Source: Eubacteriales bacterium
Lineage (GTDB): Bacteria > Bacillota > Clostridia > Lachnospirales > Lachnospiraceae
Length of the DNA stretch: 44,599 nt
Assembly (NCBI GenBank): GCA_030536575.1
Contig: JAUNPS010000039.1
Span: forward strand, 1 to 44,599
Direction of reading: 5' to 3'
In this document: positions 1 through 44,599 of the stretch, in pieces
Layout of the letters: every line of letters starts with the position of its first letter
How positions within the stretch are numbered: position 1 is the first letter of the stretch
Translations under genes and position numbers: made by a program
Notes under the pieces: generated by a model
Databases searched by the model: none
What the model saw: only the letters and a program-made list of their open reading frames with translations
Told to the model about the DNA's origin: nothing

Positions 1-813
1 CGTAACTGGTTCTGCGGTGGGTTCTGTTACTGGTTCCGTAACTGGCTCTATGGCCGGTTCTGTCGCTGGCTGCGTCTGCACCGCTATTCCAGCTACACTC
101 CCAGTCCCGCTCCCATCACTGGCGCCGCCCATACTCTCCCAAGCCAACGCCGCCAAATACTCCGGCAAATTCCCCACATCAATCGCCCCGCCTCCCTTCC
201 GAAACCAAGGCATCTCCTCCTCCGTCTCCAAACTCCGCTCAATCACCGCTTCCTCTCCAGCCGTGATCACCGCATCCTCCTCCATCTCATTATCCACCCA
301 CACATGCACTTCCCCCTCAAACACCGTCACCGTCGTCACCCGAAGGCTCTCCTCCTCCGACTCCCGAACCTCAACCCGAAACTTCGTCCCCCTCACCGCC
401 ATCACCCCATCCGGCGTCTGAATCTCATAACAATCCTCCTCCCCAATCGCCTCCTCAATCTCATTAAAAACCGCCCCTTCCTCCAAAAGAATCCGAATAG
501 CCCCCTTCTCCTGATCTCCCTCCAGCTCAAACTCCACCTTCGAATCCTCTTCAATCACCAAATACTTCGCCTCATCCAACTGCAGATCTACCCGTCCATC
601 CTCCCCCGTAACCATCCGGTCTCCGCCCTGCACCATCATCTGCGCATAAACCGGCATCTCCACTTCCTTCCGCTCCACGAAAACCTCCCCTTCCGTCTCC
701 AGCACCTTCACATTCCGGTACGTCTCCTCCGCAAAGCCCGTCATTGCCTGCCAAATCTGGCAGACCGCCACGAAAACCGCCAGCGTCCCCGCAAGTCTTC
801 TCGTTCTCTTCAA
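1..813 (-). CDS. FecR-domain secreted protein, 3' end cut by window
   Basis: The reading frame opens at a TTG (813) placed 7 bases after an AAGGGGGA ribosome-binding site that overlaps the stop codon of the upstream permease; a TTG at 819 is too close to that site. The product starts with a basic stretch and a hydrophobic segment ending near residue 29 (MTGFAEE), which looks like a signal peptide. Residues of roughly 35-160 read as a FecR-like beta domain (VLETEGEVFVERK, then TPDGVMAVRGTKFRVEV). After a glycine/serine linker the visible part ends in a proline/glutamate tetrapeptide array of TEPV-type repeats that runs off the window. FecR domains occur in envelope and signalling proteins. Here the gene follows an ABC permease by 13 bases, so it probably works with that transporter at the cell surface. 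The exact role is unknown. Confidence 0.8.
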   Translation of the reverse strand, partial: MKRTRRLAGTLAVFVAVCQIWQAMTGFAEETYRNVKVLETEGEVFVERKEVEMPVYAQMMVQGGDRMVTGEDGRVDLQLDEAKYLVIEEDSKVEFELEGDQEKGAIRILLEEGAVFNEIEEAIGEEDCYEIQTPDGVMAVRGTKFRVEVRESEEESLRVTTVTVFEGEVHVWVDNEMEEDAVITAGEEAVIERSLETEEEMPWFRKGGGAIDVGNLPEYLAALAWESMGGASDGSGTGSVAGIAVQTQPATEPAIEPVTEPVTEPTAEPVT

Positions 814-826
814 CTGCAATTCCCCC

Positions 827-3553
827 TTAATTTCCGCTCACATTCGTCAAATTCAAATGCTTGATCTTCCGCAGGGCAATCAGATTCACAATCAGCGCAA
901 ACACCGCCCCCACGCCGCACGCATACAGGCACGCCGGAAGGCTCGGCGTCCGCACATAATGAATTGCCCCCGTCTCCACAGCCCGAATCACCACATAGGA
1001 CAGTCCCATTCCGAACACGCTTCCCAGGATCAGGCCCAGCACCGTCAGCACAATATTGTCCTTATAAATATAAGCTCTCGTCTCCTTCAGCGTGTAACCA
1101 TTGATCCGCATCACCGCCAGCTCCCGCGCCTTCCGGTTCATATGCATCACAATCTGATTCAGCAGCACCAGCACCGCCATCACCGCCGCCAGCAGCAGAC
1201 AGATTCCAATGACCGGATCGATCACATCCGAATTCGCCGTAAACTCACTGTTATCCTTCAGCGACAAAAATCCGTCCACATCCCGGACTTTCTCCAAAAG
1301 CCCATCGATGTCTCCCTTCAGAAGAAAGACGCACGCATCCTGTGCTTCCCCCATCGTTTCCTCAAAATAACTTGCAGAAGTCACAAACAGATGGTAAGGC
1401 AGGTAATGTTCGATCATTCCCGCAACCCGGAATTCCTTCACATTGCCCTCCGCGTCCAGGACTTCCACCGTACTCCCCTCCGTCAGGCCAAACTCTTCTG
1501 CCGCCCTTCTGGAAACCAGCAGTCCGTCTTCCGGCACCTCCAGAATTTCCTTCGTCTTCCCGTCCTCCAGAACCATGAACTCTTTCAGCTCTTCGGCGTC
1601 GTCTACAGCCACAATCCGCCCATTTTCCCAGTTTCCGCCATCCACCCGGAAGTGCTCCAGCTTATCCTGAATCAGCGTATAGGAAATCCCCTCTTCCTCC
1701 AGAATCGTCTCGAATTCCTCCGCCGAGCCAAGGCTGCTGTCAAACACCAGCCGGTTTTCATAGAGGAAATACCGGTCAAACTGCCAGACCGATGAATTCG
1801 CGATCGCCAGCTTCAGCGAAAAGCAGATGAGCAGCAGCGAAATACATCCCACCACGCCCATGATCGTCGTCATCATCCGTCCCTTATCATTCAGGACATT
1901 CTTAATCATCGTGCGGGAATACAAATTCAGCCTCCGGTAACATTTCCAGTTTTCAAAGAAAAATTTCTTTCCCTGCTCCGGAACCTCTCCCCGCAGCAGC
2001 ACCGTCGCCGGCTCACGCACCAGCTTCGCACAGGCCGCATACGTGGCCGTCAGGAACACCACCAGGCAAATCCCTGCGGAAATCAGCGCTTCTTTCCATG
2101 CAAACGCAAAAGGAATCTTCCCCAGTAGAAATTCCGGCGCATAAATATACAACACAATCACTTCCACAATTCCCACACTGGCCGCATACCCGATCAGGAT
2201 TCCCACAAAAGCGCTCAGCGTATTGTACAGCAGATAATGCTTCAGGATCTCCCCTGGCCGGAATCCAAGCGCCTTCTGCGCCCCGACCAGAGCCCGCTGC
2301 TCCTCAATCATCCGCTTAATCGCCGCATGGCACACGATAATCGCGACCAACAGGAAAATGATTGACATCGAATAACTCAGCCCGAAAATTCCGTCCACTA
2401 ATGTCCGCACACCGCGCACATCTCCGATCTCATTCCGGTCAGAAACCATCCATTCCTTAAACGAAATTTCCGCTGCCTCTTCTTCGGCCTCGGCAAGCTC
2501 TGCCCGGCTCTCTTCCAGTTCCGCCTTCGCTTCTTCAAGCTGTGCTGAGCCCTCCTGATACTCTGTAATTGCATTCTTCAAAGGAAGCGCCGTCTCGCCA
2601 AACACTTCAAGCTGTTCCTTCGCTTCCTCTAAATCCGTCGTCACATTCAGAACCGTCAGTTGTTTTTCGATTTCTTCAAGCGCGTTCTCCAGTTCTGTTT
2701 CTTTCTCCGAAATTTCCTGCTCCGCGTCCTCCAGTTCCTCCCGCGCGTCCGCAATCTCCGCCTCCGCTTCCTCTTTCAGCGACGCATAGCGAAGCTCTGC
2801 GCGTTCCTCTCCCAGCTCCTCGGCCATCTCTTTAAACGCCGCCTCCAATTCCGCATAGTCGTCCGAATAATAGTAAAACGCGTCCATCGAAGCATTGCGC
2901 ACAGAAACCGTGGAAAAACAGTCATCATAATAAGAGGTGTCAAACGCCGCCTTTGAAAGACCTATGTAATACGAAGCGGCTCCAAGGCCTTCCGTACTTT
3001 TCCCTCTCGAATCACAGACATTCGCACAGCTAAACATTGGCAAATTGATGATCGCTGTTACCCGAAACGTATCTGAGTACAGGCCCTCATTCTGCTGCAA
3101 TGTGAACTCATCCCCCACCTGCAGTCCCTTTTCTTCTGCGAATTTCTCCTCAATCGCCGCCTCATTTTCCGCCGTCGGCAGCGTTCCTTCCACCACCACA
3201 GGAACATTGATTTCCTCTCCAAGCGAAAGCGCCTGCAAAGTGATCTTCTCATCCGCCCCATCCATGATTACCATGGAAGTATAGCCGCCCTCTGCCGCGT
3301 CCACGCCGTCCCATCCGGCAATCGCTTCGAGATCCTCCTGCGTAATCCCATTGGCACAGGAAATCTCCAGATTTTCCAGGCAATTCTCCCGGTAATAGCG
3401 ATCCGCCCGCTTCAGAATCGCATCCGCTGTGGACTGGAACCCCAGAAAAATCGCAATGCTCACCGCCGCGATAAAACCCACTGCGAAAAACGAAACGCCG
3501 TTCTTCCGGATCGTCCGGAACAAATGCTTCCGTCTTGTCTTCTTCATCACCAT
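827..3553 (-). CDS. FtsX-family ABC transporter permease with extracellular coiled coil
   Basis: This 908-residue membrane protein has the two-unit FtsX/MacB permease architecture. One membrane helix near residues 18-38 is followed by a large external region to about residue 385, whose second half (about 250-370) is a glutamate/alanine-rich coiled coil. Three helices follow (about 388-515), then a helix near 565-590, a second external domain (about 590-770) and three C-terminal helices. It starts at ATG 3553 with AAAGGAG upstream; GTG 3550 and ATG 3547 are in-frame alternatives. The start overlaps the stop of the ATPase gene, so the two are translationally coupled. FtsX-type exporters move lipids, peptides or lipoproteins or regulate cell-wall enzymes. 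No substrate can be read from the sequence. The coiled coil suggests contact with an outside partner, possibly the FecR-domain protein encoded next. Confidence 0.9.
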   Translation of the reverse strand: MVMKKTRRKHLFRTIRKNGVSFFAVGFIAAVSIAIFLGFQSTADAILKRADRYYRENCLENLEISCANGITQEDLEAIAGWDGVDAAEGGYTSMVIMDGADEKITLQALSLGEEINVPVVVEGTLPTAENEAAIEEKFAEEKGLQVGDEFTLQQNEGLYSDTFRVTAIINLPMFSCANVCDSRGKSTEGLGAASYYIGLSKAAFDTSYYDDCFSTVSVRNASMDAFYYYSDDYAELEAAFKEMAEELGEERAELRYASLKEEAEAEIADAREELEDAEQEISEKETELENALEEIEKQLTVLNVTTDLEEAKEQLEVFGETALPLKNAITEYQEGSAQLEEAKAELEESRAELAEAEEEAAEISFKEWMVSDRNEIGDVRGVRTLVDGIFGLSYSMSIIFLLVAIIVCHAAIKRMIEEQRALVGAQKALGFRPGEILKHYLLYNTLSAFVGILIGYAASVGIVEVIVLYIYAPEFLLGKIPFAFAWKEALISAGICLVVFLTATYAACAKLVREPATVLLRGEVPEQGKKFFFENWKCYRRLNLYSRTMIKNVLNDKGRMMTTIMGVVGCISLLLICFSLKLAIANSSVWQFDRYFLYENRLVFDSSLGSAEEFETILEEEGISYTLIQDKLEHFRVDGGNWENGRIVAVDDAEELKEFMVLEDGKTKEILEVPEDGLLVSRRAAEEFGLTEGSTVEVLDAEGNVKEFRVAGMIEHYLPYHLFVTSASYFEETMGEAQDACVFLLKGDIDGLLEKVRDVDGFLSLKDNSEFTANSDVIDPVIGICLLLAAVMAVLVLLNQIVMHMNRKARELAVMRINGYTLKETRAYIYKDNIVLTVLGLILGSVFGMGLSYVVIRAVETGAIHYVRTPSLPACLYACGVGAVFALIVNLIALRKIKHLNLTNVSGN

Positions 3554-4767
3554 ACCAACTCCTTTGCCTTGGCCGGATGCCGGTTCAGGATCACTTCTGA
3601 AACCACGCCGCCCTTCATTCGGATTACACGGTTCGCCATCTTGGCAATCTCCTCATTGTGCGTCACCATCAGAAGCGTTGTACCGGACTGGATCACCTCT
3701 TCCAGCACCGTCAGCACCTCAATGCTTGTCTCATAATCCAAAGCTGCCGTCGGCTCATCCGCCAGGATAATCCGCGGCTTTTTCACAAGGGCCCTGGCAA
3801 TGGACACGCGCTGCTGCTGGCCGCCGGACATCTGCGCCGGATAATTTCCCTTTCTCTGCGCCAGCCCGACCCGCGCCAGTGCCTCCCCCGCGTCCATGGA
3901 GTCCTCGCACAATTCCCCGATAAACTCCAGATTTTCCTCTGCCGTCAGCGTCGGCATCAGATTGTAAGCCTGGAAAATGAACCCGACGGAATGTCTCCGG
4001 TACTCGGTCAGCATTTTGTCGTCCGCCCTGGAATAATCCGTCCCGTCGAACAGGAAGGTGCCGGTGGTGAGCTGATCCATGCCGCCAATAATATTCAGCA
4101 TCGTGGACTTTCCGCAGCCGGACTCCCCTAAGATCACCAGAAATTCCCCTTCCCGGATATCCAGATTCACGCCCTTTAACACCTGAATCTGATTTTCCCC
4201 GGAACCGAAGGTTTTCGTCACGTCCCTTAACGAAATGATGGCCTTCTTGCTCTCGGTAAACCCAAGGTTCAGGCCCCTGCCGTCCACCGCGATGGCTGTC
4301 AGCATGGCCAGATTTTCACACAGGCTCACATCCTCGTCATTGTACAGCGAGCCGTCCTTTTTATTAATGATCTGGATGCAGCCGATCACTTCATACTTAT
4401 TCACCAGCGGCACGCAGACCATACTTTTGGTCACAAACCCGGTGGCCTCGTCGAAACGGCCTGCCCACCGCTCATCGTTCTGGCAGTCTTTTACCACCGT
4501 GGGTTTTCCTTCCCGGACGACCGTCCCTGCAATGCCTTCGCCGGGCGCCAGGCTTAATCCCGTCAGATCCGCCCCGCCGATCCAGAACGACGGATAGATC
4601 CGCTGATCTCCCGCCGCATTGTAAAACCAGATCGTACCGGCCTCCGCGCCGACTGCCTTTACCACTTCGTTTAAACTTGCCCTCAAGGCGTCTTCCAGGG
4701 ATTCTGCTTCCTGCAGCATGCGGGTAATCTCCCAGACCACCTGGGTATAACCGATTTTTTTATTCAT
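3547..4767 (-). CDS. GAF domain fused to LolD/MacB-type ABC ATPase
   Basis: The 406-residue product has two parts. Residues about 15-165 are a GAF domain ([15 protein letters not shown], then [21 protein letters not shown]). Residues about 180-400 are an ABC ATPase with Walker [10 protein letters not shown] near residue 214, Q-loop ([13 protein letters not shown]), signature [10 protein letters not shown] and Walker [12 protein letters not shown]. The ATPase belongs to the LolD/MacB group that drives FtsX-type permeases, which matches the next gene. GAF domains bind small cytoplasmic ligands or redox signals, so the fusion suggests transport gated by an internal signal; this is inference. ATG 4767 is preferred, with AGAAAGG 11 bases upstream. 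A TTG at 4788 is the longer alternative. The gene heads the operon behind the twin-palindrome promoter. Confidence 0.9.
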
Positions 4768-4810
4768 GCAAACACCGACCTTTCTCAAATTCTAACATTG
4801 TTATTATTTT

Positions 4811-4839
4811 ATCATGGATTCGAAAACGGCCTTTTGCAA
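4811..4839 (-). promoter_or_regulatory. Probable promoter of the GAF-ABC/permease/FecR operon
   Basis: On the minus strand a TTGCAA -35 (4839-4834) and a CATGAT -10 (4816-4811) are separated by 17 bases, about 45 bases before the GAF-ABC start. The -10 is only a moderate match. The -35 overlaps the nearer of two palindromes. Confidence 0.45.
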
Positions 4840-4867
4840 CTTATGCAGATTTTTTGCATCTTATGCA
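4835..4867. promoter_or_regulatory. Twin palindromic operator candidate
   Basis: Two 13-base elements of form TGCAN-CTT-ATGCA lie at 4835-4847 and 4855-4867. The second is a perfect inverted repeat around three central bases and the first has one mismatch. Their centres are exactly 20 bases apart, about two helical turns, so a dimer pair would sit on one DNA face. They overlap the likely -35 of the operon. No regulator gene is adjacent on this side. Confidence 0.5.
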
Positions 4868-4878
4868 AAGGAGTGCAT

Positions 4879-4913
4879 TAAAAAAGACACCTGCCGTTTT
4901 TTTGCAAGTGTCT
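4879..4913 (-). terminator. Intrinsic terminator after the DUF1622 gene
   Basis: Read on the minus strand, AGACACTTGC (4913-4904) pairs with GCAGGTGTCT (4894-4885) with one G-U pair around a 9-base loop, followed by a run of T. It ends the GNAT/DUF1622 transcript before the GAF-ABC promoter. Confidence 0.85.
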
Positions 4914-4921
4914 GTCTGCTG

Positions 4922-5257
4922 CTATGCTTTTCGTTTTTCCGCTTCTTTCTCTTCTTCTTTAATTTCCCAGTGAAGCAGGAAGGTCAGCGCCGCCCGCAGC
5001 GCGATAATCCCTGCAACAATGGCGATCTCATTCCACTCCCGCACGCTGACGGTACGAAGAATCTCGCTCCCCAGCTTAAATTCCAGCCCCATCGCCAGGC
5101 CTTTTCCCAGATAAATCCGCGTTTCCGGCCTCCGGCGTATGTACTTGTAAAAGCTTACCAGGCTTGTCCAGATAATAATCCCGACTCCGATAAACTCAAA
5201 AAGCAAAATGCCGGCTTCAACCAGTTTCTCTAAAACCATTTCCAAATATGCGATCAT
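4922..5257 (-). CDS. DUF1622 family small membrane protein
   Basis: The 111-residue protein has a hydrophobic segment near residues 13-36 (LLFEFIGVGIIIW), a basic loop with RRRPETRIYLGKGLAMGLEFKLG, and a second pair of hydrophobic stretches near 62-95. It ends in a charged tail (KEEEKEAEKRKA). The middle motif and size match the DUF1622 family of small bacterial membrane proteins of unknown function. Its ATG overlaps the TGA of the preceding acetyltransferase-like gene (ATGA), so the two are coupled in one operon. A terminator follows 8 bases after the stop. Function unknown. Confidence 0.85.
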   Translation of the reverse strand: MIAYLEMVLEKLVEAGILLFEFIGVGIIIWTSLVSFYKYIRRRPETRIYLGKGLAMGLEFKLGSEILRTVSVREWNEIAIVAGIIALRAALTFLLHWEIKEEEKEAEKRKA

Positions 5258-6312
5258 TTGTGTTCTCCTTTGGCTTCCAGTACCTTTTTCATGACTTTAT
5301 AAGATAAGTCCATTTCGCCGATATCCATTCGTTTTTCCCGGATCGTCCGGTAGCCCCGGTGTTCGTAGAAGGCTTCCGCCGGGATCGAAGCTTCCAGTTC
5401 CGCGGAAACGTTCTTCTTCTTAATCTGCCATTCCAGTTCTTCCATAATGCGGGTGCCAAAGCCGCGCCCCTGTTCTTCCGGGAGCACAAAAACCCGCATC
5501 ACGTGATTCTTTTCCCGGCTTCCGGTGCCGACCAGCTTCCCGTCGCAGAACAGCATTCCCACATAATTTCGCTCGATATCCGCCAGGATCCGGTATTCGC
5601 TGTGAAGGAACAGAAAGTAATGGATGGCCGATATGGGGTAATGCCGGGGATAAATGTTCCGGATCGTGCGTTCTACGAGACTGGCAATGCGCCTGGCGTC
5701 CTTTTTTTCCGCCCGCAGCCAGACTATCACCGGGCCTTCCTCCTGGCGCTCGATCGTCTCTTCTACGCTGACGATGCGCTCCCGGACTTTCCGCACTTCC
5801 TGCACTTTCCATTCGTCCAGAAGCGGAAGAAAGTCCGGATCTTTTGTGGCGCGGATTTTTTCCAGGACGTCAAAGACCACCTGGCGGTTTCCGGTTTTCA
5901 GTTCGGAAACGATCTGCAAGTCTTTTGCCTTTGCCGCCCGAAGGCACCGTTCGAACAATTCTTCCGCATAGGTTTCCCGCTCGATTTCCCAGCCTTTGTC
6001 CGTAAACTCCAGCACCGGGAGCCTTCCATTATAGGTGACGCGCAGGTAGGCCTTCTTAATCATCCAGTCTACCCGGTGGGAAATTTCTTCGAGCGTCATT
6101 GATTTATAATATCCGTAGGCCGGGCATTTGTCCAGTTGGTATTCCAGGAGCCGATGGTCCGCGGAGCCTTTCAGGATTTTGGTCAGCATCGCGCGGCCGC
6201 CGACGCCGTTCACTTCATCGGCTGCGCGCAGGATGACTTTGATTTCGCCCTCCGGCAGCCTGCGGATATCTCCCGCATTTAAGGTGTACGTCATGTTTCT
6301 CTGTCTGTTCAT
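5254..6312 (-). CDS. RQC-like winged-helix domain fused to GNAT acetyltransferase
   Basis: The 352-residue product appears to have three parts. Residues about 1-110 resemble the small winged-helix RQC-type DNA-binding module found outside RecQ (VGGRAMLTKILKGS, then TLEEISHRVDWMIKKAYL). Residues about 115-190 form a charged helical linker. Residues about 195-345 are a GNAT fold with the acetyl-CoA loop motif PEEQGRGFGTRIMEELE and a typical final strand (AFYEHRGYRTI). GNAT enzymes transfer acetyl groups from acetyl-CoA. The substrate is unknown, but the N-terminal domain suggests action on or near DNA or RNA. The start at 6312 has GGAG 11 bases upstream; an ATG at 6294 is possible. The stop overlaps the DUF1622 start. 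Confidence 0.75.
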   Translation of the reverse strand: MNRQRNMTYTLNAGDIRRLPEGEIKVILRAADEVNGVGGRAMLTKILKGSADHRLLEYQLDKCPAYGYYKSMTLEEISHRVDWMIKKAYLRVTYNGRLPVLEFTDKGWEIERETYAEELFERCLRAAKAKDLQIVSELKTGNRQVVFDVLEKIRATKDPDFLPLLDEWKVQEVRKVRERIVSVEETIERQEEGPVIVWLRAEKKDARRIASLVERTIRNIYPRHYPISAIHYFLFLHSEYRILADIERNYVGMLFCDGKLVGTGSREKNHVMRVFVLPEEQGRGFGTRIMEELEWQIKKKNVSAELEASIPAEAFYEHRGYRTIREKRMDIGEMDLSYKVMKKVLEAKGEHK

Positions 6313-6378
6313 TCCCTCGTTTTCTCCATTCCTTTATTTCAAATTTCTCTCCGCCCATCCCGGCATAAGCTTCTTAAA

Positions 6379-6413
6379 CCGCGCATCGAAAGCTGCGCGG
6401 ATTTTTATTTTTT
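6379..6413 (+). terminator. Solitary terminator-like hairpin between divergent genes
   Basis: CCGCGCA (6379-6385) pairs perfectly with TGCGCGG (6394-6400) around an 8-base loop and is followed by ATTTTTATTTTTTT on the plus strand. No plus-strand gene lies upstream; the neighbour on that side is transcribed the other way. It may end an antisense or small RNA, or be a remnant. Confidence 0.5.
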
Positions 6414-6478
6414 TAGACAAAAAAGACCTCTACAACGTATTATGGCATGTCTGCCGCTTTCAGGCAATACTTTTTTTC

Positions 6479-6508
6479 TTGTCATCCGCACAATTTCAGG
6501 CGTATAAT
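6479..6508 (+). promoter_or_regulatory. Promoter of the GHKL kinase gene
   Basis: TTGTCA (6479-6484) and a perfect TATAAT (6503-6508) are 18 bases apart, about 50 bases before the kinase start. Confidence 0.7.
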
Positions 6509-6560
6509 ACCGTTGTCGGATTTTTTAACGATATTTGCGTCAAAGGAGCTGTTTTTCATC

Positions 6561-7898
6561 ATGAATGAAATTCTCTGGAATCAAATGGCCGTCACTGTGC
6601 CAATCCATTTTTTTGCCTATGCGCCCTTTCTGAACCACCTGCGCTGGGGGAAGAAAAAGACCTTTACCCTTGTCGCGGTTCTGGAAGTGCTTTATCTGCT
6701 GCTGTTCCGTGTCCTGCTTCAGGCCGGGGTTTCGCTCTCCGTCATCCAGTTCATTGCCATGCCGGTCTTTGGAATCCTGTTTTTCGTTTCTGTCAAGATG
6801 GAGCCTGGAAAAATCATGTTCCTGTATCTGTTCGCGGTCGCCTATCTCCTGGCGGTGCGGGGGTGCGCCTCTTTCCTGGGGCTGGTGTTCTTTGAAGATA
6901 CGACACTGGTCTTTTATTCCTGGGTGTCCGGCCTTCTAAGCCTTGCCCTCTACCTCCTGACCATGCCGTTTATGCTCTGGTATTTTAAGCGGACTGCCCA
7001 GATGGTCGTGGAAACGGACGCGCCCCAGGTCTGGAACAAAGCCTGGCTGCTTCCGCTCTTTAATACCCTGATCGTCCTGCTTTTTACCTACGCGCCCGAC
7101 TCTGCGTCCGATATCAACGGCACGTTTCTGCTGGCCCGCATTTTTTTAATCATTTGCATGTTCCTTACCTATTATTTCGTCCTGAACTCCATCCGCCAGC
7201 TCCAGAAACAGACCGCGGCTGAGGAACACGCCCGCTATCTGAAGCAGCTTGCGGATATGCAGGCCGCCCAGTATGAGCTCCTGCGCAGCCGGATGGACGA
7301 AACGCGGAAGGCCAGACATGACCTGCGTCAGCATCTGCGTGCCCTGCAGGGCTACATTGACCAGAAAAATCTGGAGGGCCTTGCCTCGTATGTCCGGCTT
7401 TATGGAGAAAGCATTCCAAGCGAAGCACTCCATGATTACTGCCATAATTATGCGGTGGATTCTGTAATCGGATTCTATGCAGAAAAGGCGGCAAATGCCG
7501 GAATTGCCATGGAGATTTCCTTCTGTCCGCTCCCGGAACCATTCATCCCGGATCCGGAACTTTGTGTTCTGCTGGGAAATCTGCTGGAAAATGCGCTGGA
7601 TGCCTGCCGCGCGGCCGGGAAAGAGCCTTCCGCCAAAGCCCCGGTTATCACGGTACGGGCACGAAAGGCTGGCGGGCAGGCGCTTGCCATTACGGTGGAT
7701 AACCCGAGCCCCGCGCCGCCGTCTGTCCGGGACGGACAGTTTCTTTCCAGCAAGCATGAGGGGTTCGGAACCGGGACGGCGTCGGTGAAAAGCATTGCGC
7801 AGCGCTATGAAGGGGATGCGCGGTTCGAATGGAAGGACGGGATGTTTCTTGTGTCGGTTCTGTTGAAATCTCCCCGCGAATCGGGTAAAATAGAATAA
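6561..7898 (+). CDS. AgrC-like GHKL sensor histidine kinase, orphan
   Basis: The 445-residue protein begins with about 215 residues of hydrophobic helices (six or seven membrane segments). A coiled-coil linker follows, then the phosphoacceptor helix RHDLRQHLRAL (His near residue 253) and a GHKL ATPase domain with N box GNLLENALDAC near 338-348 and glycine box KHEGFGTGTASVK. This is the layout of AgrC/BlpH-type kinases that usually sense peptides and phosphorylate a LytTR response regulator. No LytTR regulator is adjacent. ATG 6561 is chosen because AAAGGAG lies upstream and the region before it contains the promoter; an ATG at 6447 would place the promoter inside the gene. The isomerase-like gene follows after 21 bases. 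Confidence 0.88.
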   Translation: MNEILWNQMAVTVPIHFFAYAPFLNHLRWGKKKTFTLVAVLEVLYLLLFRVLLQAGVSLSVIQFIAMPVFGILFFVSVKMEPGKIMFLYLFAVAYLLAVRGCASFLGLVFFEDTTLVFYSWVSGLLSLALYLLTMPFMLWYFKRTAQMVVETDAPQVWNKAWLLPLFNTLIVLLFTYAPDSASDINGTFLLARIFLIICMFLTYYFVLNSIRQLQKQTAAEEHARYLKQLADMQAAQYELLRSRMDETRKARHDLRQHLRALQGYIDQKNLEGLASYVRLYGESIPSEALHDYCHNYAVDSVIGFYAEKAANAGIAMEISFCPLPEPFIPDPELCVLLGNLLENALDACRAAGKEPSAKAPVITVRARKAGGQALAITVDNPSPAPPSVRDGQFLSSKHEGFGTGTASVKSIAQRYEGDARFEWKDGMFLVSVLLKSPRESGKIE

Positions 7899-7919
7899 AA
7901 AAAGAAATGGAGAGAGCTT

Positions 7920-8732
7920 ATGAAGTTTGGAGTTCGTGCGCACGATTATGGAAAAAGGCCGATTGAAGAAATGGCGGCGCTGCTGCATGCGGAAGGCTAT
8001 GATGCGGCGCAGTTAGTGCTTCCGAAAGCCTTTGCCGGCATTGACAGTTATCAGGACATTACGCTTTCGCATCTGGAGCGGATTCGGGGGGCTTTCGAGA
8101 AATACGGGATCGCGATCCCGGTGTTCGGATGTTATATGGATCTTGGAAACCCGGACCCGGAAGTGCGGGAATATGCGGTTTCGAACTATAAGAAATGTCT
8201 GGGCTATGCGAAGGAATTAGGCGCGAAGGTGGTTGGGACGGAAACGGCTTATCCTCATTTGACTGTCGAAGAAAAGAAGCTGTGGCATCCTTACATGCTG
8301 GACAGTATCCAGCGGATTGTGGAGGAGGCCCAGCGAATCGATATGCGGGCGGCGATTGAGCCGGTTTACTGGCATCCGCTGACGGATCTGGAGACGACGC
8401 TGGAGGTGATCGACCGGGTTGGGGATGAGAAACATCTGCGTTTGATTTTCGATGCTTCGAATCTGCTGGAATTTCCGGAGACGACGGATCAGGAGGCGTA
8501 CTGGAGCGGGTGGCTGGATGCGGTTGGAAAGTATGTGGATGTGCTGCACATCAAAGACTTTTCCGTTGGGCCAGACGGCGCATACCGGGCGGAACGCCTT
8601 GGGAAGGGTGTGATTCAGTATGAAGCGGTCAGCCGGTGGCTGCATGCGCAGACGCGGGATCTGGCGCTGATTCGGGAGGAGATGAATCCGGAGTTTGCGA
8701 AAGAGGATTTGGAGTTCATGAAAAAGCTGTAG
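7920..8732 (+). CDS. TIM-barrel sugar phosphate isomerase/epimerase family protein
   Basis: The 270-residue protein matches the xylose isomerase-like TIM barrel (AP endonuclease 2) superfamily. It shows the metal-ligand type strands GTETAY, AAIEPVYWHP, LIFDASNLLE and VDVLHIKDF in the usual order, with a closing E in LIREEMNPE. Such proteins isomerise or epimerise ketoses or inositol derivatives using a divalent metal. The exact substrate cannot be read. GGAGAGAG precedes ATG 7920. It lies 21 bases after the kinase gene, so the two are probably cotranscribed, and a strong terminator follows. Codon use is richer in G+C-ending codons than the kinase but not alarming. Confidence 0.85.
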   Translation: MKFGVRAHDYGKRPIEEMAALLHAEGYDAAQLVLPKAFAGIDSYQDITLSHLERIRGAFEKYGIAIPVFGCYMDLGNPDPEVREYAVSNYKKCLGYAKELGAKVVGTETAYPHLTVEEKKLWHPYMLDSIQRIVEEAQRIDMRAAIEPVYWHPLTDLETTLEVIDRVGDEKHLRLIFDASNLLEFPETTDQEAYWSGWLDAVGKYVDVLHIKDFSVGPDGAYRAERLGKGVIQYEAVSRWLHAQTRDLALIREEMNPEFAKEDLEFMKKL

Positions 8733-8741
8733 GCGGAAACG

Positions 8742-8794
8742 CCCCGCAGGAAACCTGTGGGGCGGCCGCATGCGCCCTCTTTGGAGGGCTTTTT
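8742..8794 (+). terminator. Double hairpin terminator after the isomerase-like gene
   Basis: A first stem (CCGCAGG with CCTGTGG, about 8745-8761) is followed by GCCCTC-TTTG-GAGGGC (8774-8789) and TTTTT (8790-8794). The second hairpin is a textbook terminator on the plus strand and sits against the stop of the convergent helicase gene. Confidence 0.85.
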
Positions 8795-11700
8795 ATTCTT
8801 TCATAAAATCAAACAAACTTATCTGCCGTTCCTTCGGCTCCTCTCTCCTGGTCTTCTCCCTCCTGCTTTCCTCCTCCGGGATCTCTTCCAGAAATGCGGA
8901 GGCTTCCCCGGAAGTCACCAGAATCAGCTCTTCTTTCGCCCTGGTCATTCCCACGAAAAACAGCCTGCGCTCTTCTTCGAGATCCGTTTCACCTTTCGTA
9001 CTCTCAAGGGGGATCATGCCTTTTCGGACGCCGCACAGGAATACGACGGGGAATTCCAGGCCTTTCGAGGCATGGAGGGTCATCAGGGTGACGGCGTCGG
9101 CGCGGTAACTTTTGCCTCCGCACCGCCGAAGGTCGCCTTCTTCGCCAAAGGTCAGCCCGTCCAGCATTTCCTCCATGGTGCGGTAAAAAACAGCCATGGA
9201 AAGGAGCTTCTGCATGGATGGGTCAGCGTTCAGTTCGCAGTCCTCCATCCATTCTTTCAGGAGTTTTTGAGGACGCGTTTTTGCAAATTTCGGTAAAAAT
9301 TTTTCTTTTTTGTTTTCCAGGATCAAGTCGCCCAGCTCGTTTCCGGACAGGTTCCATAACAGCTTTCCGGCCTGCAGCCCAAGAGCGGTTTCTTCCGGAT
9401 TTCGCAGGAAGGCAAAAAATGCGAGTGTTCCCTGAACGGATGCTGCCTCCAGGAACGGTTCCCGGCCTGCTACGACGTAGGGAATCCCCTCCCGCGCAAG
9501 GCATTTTTCCAAAAGCTCCGCCTGGTAATGGGTACGGTACAGCAGGGCAATGTCGGAAAAGCTCCTGGGTTTGGCTGCTTCGCCGTGTTCGGAATGATAC
9601 TGGGAATCCAGCATGTCAATGCCGCCCACCAGGCGGTTAATCTCCTTTGCCGCGAAGATGGCTTCGGACAGCTCGCTTTTGGCCGTCACGATGCGCACCG
9701 GGCCGCCTGGTTCCCGGAAGGGATGCAGGGTGCGGGCTTCGCCTGGGTTCTTCGAGATCACGGCCATAGCGCTCCCGACAATCTGCGGGGTGGAACGGTA
9801 GTTTTCTTCCAGACGGATCACGGACAGCTCCGGGAAGTCGGCGGCAAAGCGTTCGAAGCATTTCGCGTCAGAGCCGCGGAAACCGTAGATGGACTGATCC
9901 GGGTCGCCGATGACGAAGAGTTCTTTTCCGTTCCGGCTCCAGGCCTGGATCAGCCGGTACTGTAAGGGGCTGATATCCTGAAATTCATCTACGTGGAGGT
10001 AGGAAAAGGCTTTTTCGTCTGTACCGCCCGCTTCCAGTTCGTGCAGGGTTTCCAGCAAAAGGTCGTCGAAATCCAGGCGGCTTTCGGCTTTCATGCGCTG
10101 GATGTAGGCGTCGGCCGCGGCCTGGAATGCGGCGGCTTCTTCGGGTTCCATTTCCGGCTGGCCGCCTGTTTTGAGCCGGGATACCAGGTTCCGGAATTTT
10201 TTCGGTTCGATGGCCAGGCCGTGTGCGGCGGTCACTTCTTCCGCCAGTTCCAGCGTGCGCCCTTCGTCGGCCAGGCGGAAGGTATGGCCTTTCTTTTTCA
10301 GGAAGTCGAAGCAGATGGCATGGAAGGTTCCGACGGTGAGGCCGCGCAGGGCGCGCTTGCCACCCAGATTCTGTTCCAGCCTTTCGCGCATTTCTTCGGC
10401 GGCTTTGCGGGTGAAGGTGACGGCGGTGATTTCGGTGGGTTTGACGCCGCGTTCCCGGATCAGGTATTGGATGCGGGAGACGAGGGTTTTGGTTTTTCCG
10501 GAGCCTGGCCCGGCGATGACGGCGACGGCGCGGTTCAGGGCACGGACGGCCTGGGCCTGCATCGGGTTCAAAATGTCGGAAACGCCTGGCTTTGGCCCTG
10601 CCTGGATAGCTGCTCCGCTATGGTCGGGTGCGGATTTTTTCCCGGCGCATGTCGTTTCCGCGCCGCGAGCCATCGCCGCTCCGCCTGGACCTCCTTCGGC
10701 GAATGCCGCTTCTGTGCTGTGGGTGATCGCCGCTTCGCCTGGGTTTTCTCCGGCGCTCTCCGGAATCCCCATCACCGCAAACAAACTCATCTGCCCATCC
10801 ACATTTTCCAACTCATCCTGCTCAAACAACTCAATCTTCCCATACTCCCCATCAAATCCCGGCCTCCTGCGCACCTCCCCGGCCCGCAGCCTCCGGATCC
10901 CCTCCGCCGTCATCCTCCCGGCCTCTTTTCGGATCTCCTCAACCGGAACCTCCCGCAAAATCTCAAACTCACTCCCCAGCTTCCGGATCAGCCTCCCATA
11001 CTGCGCCTCCACCTTCTTGCTGGCCGCCGAGCTCCCCGTCGAAGCCGCAATCACCTCCGGCAGCGGCACCAGGCTCTCAAACGCCTTCGCCTCCGGCTTC
11101 ACAAAGCCCTCCTCCCGATCCGCCAACTGCTCCACCCGGTGAGAAACCCCGATCGTCAGCTTCCGCCCGCAGATCGGGCATTTCCCGCCCAGCTTCTCCG
11201 CCTCGGCCGGCTTCAGGCACAAATGGCATTTCCGATGCCCGTCATAGTGGTACTTCCCTTCCTCCGGGAAAAATTCAATGGTTCCTTCCAGCCCTTCGCC
11301 CTCCTGGATGGCCCTGGAAAGCCCCGCATAGGACAGCTCCGTGTCCAGCAGGTTCGCCTCCCGTCCCAGCTTCGCCGGCGAATGCGCATCCGAATTCGAG
11401 ATCAACTGATATCCATCCAGAGCCGAAATCCGCCAGTTCATCGGCGGATCGGATGACAGTCCCGTTTCCAGCGCACGGATCTGCGGCGTCAGATCTCCGA
11501 AGCACTCCTCGATCGTGTCAAATCCGGAAAAGGCCCCGAACAGCGAAAAATGCGGCGTCCAGATATGCGCCGGAATGTACATCCCGGACGGACAGATTTC
11601 CAGCATAATTTCCAGCAGATCGTGACAGTCCAGACCCAGGATCGGCCGCCCGTCCGAGTGAATGTTTCCAATCGTTTCCAGCTTTACGGACAGCTTCTCC

Positions 11701-12044
11701 GCGTCCTCAAGCCCCGGCAGCAGCAAAACGCTGTGAACCTTCCGGACTTTCTCATTCTTTTTATAGATCGAACTGATCTCCCCGGAAACCACAAACCGGG
11801 GGCGAAAATCTTCCTTCGCCCCTTCCTCCAAAATCCGGTATTCGTCTTTTAAAACATACAGGCCGTCCTCCGCCGGAACCAGCTTTTCTTTCAGTTCTTC
11901 CCTCCAGGCCGGATGGGTAAAATCCCCCGTCCCCAGAAGCCCGATGCCTTTCCGTCTGGCCCAGAGTTCCAGGTGCTCCGGCGTGCAGTCCCGGCTGGTG
12001 GCGCGGGAATAGCGGGAATGGATATGCAGATCTGCAATGTACAT
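8793..12044 (-). CDS. Endonuclease Q-like PHP nuclease fused to UvrD/PcrA helicase
   Basis: The 1083-residue protein joins two repair enzymes. Residues 1 to about 400 resemble endonuclease Q: a PHP metal site (DLHIHSRYS), GDFTHPAW, SGEISSIY, HIWTPHFSLFG, SNSDAHSP, and a zinc finger CHLC...CPIC (about 273-292). EndoQ nicks DNA 5' of deaminated bases or abasic sites. A low-complexity linker of degenerate repeats follows (about 425-490). From about 500 on it is an SF1A helicase: Walker A AGPGSGKT, DEFQD, GDPDQSIYGFRGSD, TLHASKGLEFP and FVGMTRAKEELI. QMSLF at 418-422 and QISLF at 1074-1078 both fit the sliding-clamp-binding consensus. GAGGGGGAG precedes ATG 12044. It is the last gene of an operon with two small proteins. 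Confidence 0.9.
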   Translation of the reverse strand: MYIADLHIHSRYSRATSRDCTPEHLELWARRKGIGLLGTGDFTHPAWREELKEKLVPAEDGLYVLKDEYRILEEGAKEDFRPRFVVSGEISSIYKKNEKVRKVHSVLLLPGLEDAEKLSVKLETIGNIHSDGRPILGLDCHDLLEIMLEICPSGMYIPAHIWTPHFSLFGAFSGFDTIEECFGDLTPQIRALETGLSSDPPMNWRISALDGYQLISNSDAHSPAKLGREANLLDTELSYAGLSRAIQEGEGLEGTIEFFPEEGKYHYDGHRKCHLCLKPAEAEKLGGKCPICGRKLTIGVSHRVEQLADREEGFVKPEAKAFESLVPLPEVIAASTGSSAASKKVEAQYGRLIRKLGSEFEILREVPVEEIRKEAGRMTAEGIRRLRAGEVRRRPGFDGEYGKIELFEQDELENVDGQMSLFAVMGIPESAGENPGEAAITHSTEAAFAEGGPGGAAMARGAETTCAGKKSAPDHSGAAIQAGPKPGVSDILNPMQAQAVRALNRAVAVIAGPGSGKTKTLVSRIQYLIRERGVKPTEITAVTFTRKAAEEMRERLEQNLGGKRALRGLTVGTFHAICFDFLKKKGHTFRLADEGRTLELAEEVTAAHGLAIEPKKFRNLVSRLKTGGQPEMEPEEAAAFQAAADAYIQRMKAESRLDFDDLLLETLHELEAGGTDEKAFSYLHVDEFQDISPLQYRLIQAWSRNGKELFVIGDPDQSIYGFRGSDAKCFERFAADFPELSVIRLEENYRSTPQIVGSAMAVISKNPGEARTLHPFREPGGPVRIVTAKSELSEAIFAAKEINRLVGGIDMLDSQYHSEHGEAAKPRSFSDIALLYRTHYQAELLEKCLAREGIPYVVAGREPFLEAASVQGTLAFFAFLRNPEETALGLQAGKLLWNLSGNELGDLILENKKEKFLPKFAKTRPQKLLKEWMEDCELNADPSMQKLLSMAVFYRTMEEMLDGLTFGEEGDLRRCGGKSYRADAVTLMTLHASKGLEFPVVFLCGVRKGMIPLESTKGETDLEEERRLFFVGMTRAKEELILVTSGEASAFLEEIPEEESRREKTRREEPKERQISLFDFMKE
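10606..10765 (-). repeat. Degenerate tandem repeats in the nuclease-helicase linker
   Basis: The segment coding the linker holds two units of about 54 bases that are roughly 75% alike over 43 bases (GGCGNAGCGGCGAT at their sense starts), plus a third partial unit 66 bases further on. The encoded units read GEAAITHSTEAAFAEG and GGAAMARGAETTCAG. The spacing keeps the frame. Confidence 0.55.
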
Positions 12045-12056
12045 ACGCTCCCCCTC

Positions 12057-12233
12057 TTACCCGATCACGGTGTATTCCATCATTTCGTAGGCAAGATGGC
12101 TCCCCACGTTCGTTTCCGGGGGCAGAAGCGCCCTTGCCACGCATTTTAATTCTTCCTGTTCATGGCCGATCTGTTCCAGATAGGCGTAGTCGCCTGCCAG
12201 GTCTTTTACAATGTAGTCGATTCGTTCAAACAT
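12057..12233 (-). CDS. Small conserved-looking acidic protein, 58 residues
   Basis: A strong AGAGGAGG lies 6 bases before ATG 12233. The frame runs 58 codons to TAA at 12059-12057, coding a protein that begins MFERIDYIVKDLAGDYAYLE and ends HLAYEMMEYTVIG. It is mostly helical, with one cysteine, no membrane segment and no signal peptide. It sits 12 bases after the preceding small gene and 12 bases before the nuclease-helicase gene, so all three are almost certainly one transcript. I do not recognise the family. The position suggests an accessory or regulatory partner of the repair enzyme, but nothing in the sequence proves that. Confidence 0.8.
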   Translation of the reverse strand: MFERIDYIVKDLAGDYAYLEQIGHEQEELKCVARALLPPETNVGSHLAYEMMEYTVIG

Positions 12234-12245
12234 GTTTTTCCTCCT

Positions 12246-12488
12246 CTAGGGCCAGTTTTTCAGCTCCTGTAAAAGCGCTTCTTCGTAGTTTCCTTCGATC
12301 TCTTCGTCTTTTCCGGCATTCCGGATATTCGTCTCCACACCGTTCGCCTCCGCCTCATCCGCGAATTCCCAGATGTGATAGGGCACGCCCCGGTAGAGGA
12401 AATCCAGGCTGCCAAGCCCGTCCTCTTCGGTGTAGGTAAAGGCAATATTCTTTTCTTTCAGCAAGTCCTGTACGCTTTGTAAACGCAT
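12246..12488 (-). CDS. Small acidic hypothetical protein, 80 residues
   Basis: ATG 12488 has AGGGAGG at good spacing; an upstream in-frame start at 12518 lacks a site. The protein begins MRLQSVQDLLKEKNIAF, has a compact alpha/beta-looking middle (GLGSLDFLYRGVPYHIWEFAD) and an acidic C-terminus (DEEIEGNYEEALLQELKNWP). I do not recognise a named domain. It is the first gene of the operon that continues with the 58-residue protein and the EndoQ-UvrD fusion. Its AT-rich upstream region (12519-12600) contains TATATTATAG on the minus strand as a possible -10, without a clear -35. Confidence 0.75.
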   Translation of the reverse strand: MRLQSVQDLLKEKNIAFTYTEEDGLGSLDFLYRGVPYHIWEFADEAEANGVETNIRNAGKDEEIEGNYEEALLQELKNWP

Positions 12489-12679
12489 ATGCAACCTCCC
12501 TAATGCGCGGGTCCGCATCCTCTTTTTCTTCAGCTTTTTTGAACCTTTTGGCCCCGCGTTTTCTTCTATAATATAACATTTTTCAGGAAGAAATGATAGT
12601 GAAAAACGTCTTTTTTGTCGGTTTTGTACGTTTTCACGCCGAATTTTACTTTATTAGACTGCATAGGCTTTTTAATAGA

Positions 12680-12710
12680 TTGTTTATGTCGGGTTCGAAC
12701 CCTTTAAAAT
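12680..12710 (+). promoter_or_regulatory. Promoter with palindromic operator before the XRE gene
   Basis: A perfect 12-base palindrome GGGTTCGAACCC (12691-12702) lies between TTGTTT (12680-12685) and an AT-rich -10 region (TTTAAAAT, 12703-12710). The position fits an autoregulatory operator for the XRE repressor encoded 32 bases downstream. Confidence 0.45.
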
Positions 12711-12741
12711 GTATATATAAACATAGAAAGGAGGTTTCCTT

Positions 12742-12993
12742 ATGCCGAGAAGAAAAGAAATTAGTTTTGAGAACAAAGACTACTATTACCGCATAGCCCT
12801 TAATATCACATACTATCGAAGGAAAGCTGGTCTGACCCAAGAGAAACTGGCCGAAAAGGCTGACATCAGCCGTTCTTTTCTAAGCGCAATCGAAGCTCCC
12901 AATATGATTAAAGTTTTTTCTCTTGAGGTACTTTTCAACATTTCGCGCGCCTTGGAGATCGAACCTTCTCAGCTCTTGGAAAAGAATCATTGA
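12742..12993 (+). CDS. XRE-family helix-turn-helix regulator
   Basis: The 83-residue protein is almost entirely one Cro/C1-type helix-turn-helix domain: YYYRIALNITYYRRKAGLTQ, then EKLAEKADISRSFLSAIE as the two DNA-contacting helices, and the usual closing IEPSQLLEK. A perfect AAAGGAGG precedes ATG 12742. Proteins of this size act as stand-alone dimeric repressors. No obvious target gene is paired with it; the next gene is separated by a terminator and a repeat element. The palindrome in its own promoter suggests self-repression. Its AT-richer sequence differs from the GC-rich neighbours, a mild sign of separate origin. Confidence 0.9.
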   Translation: MPRRKEISFENKDYYYRIALNITYYRRKAGLTQEKLAEKADISRSFLSAIEAPNMIKVFSLEVLFNISRALEIEPSQLLEKNH

Positions 12994-13011
12994 TCATCTT
13001 TGCGTGTGAAA

Positions 13012-13039
13012 AGAGTGTCGTTCCCGCGGCACTCTTTTT
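13012..13039 (+). terminator. Intrinsic terminator after the XRE gene
   Basis: AGAGTGTCG (13012-13020) pairs with CGGCACTCT (13027-13035, one G-U), followed by TTTT. It begins 18 bases after the XRE stop. Confidence 0.8.
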
Positions 13040-13040
13040 C

Positions 13041-13206
13041 GTTCCTGGTCACTCGTACCTCGTTCCAGTAACGAATCGCAGGCTCATTTTAAGTTTTGCT
13101 TTGCAAAAGAGCCTGCTCACACCTGAATCACGTTCTTACGTACCTGAGCCCTAAAGGACTAGCTTCGCGTCGCAGCTAAGTGCTCAGGTATTGTCTGAAC
13201 AGTAAC
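13041..13206. repeat. Repeat element copy 1 (166 bp, inverted termini)
   Basis: This stretch closely matches 25461-25601. Its ends, GTTCCTGGTCAC and CTGAACAGTAAC, are imperfect inverted repeats of 12 bases. Inside are an 8-base stem (GCAGGCTC 13078-13085 with GAGCCTGC 13109-13116) and a 9-base stem (TACCTGAGC 13141-13149 with GCTCAGGTA 13182-13190). It has no open reading frame of note. It carries 27 bases in the last stem-loop where copy 2 has only 2. The form is that of a non-autonomous, MITE-like or palindromic dispersed element. Confidence 0.75.
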
Positions 13207-13237
13207 TCTTTTTCTTTGAAAAACCCTTCTCTCCCTC

Positions 13238-13266
13238 TTGCATTTTCTCCCTATCTATGGTAAAAT
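13238..13266 (+). promoter_or_regulatory. Promoter of the DUF/cstA operon
   Basis: TTGCAT (13238-13243), a 17-base spacer and TAAAAT (13261-13266). Transcription would start near 13273 and give a leader of about 160 bases. Confidence 0.65.
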
Positions 13267-13312
13267 CTTTATAATTTTTTTAGAATATTCTTTTTTCCTT
13301 AAGAAATATACG

Positions 13313-13372
13313 ACGGCGTACACGAGGCTCATACCTAAGGAGATTTCTGGCACCACCGTGTGCCGTTTTTTT
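13313..13372 (+). promoter_or_regulatory. Structured leader ending in a terminator, unassigned riboswitch candidate
   Basis: Ten base pairs with a 2-base bulge close a 32-base loop: ACGGC-GT-ACACG (13313-13324) pairs with CGTGTGCCGT (13357-13366). A run of seven T follows (13366-13372). Inside the 3' half a smaller competing hairpin can form (GGCAC with GTGCC, 13349-13364). The mutually exclusive helices plus T-run look like a transcription attenuator. It matches none of the aptamer classes I compared from memory (purine, guanidine, ZTP, preQ1, glutamine, SAM, TPP, fluoride, c-di-GMP). Confidence 0.5.
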
Positions 13373-13433
13373 ATGTTTCGCCGTATCATCTATGTAAAGT
13401 GTTAAATTGTCAGAATTCAGACAGGAGGATCAC

Positions 13434-13955
13434 ATGGACGCATCCGTTACCAGAGAGGCCGTGCTGAACCGTCTTTTAGACAGCTATCAGGCCTACTTCG
13501 ACATTGAAAAACAGGACACCGGGGAAAAAGACGGCCTTCCGCTGGCCGCCCACTGCCGCTTTTATGTCCATTCCGAAAAGTACGTCCTGGTCAAAAAAGC
13601 CAAACTCTGGGAAGCCGACAGTAATGAATATGTCTACATCTTTTCCATGCCCCATCTCTCCCTGGAGCTCTACAACCGCTGCCGCGACTACGCATACGAA
13701 GAAGGCATGAAACTCGTGGACCCGAAACCCGGCCACATGTACAGTTACATCACCGCCGTCTTCCTCTGCGACACCTGCGCGCCGGAAGCCAAAAAGGCAC
13801 TCAAAAAGTGCCGCATTTACAAAAGTTTTCATTTTTCGCTGTATGGATGGATGGACTTCCATACAGCCCTGCTGACCCTGGACGAGCGCACCGCGTTCAC
13901 GAACCACAGCGGCCGGGCCAATGCGAAATTTATGAAAAAAATACTAAATTCATGA
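13434..13955 (+). CDS. Uncharacterised protein encoded before cstA
   Basis: The 173-residue soluble protein begins MDASVTREAVLNRLLDSYQAYFDIEK. It contains an alpha/beta-looking core with many aromatic residues (RFYVHSEKYVLVKKAKLWE, EYVYIFSMPHLSLE), a CDTC pair near residues 108-111 and a basic C-terminus. ATG 13434 has AGGAGG at ideal spacing; a TTG at 13407 is unlikely. No signal peptide or membrane segment is visible. I do not recognise the family with confidence. It lies 22 bases before cstA behind a shared promoter and leader, so a regulatory or accessory role for the transporter is likely by context only. Confidence 0.8.
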   Translation: MDASVTREAVLNRLLDSYQAYFDIEKQDTGEKDGLPLAAHCRFYVHSEKYVLVKKAKLWEADSNEYVYIFSMPHLSLELYNRCRDYAYEEGMKLVDPKPGHMYSYITAVFLCDTCAPEAKKALKKCRIYKSFHFSLYGWMDFHTALLTLDERTAFTNHSGRANAKFMKKILNS

Positions 13956-13977
13956 TGAAAAAAGGAGGATACAAAAC

Positions 13978-15699
13978 ATGAATGCGGTAGTAATCTTACT
14001 CGTAGGAATCGCTGTTCTCGCCATCGGCTACCTGACCTATGGAAAATGGCTGGCGGAACAGTGGGGTGTTGATCCGAAGAGGACGACACCGGCTCATGAA
14101 CTGGAGGACGGAAACGACTACGTTCCCGCGAAAGCTCCTGTCCTGATGGGACACCATTTCTCATCCATCGCGGGCGCAGGCCCGATCAACGGCCCGATCC
14201 AGGCAGCCGTTTTCGGCTGGGTCCCGGTTATGCTCTGGGTACTCATCGGCGGTATTTTCTTCGGCGCTGTCCACGACTTCGGCGCACTCTTCGCGTCTGT
14301 CCGGAATAAAGGCCAGTCCATCGGCGAAGTCATCGCCACAAGTATCGGCGCCCGTGCGAAGAAACTGTTTATCATCTTCTCTTACCTGACTCTGATCCTG
14401 GTTGTGGCGGCTTTTGCTTCCATCGTGGCAAACACCTTTAAAGCAACCTACGACGAGGCAGGCGTACTCGATAAAGCGGCCAGCGCAGCAAACGCATCCA
14501 CCGCGATGATCTCCATCCTGTTCATCGTCGTTGCGATCATCTTCGGTATTCTGGTATACAGAAGAAACGCCTCCCTGGCTGTTTCCACCATCGTCGGCGT
14601 TGCGGCGATCATTGCCTGTATGGCCATCGGCCTGAACTGGCATCCGATTTACTTAAATGGAAATGTCTGGATGGTGATCGTGGGCATCTACATTGCCATC
14701 GCATCCGTCACGCCTGTGTGGATTTTGCTCCAGCCCCGTGACTATTTAAGCTCGTTCCTGCTTTACGGCATGATGATCGTGGCGGTTGTCGGCATTATCG
14801 GCGCGCATCCGACCATCGACATTCCGGCCTTCACCGGTTTCGTGGATTCTGCGGAATACGGCTCCGGCGTTTCTCTGGGCAGCCTGTTCCCGGCCCTGTT
14901 CGTTACCATCGCCTGCGGTGCGATCTCCGGTTTCCACTCTCTGGTAGGTTCCGGTACGACCGCGAAACAGCTTGACAAGGAATCTGACGCACGCCCCATC
15001 GCTTACGGCGGCATGCTGATCGAATGTGCGCTGGCCCTGATTTCCCTCTGTGCGGTAGGGTACATCTGGCATGAATACGTTCCGGGCGGCATCACCACTC
15101 CGACGGCAGTCTTTGCTACCGGTATCTCCCGGATGTGCGCACAGATCCCGTTCCTGGCAGGCGCGGAAAGCGTCATCTACTCCATGCTGATCCTGGCTGT
15201 ATCCGCATTCTGCCTGACCTCGCTGGATACTGCGACCCGTCTTGCCCGCTACATGTTCCAGGAATTCTGGCTGGAGTCGGGACAGACCTATAAGGACGTT
15301 ACCGGCGTGAAAGCCATCCTGACGAATCCGTATGTGGCTACTATTATCACCGTGGTTCTCGGCATTGCCCTTGGTATGACCGGTTACTCCAAGATCTGGG
15401 CGCTGTTTGGCGCTGCGAACCAGCTTCTTGCCGCTCTGGGCCTTCTGGCTGTTGCCGCATGGCTCGGAAAAATGGGTAAGAACAACAAAATGTTCCTGTT
15501 CCCGATGGCCTTCATGCTGGTTGTCACCATCGTTTCCCTGTGCCAGACCATTCTGACCAATGTGAAGAATGCGACCGCAGGCGCCGGAGAAGTCGTATGG
15601 TGCTGGACGCGTGCCGGAATCGGTACATTGCTGGTCATCCTGGCTGTTGTACTCGCGATTGAAGGCGTACAGACCATTTCCAAAGGAAAGAGAAAATAA
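13978..15699 (+). CDS. cstA: CstA-family carbon starvation transporter
   Basis: The 573-residue protein is hydrophobic throughout, with about 16 membrane segments. It carries the CstA signatures: TYGKWLAEQWGVDP and TPAHELEDGNDYVP after the first helix, GHHFSSIAGAGPINGPIQAAVFGW, GIFFGAVHDFGALFASVRNKG, SGFHSLVGSGTTAKQL and LDTATRLARYMFQE. CstA/BtsT proteins import peptides or pyruvate during carbon limitation. This one is shorter than the about 700-residue enterobacterial proteins, as is usual in Firmicutes. AAAGGAGG precedes ATG 13978. It is the second gene after an uncharacterised protein and is followed by a strong terminator. Substrate choice (pyruvate, peptide or amino acid) is not decidable here. 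Confidence 0.93.
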   Translation: MNAVVILLVGIAVLAIGYLTYGKWLAEQWGVDPKRTTPAHELEDGNDYVPAKAPVLMGHHFSSIAGAGPINGPIQAAVFGWVPVMLWVLIGGIFFGAVHDFGALFASVRNKGQSIGEVIATSIGARAKKLFIIFSYLTLILVVAAFASIVANTFKATYDEAGVLDKAASAANASTAMISILFIVVAIIFGILVYRRNASLAVSTIVGVAAIIACMAIGLNWHPIYLNGNVWMVIVGIYIAIASVTPVWILLQPRDYLSSFLLYGMMIVAVVGIIGAHPTIDIPAFTGFVDSAEYGSGVSLGSLFPALFVTIACGAISGFHSLVGSGTTAKQLDKESDARPIAYGGMLIECALALISLCAVGYIWHEYVPGGITTPTAVFATGISRMCAQIPFLAGAESVIYSMLILAVSAFCLTSLDTATRLARYMFQEFWLESGQTYKDVTGVKAILTNPYVATIITVVLGIALGMTGYSKIWALFGAANQLLAALGLLAVAAWLGKMGKNNKMFLFPMAFMLVVTIVSLCQTILTNVKNATAGAGEVVWCWTRAGIGTLLVILAVVLAIEGVQTISKGKRK

Positions 15700-15710
15700 T
15701 TGACGCTAAG

Positions 15711-15748
15711 AAGGCTTTCCGCAGACAAAACACTGTGGAAAGCCTTTT
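15711..15748 (+). terminator. Terminator after cstA
   Basis: AAGGCTTTCCGCAG (15711-15724) pairs with CTGTGGAAAGCCTT (15733-15746, one G-U) around an 8-base loop and ends in T residues. Confidence 0.9.
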
Positions 15749-15798
15749 CACACCCCTAAAAAATCCCCACTGTATCCACGGGAACCAAAGGAGTCTCT

Positions 15799-16350
15799 AT
15801 GGAATTTATTCTGGAACGAAAATCCATCAAAAACATGTACATCCGAGTCCGCCCCGACGGCACCGTCCACGTCTCCGCTCCCAAACGCATGAGCCTGCGC
15901 CGCATCGAGCAGGCCCTGAACGAAAAGCAGGACTGGATCCTGGCCCAGCAGCAGAAATACCAGGCAGCCGGGCAGCTTTGGGAAACCAGCGGCCTCACCC
16001 TCCCGGATCGGGAAACCCTGCGTCAGAATCTCGCCCGCAAAATCCCCTTCTACCTGGCCAAATGGGAGCCCGTGATGGGCGTACATGCCGCCGAATGGCG
16101 CATCCGGGATATGAAAACCCGCTGGGGCTCCTGCAATGTCCGTGACAGGCGGATCTGGATTTCCCAGGCCCTGGGCGCGTATCCGGACGAATGCCTGGAA
16201 TACGTCATTGTCCACGAGCTCTGCCACCTCTTAGAACCGAGCCACAATGCGGTTTTCAAAGGCTACATGACTCGTTTTCTCCCGGACTGGCCGGCCCGCA
16301 AAGCCAGACTTAATACGCTGGCTGCGGGCCAAAAATCCTCCCAGCCTTAG
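15799..16350 (+). CDS. YgjP-like (DUF45) zinc metallopeptidase
   Basis: The 183-residue protein has the family order: an N-terminal beta region (KNMYIRVRPDGTVHVSAPKR), RWGSCNVRDRRIWIS, then the zinc motif HELCHLLEPSHNAVFKGYM, where HELCH supplies two zinc ligands and the catalytic glutamate. YgjP/DUF45 proteins are predicted M48-like peptidases; in other bacteria they sit next to type I restriction or repair genes, but not here. CAAAGGAG precedes ATG 15799. Its stop overlaps by 4 bases the stop of the convergent trpB2 gene, and no terminator is visible between them. Confidence 0.9.
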   Translation: MEFILERKSIKNMYIRVRPDGTVHVSAPKRMSLRRIEQALNEKQDWILAQQQKYQAAGQLWETSGLTLPDRETLRQNLARKIPFYLAKWEPVMGVHAAEWRIRDMKTRWGSCNVRDRRIWISQALGAYPDECLEYVIVHELCHLLEPSHNAVFKGYMTRFLPDWPARKARLNTLAAGQKSSQP

Positions 16351-17732
16351 ATCTCATTGCCCGGAAACTTCGGAATCCCGTCAAAGCCTGCCTGCAGATC
16401 CGCATCCGTCGGGATGTAGTCTGTCATCTCGCCATTATGGAACTTCTCGTAAGCCACCATATCAAAGTACCCCGTCCCGGTCAGGCCAAACACGATCGTC
16501 TTCTCTTCTCCGGTCTCCTTACACTTCATCGCCTCGTCAATGGCCACCCGGATGGCGTGGCTGCTCTCCGGCGCCGGCAGGATACCTTCCACCCGCGCGA
16601 ACTGCTCCGCCGCCTCGAAGACGCTGGTCTGCTCCACAGACACCGCTTCCATCAGCCCGTCGTCGTAAAGCTGAGACAGGATGCTGCTCATGCCATGGTA
16701 ACGCAGGCCGCCCGCATGGTTGGGAGACGGAATGAAGCCGCTTCCCAGCGTATACATTTTCGCCAGCGGGCACACCATTCCCGTATCGCAGAAGTCGTAG
16801 ACGTATTTTCCTCTGGTCAGGCTCGGACAGGACGCCGGTTCCACCGCAATAAACCGATAATCCTTTTCCCCTCTTAACTTTTCTCCCATAAACGGCGAAA
16901 TCAGACCGCCCAGGTTCGAACCGCCTCCGGCGCATCCAATGATGATATCCGGCGTAATGCCATATTTGTCCAGCGCCGCTTTCGTCTCCAGGCCAATCAC
17001 GGACTGATGCAGAAGCACCTGGTTCAGCACGCTTCCAAGCACGTAGCGGTAGCCTTCGGTGGATGTTGCAACTTCCACAGCCTCGGAAATCGCACATCCA
17101 AGGCTTCCGGTGGTTCCCGGATGCTCGGCCAGAATCTTTCTTCCCACATTCGTCGTCTCGGAGGGGGACGGCGTTACCGAAGCGCCGTAAGTCCGCATCA
17201 CTTCGCGCCGGAACGGCTTCTGCTCATAAGAAACCTTTACCATGTACACCTTGCAGTCCAGGTCAAAATAGGAGCACGCCATCGACAGGGCAGTTCCCCA
17301 CTGGCCCGCACCTGTTTCCGTCGTGACGCCCTTTAATCCCTGCTTCTTCGCATAGTAAGCCTGTGCAATTGCAGAATTCAATTTATGACTTCCGCTGGTA
17401 TTGTTCCCCTCGAATTTGTAATAAATCTTGGCCGGAGTCTGCAATTTTTCCTCCAGGCAGTAGGCCCGCACCAGCGGAGACGGACGGTACATTTTGTAGA
17501 AATTCCGGATCTCCTCCGGGATTTCGATGTAAGCATTGTCATTGTCCAGCTCCTGGGCGATCAGCTCGTCGCAGAACACCGGACGCAGATCCTCAAACGT
17601 CATCGGCTGCAAAGTCCCAGGGTTTAAAAGCGGCGCGGGCTTGTTTTTCATATCCGCCCTGACATTGTACCAGCTCGTCGGCATCTCATTTTCTTCCAGA
17701 TAAATTTTGTAAGGGATCGTTTTTTCACTCAT
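16347..17732 (-). CDS. trpB2: TrpB2-type tryptophan synthase beta chain
   Basis: The 461-residue PLP enzyme belongs to the TrpB2 (TrpB-like) branch, longer at the N-terminus than TrpB1. The PLP lysine lies in NTSGSHKLNSAIAQ, the ammonia/serine loop is TETGAGQWGTALS and the phosphate loop is CAGGGSNLGG. TrpB2 enzymes make tryptophan from indole and serine but usually bind TrpA poorly; they may salvage indole. The ATG overlaps the trpA stop (ATGA), making it the last gene of the trp operon, which already contains a normal trpB. Its C-terminus ends against the ygjP-like gene without a visible terminator. Confidence 0.93.
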   Translation of the reverse strand: MSEKTIPYKIYLEENEMPTSWYNVRADMKNKPAPLLNPGTLQPMTFEDLRPVFCDELIAQELDNDNAYIEIPEEIRNFYKMYRPSPLVRAYCLEEKLQTPAKIYYKFEGNNTSGSHKLNSAIAQAYYAKKQGLKGVTTETGAGQWGTALSMACSYFDLDCKVYMVKVSYEQKPFRREVMRTYGASVTPSPSETTNVGRKILAEHPGTTGSLGCAISEAVEVATSTEGYRYVLGSVLNQVLLHQSVIGLETKAALDKYGITPDIIIGCAGGGSNLGGLISPFMGEKLRGEKDYRFIAVEPASCPSLTRGKYVYDFCDTGMVCPLAKMYTLGSGFIPSPNHAGGLRYHGMSSILSQLYDDGLMEAVSVEQTSVFEAAEQFARVEGILPAPESSHAIRVAIDEAMKCKETGEEKTIVFGLTGTGYFDMVAYEKFHNGEMTDYIPTDADLQAGFDGIPKFPGNEI

Positions 17733-18502
17733 GATTTTAAAGCTCCTTTCATAGCATGTACATATTCATACAGATGAGGCCCAGCCTCTGCTCCGTATTT
17801 TTCAATGATTTTTACAATGGCGCTTCCCACAATCACGCCGTCCGCAATCTGCCCGATCTTCGCCGCCTGCTCCGGCGTATTGATCCCGAATCCCACGGCC
17901 GCGGGCACATCGGAAGCCTTCTTTACCGCCGCCAAAATGGCGTCCAGATCCGTCGTAATCTTACTTCGCATTCCCGTTACGCCCATCGACGAAACGATAT
18001 ACAAAAACCCGCTGCCCTGGCTGGCAATTTCCCCGATCCGCTGTTCCGACGTAGGCGCGATCAGCGAAATCACATCCACCCCATGAGCCCTGGCGGTCGG
18101 CTCCAGCTCTCCTTTTTCCTCATAAGGCATATCCGGAATAATGATGCCGTCAATGCCTGCTTCCTCACAGCGGCTGAAAAATTTCTCATATCCGTAATGG
18201 AACACCGGATTTAAATATGTCAAAAATACCAGCGGAATCTGCGTCTTTTCCCGCACGCGCTCCACCATCGCGAACACCTTATCCGTCGTCGCCCCGGCGG
18301 ACAATGCCCGGATATTCGCTTCCTGAATCACCACGCCTTCCGCAATCGGATCGGAAAACGGAATCCCGATTTCAATCAGATCCGCGCCTGCCTTCTCCAT
18401 TTCCAAAATAAATTCTTCCGTCTTTTCCATAGACGGATCGCCCGCCGTCAGGAATCCGATAAATGCTTTTTTATCCTGAAATGCATTTGCAATCCTACTC
18501 AT
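17729..18502 (-). CDS. trpA: Tryptophan synthase alpha chain
   Basis: The 257-residue TIM barrel cleaves indole-3-glycerol phosphate to indole and glyceraldehyde 3-phosphate. Family motifs are [27 protein letters not shown] (catalytic Glu), [12 protein letters not shown] (catalytic Asp) and the phosphate loop VGFGI. The start at 18502 ([12 protein letters not shown]) is chosen because the family begins there; a long upstream extension in the same frame runs inside trpB. The first 8 bases overlap the end of trpB, which supports coupled translation of the alpha and beta subunits. Confidence 0.97.
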
Positions 18503-19679
18503 GAATCTCCCTCCCTCTGTATCTGGCAATGGCCGCCACATCCTTGTCTCCGCGCCCGGACAGGCAGATAATGACATTGTCCTCCTTCGAAAGCGTCGGA
18601 ACCACCTTCCGCGCGTAAGCCACCGCGTGAGCGCTTTCAATAGCGCAGATAATGCCTTCCGTCCGCGCCAGATATTCAAAGGCGTCTACCGCTTCCTTGT
18701 CCGTCACCGGGTAGTATTCTGCCCTTCCGGTGTCGTGGAGCCACGCGTGCTCCGGCCCGATGCCCGGATAATCCAGTCCCGCGGAGATCGAGTAAACCGG
18801 GGCAATCTGGCCGTATTCATCCTGGCAGAAATAGGATTTCATCCCGTGGAAAATGCCATGCTCGCCTTTTGCAATCGTGGCCGCGTGTTTGTCTGTGTCA
18901 ATCCCGTGGCCCGCGGCTTCACAGCCGATCAGGCGGACGTCTTTGTCTTCAATGAAGTTATAGAACATACCCATCGCATTGCTGCCGCCTCCTACGCAGG
19001 CGAAAACCGCCGCAGGAAGCTTTCCTTCGTACTCTAAAATCTGTTCCTTCGCTTCCTTGCTGATGACGCTCTGGAAGTCCCGCACAATCGTCGGGAACGG
19101 ATGGGGGCCCATCACCGACCCCAGCACATAATGGGTATCGCTGACCCGGTTCACCCACTCGCGCATCGTCTCATTGACCGCATCTTTCAGGGTTTGGGTG
19201 CCGCTGGTGACCGGATGCACTTTCGCGCCCAGAAGCTCCATGCGGTACACGTTCAGGGCCTGCCGGTCCGTGTCTTCTTTTCCCATGAAAATTTCGCATT
19301 CCATGTCCAGAAGCGCGGCAGCGGTGGCCGTAGCTACCCCGTGCTGGCCTGCGCCGGTCTCCGCTATGACGCGGGTTTTTCCCATTTTCTTTGCCATCAG
19401 AACCTGGCCGAGCACGTTGTTGATCTTATGGGAACCGGTGTGGTTTAAATCTTCCCGTTTCAGATATACCTTCGCGCCGCCCAGATCTTTTGTCATCTTT
19501 TCCGCATAGTACAGCAGGGACGGACGCCCTGCGTATTCCTTCAGGAGTTTGTCCAGTTCCGCGTTAAACTCCGGGTCGTTTTTATAAAATTCGTAGCATT
19601 CCTCCAGATGGATGATCTCGTTCATCAGGGTTTCCGGAATGTATTGCCCGCCGTATATTCCAAATCTACCTTTTGCCAT
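18495..19679 (-). CDS. trpB: Tryptophan synthase beta chain (TrpB1 type)
   Basis: The 394-residue PLP enzyme joins indole and serine to make tryptophan. Key sequences are [16 protein letters not shown] at the N-terminus, the PLP lysine in [28 protein letters not shown] with the catalytic Glu, and [12 protein letters not shown]. Length and motifs match TrpB1, the partner of TrpA. AAGGAG precedes ATG 19679. The start overlaps trpF by 14 bases and the end overlaps trpA. Confidence 0.97.
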
Positions 19680-20283
19680 TTCGTATTCTCCTTACAAGCT
19701 CAAACATTTTTGCCGGGTCTTTCACCCCGTCCGTCTCCGCGCCGCTGCTGACGTCAACCGCAAAAGGCCGGACGGCGTTTACCGCCTCTTCCATATTTTC
19801 TGTCCGAATTCCCCCGGCGAGGAAAAAAGGCTTTTCCAGACAATCTTTCGTCTCCTGGAACAGACTCCAATCGAAACTTTTTCCCGTCCCGCCTGCCCCG
19901 TAATCAAACAGCAGGTAGTCCGCCGGGGACTTCGCCGCCTGCTCGATATCCGCTTTTGTTTTCACGGAAAATGCCTTGATCACAGGCTTTCCGGAAACCT
20001 GCTGAATTTCCCGGATTTCCTCCGGGCTTTCCTGCCCGTGGAGCTGGGCGATTTCGATCACATTTTTTTGCAGAAGGCGAATGATCTCGTCCGTCGGCGC
20101 ATTGACGAAAACGCCCACCGGAACGATCCCCGGCTCCAGCATTTCCCGAAACGCACGCGCCTGTTCTTCACTTACCTGCCTGCGGCTTTTCGCAAACACA
20201 AAGCCGATGTAATCCGGCCTGCACTGGTTTGCATATACAATGTCGCACGTCCGGCTCAGGCCGCAGATTTTGATTTTCGTCAT
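19666..20283 (-). CDS. trpF: Phosphoribosylanthranilate isomerase
   Basis: The 205-residue TIM barrel has the catalytic-cysteine start [12 protein letters not shown] and the sequences [29 protein letters not shown] and LAGGI near the phosphate site. It carries out the Amadori rearrangement of N-(5-phosphoribosyl)anthranilate. The ATG at 20283 is preferred: it overlaps the trpC stop as ATGA and has AAAGGG 8 bases upstream, whereas the ATG at 20289 lies only 2 bases from that site. Confidence 0.96.
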
Positions 20284-21065
20284 GCGCATTTCCCTTTCAG
20301 CCGATCCAGCATTTCTTTTTTATTCGGGCTTCTCATAAACGTTTCTCCGATCAGCACCGCGTCCACGCCCGCTTCCTCTAGCGGAACAATGTCTTCCCTG
20401 GTGCGGATGCCGCTCTCGGAGACAAACACAATTTCTTTCGGAACCAGATGGCGCAGCCGGACGCTGGTCTGCATATCCACCTGGAAGGTTTCCAGGTTCC
20501 GGTTGTTGACGCCTAAGATGTCCGCGCCCGCTTTCAGGGCTTTTTCCACCTGTTTCTCCGCATGCGCCTCGGTCAGCGCCGACAGCCCAAGGGCCTTACA
20601 AATCTGCAAATATTCCTGAAGCTGGGCCTCTTCCAGCAATTCGCTGATCAGCAAAACCGCGCCTGCTCCCAGAATTTTCGCCTCAAAAATCTGGTATGCA
20701 TCCACCACAAAATCCTTCCGCAGCGTCGGAATGTGCACCGTTTCACTGATTTCCCGTAAATATCTGGGACTTCCCTGAAAATAATCCGGCTCGGTGAGCA
20801 CGGAAATGGCGCTGGCCCCGGCCTGTTCATATTCCTGCGCGATTGCCCGATACGGGAAATCCCGCACGATCACCCCTTTGGACGGGGAAGCCTTTTTCAC
20901 CTCGCAGATAAAGGAAATCCCCGGCTCCTGAAGGGCTTTCCGAAACAGGAATCCGGTGTCCGCCGGAAGGCTTTCCGCCTCCCGTCTGACCTCCTCCAGA
21001 CTCTTCTGCTCCTTTACCGAAACCAGCCGTTTTCTGGTATTTTCCGCAATTTCCTGTAAAATCAT
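20280..21065 (-). CDS. trpC: Indole-3-glycerol phosphate synthase
   Basis: The 261-residue TIM barrel carries ICEVKKASPSKGVI, SVLTEPDYFQGS, LRKDFVVDAYQI with the catalytic lysine, LGVNNRNLETF and FVSESGI, all diagnostic of TrpC. It closes the indole ring from CdRP. GTAGGAGG lies 5 bases before ATG 21065, and the gene starts 9 bases after trpD. Confidence 0.97.
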   Translation of the reverse strand: MILQEIAENTRKRLVSVKEQKSLEEVRREAESLPADTGFLFRKALQEPGISFICEVKKASPSKGVIVRDFPYRAIAQEYEQAGASAISVLTEPDYFQGSPRYLREISETVHIPTLRKDFVVDAYQIFEAKILGAGAVLLISELLEEAQLQEYLQICKALGLSALTEAHAEKQVEKALKAGADILGVNNRNLETFQVDMQTSVRLRHLVPKEIVFVSESGIRTREDIVPLEEAGVDAVLIGETFMRSPNKKEMLDRLKGKCA

Positions 21066-21074
21066 CCCGGCCTC

Positions 21075-22082
21075 CTACTGATTAGAAAGGGCAATGAATT
21101 GTTCGAGCTGCTCTTTCGCTTTTCCGGACGCGATCACTTCCCGCACTTCTTCCAGCGCTTCCTGCAATGTGATGCCGTCCTTTGCCAGGTACAGGGCCGC
21201 CGCAGAATTCATCAGAACCGCATCGGTCTTCGGCCCTTGGGCTCCATTTAAAATATCCCGCGCAATCTGGGCATTCTCTTCCGGGGTGCCTCCTACCAGG
21301 TCTTCTTTTTTGCAGCGTTTCAGTCCTAAGTCTTCCGGCGTGAGGATGTATTTTTTGAACTCGCCGTTTCGTACTTCCATGACGGTAGTCGGGGAACTTA
21401 AAGAAATCTCATCCAGGCCGTCCTGTCCGAAGACGACCATTGCCTTCTTCACGCCCAGATTCGCCAGCACTTTCGCCAACGGCTCCACAAGGCTTTCGTC
21501 GTACACGCCCATCAGTTCCATGTTCGCCCCGGCCGGGTTCGACAGCGGCCCAAGGATGTTAAAGACGGTGCGGATTCCCAGTTCTTTCCGAACCGGAGCC
21601 ACGTATTTCATCGCAATGTGGTAATTCTGCGCAAACAGGAAGCACAGGTTGATCTGATCCAGGATTGCCTGGCTCTTCTCCGGCGCCAGCGTAATGTTCA
21701 CGCCCAGGGCTTCCAGGACGTCGGCCGCTCCGGATTTGCTGGAGGCCGCCCGGTTTCCGTGTTTTGCCACTGGAACCCCGGCCGCGGAAACGACGATGGA
21801 AGAGGTTGTGGAAATGTTAAAGCTGTTCGCATGGTCGCCGCCCGTCCCGACGATTTCCAAGACGTCCTTTTCCTGCAGAAGCTTGATGCAATGTTTCCGC
21901 ATCCCGGCCGCACACGCGGTAATTTCGTCAATCGTTTCGCCCTTCATCGCCAGGGCTGTCAAAAATGCGCTCATCTGAATCTGGGTGGCTTCCCCGCCCA
22001 TGATTTCGTCCATGACCTGTTCGGCCATTTCGTAGCTTAAATCCTCTCTGTTTGCCAGTTTGATAATTGCCTCTTTAATCAT
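21075..22082 (-). CDS. trpD: Anthranilate phosphoribosyltransferase
   Basis: The 335-residue enzyme transfers phosphoribose from PRPP to anthranilate. It shows [15 protein letters not shown] (PRPP loop), [21 protein letters not shown] and [16 protein letters not shown], in the family's usual order and length. The ATG overlaps the trpG stop (ATGA). TrpD and TrpG are separate genes here, not fused as in enteric bacteria. Confidence 0.97.
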
Positions 22083-22654
22083 CTTTCTGCCCCTTTCAAA
22101 AAATTCTCGATCATTTTCGGCCCGTCCGGCGTCAGGATGGATTCCGGGTGGAACTGGACACCGTAGACCGGGTAGTTTTTATGTTTGACTGCCATAATTT
22201 CGCCTTCCGGCGTTTCGGCAATAATGGTTAAGACTTCCGGTAAGGTTTCCCTTACCCCCGCCAGCGAATGGTATCGGGCCACCGGGATTACCTCCTGAAG
22301 CCCCGCAAACAGCAGACACTTCGTATCCACCTGCACCTGCGACTGTTTCCCGTGCATCAGCTTTTCTGCGTAGGAAACCGTTCCGCCAAAGGCTTCATAG
22401 ATGGCCTGATGGCCCAGGCATACGCCCAGGATCGGGACTTCCCCGGAGAGTTCTTTTGCCACGGCGATGCAGACGCCTGCATCTTTGGGCTTTCCGGGGC
22501 CGGGGGAAAGGATGATGGCCTCCGGGTGCATTGCACGGATCTCCTGCACGGTTTTCTCGTCGTTCCGGATGACCTGGATATCCGGGTTTACCTGGCCGAC
22601 GGCCTGATAGAGGTTATAGGAAAAGCTGTCATAGTTGTCGATCAATAAAATCAT
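22079..22654 (-). CDS. trpG: Anthranilate synthase glutamine amidotransferase subunit
   Basis: The 191-residue class I amidotransferase has [21 protein letters not shown], the nucleophile Cys in [15 protein letters not shown] and the His/Glu pair in FHPESI. It supplies ammonia to TrpE. Such a subunit can also serve aminodeoxychorismate synthase; no pab genes are in the window. The ATG overlaps the trpE stop (ATGA). Confidence 0.96.
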
Positions 22655-24129
22655 AGCGATGCTCCTCCCTGGGTTTTCTGCAAGGCGCTCACGACTGCCT
22701 GCGCTTTGTTAATGCATTCCTGGTATTCTTTTTCCGGTACGCTGTCCGCGACAATGCCTGCGCCGGAACGGATAAACACTTTCCCGTTTTTCTGGAAGGC
22801 AATGCGGATGGCGATGCAGGTATCCATGTTTCCGGTGAAATCCAGATAGCCGATGGCTCCTCCGTAAATACCCCGTTTATTGTTTTCCAGTTCGTTGATG
22901 ATCTCGCAGGCCCGGACTTTCGGGGCTCCAGAGAGGGTTCCTGCCGGGAGGACGGATGCGATGGCATCCAGTGCGTCCTTGTCTTCCGCGATCTCGCTCC
23001 TTACCATCGAAGCAATGTGCATGACGTGGGAATATTTCACCACATCCATATACTTTTCCACATGGACACTTCCAAATTTGCTGATTTTCCCCAGATCGTT
23101 GCGGCCAAGGTCCACAAGCATGTTGTGTTCCGCACATTCTTTTTCGTCCTGGAGGAGCTCTTCGATTAAGCGTTTATCCTCTTCTTCGTCTTTTCCCCTG
23201 GGCCTGGTGCCTGCCAGCGGGAAGGTGTGCAGAATGCCGTCTTCCAGCTTTACCAGCGTTTCCGGGGAGGCTCCGGCGATCTCGATATCGTTGCTGGAAA
23301 AATAAAACATATATGGGGAAGGATTATTCAGGCGCATCACACGGTATGCATTAAATAAGCTTCCTTCGAAATCCGCTTCCAGCCGGTTTGACAAAACAAC
23401 CTGGAAAATGTCGCCTTCGTAAATGTAGTGTTTGGCTTTTTCCACCATCCGGCAGTAGGTTTCTTTATCGAAAAGCGGGCGGATTTCGGAAGTCATGCGC
23501 CCTTTGGGGATTTCCAGATGGCCGTTTCGGAGCAGGCGTTCCATTGCGTCGAGCTGTTTTTCCGCTTCCTGGTACTGGGTTTCCGCCGTCGCCTGCGGGT
23601 CGATCTTATGGTTATAGATCAGGATCATCTTTTGCTTCAGATGGTCAAACGCAATGATCTTGTCAAACAGCATCAAGTCTACGTCTTTGAAATGCTCCTG
23701 GTCTTCGGCGTCCAGGTTCAGGGTCGGTTCACTGTATTTGATGTAGTCGTAGGCGAAGTAGCCGATCAGTCCGCCGGTCAGGGAGGGAAGGCCGGGAAGC
23801 CGGGGGGCCTGGTGCTCTTTTAAGATTTCCCGGATGGTTTCTTGGGGTTTGTCGGTTGTGATGGTCCGGGCTTCTTTCTGTTTGATGGTCAGCCGGCCGT
23901 TTTCGCAGGTCAGCTCCATTTTCGGGTCGTAGCCCAGGAAGGAATAGCGGCCCCACTGTTTGCTGTCTTCCATGCTTTCCAGCAGGAAACAGTGGCTGCT
24001 TGCGCTTTTTAAGATTCCGAGGACCTGGATAGGGGAGTTCAGATCCGCCAGGATTTCCCTGGAAAAGGGAATGACTTTGTAGGCGGCGGATTCAATCATC
24101 TGTTTGGTCTCTTCTGGTGATGGATGCAT
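22651..24129 (-). CDS. trpE: Anthranilate synthase component I
   Basis: The 492-residue chorismate-using enzyme has the tryptophan feedback site region (FLLESMEDSKQWGRYSFLG), GDIFQVVLSNR, SPYMFYF, GASPETLV, PLAGTRPRG, DLGRNDLG, the catalytic block PAGTLSGAPKVRA and RSGAGIVADS. The presence of the LLES motif suggests that the enzyme remains inhibited by tryptophan. An excellent AGGAGG site precedes ATG 24129. It is the first gene of the trp operon, about 240 bases downstream of the T-box terminator. Confidence 0.97.
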   Translation of the reverse strand: MHPSPEETKQMIESAAYKVIPFSREILADLNSPIQVLGILKSASSHCFLLESMEDSKQWGRYSFLGYDPKMELTCENGRLTIKQKEARTITTDKPQETIREILKEHQAPRLPGLPSLTGGLIGYFAYDYIKYSEPTLNLDAEDQEHFKDVDLMLFDKIIAFDHLKQKMILIYNHKIDPQATAETQYQEAEKQLDAMERLLRNGHLEIPKGRMTSEIRPLFDKETYCRMVEKAKHYIYEGDIFQVVLSNRLEADFEGSLFNAYRVMRLNNPSPYMFYFSSNDIEIAGASPETLVKLEDGILHTFPLAGTRPRGKDEEEDKRLIEELLQDEKECAEHNMLVDLGRNDLGKISKFGSVHVEKYMDVVKYSHVMHIASMVRSEIAEDKDALDAIASVLPAGTLSGAPKVRACEIINELENNKRGIYGGAIGYLDFTGNMDTCIAIRIAFQKNGKVFIRSGAGIVADSVPEKEYQECINKAQAVVSALQKTQGGASL

Positions 24130-24210
24130 GTGATGTTCCTCCTTTTTTGTGCCGGGTCAGGGACGTTTTTCATTTTGCGTGCGCTGGGCTGTTTTGCCGC
24201 TCTGATCTGA

Positions 24211-24340
24211 GAAAATATGTGCCGCATGCAATGCGTGCACTGATCGTTTTCGGCCGCCTCGGTCTGGGAAAATATGTGCCGCATGTACTGCGTGCGCTGA
24301 TCGCTTTCAGCCGCCTCGGTCTGGGAAATGTACGCCGTCG
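24211..24340 (-). repeat. 57-bp tandem repeat between T-box terminator and trpE
   Basis: GAAAATATGTGCCGCATG begins at 24211 and again at 24268, with a shortened third unit beginning at 24325, giving an exact 57-base period. Each full unit holds a small hairpin around CGCAT...ATGCG, with differences in the loop. The array lies after the terminator, so it is present only in read-through trp mRNA. It is not needed for a T-box and I know of no standard role for it. Confidence 0.8.
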
Positions 24341-24365
24341 GCACACATCTTCCGCTGTCCGCGCA

Positions 24366-24405
24366 AATAAAAAACGCCCCTGACAGTCTTTCTCTACTGT
24401 CAAGG
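24366..24405 (-). terminator. T-box regulated terminator
   Basis: CCTTGACAGT (24405-24396) pairs with ACTGTCAGGG (24387-24378, one G-U) around an 8-base loop, followed by CGTTTTTTATTT. Confidence 0.9.
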
Positions 24406-24543
24406 ACGAGTTCTGCAAATTTTATACCCGCGGTGCCACCTTGCTTTACGGATCGCTCCGTACCCTTGTGGAATACCAACATATTCCCGGCAACTGACGT
24501 GTGCCTTACGTCGCAGAATACTTGACGGTTTTCGGATACCACG

Positions 24544-24630
24544 CCTTTCGGCTGCTTTCGACCTTTGCCTTTCGCTTTCCGCTTCGGCTGCTTCCAGCCT
24601 CGGCCTCTCGCTTTCCGCTTCGGCCCTTCC
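24544..24630 (-). repeat. 36-bp tandem repeat inside the T-box leader
   Basis: CGCTTTCCGCTTCGG occurs at 24573 and 24609, and a diverged earlier unit (TTTCGGCTGCTTTCG) sits one period before, giving about 2.5 units of 36 bases. The array falls between stem I and the antiterminator, where T-boxes vary most. Confidence 0.65.
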
Positions 24631-24778
24631 GGCCCTTTTCCCGTCTTTCCCTGCGCCCTCAGCGGCCCATTTAATAACCTGCGTTCTGTCCGGCTCCCAC
24701 CTGCCCGGACTCTCTGGGAGGGCACGATTATTTTTATCCCCGCTTCATCGGTTTGCAATGAATGTTTGATTTTTTGTT

Positions 24779-24807
24779 ATTTTAACTGATTGGGCAGAAG
24801 TTGTCAA
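24779..24807 (-). promoter_or_regulatory. Promoter of the trp operon
   Basis: On the minus strand a perfect TTGACA (24807-24802), a 17-base spacer and TAAAAT (24784-24779). Transcription would begin near 24772. Confidence 0.85.
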
Positions 24808-24830
24808 GAAGTTTTTCTTGGCATTCTCCG

Positions 24831-25043
24831 TTAGTCCCAGTTAATCGCATTGTGAGAAACGGTTTCGCCGTTCTCGATTTCTTTTCTTGCTTCTTCCAGT
24901 TCTGCCCGTTCAGCGGGCGTGACTTTTGTAAAATCCGGGTCCCATGCAAGAACCAGTTTTTTTATAAATTCAAGCGCAAACTTTTGTTCACTCTCGGGTA
25001 AAATCTCCATCAAATCTATGACCTGCTTTGTTGCTGTACTCAC
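24831..25043 (-). CDS. RelB-like antitoxin
   Basis: The 70-residue acidic protein begins at GTG 25043, which has AAAGGAG 8 bases upstream; upstream in-frame codons run into the toxin gene. It starts STATKQVIDLMEILPESEQKFALEFIKKLV and ends in a charged toxin-binding style tail (ELEEARKEIENGE). Size, charge and position after a RelE-like gene fit a type II antitoxin that binds and neutralises the toxin. The DNA-binding fold is not obvious. Toxin-first order is less usual than antitoxin-first. Its 3' end lies close to the trp promoter on the same strand. Confidence 0.75.
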   Translation of the reverse strand: MSTATKQVIDLMEILPESEQKFALEFIKKLVLAWDPDFTKVTPAERAELEEARKEIENGETVSHNAINWD

Positions 25044-25062
25044 GATTTCGCTCCTTTCCGGG

Positions 25063-25329
25063 TTATTTATAAATATCCCCTCTTGAGTCCACATTCATAA
25101 TATACAAAATCTCAATCTCTCCATTCGGAAGATAATTATAGATAATTCGGTACTTCCCAACTCTTAACCGCTTACGTCCGTCGGTAAAGCCTTGCAGTAA
25201 TTTAATATCTCCTTTGGGAGGATGTTCTGTCAGGCCTTCGATGGCTTTCTTTATGCGCTGCTTTGTCGGTCTGTCTAATGTTTCAATATATTTTGCAGCC
25301 TTCCTGCTGTACTGAATTTCTATCTTCAT
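25063..25329 (-). CDS. RelE/ParE-family toxin
   Basis: The 88-residue basic protein starts at ATG 25329 behind AGGAAGGGAAAGG. It shows the RelE/ParE pattern: IEIQYSRKAAKYIETLDRPTKQRI (first helices), LTEHPPKGDIKLLQG, then RLRVGKYRIIYNYLPNGEIEILYIMNVDSRGDIYK with the conserved RVGKYRIIY strand and the closing R...Y residues. RelE toxins cut mRNA in the ribosome and ParE toxins act on gyrase; the ending favours RelE, but this is not certain. It is followed after 19 bases by the antitoxin gene and has its own consensus promoter. Confidence 0.88.
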   Translation of the reverse strand: MKIEIQYSRKAAKYIETLDRPTKQRIKKAIEGLTEHPPKGDIKLLQGFTDGRKRLRVGKYRIIYNYLPNGEIEILYIMNVDSRGDIYK

Positions 25330-25396
25330 CCTTTCCCTTCCTTGATTCGTTTCTTTTTTGCAATATTTTATTTTGCTTTTCCCTCTATTTTTTATT

Positions 25397-25425
25397 ATGT
25401 TACACCATTTTTCGCGTAATGTCAA
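25397..25425 (-). promoter_or_regulatory. Promoter of the toxin-antitoxin pair
   Basis: Perfect TTGACA (25425-25420), a 17-base spacer and TAACAT (25402-25397) on the minus strand, about 68 bases before the toxin start and 36 bases from the repeat element. Confidence 0.8.
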
Positions 25426-25460
25426 TTGCCGAACGCCGCTTCCTATACGCTGCAAAAACC

Positions 25461-25601
25461 GTTACTGTTCACCCGTACCTCGTTCCAGTAATGATTCCCA
25501 GGCTCATTTAGGTTTTTCTTCGCAAAAGAGCCTGTTCACACCTGAATCACGTTCTTACGTACCTGAGCAACTAAGTGCTCAGGTACTGTCTGAATAGTAA
25601 C
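25461..25601. repeat. Repeat element copy 2 (141 bp, inverted termini)
   Basis: The ends GTTACTGTTCAC and CTGAATAGTAAC form a 12-base imperfect terminal inverted repeat (10 matches). The body matches 13041-13206 closely, including CGTACCTCGTTCCAGTAA and CACCTGAATCACGTTCTTACG. Stems are CAGGCTC (25499-25505) with GAGCCTG (25528-25534) and TACCTGAGC (25560-25568) with GCTCAGGTA (25577-25585). Its right end lies inside the last codons of the YesL-like gene. Confidence 0.78.
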
Positions 25602-26157
25602 CCCAAACCCTCTCCAGCACCACCGACGCATAAAACGCATACCCCGCCGCCACCACCGGCAGCAAAAACGGCATAAACCCAACCACCGCCCCACACAGCC
25701 CCAGCGTCCCCACCAGCAGCGCCGTCCTCCCCGCATGCCGCACCACCAAAAACAGCGCCGCCTGAAAACATTGCCCCACCGACAGCCGGAATCCCACCAT
25801 CACCGGGAAAAAATACACCGCGCTCGCCGCCAGCACCAGGACAGGAATCATCCCGGCCCACCGGATCTCCTCCCCACCAGTCATCATAACGCCCGCCAGC
25901 GCCGCCCCCAAAACCAGATAAACCGCCGTCCCGGCACATCCCCGCATTGCATACGCTTTCCACGCCTGGAAATACACCTTCACCGGTTTCCCATCCTCAA
26001 ACCGTATTGTCCTTTCCACCGCCTCATACAGCGCCGCACAGGACGTCCCCAGTGTCAGAACCGGCAGCGACGTCACCAGCCACAACAGCCCCAGAACCAC
26101 CAGATCCGTCACTTTCTCCATCACCCGAAAAAACCTTCCGCCGTCCGTTCTCTCCAT
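25579..26157 (-). CDS. YesL-like DUF624 membrane protein, C-terminus replaced by repeat
   Basis: The 192-residue protein starts at ATG 26157 with GGAAGG upstream, 4 bases after the MoaF-like gene. It has the DUF624 signature: FRVMEKVTDLVVLGLLWLVTSLPVLTLGTSCAALY at the start (first helix plus conserved turn), then four more membrane segments with a FFPVMVGFRLS stretch. YesL-type proteins accompany YesM/YesN and carbohydrate ABC transporters; their function is unknown. The last residues, YYSDST, and the TGA stop are encoded inside repeat copy 2, so the original end was probably lost or altered by insertion. Confidence 0.88.
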   Translation of the reverse strand: MERTDGGRFFRVMEKVTDLVVLGLLWLVTSLPVLTLGTSCAALYEAVERTIRFEDGKPVKVYFQAWKAYAMRGCAGTAVYLVLGAALAGVMMTGGEEIRWAGMIPVLVLAASAVYFFPVMVGFRLSVGQCFQAALFLVVRHAGRTALLVGTLGLCGAVVGFMPFLLPVVAAGYAFYASVVLERVWGYYSDST

Positions 26158-26161
26158 TCGC

Positions 26162-27010
26162 TTACCTTCCTTCGCACCACTCCCAGGCGTAAGGCTCCGC
26201 CAGCGTCCCCTTCGCTCCAACCATACAGCACTCCATCCCATGGGCCTGAATTCCAAAAAACGCCCCTACATCATGCAGATTCGCCCGGTTGATCAAAAAG
26301 AATCCCTGCGTCCCCGCCTGCCGTTCCTCCAAAAACGAAAACACATACACCTGTTCCCGAATCTTCAGATAATCCGCCGGATTCGACGCCACCCAGCACC
26401 GGCCCGCTTCATCCGTCATCTGATACGTATAATACTTGGGCGCCGTATAAATATGCTTGATCGTCACCCCATCCCGGTAAGTCCAGGAAATCGCCGTCCC
26501 CACCAGTTCCTCCGTAAATCCATGCCGCGCCCCTGTATCCGCATACCCTTCCAGAATCCCGAAAAAGAACTCCCGCCGAATCTCCCTGGGCGCTTCCGCC
26601 AAAACACCTGCCCTGGCAATGCACACCGTCGCCAGCCCGCTCCGGAAATCCAGCACCAGCGTGTGCGCCATAGGCGGAACCGATTTCCTGCAATAATACT
26701 GCACCAGATAAATGTCCGGTTCACCCGGCAGTTCCAGCGCCTCCGCATATTCCTCATGCACTCCTTCCGCATTCTTCTCCCATGTCAGCGCATGAATTCC
26801 CGAAAAATGATACCGGAAAGAATCTCCACAGTCCAGCCGAACCGTAAATTCCTTTCCCACAAGCTTTTCCGTAAACGGCGGCATATAGGGGCCGCCGGAA
26901 AGCCCCGTCCTGCTATACCTCTCCACCGGCGTCGTATCCGCCAGCATCTGCACATCCTGCCGCGTAAGCTGCGACCATCTCCGCTCCATTCTCTCTTTCA
27001 TTTCACTCAT
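26162..27010 (-). CDS. MoaF-like protein
   Basis: The 282-residue soluble protein shows two similar beta-rich halves. The first (about 45-140) has KLVGKEFTVRLDCGDSFRYHFSG...LTWE and SLVLDF-like strands. The second (about 165-265) has ELVGTAISWTYRDGVTIKHIYTAPKYYTYQM and FVFSFLE-like strands. This two-part lipocalin-like pattern resembles MoaF, a protein first linked to monoamine-regulated functions. Biochemical activity is unknown. It starts at ATG 27010, overlapping the permease stop (ATGA), and is encoded inside a sugar importer operon, which suggests a role in handling the imported compound. Assignment rests on motif memory, not a search. Confidence 0.7.
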   Translation of the reverse strand: MSEMKERMERRWSQLTRQDVQMLADTTPVERYSRTGLSGGPYMPPFTEKLVGKEFTVRLDCGDSFRYHFSGIHALTWEKNAEGVHEEYAEALELPGEPDIYLVQYYCRKSVPPMAHTLVLDFRSGLATVCIARAGVLAEAPREIRREFFFGILEGYADTGARHGFTEELVGTAISWTYRDGVTIKHIYTAPKYYTYQMTDEAGRCWVASNPADYLKIREQVYVFSFLEERQAGTQGFFLINRANLHDVGAFFGIQAHGMECCMVGAKGTLAEPYAWEWCEGR

Positions 27011-27858
27011 CCTTTCACCGCGCCCGCCATCATTCCCTTAATGATCTGCTGGGAAAACAGCGCATAAATCACCAGCGCCGGAACAATCGACACAAACAGC
27101 GACGTCATCACCCTCGGATAATCCGTAAAATACTCGCCCTTAAACCGCATCAGCATCAGCGGCAGCGTATAATCCTTCTCGCTGCTGAACAAAATCAGCG
27201 AAAACGGAAACTCATTCCACACATGGAAAAAACTGATAATCCCGCATGTCACCAGCACCGGACGCAAAAGCGGAAGCAAGATCGTAAACAATGTCCTCGA
27301 AAAACTGCTGCCGTCGATCGCGGCCGCCTCCTCCAGCTCTCTCGGAATCGTATCCACATAACTCCACACAAGAAAGATCGCGGTCGTCAGCTCCATGCAG
27401 ATGCAGGGCAGAATCGTCGAATACCAATGATTGGACAGCCCGATTTTCACAAACAGGATGTAAATCGGAACCAAAATCGCATGAATCGGAATCAGCAGAT
27501 TGCTCATGTACAAGACCGAGATCACCTGCTTTCCCTTGAATCGGAACCTGGCCAGGAAATACCCGTTGATAAACGAAATTGCCAGCACGAAGAACAGGAC
27601 GATCACTGTAATGCGCAGCGTATTCCACATTGCCCGCAATACCGGCATCTGCGTCAGCACATACGCATAATTCGCCAGATTCCCCCAGGACTTCGGAAGC
27701 GCCAGCACATCGATGGAAAATTCCTCCTGGGTCTTAAACGTCGTATAAAACAGCCAGATTACCGGGAAAATACAGGTAGCCGCATAAAATACAGGAACCG
27801 CATTCATGCAGAAGGTTCCAAGGGCACGTCCCGGCCTTCGTTTTTTCTTATTCTCCAT
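27007..27858 (-). CDS. Carbohydrate ABC transporter permease, MalG type
   Basis: The 283-residue membrane protein has six predicted helices and the inner-membrane permease EAA loop ELEEAAAIDGSSFSRTLFTILLPLLRPVL near residues 185-213, which docks the ATPase. It is the second permease of a CUT1-type sugar importer. The start at 27858 overlaps the end of the first permease gene by 11 bases. No ATPase gene is in the cluster, as is common for CUT1 systems that share MsmK-type ATPases. Confidence 0.93.
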   Translation of the reverse strand: MENKKKRRPGRALGTFCMNAVPVFYAATCIFPVIWLFYTTFKTQEEFSIDVLALPKSWGNLANYAYVLTQMPVLRAMWNTLRITVIVLFFVLAISFINGYFLARFRFKGKQVISVLYMSNLLIPIHAILVPIYILFVKIGLSNHWYSTILPCICMELTTAIFLVWSYVDTIPRELEEAAAIDGSSFSRTLFTILLPLLRPVLVTCGIISFFHVWNEFPFSLILFSSEKDYTLPLMLMRFKGEYFTDYPRVMTSLFVSIVPALVIYALFSQQIIKGMMAGAVKG

Positions 27859-28771
27859 GTGTCCGTTCCCTCCTTTTCCCGATGAACCCCGGCAGCCTTG
27901 ACACCACGAACAAAACTGCCGTTACCAACAGAATGAACACCGAAATGGCGCTCCCATAGCCCATGTTAAACTGCTGGAATGAAACATTGTAGGCATACAA
28001 TGCGAGGACGCTGGACGCATTTCCCGGCCCGCCGTTCGTCAGCGTCATGATATGGTCAAAGGCCTTCATATTCGCCGAAATGCATAAAAATACACAAACC
28101 ACCAACGTCGGCCGGATCAGCGGAAAAAGAATGTACCGCGCTTTCTGCACGCCGCTGCATCCGTCCAGCTCCGCTACTTCCAGCACCTCTTTGTCAATGG
28201 ACGTCATTGCGCTCAGGATAATAACCAAATGAAAGCCTACATACTGCCAGATCATTGGAATGCAGACACAGAACATGACCGTATCCACCTGGCTCAGGAG
28301 CGGCGTCACCTTGTCGCCCTGCCCGATCGCATTCATAAAATAGGTGATCAGCCCGTAATTGTAATCGTAGACGAAGCGCCATACATAGCCGATCACCACC
28401 GCCGACAGGGTCACCGGAAAATAAATCACCGTCCGGTAAATCCCCGCTCCCTTCACCCGCTTTGAACTCAGCAGGCAGGCCAGCAGAAAGGCAATCCCAA
28501 TCTGTCCCACCAGGCAGACCGCCACCAGAAACAGATTGTTCCGGAGCGCGACCCACACATTTGCATCGGACAGCAGCCGCTCATAATTCGCCAGCCCCAC
28601 AAAGGTAAACTTTTTAATGCTGGAAAATTTGAAAAAGCTCATAACGATTACCAGCAAAACCGGCAGCAAAAAGACCATTCCATACACCAATAGGCCAGGG
28701 GCCAGATACGCCGCAGTTTTCGGCGCACCTGGCTGTAACGTATCCCGTTTTTTCTTTTGTTTCATACGCAT
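27848..28771 (-). CDS. Carbohydrate ABC transporter permease, MalF/UgpA type
   Basis: The 307-residue protein has six predicted helices, starting with AAYLAPGLLVYGMVFLLPVLLVIVMSFF, and the EAA loop EVLEVAELDGCSGVQKARYILFPLIRPTL. It pairs with the next permease to form the membrane channel of a CUT1 sugar importer. ATG 28771 follows GAGAGAGCG; ATG 28765 is an alternative. It starts 9 bases after the binding-protein gene. Confidence 0.93.
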   Translation of the reverse strand: MRMKQKKKRDTLQPGAPKTAAYLAPGLLVYGMVFLLPVLLVIVMSFFKFSSIKKFTFVGLANYERLLSDANVWVALRNNLFLVAVCLVGQIGIAFLLACLLSSKRVKGAGIYRTVIYFPVTLSAVVIGYVWRFVYDYNYGLITYFMNAIGQGDKVTPLLSQVDTVMFCVCIPMIWQYVGFHLVIILSAMTSIDKEVLEVAELDGCSGVQKARYILFPLIRPTLVVCVFLCISANMKAFDHIMTLTNGGPGNASSVLALYAYNVSFQQFNMGYGSAISVFILLVTAVLFVVSRLPGFIGKRRERTHGE

Positions 28772-28780
28772 CGCTCTCTC

Positions 28781-30094
28781 TTATTCAAATACCTGTTCCT
28801 GGACGGCCTGGATGTTCGCGCAGGCTGCTTCCGGTGTCGTTGCCCCTGCAAGAACCGCCTGGGTTTCATTCTGGATCGCCATTTTCACGGTATCGTTGAT
28901 GTAGTCGTTGAAATTCAGGCCCGTATGCGGCGTATTGTTAATCACATCCGCCATGTCCACAAACGGCTGCCCCAAATCCGTCCAGTCGTATTCCGTCTTG
29001 ACCGGCGTCGTGGTTCCGTGCTCCGCGCAATACTGCGCATAGTCCGCGCTGCTGATATACTGGCAGAATTCGATGGCTGCCTGAAGCTTTTCCTCATTGC
29101 CCTCCGCTTCCAAACGGGAGCTGACGCCCATGGCTGCGCCGCAGGCATTGATCAGATAATCCTCGGAGCCGCCCGCCGACGGAACTAGGACGACACGGGT
29201 GTTCTCCCAGACTTCCGGGTAATCTGCGGACAGGCCCTGGAGGGTGCTGATGCCCCAGCCGCCTACGACGTGGCTGGCTGCTTTGCCCTGCATATACATG
29301 GTGGCGGCCGTAATGTCGTCTGTCATGTTAAAGTCCGCGTTAAATAATTTTGCCATCTCAGCCTGGGTTTCCATGACTTTCTGGAAGCATTCGTCTGTCC
29401 ATTTCACGCTGCTGTCACCTGCAATGATTTTGTCAACCCATTCCTCACCGCAGTAATTGTAGGCAAGGGCATCCGTAAAGTAGGAAACCGCGAACCATTT
29501 TGCGGTGTTTCCGAGAGAAATCGTATCGATTCCCAACGCATCAAATGCGTCGGCGGCCGCCAGCAGTTCCTCGAAGGTTTCCGGAATTTCGTTGTATCCG
29601 GCTTCTTCCCAGAGGGCCGTATTGTAACAGAGTAAATTGTAAATGGAAAATTTATTCGGCATACCGTAAATTTTTCCTTCGTAGGTCGTGGAGGCCAGGC
29701 CGTCGTAATAATTATCCGGATCGACGTAATCGGTCAGATCGGCCAGCATGCCGGTTCCCGCCGTGCTTTCCAGCAAGGTATATTTGACATAAGTCAGATC
29801 TGGAAGCTCGTCCGCTGCGATCAGCGCTGTGTATTTGTTCTGGATGTCAGAGTTTGCGATAATCGTTTCCTCCAGGGTTACCCATGGATGGTCCTCCTTG
29901 TACTTATCCATGCAATAGCGGAAGGCCGCGCTGCTTGGGATATTGGCCGCCGCTTCTTCGCTGTGCTCATGCACAATAGTCAGTGTCACGGGTTCGTGTG
30001 TTTCTTCTGCGGACACCCCGGCGGCGGTTCCCGTTCCGAAAAGCATCATCAGCGCCATGGTTCCTGCAAACATTTTTCTGGTTCGTTTCTGCAT
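28781..30094 (-). CDS. Extracellular sugar-binding protein without lipobox
   Basis: The 437-residue protein begins MQKRTRKMFAGTMALMMLFG and has a signal peptide ending in GVSA-EET. It then follows the family 1 solute-binding fold, with YTALIAADELPDLTYVKY, YYDGLASTTYEGKIYGMPNKFS, MYMQGKAASHVVGGWGIS and ISSADYAQYCAEHGTTTPV. It should deliver a sugar or oligosaccharide to the two permeases that follow. There is no cysteine near the cleavage site, so it is not an ordinary lipoprotein. ATG 30094 has GGGAGG upstream; longer frames to 30256 cross the promoter and are rejected. Confidence 0.9.
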   Translation of the reverse strand: MQKRTRKMFAGTMALMMLFGTGTAAGVSAEETHEPVTLTIVHEHSEEAAANIPSSAAFRYCMDKYKEDHPWVTLEETIIANSDIQNKYTALIAADELPDLTYVKYTLLESTAGTGMLADLTDYVDPDNYYDGLASTTYEGKIYGMPNKFSIYNLLCYNTALWEEAGYNEIPETFEELLAAADAFDALGIDTISLGNTAKWFAVSYFTDALAYNYCGEEWVDKIIAGDSSVKWTDECFQKVMETQAEMAKLFNADFNMTDDITAATMYMQGKAASHVVGGWGISTLQGLSADYPEVWENTRVVLVPSAGGSEDYLINACGAAMGVSSRLEAEGNEEKLQAAIEFCQYISSADYAQYCAEHGTTTPVKTEYDWTDLGQPFVDMADVINNTPHTGLNFNDYINDTVKMAIQNETQAVLAGATTPEAACANIQAVQEQVFE

Positions 30095-30134
30095 GTAATT
30101 ACCTCCCTTTTTCTCTTGTTTTTTGGATATTTTT

Positions 30135-30163
30135 ATTATAAACGCACAATACTCCTCTTGAAA
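30135..30163 (-). promoter_or_regulatory. Promoter of the sugar ABC operon
   Basis: A perfect TATAAT -10 (30140-30135) with a poor -35 (TTTCAA, 30163-30158) 17 bases away. A weak -35 is typical of promoters needing an activator, here probably the adjacent YesN-type regulator. Confidence 0.6.
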
Positions 30164-30238
30164 ATACCGTATATTTGTGCAATTCATCCATTTTCTTCCA
30201 GCATTTTCGAAAGCCGGATTTCTTTTTACAAAAAGAGC

Positions 30239-30270
30239 AAAAAAAATCCTGTGCACGTGGTATGCACAGG
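30239..30270 (-). terminator. Terminator after the YesN-type regulator gene
   Basis: CCTGTGCA (30270-30263) pairs perfectly with TGCACAGG (30255-30248) around a 7-base loop, followed by A and eight T. It separates the regulator transcript from the transporter operon. Confidence 0.88.
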
Positions 30271-30286
30271 CCGTTTCCTCAAGTTT

Positions 30287-31759
30287 TCAGTCTTTCCGTC
30301 TATTTTCCAGCTCCATCCGATAAGCCGAAGCTGTCTTCCCCACATATTTCCGGAAATTTTCCGAAAAAATCCGGTACGAATGATAGCCGCATTCCGCCGC
30401 AATCTGCTCGATCGGCTTCGTCTCATCCTTCAAAAGCTCCTTCGCCTCCTCAATCCGGTAAAAATTCAGCCAATGGCCAAACCCATGCCCCGTCCGTTCC
30501 TTTATGATCCGGCTCAGATAAGACGACGACATAAACAGTTCCGCCGCGATCTGTTCCAGGCTCAAATCCTCCCGATATTTTTTCTTGATATAATACAGAG
30601 CCTTCCCCGAAGCATCATCCAGTTTATAATGCTTCGACTCCTGAATTTCGCCGCAAAGAGCCGCAAATTCCTCCTTGGCTTTCTGCGTGTCCGAAGGCAA
30701 ACGCCTGCGTTTCTGCGAAACCCCGGTTAAAAGCCCGATCGTATCCAAAATCTGGCCGCACTCGCCCGCAAGCCTCCCATCCGGGATCTCCAGTTCCCGC
30801 CCACGGCTTACATAAAGCTCAAACAGGCGCAAAAGTTCCTGCGCGGAATCGTGATACTTCACCGCCTCGTACAGCATCCCTTTAAGCCGCTGAAGCTCGC
30901 TGTCCTCCGGTATTGCACTTTCGGGATGGCGCGTGTCTTCCTTGTCCAGTCCAACCTCTTTCCGAACCGTTTTCAGTTCTGCCAGAGCATTGCAGCTTTT
31001 CGATATCCGCACATTTTCTACAGGAAAAGCAGTCAGTTTCTTTCGAATTTCGTCCTCCGTCGTCTCCGCCGCGCAGTTCAGCAGCACCAGAATTTTCTCC
31101 TCCCGCCCCTCCCATTTCGCCATTGACGGCTCATACGCCCCCAAGCAGAACGCAAGCTGCTGCATAACCTGATAACAATGCTCCTCCCCCGGCTCCGTTT
31201 CCGCCGTCAGAATCCGGTAGCACGGCCCCGCAAGGCAAATCCGCAAAGACGCGGCGTCCTGCCTGAGTTTCTCTTCGTTCGTATGCCCCTTCACCAGGCT
31301 TACCAGCAGATTTTCCCGCAGCACATCCAGATTTTCCAGCAGAAACGCTTGGTAATTCCGGTCATTTTTTACCCGCTCCCGGTATTCCAGCACCTTCGCG
31401 CTGGCCCTGCCCGCGGCCGCCTTGATATCTTCCACATTCGCGGGCTTAAACAGATAATCGCAGGCCCCCTTATAGATCGCCTGGCGCACATAATCCTGCT
31501 CCGCATACGCCGTGATCATAATAAACTGTACCCACGGCACGATCTTCCGGATCGCGTCCACCGCCGCGAACCCCTCGCCGCCCGGCAGCCGGATATCGCA
31601 GATCACAATATCCGGAAGCACCCTGCGCGCCACCTCCACGGCGCTTTCCACATCCTCGCCTTCCCCGCAGATGGTGATATCCAGCTCGTCCCAGGGGATG
31701 ATTTTGCGCAGTCCCTGGCGAACGATATATTCGTCATCAACAATCATTAATTTCAGCAT
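30287..31759 (-). CDS. YesN-type response regulator with AraC output domain
   Basis: The 490-residue protein has a receiver domain at residues 1-120 (IVDDEYIVRQGL, phosphoacceptor Asp55 in DIVICDIRLPG, and a later KPAN lysine). A middle region of about 260 residues follows, then two AraC-type helix-turn-helix motifs at the C-terminus (LSLEQIAAELFMSSSYLSRIIKE and IEQIAAECGYHSYRIFSENFRK). It is activated by the YesM-type kinase encoded just upstream and should switch on the sugar transporter. ATG 31759 has GGGAGGG upstream and lies one base after the kinase stop. Confidence 0.93.
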   Translation of the reverse strand: MLKLMIVDDEYIVRQGLRKIIPWDELDITICGEGEDVESAVEVARRVLPDIVICDIRLPGGEGFAAVDAIRKIVPWVQFIMITAYAEQDYVRQAIYKGACDYLFKPANVEDIKAAAGRASAKVLEYRERVKNDRNYQAFLLENLDVLRENLLVSLVKGHTNEEKLRQDAASLRICLAGPCYRILTAETEPGEEHCYQVMQQLAFCLGAYEPSMAKWEGREEKILVLLNCAAETTEDEIRKKLTAFPVENVRISKSCNALAELKTVRKEVGLDKEDTRHPESAIPEDSELQRLKGMLYEAVKYHDSAQELLRLFELYVSRGRELEIPDGRLAGECGQILDTIGLLTGVSQKRRRLPSDTQKAKEEFAALCGEIQESKHYKLDDASGKALYYIKKKYREDLSLEQIAAELFMSSSYLSRIIKERTGHGFGHWLNFYRIEEAKELLKDETKPIEQIAAECGYHSYRIFSENFRKYVGKTASAYRMELENRRKD

Positions 31760-31760
31760 C

Positions 31761-33506
31761 TTATTCCCTCCCCTCATCCTCATAAATCAACGGCTGTCTC
31801 ACCACAAAAATGCTTCCCCCTTCCTCCCTCTTCCTGTACGTGATCCCATACGCCTGCCCATACCGCAGACGCAGCCTCGACTGGATATTCTCCAGCGCAA
31901 ACCCCTCCAGGCTGTTCTTCTTCACCAGCTTCTGCTCCAAGATCTGCCGGATACGCTCCGGATCTGCCCCGCATCCGTCATCCCGCACATCATAAAACAG
32001 CTCCTCCCCTGCCCGGTAAACCGAAATCAACACACTCCCATACCCCCGTTTCCCCGCAAGCCCATGCACAATCGCATTTTCAATCAATGGCTGCAAAATA
32101 AACTTCACCACCTGCGGATTCCCGATCCCCTCCTGAACATTCGTCTGAACCAGCATCTTATCCCCAAACCGGAAACGCTCCAGCGCAATATATTTCTCCG
32201 CATGCTCCATTTCCTTTTCCAGCCCGACCACACTCTGCTCTGCCATCGAAAGCGACAGCCGGAACATCTCTGACAGCTTCTGCACCATCCCCGAAGCCGC
32301 CTCCTTTTCCCCCAGCTCGATCATCCACCGGCAGGAATCCAGCACATTGTAGAGGAAATGCGGATTCATCTCACTTTGCAGGATCAACAGATTCGCATCC
32401 CGCAGCTTTAACTCATTCTTATAATTCGTCTCATACAAATCGTCCAGCCTGGCGGACATTGCATTGAACGAATCCAACAGCACCTTCACTTCCCCTTCCG
32501 CCTCGATCGCAATCTGCTCCGGCGCTCCGCTGGCCGCCTTGGACTGCTGCATCTGCCAACTCAGCGCCGTCAGCGGCGCCCCAATACTTTTCCGGTAAAA
32601 AACCGCATAAAAAATGTAAAACACGAAAAACAGCAGCACCAGCAAAAGCACAATCCCATACTTCATCAACGCATAATAAAACGTCTGATCCTCCGCGGCC
32701 ACCACTAAATAAACCGGCCTGGTATTGATCGTCATTTCCGTATAAACCAGATATTTCTTCTGTGCCGTGCTGGAATAATAAGTCCCATTCCGCTTACTAC
32801 TCCTCTCTCCTGAAAAAAGCTTCCGAATTTCCTCCTGCGCGCCCTCCTCCGTGGCCAGGACAATTTCCTCCTCTCCCGCATCCACGAGCGCATAGGCATA
32901 CCGATTCCTCTCCTGCCCCGCGGCAAACTGCTTCTCCACACTCTCCGCATCCATCAGGATCTTGATAAATCCGAGCTGTTCCTTCACATTATCCGTGTTT
33001 CGCATCAGGCGGCAGACCGCCGTCTTCCCATCCTCCTCCACATGCCAGAACCAGGCTCCGTTTGACGCCAGCATCCGCTCCTTTTCTTCCTCCGAGAATC
33101 CATACTGGCCGGTTCCCACCCGGATTCTGCCGCTTCCGTCCACAGCCTCTACCAGAATCCCTGCAATGTAATTGTTTCCCTGACAATAATTTTCCAGCGC
33201 GGACTGAGCGGAAGCATAAATTTCATAATAATTATCCGGCCGCTCCAGGCATTTCAGATATTCCCGCACCCGGATATCCCCAATCATCGAAATTGAAACG
33301 TCGATCACGCTGCCGACCGCATCCTTCACCGCCTGAGAAGCCATATAGGCCGACAAAACCACTGCATCATTATAATTCTCATGCAGCGTCCCGATTAAAA
33401 ACGACGACACCAGACTGTAAATCAAAATCATCGGCAGGATGATCACCGCAGCGATCAGAAATAACACCCGGTTAAAAATACTCCCCTTCTGCAAATTTCC
33501 GCACAT
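31761..33506 (-). CDS. YesM-type sensor histidine kinase
   Basis: The 581-residue protein has a first membrane helix (RVLFLIAAVIILPMILIYSLVSSF), an external sensor region of about 250 residues, a second helix (MKYGIVLLLVLLFFVFYIFYAVFY) and a HAMP-like segment. The His kinase domain shows NPHFLYNVLDSCRWMIE (phosphoacceptor His) and LQPLIENAIVHG with a VRDDGCG loop. It belongs to the family that pairs with YesN regulators and senses carbohydrates. The start at 33506 (MCGNLQKGSIFNRVL) fits the membrane topology, although the upstream GGGAAGGG is very close to the ATG. A longer frame to 33605 crosses the terminator and promoter. Confidence 0.9.
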   Translation of the reverse strand: MCGNLQKGSIFNRVLFLIAAVIILPMILIYSLVSSFLIGTLHENYNDAVVLSAYMASQAVKDAVGSVIDVSISMIGDIRVREYLKCLERPDNYYEIYASAQSALENYCQGNNYIAGILVEAVDGSGRIRVGTGQYGFSEEEKERMLASNGAWFWHVEEDGKTAVCRLMRNTDNVKEQLGFIKILMDAESVEKQFAAGQERNRYAYALVDAGEEEIVLATEEGAQEEIRKLFSGERSSKRNGTYYSSTAQKKYLVYTEMTINTRPVYLVVAAEDQTFYYALMKYGIVLLLVLLFFVFYIFYAVFYRKSIGAPLTALSWQMQQSKAASGAPEQIAIEAEGEVKVLLDSFNAMSARLDDLYETNYKNELKLRDANLLILQSEMNPHFLYNVLDSCRWMIELGEKEAASGMVQKLSEMFRLSLSMAEQSVVGLEKEMEHAEKYIALERFRFGDKMLVQTNVQEGIGNPQVVKFILQPLIENAIVHGLAGKRGYGSVLISVYRAGEELFYDVRDDGCGADPERIRQILEQKLVKKNSLEGFALENIQSRLRLRYGQAYGITYRKREEGGSIFVVRQPLIYEDEGRE

Positions 33507-33524
33507 CCCTTCCCGCTTTTCTCC

Positions 33525-33553
33525 AGTATAGCATAAAAAGCGCCCTTCTGAAA
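33525..33553 (-). promoter_or_regulatory. Possible promoter of the YesM/YesN pair
   Basis: TATACT (33530-33525) preceded by TGC gives an extended -10 pattern. The -35 (TTTCAG, 33553-33548) is weak. A GC-rich inverted repeat (GCGCCC/GGGCGC) flanks the -35 region. Confidence 0.45.
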
Positions 33554-33574
33554 AGAGCTGCGGCGCGGGCGCGC

Positions 33575-33607
33575 AAAAAAAGGATGCCCCCATTCCTGGA
33601 CACATCC
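33575..33607 (-). terminator. Terminator after the ACT-domain gene
   Basis: GGATG (33607-33603) pairs with CATCC (33586-33582), extended inward by weaker pairs, and is followed by seven T (33581-33575). It ends the long dapA-to-ACT run. Confidence 0.78.
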
Positions 33608-33627
33608 CGATTCTGCCGTTTTCCGGC

Positions 33628-34032
33628 CTATAAAAGCGTATATCCTTTTCCCCGCAGGCACTCCTCCACCTCCAGGATATCCGGCGTGTGCAGCACCATA
33701 ATGGGCTTTCCGGAGTCCCGGTTAAAGGACAGGTAAATGTAGTTAATGTTTACATTGCTTTCTTTCAGTGTCGTCAGAAGCTTGTTCAGGTTTCCCGGCT
33801 CGTCTTCCACTTCCACGCCCAGGGCGTCCGAAAGCTGGCACATATAGCCTTCCTTTGTCAGGGCCTTCCGCGCCTTTTCCGGGTCGGAAACCACCATACG
33901 GATGATGCCGTATTCTGCGCTGTCGTTTGTGACAGACCCCATGATATTGATCTGTTCCTCGAATAAAATTTGCGTGACTTTCTGCATGGCTCCCTTGCTG
34001 TTGGCCGCAAAAATTGCAACTTGCTTTAACAT
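33628..34032 (-). CDS. Tandem ACT-domain protein
   Basis: The 134-residue protein is two ACT domains in tandem: residues 1-65 (QVAIFAANSKGAMQKVTQIL, then IRMVVSDPEKARKAL) and 66-134 (VEVEDEPGNLNKLLTTLKE, then NINYIYLSF). ACT pairs bind amino acids and regulate enzymes; stand-alone ones are common in Clostridia. No enzyme partner is fused. Its ATG overlaps the last codons of the sugar kinase gene (ATGTTAA), so it is coupled to it. The ligand is unknown. Confidence 0.88.
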   Translation of the reverse strand: MLKQVAIFAANSKGAMQKVTQILFEEQINIMGSVTNDSAEYGIIRMVVSDPEKARKALTKEGYMCQLSDALGVEVEDEPGNLNKLLTTLKESNVNINYIYLSFNRDSGKPIMVLHTPDILEVEECLRGKGYTLL

Positions 34033-35762
34033 CGTATTTCCTCCTGCTTTTTCTTTTCTGCGCGTATAAATTTGATACGGCTCTGGCCCGTCCGGATATC
34101 CGTGAAAACTCCGGCGGCGTACAGCCCGTACAGAGCCGCCCCATAGGCCGCCTCTTCTTTATGCGCCGGAATCCACAGCGGCATCTGAAATTTTTCTTCC
34201 AGAATCCGTCTCAGGATCGGATTTTTCCGGATGCCGTTTCCGGAGCCGATCAGCCGTTTCGGGTTTGGCGCACCGGTTTTCATCCCCTCGTATAATGTAT
34301 ACAATTCTTCCGCAATCCCTTCCAACATTCCGTATACAATGTAACCGGGGGTGAAATTTTCCGTCGTAAGTCCCCGAATCGAAGCGCGTTTAAAGGGATC
34401 GCTGCGGCTGCCTGCAAAAGCCGGGTCGATCACAGGCGCCTGCGCCGGATCAATGCCTTCCACCGCTTTCGCCATGTTCTCATACAAGGCCTCGTCCGCC
34501 CGGCCAGGGCACGCCATTTTTCTATTCATGGTTTCATCTACCTGGCCAGAGCACACCATTTGTCCATTCATGGCTTCATTCGTCCGACCGGGGCGCACCG
34601 TTTTTCCATTCATGGCTTCATCTGCCCGGCCAGGGCACGCCATTTTACATACTTCGCGGAAAAATTGCTCTAAAAGCGCATAAGCTCTTCCGCCGCAAAG
34701 GGACGAGCCGACGCAGAGGTCTAAATTCTTCAGACAGGGCCGCAGTTCTGCCCCGCCTTTTGCCAGCCTCTCTGCATTTTCCGCCTCACAGGCGATTCCA
34801 ACGGATACCTGCGCGCCGGTTCCAACATTGACCAGAACAGTCCCGTCTCCGTCCGGCACGGAACCTAAAAAAGAGGCCTGATTATCGCCGATAGCTACCG
34901 CCACCGGAATCGTTTCCTGGAAATACCCAATGATCTCTCCGTCCCCCGCAATTTCCGGCAGAAAAGAGACGTCGATCCCGCAGGCACACAAATTCTCCGC
35001 GTCGAAGGCTTTCTTCCCAAAATCATATCCGCCCCAAGACGCCGCGTTTCCGGCTGAAATCCGGCCACATCCTGTCTTCGCTGGCCGCCCCGGTGTCGGC
35101 CCAAACGCCGCGTTCATGCCTGAAATCTCGCCACATCCTGTCTCCTCTGACCGCCCCGATGTCGGCCCAAACGCCGCGTTCTCGCCTGAAATCTCGCCGC
35201 ATCCTGCCTCCGGCACTCGCCCTGGCATCGGCCAAGACTCCGCCTTCCCGCCGCACAGCCTTTGCCCCACATAATCTCCAATCGTTGCCATCCGCCTGGC
35301 CTCTGCGGGCACAAGCCCATTCTCCAGATTATAAAAATGACTCGCCAGTCCGTACCCTGCGGACACCCGCCGCCCCAGCCGCCTTGTCAGCGCCTCCGCA
35401 TAAGTCTCAACCTTCCCTGGAATCTGCTGGCCTCCCCGTTCATCCTGCCAGGTAAAAAACGGGCTGACTGCCCTTCCATTTTCGTCTGTATACAGTATTC
35501 CATGCATCTGGCATGAAATCCCAATCCCTGCCACAGGTGCATACACGGACACAAGCTCCGAAACCTGTTTCTGCACCCGTTCAAAAATCCGGTCTGCATC
35601 CTGCATCTTCTCCCAGGGCATATCTCCCCGCACCCAGGTATCATTTTGAATCGTCCGGCTTTCCAGAACCTCCCCGGAATCCGCTTTCAACACCAAAATG
35701 CTGATCGTCGTCGTCCCGATATCGATTCCAATTCCCGTCCGCTTACCGCTACCGGACACCAT
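34026..35762 (-). CDS. FGGY-family sugar kinase with two internal repeat arrays
   Basis: The 578-residue kinase carries the FGGY markers: GIGIDIGTTTISILVL (phosphate loop), GISCQMHGILYTDENG, TWQDERG, IGDYVGQRL, AVAIGDNQASFLGS, NVGTGAQVSVGI, PFKRASIRGLT and LIGSGNGIRKNPILRRIL. It phosphorylates a ketose or related sugar, perhaps sedoheptulose-like, but the substrate is not proven. Two blocks interrupt the fold: about residues 176-243 are three 22-residue units (GCGEISGxNAAFGP type), and about 369-425 are four 14-residue units (CPGRADEAMNGK type). Without them the length would be near 470, close to usual. Both keep the frame. It starts at ATG 35762 inside the end of the HD gene. Confidence 0.88.
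   Translation of the reverse strand: MVSGSGKRTGIGIDIGTTTISILVLKADSGEVLESRTIQNDTWVRGDMPWEKMQDADRIFERVQKQVSELVSVYAPVAGIGISCQMHGILYTDENGRAVSPFFTWQDERGGQQIPGKVETYAEALTRRLGRRVSAGYGLASHFYNLENGLVPAEARRMATIGDYVGQRLCGGKAESWPMPGRVPEAGCGEISGENAAFGPTSGRSEETGCGEISGMNAAFGPTPGRPAKTGCGRISAGNAASWGGYDFGKKAFDAENLCACGIDVSFLPEIAGDGEIIGYFQETIPVAVAIGDNQASFLGSVPDGDGTVLVNVGTGAQVSVGIACEAENAERLAKGGAELRPCLKNLDLCVGSSLCGGRAYALLEQFFREVCKMACPGRADEAMNGKTVRPGRTNEAMNGQMVCSGQVDETMNRKMACPGRADEALYENMAKAVEGIDPAQAPVIDPAFAGSRSDPFKRASIRGLTTENFTPGYIVYGMLEGIAEELYTLYEGMKTGAPNPKRLIGSGNGIRKNPILRRILEEKFQMPLWIPAHKEEAAYGAALYGLYAAGVFTDIRTGQSRIKFIRAEKKKQEEIRC
34488..34655 (-). repeat. 42-bp tandem repeat inside the sugar kinase gene
   Basis: GCCAGGGCACGCCATTTT recurs in diverged form every 42 bases, four units in all; the outer copies at 34503 and 34629 are 126 bases apart. 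Each unit codes for 14 residues (MNGK-type start). The units differ from one another by several substitutions each. Confidence 0.88.
35035..35240 (-). repeat. 66-bp tandem repeat inside the sugar kinase gene
   Basis: GCCGCGTT begins units at 35041, 35107 and 35173, an exact 66-base period, three units. Each codes for 22 residues with GCGEISG and NAAF in common. The array lies after the IGDYVGQRLCGGK segment. Confidence 0.88.
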
Positions 35763-36240
35763 AAATCGCTTCCAGAAGCCCGATTCCCGTGGTTGTCCGG
35801 AAAATCATCTTCTTCGCATTGCGGATATTTTCTTCCGAATACCCCGCCTCATCCGCATTTACCAGATAATCCGCTTCCAGCAAAATCCGGTAATCGATCC
35901 CATCTACGCCGGTCAGCGTGTGATGGTGCCCCACCAGGAAAACCACCCGGTCTGTCATTTCTTCCGTCAGCCCCGCATCCTGCAGAAATTCCCTGGCTAA
36001 CCGGACGCCCTCAATCTCCTGGTGCTTGCCGTCCGCATGGCCATACTTTTCGCGGCATAAGGGACACGCAATGTCGTGCAGGATCGCGGCGATTTCCACG
36101 GTTTTCTGCTCGTCCGGCGTCACATTTTCACATTCCGCAATCGTCTTTGCATAGGCGTATACTTTCATTAAATGATTGATATCGTGATGGTTTCCATTCG
36201 AATAGCCGATCATTTTTACCATAATTTCTGAAACGTTCAT
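35749..36240 (-). CDS. HD-domain metal-dependent phosphohydrolase
   Basis: The 163-residue protein has HDINHLMKVYAYAKTIAE, the HD motif in IAAILHDIACP, VGHHHTLTG and a later Asp in LLEADYLVNADEA, the usual metal-ligand set of HD hydrolases. Substrates in the family include nucleotides and phosphate monoesters; here it is unknown. TAAGGAGG precedes ATG 36240. The sugar kinase start lies within its last codons, so kinase and hydrolase are coupled. Confidence 0.92.
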   Translation of the reverse strand: MNVSEIMVKMIGYSNGNHHDINHLMKVYAYAKTIAECENVTPDEQKTVEIAAILHDIACPLCREKYGHADGKHQEIEGVRLAREFLQDAGLTEEMTDRVVFLVGHHHTLTGVDGIDYRILLEADYLVNADEAGYSEENIRNAKKMIFRTTTGIGLLEAIYGVR

Positions 36241-36413
36241 CTTCGCTGTTCCTCCTTATTTCTTTATTACATTTCCTGTATTCCGGCACCGCCCGCAAAA
36301 ATATCCGGGCTTATCGCCATCCTGAGCTTCGCTTCCCGCATTGCAGAACAGGCGCCTTCACAGAAACAGCCCGGAGCCGTATTCCACCGCTCCAGACCGT
36401 CTCTCTGACCACA

Positions 36414-36770
36414 CTATTTTAAGCGTTCTTCCCACTCTTTTTCCCGAAAACCGATCAGCACAAAATCTTCGCCAATCACCAGCGGCCGCTTCACCAGCAT
36501 CCCATCCTCCGCCAGCAGGGCAATTTTTTCTTCATCCGTCAGTTCCGGAAGCCGCTCCTTTAAATGAAGCTCCTTGTATTTCAAACCGCTGGTATTAAAA
36601 AATTTTTTCAGCGGCTGGCCGCTCTTTCCGAGCCACTCCCGCAGTTCTTCCGCAGACGGGTTCTCTTCTTTGATGTGCCTGTCCGTATAGGCAACTTCAT
36701 GGCTGTCCAGCCATTTTTTCGCCTTCTGACAGGTCGTGCATTTCGGGTATTCCACAAATAAAACGTTCAT
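36414..36770 (-). CDS. ArsC/Spx-family thioredoxin-fold protein
   Basis: The 118-residue protein has the N-terminal motif FVEYPKCTTCQKAKKWLD with a CxxC pair, then FFNTSGLKYKELHLKERLPEL and the arginine loop VKRPLVIGEDFVLIGF. This fits the ArsC/YffB branch more than Spx. Such proteins act as arsenate reductases or thiol-disulfide adaptors; the family is often annotated from fold alone. ACAAGGAG precedes ATG 36770. It starts 42 bases after fbp and no arsenic genes are nearby. The 173 bases after it, before the HD gene, hold no feature I can name. Confidence 0.9.
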   Translation of the reverse strand: MNVLFVEYPKCTTCQKAKKWLDSHEVAYTDRHIKEENPSAEELREWLGKSGQPLKKFFNTSGLKYKELHLKERLPELTDEEKIALLAEDGMLVKRPLVIGEDFVLIGFREKEWEERLK

Positions 36771-36812
36771 ATACGCTCCTTGTCTCCATCCACACTCAGT
36801 CATTTAGCAGAA

Positions 36813-38774
36813 TTATATTTTCTCGCGGATCGTACCTGCCCGGTAAGCCGCCACCAGTTTCTCCAGCTCGAATATGCTCTCCTGAATTTCTTTCCCGGCA
36901 TCCGTGTCCGCCACTCGCAGACGTTTCGTCGTCCGCTCCACAACCATATTGACCGAATGGATATCCGTTTCTTTCACAACGGCTTCTTCCACAGATACGA
37001 AAGGCTCGTGTGCTACCAGCAGCAGTCCGTAGGAATTATAAACCAGGGTGTAACCGGCAATTCCGGTGACTTTCTGGTAGGCTTTCGAGAAACCGCCGTC
37101 GATGATCAGAAGCTTTCCGTTACATTTCACGGGGGTCTCGCCTTTGGAAAGCTGTACCGGAATGTGCCCGTTAATGATATGGGAAGTTTCCTTGTCCAGC
37201 CCGAATTCTTCCAGAATCTGGTTGACGGTTTCTTCCTGCTCCATATAGGTGTAATAGGGATTCTTTACCTCCTTATGGGTGGACTTGTCGGCAATCAGGT
37301 AGCGCTCAAAGGTGGTCATTTTGTCTTTTCCAAATACGGGAGAATTTCCGTTGATCCAGATATACCACAAAATGTCCATGCCTTTCATTTTCTCTTCTTT
37401 ATCCAGGGAATAATATCCTTTTCTGGCGTAAACTTCCAAAATATCGTACAGGGCTTTCCCGCTGTATTCCTGCCCGAAAATTTTCACTTTTCGGAAACTG
37501 CCGTCCTCGTTCAGGGGAACACAGCCGTGGTAAAGCAGGTTTGAGTTAAAGACTTTGTACAGGCTGCCGTTCGAAAACAGGAAACGGACGTGTTTCTGAA
37601 GCTTCTCACACTTTTCGAAGGCGGACTGAAGCCGATCCATAACCACTTCTTCTTCCGGCGACAGGGCGTAAGGGTCTTCCGGATTGATGGTCGGGAAATT
37701 CGTATCTTCCAGCGGATAGGTCTTTCCGTCAATGGTGATCGTGCCGTTTTCCAGATCCATTTTGTGGAGAAGAAGCCGGTCTTCCATGCCGAATTCCGGA
37801 TTCCGTTTGATCACCTGACCTTCCAGCTTGAACATGATCACGGCAATGGCTTTCTGCATCCGGCAGTCCCACTCCAGATCTTTGGGATTGTAATCCGCGG
37901 TGGTGCTGTAGTTGATTTTAAAGCATTTGCAGCTATCGTTTCCATAGGTATTCATGGCAAAGGTTGCCAGCGGGATCAGGTTAATCCCGTAGCCCTCTTC
38001 CAGCATGTCCAGGTTTCCGTATCTGGCTGCCACACGGATCACGTTTGCAATGCAGGCCTTATGCCCGGCTGCCGCGCCCATCCATACCACGTCGTGATTG
38101 CCCCATTGGATATCAACGGAATGGTAGGACATGAGCTTGTCCATGATAATGTGCGGCCCCGGCCCACGGTCGAAAATATCGCCTACAATGTGGATGTGAT
38201 CCACGGCAAGGCGCTGGATCAAGTTGCTCATCGCAATGATGAATTCTCTGGCGCTCCCGATCCGGATAATCGTGCTGATGATCGCGTTATAGTAGGCTTC
38301 TTTATCCAGAAGCTCTTCTTTTTCGGTGATCAGTTCCTCGATGACATAAGCAAAGTCCTTTGGCAGGGCCTTGCGGACTTTTGAGCGGGTGTATTTGGAC
38401 GCCACACGCTTGCAGATCTGGATCAGCCTATGCAGGGTGATCCGATACCAGTCTTCAATGTTCTCTTCGGTTTTCTCTACCAGATCCACTTTGAGTTCCG
38501 GGTAATAAATTAAAGTAGCCAGGCTCTTTTTGTCCCGGCTACTCAGGGTATTCCCGAATTCTTCCTCGATTTTTTTGCGCACGGAGCCGGAGCCGTTCTT
38601 CAGCACGTGGAAAAACTGTTCGTATTCCCCGTGGATGTCGGTCATGAAATGCTCCGTGCCTTTGGGAAGGTTCAAAATGGACTGCAGGTTAATGATCTCC
38701 GTACAGGCTGACGCCACCGTTGGATACAGCTTTGCCAGGTTTTTCAGATACTTAATCTCCATGTCCTCTCTCAC
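36813..38774 (-). CDS. fbp: Class III fructose-1,6-bisphosphatase
   Basis: The 653-residue enzyme is the Firmicutes-type FBPase of the calcineurin-like phosphatase fold. It shows MTDIHGEYEQF, VGDIFDRGPGPH and WGNHDVVWMG as metal-binding motifs, and NGHIPVQLSKGETPVKCNGKLLIIDGGFSKAYQ near the end. It removes the 1-phosphate of fructose 1,6-bisphosphate in gluconeogenesis. GTG 38774 has GAGGGGG 9 bases upstream; ATG 38762 is possible. It starts only 32 bases after dapB without a visible terminator, which would tie it to the lysine-controlled transcript. Confidence 0.95.
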   Translation of the reverse strand: MREDMEIKYLKNLAKLYPTVASACTEIINLQSILNLPKGTEHFMTDIHGEYEQFFHVLKNGSGSVRKKIEEEFGNTLSSRDKKSLATLIYYPELKVDLVEKTEENIEDWYRITLHRLIQICKRVASKYTRSKVRKALPKDFAYVIEELITEKEELLDKEAYYNAIISTIIRIGSAREFIIAMSNLIQRLAVDHIHIVGDIFDRGPGPHIIMDKLMSYHSVDIQWGNHDVVWMGAAAGHKACIANVIRVAARYGNLDMLEEGYGINLIPLATFAMNTYGNDSCKCFKINYSTTADYNPKDLEWDCRMQKAIAVIMFKLEGQVIKRNPEFGMEDRLLLHKMDLENGTITIDGKTYPLEDTNFPTINPEDPYALSPEEEVVMDRLQSAFEKCEKLQKHVRFLFSNGSLYKVFNSNLLYHGCVPLNEDGSFRKVKIFGQEYSGKALYDILEVYARKGYYSLDKEEKMKGMDILWYIWINGNSPVFGKDKMTTFERYLIADKSTHKEVKNPYYTYMEQEETVNQILEEFGLDKETSHIINGHIPVQLSKGETPVKCNGKLLIIDGGFSKAYQKVTGIAGYTLVYNSYGLLLVAHEPFVSVEEAVVKETDIHSVNMVVERTTKRLRVADTDAGKEIQESIFELEKLVAAYRAGTIREKI

Positions 38775-38806
38775 GTAAAATCCCCCTCAATTTCAGATGC
38801 CTCTTT

Positions 38807-39568
38807 TTACTGGGCTGCAATGACGTCGCTCATATCGTAGTACCCCGCGGGCTTTCCTTTCAGGAACTTCGCCGCCTGGATCGCGCCTTTGCCAAATACG
38901 GCTTTCGAGTAGGCCGTATGTTTGAACTCGATCACTTCGTCGGTTCCCGCGAAGATCACTTCGTGTTCGCCTACGATGGTGCCGCCGCGGACGGCGGAAA
39001 TGCCGATTTCTTTGGGCTCCCGTTCCTGACGTCTGCCGCTGCGGTCGAAAGTGTAGGTGTATTCTTTGTCCAGGGCTTCGTTTAAGCTGTCCGCCAGGGC
39101 AAGGGCTGTCCCGCTGGGCGCGTCCACTTTATGTTTATGGTGCTTTTCCACAATTTCCATATCGTAGCCTGCCGGAGCCAGAACCTTCGCCGCTTTCTGG
39201 AGCAGGTTCAGGAGGGTATTGATTCCCAGGGACATGTTGGCGGATCTTAAAACGGCGATCTCTTCCGATGCTTTCCGGATATTTTCGAGCTGTTCCCCGG
39301 AAAGCCCGGTGGTACAGACTACCACCGGAAGCTTTTTCTCCAGACAGTAAGCGATCAGCGCGTCCTCCGCTTTGGGGGAGGAAAAGTCGATGACTGCATC
39401 GGCCTCGATTTCGCATTCTGCAATGCTTTTAAAGACCGGATAACCGTTTTTCGCAGCGTCGTACAGATCTACCCCGGCGACGATCTCAATCCCGGGATCT
39501 TCCTCTACAAGGCCGCTGATGACCTGGCCCATGTGGCCGTTGCAGCCGTGCATGATTACTTTTACCAT
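38807..39568 (-). CDS. dapB: 4-hydroxy-tetrahydrodipicolinate reductase
   Basis: The 253-residue enzyme reduces hydroxytetrahydrodipicolinate in lysine and diaminopimelate synthesis. It has a nucleotide-binding start (VIMHGCNGHMGQVI), VDFSSPKAEDAL, the catalytic motif EKHHKHKVDAPSGTALALAD and the closing FKHTAYSKAVF. AGGAG precedes ATG 39568, and longer frames to 39745 overlap dapA and are rejected. It lies 11 bases after dapA. Confidence 0.97.
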   Translation of the reverse strand: MVKVIMHGCNGHMGQVISGLVEEDPGIEIVAGVDLYDAAKNGYPVFKSIAECEIEADAVIDFSSPKAEDALIAYCLEKKLPVVVCTTGLSGEQLENIRKASEEIAVLRSANMSLGINTLLNLLQKAAKVLAPAGYDMEIVEKHHKHKVDAPSGTALALADSLNEALDKEYTYTFDRSGRRQEREPKEIGISAVRGGTIVGEHEVIFAGTDEVIEFKHTAYSKAVFGKGAIQAAKFLKGKPAGYYDMSDVIAAQ

Positions 39569-39579
39569 TTTCTTTTCTC

Positions 39580-40470
39580 CTATGCAAGTTTCATTCCAAA
39601 ATCTACCATAACTTTCGCCAGTTCCTGTGCGTGCTCTTCTTCCATCTCGGTCAGCGGGCCGCGTAAGGGGCCGACTTCTTTTCCAAGCAGGTTCAGGGCT
39701 TTTTTCACCGGGATCGGGTTGACTTCGCAGAACAGTTTGTCGCACAGCGGAAGGGCTTTTAACTGAAGCTCCAGGCTGCCTTTTACGTCGCCTTCCAGGT
39801 ATTTGGCTACAATGTCGTGGGCTGCTTCCGGCGCAACGTTGGAAAGTACGGAGATTACGCCTTTTCCGCCCAGAGACATGATCGGAACGATCTGGTCGTC
39901 GTTTCCGGAGTACAGGTCAATGCAGCCGTCTGCGAGCTGCATCAGTTTCGCAACCTGGGAAATGTTTCCGCTGGCTTCTTTGATGGCAACGATGTTTTCC
40001 ACGTGCTGGGCCAGGTAGACGGCGGTTTCCGGCTGGATGTTGCACCCGGTGCGGCTGGGTACATTATAGAGGACGACCGGAATATGGATCGACTCTGCAA
40101 TGGTGGTGAAGTGTTTGATCAGGCCTTTCTGGGTCGCTTTATTATAATAGGGCGTTACCAGAAGAACCGCGTCGGCGCCGTATTTCTCCGCTTCCTGGGA
40201 GAGGTAGACGGCGGTTTCCGTACAATTTGAACCGGTTCCGGCGATGACCGGAATGCGTTTTGCCACTTTGTCGATGGCGTATTTGATCGTGTCCAGGTGT
40301 TCTTCGTGGGACAGGGTGGATGATTCGCCGGTGGTGCCGCAGATGATGATGGCGTCGGTGCCACGTTCGATCTGTTCTTCCAGAAGTTCGCCCAGTTTGT
40401 CAAAGTTTACGTCTCCGTTTTCTTTCATGGGAGTTACGATTGCTACGCCTGCTCCTGTAAAAATTGCCAT
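39580..40470 (-). CDS. dapA: 4-hydroxy-tetrahydrodipicolinate synthase
   Basis: The 296-residue TIM barrel condenses pyruvate with aspartate semialdehyde. Markers are CGTTGESSTLSHEEH, PYYNKATQKGLIKHF, LYNVPSRTGCN, the Schiff-base lysine in IVAIKEASGN and LYSGNDDQIVP. AAGGAGG precedes ATG 40470. It is the first gene of the transcript led by the lysine riboswitch, with dapB following after 11 bases. Confidence 0.97.
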   Translation of the reverse strand: MAIFTGAGVAIVTPMKENGDVNFDKLGELLEEQIERGTDAIIICGTTGESSTLSHEEHLDTIKYAIDKVAKRIPVIAGTGSNCTETAVYLSQEAEKYGADAVLLVTPYYNKATQKGLIKHFTTIAESIHIPVVLYNVPSRTGCNIQPETAVYLAQHVENIVAIKEASGNISQVAKLMQLADGCIDLYSGNDDQIVPIMSLGGKGVISVLSNVAPEAAHDIVAKYLEGDVKGSLELQLKALPLCDKLFCEVNPIPVKKALNLLGKEVGPLRGPLTEMEEEHAQELAKVMVDFGMKLA

Positions 40471-40584
40471 GTTTTTATCCTCCTTATTTTCTTCGCTGCG
40501 TCTTTTGACGTGACCGCAGGGTGCTTCTAAGTTATCATAAGCGGCTGCGGGGCGTTTGGTGCCTTTGTAATGTAATGCAAGATC

Positions 40585-40690
40585 AAAAGTGTGCTTCGCA
40601 CACTCTCGCGCCCTCTGCGGCATCCAAGAAGCACACTTTTGCCGCGCCAGATGCGTTTGCCGAAGGCAAAATCTTCCTCTCGCATCTGTG
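40585..40690 (-). repeat. Palindromic element between lysine riboswitch and dapA
   Basis: AAAAGTGTGC (40585-40594) can pair with GCACACTTTT (40631-40640) or, more locally, AGTGTGC (40588-40594) with GCACACT (40598-40604). Next to it AGATGCG (40649-40655) pairs with CGCATCT (40681-40687), enclosing TTTGCC-GAA-GGCAAA (40656-40670). It codes for nothing credible. The compact set of stems looks like a dispersed palindromic repeat, but only one copy is in the window. Confidence 0.55.
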
Positions 40691-40708
40691 TGCATACTGC
40701 CCGGAGGG

Positions 40709-40778
40709 CTTTTTTGCTTTATAGGCGCAATGTGTTACGGTTTTATCATAAAACGGTGTTTCCTATAAAGCAAAAAAG
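40709..40778. repeat. 17-bp perfect inverted repeat next to the riboswitch terminator
   Basis: CTTTTTTGCTTTATAGG (40709-40725) is perfectly inverted at 40762-40778, with a 15-base palindrome GTTTTATCATAAAAC (40740-40754) in the middle. One arm includes the T-run of the riboswitch terminator. Together they could fold into a long hairpin in read-through RNA. Confidence 0.7.
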
Positions 40779-40798
40779 GAGCTGATTTTGTCAGCCCC
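40772..40798 (-). terminator. Terminator of the lysine riboswitch
   Basis: GGGGCTGA (40798-40791) pairs with TCAGCTCC (40785-40778, one G-U) around CAAAA, followed by six T. Confidence 0.92.
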
Positions 40799-41003
40799 TG
40801 AGAACATCGCGTTCCTTGCAGTCTTATCAGGTAGCTCACCACCGCCTTCTGACGGTGACAGTCATACAGCTCTTAACTGTATGCCCAAGCATGCAGCTAC
40901 AGGAACTGCACCTTTCGGCGTCTTCCCCTTTCTATCACCTTCGCCTGTGCCTGAACACATCCAGTCATATACTCTTGAAACACGCGACCTCTACGAAAAA
41001 CTT
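40772..41003 (-). promoter_or_regulatory. Lysine riboswitch upstream of dapA
   Basis: On the minus strand the leader shows the lysine-aptamer order: GTAGAGGTCGCG near the 5' end, AGAGTATATGA, GGCGAAGGTGATAGAAAGGG, GACGCCGAAAGGTGC, GGGCATACAGTTAAGAGC, TGTATGACTGTCACCG and GGTGGTGAGCTACC. A strong terminator follows. Bound lysine should favour termination before dapA. Confidence 0.93.
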
Positions 41004-41009
41004 TTCTTT

Positions 41010-41038
41010 ACTATACCATTATTAAATTGTCTTGTCAA
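41010..41038 (-). promoter_or_regulatory. Promoter of the dapA operon
   Basis: Perfect TTGACA (41038-41033), a 17-base spacer and TATAGT (41015-41010). It overlaps the last codons of the adenosyltransferase gene on the same strand. Confidence 0.88.
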
Positions 41039-41528
41039 CGCCTGTTTTTCGCGGAACCAGCTCGATGACTTCGTCCACGTCCTCCCAGATCTCTTCGCCG
41101 CTGCTGGAGCCAGTGAATATCAGCCGGGTTCCTTCATTACTGGCATGGATCAGGCTGCGGAGATCCTCCGCCGTCACAATGCCGTAATCCATTAGCCCTA
41201 ACACTTCATCCAGGACTAAGACGTCGCATTCCTCAGTGACCAGGACCTTTTTCGCAAAGTTCATACCGTTTCGCAGGTTCTGGATCTCCTCGGCCTTCTC
41301 GTCCTCGGAAAGATTCCCGTAGGATTCGGAGGATTTTTCAAAACGGAAGAGCTTGATCTCTGGCTCCAACCTGGCGAGGAAGCTGATCTCGTCTTCTTTC
41401 TTTTCTTTCAGAAACTGGATTACAAAAACGGTTTTTCCCTGGCTTGCGGCTTTGATGGCCTGGCCGATGGCTGCTGTTGTCTTTCCTTTTCCTGTACCAT
41501 AATAAATCTGTACTGAACCTTTATCCAT
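41022..41528 (-). CDS. cobO: Cobalamin adenosyltransferase, CobO/BtuR family
   Basis: The 168-residue P-loop protein has IYYGTGKGKTTAAIGQAIKAASQGK, FVIQFLKEKKEDEI, VLVTEECDVLVLDEVLGLMDYG and LIFTGSSSGEEI, the CobO/CobA/BtuR pattern. It transfers the adenosyl group of ATP to cob(I)alamin or a precursor. It lacks the N-terminal arm of many CobO proteins. GAGAGG precedes ATG 41528; a longer start at 41552 is less likely. No other cobalamin gene is nearby. Its 3' end contains the dapA promoter. Confidence 0.88.
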   Translation of the reverse strand: MDKGSVQIYYGTGKGKTTAAIGQAIKAASQGKTVFVIQFLKEKKEDEISFLARLEPEIKLFRFEKSSESYGNLSEDEKAEEIQNLRNGMNFAKKVLVTEECDVLVLDEVLGLMDYGIVTAEDLRSLIHASNEGTRLIFTGSSSGEEIWEDVDEVIELVPRKTGVDKTI

Positions 41529-41649
41529 TTCGCACCTCTCACCCACACCCATTGTTTACGGTCTCCTGTTTCGAACCGCTGTGGCCCGCTTTGTTTCGTT
41601 CATCTTACTACAAACCCTGGAAAATTGCAACCATTATTGACGGTTTCCG

Positions 41650-42276
41650 CTATTCCAGGTATTCCAGCTTGCTGATAGACACCTCATAGGCGGTCCGTTT
41701 TTCCGTCTGATCCGCATCAAGCTTCTTCATATACTCCCGGCTCTGGATCCGGCCCCAGATCTGTACCCGGCTTCCCACGTCGAAATTCGAGGCGAAACGG
41801 GCGTTTCTTCCCCAGCAGATACAGGGAATGTAGTCGGACTTGCCGTAAGGACGGTTTACGGCAATGAGCATATCTGCGATCTCCCGCCCCAGAGGCGTCT
41901 TTCGGTAGACGGTAGGTTTGCATACAAACCCGTCCAGGAAAATCTGATTGCTCTTTATTTTGTCGTCCTCTTCTTCCACAAAACGAACCTCTCTGGCAAA
42001 TACCGAGAGCACCAGCCGGTTCTTTTTCTCTTCATGCCGGTTGTAGGAGCGGAACTGCCCCTCCACCTGTATGTATTCCCCCTGATAATCCTGTGTAACA
42101 TCAATCAGCCTCTCGGAAATCATCACCGGGATCCGGTCTGAAGAGTCGCTTAACCGTTTGACCAGCAGGTCGACCATATAAAACCCTTCGCCGAAAACTT
42201 CATGGCTGAAGGCAAACTCCGATGCGACCTTTCCCATAATTGATACCTGATTGTTTTCAATAACTTTATCCGCCAT
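41650..42276 (-). CDS. Double-OB-fold single-stranded DNA-binding protein
   Basis: The 208-residue protein holds two SSB-like OB folds: residues about 7-105 (NNQVSIMGKVASEFAFSHEV, then VEGQFRSYN) and about 110-207 (NQIFLDGFVCKPTVYRKTPLGREIADMLIAVNR, then CICWGRNARFASNFDVGSRVQIWGRIQSREY). The second half is the better match to bacterial SSB. It ends YEVSISKLEYLE, without the acidic tip that recruits partner enzymes in normal SSB. It is likely an accessory SSB of Clostridia, with the main ssb elsewhere. GGGAG and AAGGA precede ATG 42276. Confidence 0.85.
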   Translation of the reverse strand: MADKVIENNQVSIMGKVASEFAFSHEVFGEGFYMVDLLVKRLSDSSDRIPVMISERLIDVTQDYQGEYIQVEGQFRSYNRHEEKKNRLVLSVFAREVRFVEEEDDKIKSNQIFLDGFVCKPTVYRKTPLGREIADMLIAVNRPYGKSDYIPCICWGRNARFASNFDVGSRVQIWGRIQSREYMKKLDADQTEKRTAYEVSISKLEYLE

Positions 42277-42426
42277 TCCTTGCGTTCTCCCTTCTTCTTA
42301 CGAAGTATCCTTTTCGTATTCTCATTTTTACATAATTATGTTTATGTCAGAGTGGCCAAGGTTAGAACTTCTTTTTTAAATTTTTTTCAATTTTTTTTCG
42401 TAAGAAGTTTTTTTCCCGAAAAACCC

Positions 42427-42454
42427 TTGAAATCCCCGGAAAATATGATACACT
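42427..42454 (+). promoter_or_regulatory. Promoter and leader of typA
   Basis: TTGAAA (42427-42432), a 16-base spacer and TACACT (42449-42454). The leader has a small hairpin CCGGC-TGTCTCT-GCCGG (42489-42505) just before the ribosome-binding site AGAGAGGAA. Confidence 0.6.
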
Positions 42455-42527
42455 GGTAAGGTTGAAAAGAAAGATTTTCAGGGTAAGGCCGGCTGTCTCT
42501 GCCGGTAAGAGAGAGGAATGATTACTT

Positions 42528-44351
42528 ATGAAGAGAGAAGACGTTCGCAATATCGCCATCATTGCTCACGTTGACCACGGCAAAACGACTCTGGTGGACG
42601 AGCTGCTCAAACAAAGCGGCGTTTTCCGCGCCAATCAGGAAGTCGCCGAGCGTGTCATGGACTCCAACGACATTGAGCGGGAGCGCGGTATCACAATTTT
42701 ATCCAAAAATACGGCAGTTTTTTATAAAGGCACAAAAATTAACATCATCGACACCCCAGGCCATGCGGATTTCGGCGGCGAAGTGGAGCGTGTCCTGAAA
42801 ATGGTAAACGGGGTCATCCTCGTGGTAGACGCCTTCGAAGGCTCCATGCCCCAGACGAAATTCGTCCTGAAAAAAGCCCTGGAGCTGGATCTTCCGGTCA
42901 TTGTCTGCATCAATAAGATCGACCGCCCGGAAGCCCGCCCGGAGGAAGTCGTGGACGAGGTCTTAGAACTTCTGATGGATCTGGATGCTTCCGACGCGCA
43001 GCTTGACTGCCCGTTCGTGTACGCGTCCGCCAAAGCCGGTTATGCGGTGCTTGATCCGGCCGATGAGCCGAAGAACATGGTGCCGCTGTTCGAGACCATT
43101 CTCAGCTACATTCCCGCGCCGGAAGGGGATGAGGCGGCCGCTACGCAGGTTCTGATCAGTACTATTGATTATAATGAATACGTGGGCCGCATCGGCGTCG
43201 GCAAAGTGGATAACGGAACCATTAAGGTGAACCAGGACTGCGTCCTCGTAAACCACCACGAGCCGGAAAAGCAGCGGCATGTAAAGATCAGCAAGCTCTA
43301 TGAATTCGACGGTCTGAATAAAGTGGAAGTTTCCGAAGCCACGGTTGGTTCGATTGTCGCGATTTCCGGGATTTCGGATCTCCATATCGGGGATACCCTG
43401 TGCGGACCGGAACATGTGGAAGCCATTCCGTTCCAGAAGATTTCCGAACCGACCATTGCTATGCATTTTATTGTCAATGACAGCCCACTCGCCGGTCAGG
43501 AAGGGAAATATGTGACTTCCAGGCATCTGCGCGACCGCCTTTTCCGGGAGCTGAACACGGACGTCAGCCTCCGCGTGGAGGAGACGGACACCACGGAAGC
43601 CTTTAAGGTGTCCGGGCGCGGCGAGCTGCATCTTTCGGTCCTGATTGAAAATATGCGCCGGGAGGGCTATGAATTCGCGGTCAGCAAGGCCGAGGTTCTG
43701 TATAAAACGGACGAGCGAGGCCGGAAGCTGGAGCCGATGGAGCTGGTTTATGTGGACGTGCCGGATGAATTCTCCGGAAATGTGATCCAGAAGCTGTCTC
43801 TGCGTAAAGGTGAGCTTCAGGGCATGAGCACAAACAGCGCTGGAAATACCCGTTTGGAATTCTCGATTCCGGCAAGAGGGCTGATCGGATACCGTGGTGA
43901 GTTCCTGACGGATACGAAGGGCAATGGCGTGATGAATACCGTATTTGACGGCTATGGCCCTTATAAAGGCGATATTCAGTACCGAAAACAGGGATCGCTG
44001 ATTGCCTTCGAAAGCGGGGAATCGGTGGCATACGGCCTCTTTAACGCGCAGGAACGCGGAACGCTCTTCATTGGGCCCGGCGAGCGCGTGTACTCCGGTA
44101 TGGTGATCGGACAGAACGGAAAGGCTGAGGACATTGAGCTCAATGTATGTAAGAGCAAACATCTGACGAATACGCGTGCTTCGGGGTCGGATGATGCGCT
44201 GAAGCTGACTCCGCCCAGGATTTTGAGTCTGGAGCAGGCGCTGGAATTTATTGATACGGATGAGCTTTTGGAGGTTACGCCGAAGTCGCTGCGGATTCGG
44301 AAGAAGATTTTGGATCCGACGATGCGTAAGCGGGCGAGCTTTAAAAAATAG
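42528..44351 (+). CDS. typA: Ribosome-associated translational GTPase TypA/BipA
   Basis: The 607-residue GTPase has NIAIIAHVDHGKTTLVDELL (G1), RGITILSKNTAV (switch I), DTPGHADFGGEVERV (G3) and NKIDRPEARPEEV (G4). Elongation-factor-like domains follow, then the BipA C-terminal domain with SRGLIGYRGEFLTDTKG-type sequence and the RIRKKILDPTMRKR end. It aids ribosome assembly and stress or cold adaptation. AGAGAGGAA lies 10 bases before ATG 42528. It is monocistronic, with its own promoter and a clear terminator. Confidence 0.97.
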   Translation: MKREDVRNIAIIAHVDHGKTTLVDELLKQSGVFRANQEVAERVMDSNDIERERGITILSKNTAVFYKGTKINIIDTPGHADFGGEVERVLKMVNGVILVVDAFEGSMPQTKFVLKKALELDLPVIVCINKIDRPEARPEEVVDEVLELLMDLDASDAQLDCPFVYASAKAGYAVLDPADEPKNMVPLFETILSYIPAPEGDEAAATQVLISTIDYNEYVGRIGVGKVDNGTIKVNQDCVLVNHHEPEKQRHVKISKLYEFDGLNKVEVSEATVGSIVAISGISDLHIGDTLCGPEHVEAIPFQKISEPTIAMHFIVNDSPLAGQEGKYVTSRHLRDRLFRELNTDVSLRVEETDTTEAFKVSGRGELHLSVLIENMRREGYEFAVSKAEVLYKTDERGRKLEPMELVYVDVPDEFSGNVIQKLSLRKGELQGMSTNSAGNTRLEFSIPARGLIGYRGEFLTDTKGNGVMNTVFDGYGPYKGDIQYRKQGSLIAFESGESVAYGLFNAQERGTLFIGPGERVYSGMVIGQNGKAEDIELNVCKSKHLTNTRASGSDDALKLTPPRILSLEQALEFIDTDELLEVTPKSLRIRKKILDPTMRKRASFKK

Positions 44352-44363
44352 GGATTAGAAAAC

Positions 44364-44404
44364 CGCTGTGAGCCGGGATTCCGGATTTCACAGCGTTTCT
44401 TTTT
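44364..44404 (+). terminator. Terminator after typA
   Basis: CGCTGTGA (44364-44371) pairs perfectly with TCACAGCG (44388-44395), with CCGG inside able to extend it, followed by TTTCTTTTT. Confidence 0.9.
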
Positions 44405-44409
44405 AACAC

Positions 44410-44599
44410 TTATTTTGCGGCTGGAGCATTTCCATAGAGGATATCCTGCACTTTCTTGAGACTGATTTCGAGGAGTTCTGCGATGGTCTTGTCGGAGTAG
44501 CCTTTGCCATGCATGCGGGCAGCGAGTTCCTTTCTGCTTTCCTCACGTGCCTCTACACGTCCTTCTGCGCGTCCTTCTTCACGCCCTTCTACACGTCCT
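44410..44599 (-). CDS. C-terminal tail of Rpn-type PD-(D/E)XK nuclease/transposase, cut by window
   Basis: Sixty-two codons before TAA (44412-44410) are visible. They start with a GRxEGRxEGR repeat and continue SRKELAARMHGKGYSDKTIAELLEISLKKVQDIL. The arginine/glutamate repeat followed by a short helix-turn-helix-like end (KGYSDKTIAELLEIS) is typical of the C-terminus of the Rpn family of recombination-promoting nucleases (PD-(D/E)XK putative transposases). The catalytic domain lies outside the window. It converges on typA. Confidence 0.8.
   Translation of the reverse strand, partial: GRVEGREEGRAEGRVEAREESRKELAARMHGKGYSDKTIAELLEISLKKVQDILYGNAPAAK

Follow-up and report, generated by a model that had tools for sequence, protein, structure and literature searches.

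The window analysed here comprises 44,599 nucleotides of a Lachnospiraceae genome (Eubacteriales bacterium, assembly GCA_030536575.1, contig JAUNPS010000039.1) and contains a gene in which a nuclease of the endonuclease Q (EndoQ) type and a helicase of the UvrD type are joined in one chain with two candidate motifs for binding the sliding clamp (Table 1). Such an architecture had been claimed in a first-pass annotation, and the observation is confirmed: the frame is intact, both halves were matched, and the pentapeptides QMSLF and QISLF lie at exactly the positions that had been given for them.

Table 1. Coordinates in the window of the fusion gene and its parts
Feature	Position	Strand	Basis or remark
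EndoQ-UvrD fusion gene	8793..12044	-	single open frame, ATG start, 1083 aa, without internal stop
Shine-Dalgarno-like GAGGGGGAG	12048-12056		precedes the ATG of the fusion gene
EndoQ half (PHP nuclease), residues 1-409	10818..12044	-	phmmer to Pfu EndoQ and alignment of relatives
Zinc-finger ligands H270, C273, C289, C292	11169..11237	-	unchanged in all 59 aligned rows; assigned as ligands by analogy with Pfu
Candidate clamp motif 1, QMSLF, residues 418-422	10779..10793	-	pattern counts among relatives
Variable linker, residues 410-489	10578..10817	-	alignment columns
UvrD/PcrA-type SF1A helicase half, residues 490-1046	8907..10577	-	domain profiles; ATPase motifs intact
Candidate clamp motif 2, QISLF, residues 1074-1078, C-terminus	8811..8825	-	pattern counts among relatives

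Residues 4-409 of the fusion match the EndoQ of P. furiosus (PfuEndoQ, 5zb8) with an E-value of 7.3e-49 in phmmer. PMC8307549 describes E76, H84 and H139 of the Pfu enzyme as metal ligands, and H139, G169 and S171 as its base pocket. In an alignment to Pfu, the counterparts of the metal ligands are E89, H104 and H160, and those of the pocket residues are H160, G195 and S197. The residues D5, H7, H9, E89, H104, H160, E193, D219 and H221 are all intact, which rules out a degraded nuclease. Moreover, no substitution was observed at E89, H104, H160, D5, H7, H9, D219, H221, G195 or S197 in any covering row (79-81 of 82, the remainder being gaps), and the replacement of catalytic PHP ligands in homologues for which the first-pass annotation had left room did not occur. 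A putative zinc site of the CPxCG type is formed by H270-x2-C273 and C289-x2-C292, with a histidine at one of the Pfu cysteine positions. The fusion covers the whole TIGR00375 profile and scores 179.7 bits against a curated 326.6, a cut-off that appears strict, since only 1 of 299 genomes of the phylum reaches it though 153 match. Mean identity of the fused clade is 28% to classical Bacillota EndoQ, a group to which we take the B. subtilis and B. pumilus enzymes to belong, and ~34% to Pfu EndoQ; because of these low identities and the score below the curated value, the specificity of the fusion may differ from that of characterised EndoQ.

A comparison with both known groups places the nuclease half more precisely. 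Archaeal EndoQ (P. furiosus, 5zb8, 7k30-7k33) aligns over Pfu residues 5-385 and has the metal ligands, pocket residues and putative zinc site in common with the window protein, but it is a stand-alone enzyme of about 420 aa, whereas the latter, at about 34% identity, adds a helicase and two candidate clamp motifs of bacterial type. Classical Bacillota EndoQ shares the family model and the active-site residues, and differs in being stand-alone, in scoring high with TIGR00375 and in forming a separate group in the tree. The archaeal enzyme has a PCNA motif at its C-terminus according to PMC4858679. As an observation apart, the clamp pattern was absent from the last 40 residues of all 16 classical Bacillota EndoQ sampled, in conflict with that 2016 report (PMC4858679), where clamp-like motifs are reported in the C-terminal region of bacterial EndoQ homologues.

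The helicase half carries both UvrD domains above their curated cut-offs (PF00580, 3.2e-62; PF13361, 1.6e-42), with intact ATPase motifs, and its nearest solved structures are those of UvrD, PcrA and Rep. Invariant in 59 rows are G512, G514, G516-T518, D686, E687, Q689, D690, G713, D714, Q717, Y749, R750, H991, R1027, T1034 and R1035. SF1A helicases of the UvrD family move 3' to 5'. Despite the domains and ATPase motifs held in common with PcrA, UvrD and Rep, the window helicase differs from them in its C-terminal candidate clamp motif, in its separate group in the tree, in its score with the pcrA equivalog (336.6 against the 911.2 bits required) and in a putative subdomain 2B stretch about 50 aa shorter than that of PcrA (93 versus 145 residues between matched parts), which measures 59-136 among relatives reaching that stretch in a whole frame. 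The equivalog score and the helicase tree rule out a PcrA orthologue. In this regard, the host has two other strong UvrD-family frames (L001 and L003), so that the fusion need not be its housekeeping helicase; L001 scores 338 bits with PF00580, versus 215 for the fusion, and falls among the lone helicases in the tree.

The candidate clamp motifs were scored as the pattern Q..[LMI][FLYW] and compared with 1000 composition shuffles. In a first sample of 82 rows, from which one linker shorter than 20 aa and six tails shorter than 10 aa were dropped before counting, the linker pattern was present in 57 of 81 rows (shuffles: mean 6.0, maximum 18), 55 of them at the register of residue 418 and two elsewhere (L033 and L082), and the tail pattern in 67 of 76 (shuffles: mean 5.3, maximum 13). 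In a second sample of 50 rows, from a genome search, the position matching residue 418 was a glutamine in 45 rows and began the full pattern in 28; the tail pattern was present in 43, and two of the seven rows lacking it (L166 and L171) are cut by the contig end before the C-terminus. The shuffles and the second sample rule out chance motifs, and both motifs proved to be conserved across relatives, a point on which the earlier reading had been made to depend. Motif 1 was off-pattern in 22 of the 50 rows of the second sample (e.g., QMDFF, QLCFL or EPSLF), and high identity within linker columns 405-439 is restricted to E411, G417, Q418 and F422, with L421 intermediate. Altogether, the window protein has at two conserved places a QxxLF-type pentapeptide as looked for in clients of the beta clamp. 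The host genome has a DnaN-family gene, and similar pentapeptides (QLSLF, QLTLF and QYDLF) occur in the final 90 residues of its three Y-family polymerases. Moreover, in the one relative where the halves are split (L079), each protein ends in a motif (QGTLF and QMGLF). Clamp docking gains support from this fixed register, from the polymerase motifs and from the motif on each protein of the split relative, and the two motifs are, as judged from sequence, likely docking sites for the replication clamp.

Homology searches, called for in the first-pass annotation, revealed that the fusion and its motifs are widespread, under about a dozen phylum labels, which come mostly from MAG titles and include one near-identical pair (L063 and L068) under two phylum names. 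Nuclease and helicase share a single frame in 79 of the 80 relatives kept, the other being an adjacent gene pair; presence is patchy, and 25 out of 200 genomes from the family gave strong matches. Trees were built in quick mode on thinned samples, with long-branch warnings (95/166 EndoQ rows, 67 rows and, for the helicase, 56 rows). In the EndoQ tree, 79 rows fall into one clade (67 with the fusion, 11 lacking a helicase and one split), and the EndoQ halves of the fused clade and classical Bacillota EndoQ are at roughly equal distances from Pfu EndoQ. In the helicase tree, a branch with support 99* divides 42 fused halves and the split one from the 13 lone helicases, in whose last 45 residues no clamp pattern was found (L187 being masked there). 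The helicase half was apparently lost several times within the clade, and motif 1 is likewise absent from all 11 sampled members that have no helicase; the argument from this co-loss is weakened because truncation takes helicase and motif 1 together. These members also show that the nuclease half can be maintained by itself. The split relative L079 is nested in the EndoQ tree (89) and sits in a basal multifurcation of the helicase tree, and may represent either a split fusion or a pre-fusion state. Both trees further disagree for L060, L070 and the L063/L068/L069 group, so an exchange of halves or a long-branch error is possible.

A survey of flanking ORFs from 131 loci, clustered, recovered the fusion itself in 129, the next largest clusters comprising 17, 10 and 9 loci, and most loci have no neighbour in common. 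Two small ORFs upstream of the fusion in the window are not kept with it among 175 fetched sequences: the 80-aa ORF matches a single one (L162), and the 58-aa ORF has no match. With two UDG-family genes in the host, a replacement of UDG by the fusion is ruled out there, and the fusion is therefore not its sole route of uracil repair. A partnership with EndoV in the host was likewise discarded, with no EndoV match found in that genome. A phage or plasmid gene is also ruled out, since none of the 132 phage records and none of the 2,977 plasmid records that match covers 80% of the query at one place; the 10 matches listed in each set are to the helicase half.

We consider it fairly probable that the fusion is a clamp-docked nick-and-unwind repair enzyme. 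From its architecture, intact active-site residues, conserved motifs and single family in the trees we infer nicking, a substrate, a polarity, unwinding, clamp binding and an order of events that would run as follows. By analogy with Pfu EndoQ, the nuclease half would recognise uracil, hypoxanthine or an abasic site as an altered, flipped-out base and incise the strand on its 5' side, which would yield a 3'-OH and a lesion-bearing 5' end. The helicase half would then load at the nick on the intact strand and, moving 3' to 5', peel off the damaged strand as a flap, with a polymerase extending the 3'-OH end; a flap nuclease and ligase would complete repair. Through the two motifs, the enzyme would stay attached to the beta clamp by both of its halves, perhaps with one motif in each cleft of the dimeric ring. 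The one-protein, clamp-tethered pathway of the first-pass annotation is thus upheld in part: docking gained ground through the register, the Y-family motifs and the split relative, and the weaker points are the often imperfect motif 1 and a specificity for deaminated bases borrowed from Pfu EndoQ at ~34% identity.

The same machine might instead attend to another lesion, working with UvrABC or backing it up on bulkier or oxidised damage. The 9-locus neighbour cluster consists of seven uvrB and two mfd genes: uvrB lies upstream of the fusion in 7 of 131 loci, with uvrA next downstream in two of these (order uvrB-fusion-uvrA in L117 and L119), and mfd was found by HMM about 3 kb upstream in L010 and by clustering in L017. 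The distance from characterised EndoQ and the two UDG-family genes of the host also point this way. We nevertheless hold this rather unlikely: the uvrB loci all belong to a Moorella-like lineage while most loci share no neighbour, and H160, G195 and S197 match the Pfu residues said in PMC8307549 to exclude normal T and A.

That the halves are joined merely for stability or co-expression, their Q-x-x-L-F motifs binding another partner or nothing, is improbable. Fixed register and C-terminal placement, counted in two samples, stand far above shuffles, like pentapeptides occur in the host's Y-family polymerases, and the split relative keeps one motif per protein, although motif 1 is often non-canonical and is missing from the 11 clade members that have no helicase. 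Least probable is an anti-phage nuclease-helicase akin to Gabija, whose GajB is likewise a UvrD-like helicase partnering a nuclease. PADLOC models for GajB, and one for a DRT helicase, match the helicase half, but all of the best 25 of 53 PADLOC matches are confined to the UvrD core; no GajA appears among the matches listed for eight window proteins, and the window protein differs in carrying EndoQ in the same chain. The patchy presence in the family would suit defence, as would an antiviral role of bacterial EndoQ suggested in a review (PMC8307549), whereas none of the identified neighbours is a defence gene, the uvrBA context occurs in one lineage, and the phage and plasmid records lack the gene at 80% coverage.

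In the open-access literature searched, we found no printed description of an EndoQ-helicase fusion and no biochemistry for any member of the fused clade. For removal of the lesion strand after the EndoQ cut, a scheme published in PMC4357722 invokes Fen1 flap cutting, or EndoV and a helicase. A naturally occurring fusion of EndoQ and UvrD type with two candidate clamp motifs shows which functions have been coupled to the nick in evolution, and it renders the post-nick pathway testable with one purified protein. Bacterial EndoQ was earlier described, in PMC4357722, as limited to only a few genera, and the fused clade widens it to a distinct and broadly distributed clade. The bacterial fusion looks like a one-molecule repair machine kept in many lineages. 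With credit and doubt in about equal parts, we propose that this third EndoQ subfamily, under about a dozen phylum labels, may be a single-polypeptide repair pathway, in which damage is nicked, the helicase loads there and both modules dock on one clamp ring; such a route of excision, so far undescribed, would stand between nucleotide incision repair and a strand removal in the style of mismatch repair.

The frame studied here is intact and joins an endonuclease Q (EndoQ) to a UvrD-type helicase in one chain (see the table). Residues 4–409 align to residues 5–385 of Pyrococcus furiosus (Pfu) EndoQ (5zb8, E 7.3e-49), and the UvrD N- and C-terminal helicase domains, both above the Pfam cut-offs, occupy residues 490–1046, with UvrD, PcrA and Rep as the closest solved structures. 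Two candidate clamp-binding motifs lie exactly where the first-pass annotation had placed them: QMSLF at residues 418–422, in the linker (motif 1), and QISLF at residues 1074–1078, at the C-terminus (motif 2).

Features of the fusion gene and its neighbours in the window
Feature	Position	Strand	Remark
EndoQ-UvrD fusion gene	8793-12044	minus	one intact frame, 1083 aa
RQC-minor-1 (NF041107, above cut-off) and GNAT acetyltransferase domain protein, 352 aa	5254-6312	minus	
Small ORF, 58 aa	12057-12233	minus	directly upstream of the fusion
Small ORF, 80 aa	12246-12488	minus	upstream of the fusion, same strand

Relatives were collected by a scan of genome contigs that yielded at least 588 among at least 591 pattern matches, the best 80 of which were kept. 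A single frame spans both halves in 79 of these best 80 of at least 588, some of the frames being broken by contig ends or frame breaks, and the sole exception is L079 (Nitrospirae), where EndoQ and helicase are two adjacent frames. Phyla in the record titles, mostly MAG labels of which some may be wrong, comprise Bacillota, Gemmatimonadota, Latescibacterota, Calditrichota, Chloroflexota, Spirochaetota, Planctomycetota, Zixiibacteriota, Bacteroidota (Kapaibacterium), SAR324, Proteobacteria and, for the split L079, Nitrospirota. Within the window's phylum, TIGR00375 matches occur in 153 of 299 genomes, and among the matches listed open frames of at least 950 aa were found at no fewer than 31 places in 31 genomes; all 31 are fused (29 fetched and matched by both halves, G032 showing both halves, and the window itself). 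In the same-family survey 27 of 200 genomes match, 25 of them strongly, and these 25 divide into 22 fused, 2 stand-alone and 1 with an in-frame stop, so that the gene is patchy within the family yet nearly always fused. One family member, at locus L141 (G402, 2992-6237), has a single in-frame stop inside the helicase half, either an assembly error or a decaying copy. Another locus, L125 (G001), carries fused and stand-alone copies of the same EndoQ clade on one 16-kb stretch, about 10 kb apart and in opposite orientation.

The replacement of PHP ligands in homologues, a concern raised by the first-pass annotation, was not seen in an 82-row alignment of the window protein, the 79 single frames and the two L079 frames: D5, H7, H9, E89, H104, H160, E193, D219 and H221 are unchanged wherever covered (79–81 of 82 rows, the remainder being gaps). 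By alignment to 5zb8, E89, H104 and H160 correspond to Pfu E76, H84 and H139, where substitution by alanine costs the enzyme its activity; the Pfu counterparts of H160, G195 and S197 reportedly keep out normal T and A (both from PMC8307549). Neither the four residues aligned with the Pfu zinc site (H270, C273, C289 and C292) nor those of the helicase ATPase vary in a 59-row alignment.

Beta clamps are bound by QxxLF, and the pattern Q..[LMI][FLYW] was scored in both regions. It occurs in 57 of 81 linkers, 55 of them at the residue-418 register (shuffle mean 6.0), and in 67 of 76 C-terminal tails (shuffle mean 5.3). A second sample, of 50 fused frames, came from a separate genome search: Q stands at the 418 register in 45 of them, the full motif-1 pattern is present there in 28, and 43 show the pattern at the C-terminus. 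Column identities in the corresponding 51-row alignment reach 0.92 for E411, 0.96 for G417, 0.90 for Q418, 0.65 for L421 and 0.84 for F422, the remaining columns from 405 to 439 staying at or below 0.59, gap columns aside; for motif 2 they are 0.94 (Q1074), 0.92 (L1077) and 0.92 (F1078). Motif 1 is often non-canonical (QMDFF, QLCFL, EPSLF). The genome of the host spans 4.8 Mb in 100 contigs and includes a DnaN-family gene and three Y-family polymerases bearing QLSLF, QLTLF and QYDLF; judging from these pentapeptides, clamp motifs of the host probably resemble QMSLF and QISLF. It also encodes two UDG-family proteins and two further strong UvrD-family frames, L001 (746 aa, a PcrA-like length) and L003 (1270 aa, perhaps AddA), and no match to EndoV was found in it.

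The sequence data show the architecture, the intact residues, the conserved motifs and a single family; all enzymatic activity is an inference. A quick-mode EndoQ tree of 95 domains, thinned from 166, gathers 79 rows in one group (100*) made up of 67 fused members, 11 stand-alone ones and the split L079; classical Bacillota EndoQ makes up the remaining 16 rows. Since the stand-alone rows are dispersed within the group and the starred branches require at least six state changes, repeated loss of the helicase is the simplest reading. The fetched flanks of these 11 members gave no helicase match (the downstream flank of L134 being about 0.5 kb), and the last 40 residues of all 11 lack the motif-1 pattern; in the split pair, EndoQ terminates in QGTLF and the adjoining helicase in QMGLF. 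Because truncation takes helicase and motif together, this pattern suggests but does not prove that motif 1 serves the nuclease-helicase partnership. Mean identity to Pfu EndoQ is 34.2% for the fused clade and 33.7% for the classical group; between these two groups the mean is 28.1% (67 rows). In the helicase tree, 42 fused halves and one split one are set apart by a 99* branch from 13 hand-picked lone helicases, L001 from the host among them; the clamp pattern was seen at the end (last 45 residues) of none of the 13 (L187 being masked there). Together, both trees fit a single ancient fusion, and their conflict at L060, L070 and L063/L068/L069 may reflect later exchange or tree error. Classical Bacillota EndoQ (L088-L107) mostly has DLHIHIG or DLHVHIG at its first PHP motif, versus DLHIHS and similar in the fused clade, and in most of its members a shorter loop connects the counterparts of E89 and H104; these differences hint that substrates are handled differently.

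The ORFs that flank the gene at 131 loci have little in common, with one exception. In a Moorella-like lineage, uvrB lies upstream on the same strand at seven loci (L056, L117, L119, L163, L164, L165, L169), about 0.2–0.9 kb away and in most loci separated from the fusion by a short frame on the opposite strand; uvrA follows immediately downstream in L117 and L119. HMMs tested uvrB in L119 and uvrA in both loci, the remaining uvrB calls coming from clustering, and these counts are a lower bound because flanks often extend only about 3 kb. At two loci labelled Blautia, mfd lies some 3 kb upstream, identified by HMM in L010 and by clustering in L017. The fusion gene thus sits among strand-excision genes in one lineage, which does not fix its substrate. 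Neighbours in the window are an FtsX-type permease with an ABC ATPase, the RQC-GNAT protein, a GHKL-domain protein, a xylose-isomerase-like TIM barrel and CstA. The two small ORFs may form a three-gene operon with the fusion; the 80-aa one has a single relative (55%) among 175 fetched sequences, just downstream of the fusion in L162.

SF1A helicases travel 3' to 5'. For the fusion we infer that the cut of the EndoQ half would leave a 3'-OH and a 5' end carrying the lesion, and that the helicase half would load on the intact strand at the nick, travel away from the 3'-OH and peel off the lesion-bearing strand, the geometry in which UvrD also acts during mismatch repair and once UvrC has cut. 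Published EndoQ schemes already call on a helicase, or on the cutting of a flap, once the strand has been incised (PMC4357722). PCNA binding by archaeal EndoQ, with its C-terminal clamp-type motif, has been shown and C-terminal clamp motifs were noted in bacterial EndoQ (PMC4858679), whose activity is also known (cited in PMC6202378). No open-access description was found of the fusion to a helicase, of the second motif or of the distinct EndoQ clade. Both EndoQ and UvrD occur in three papers, PMC7776575, PMC8307549 and PMC7690668, and excerpts of the first two make no mention of a fusion. The two clamp motifs could each fill one cleft of a single dimeric ring, and such docking could hold the nuclease and the motor in one place until they are relieved by a polymerase.
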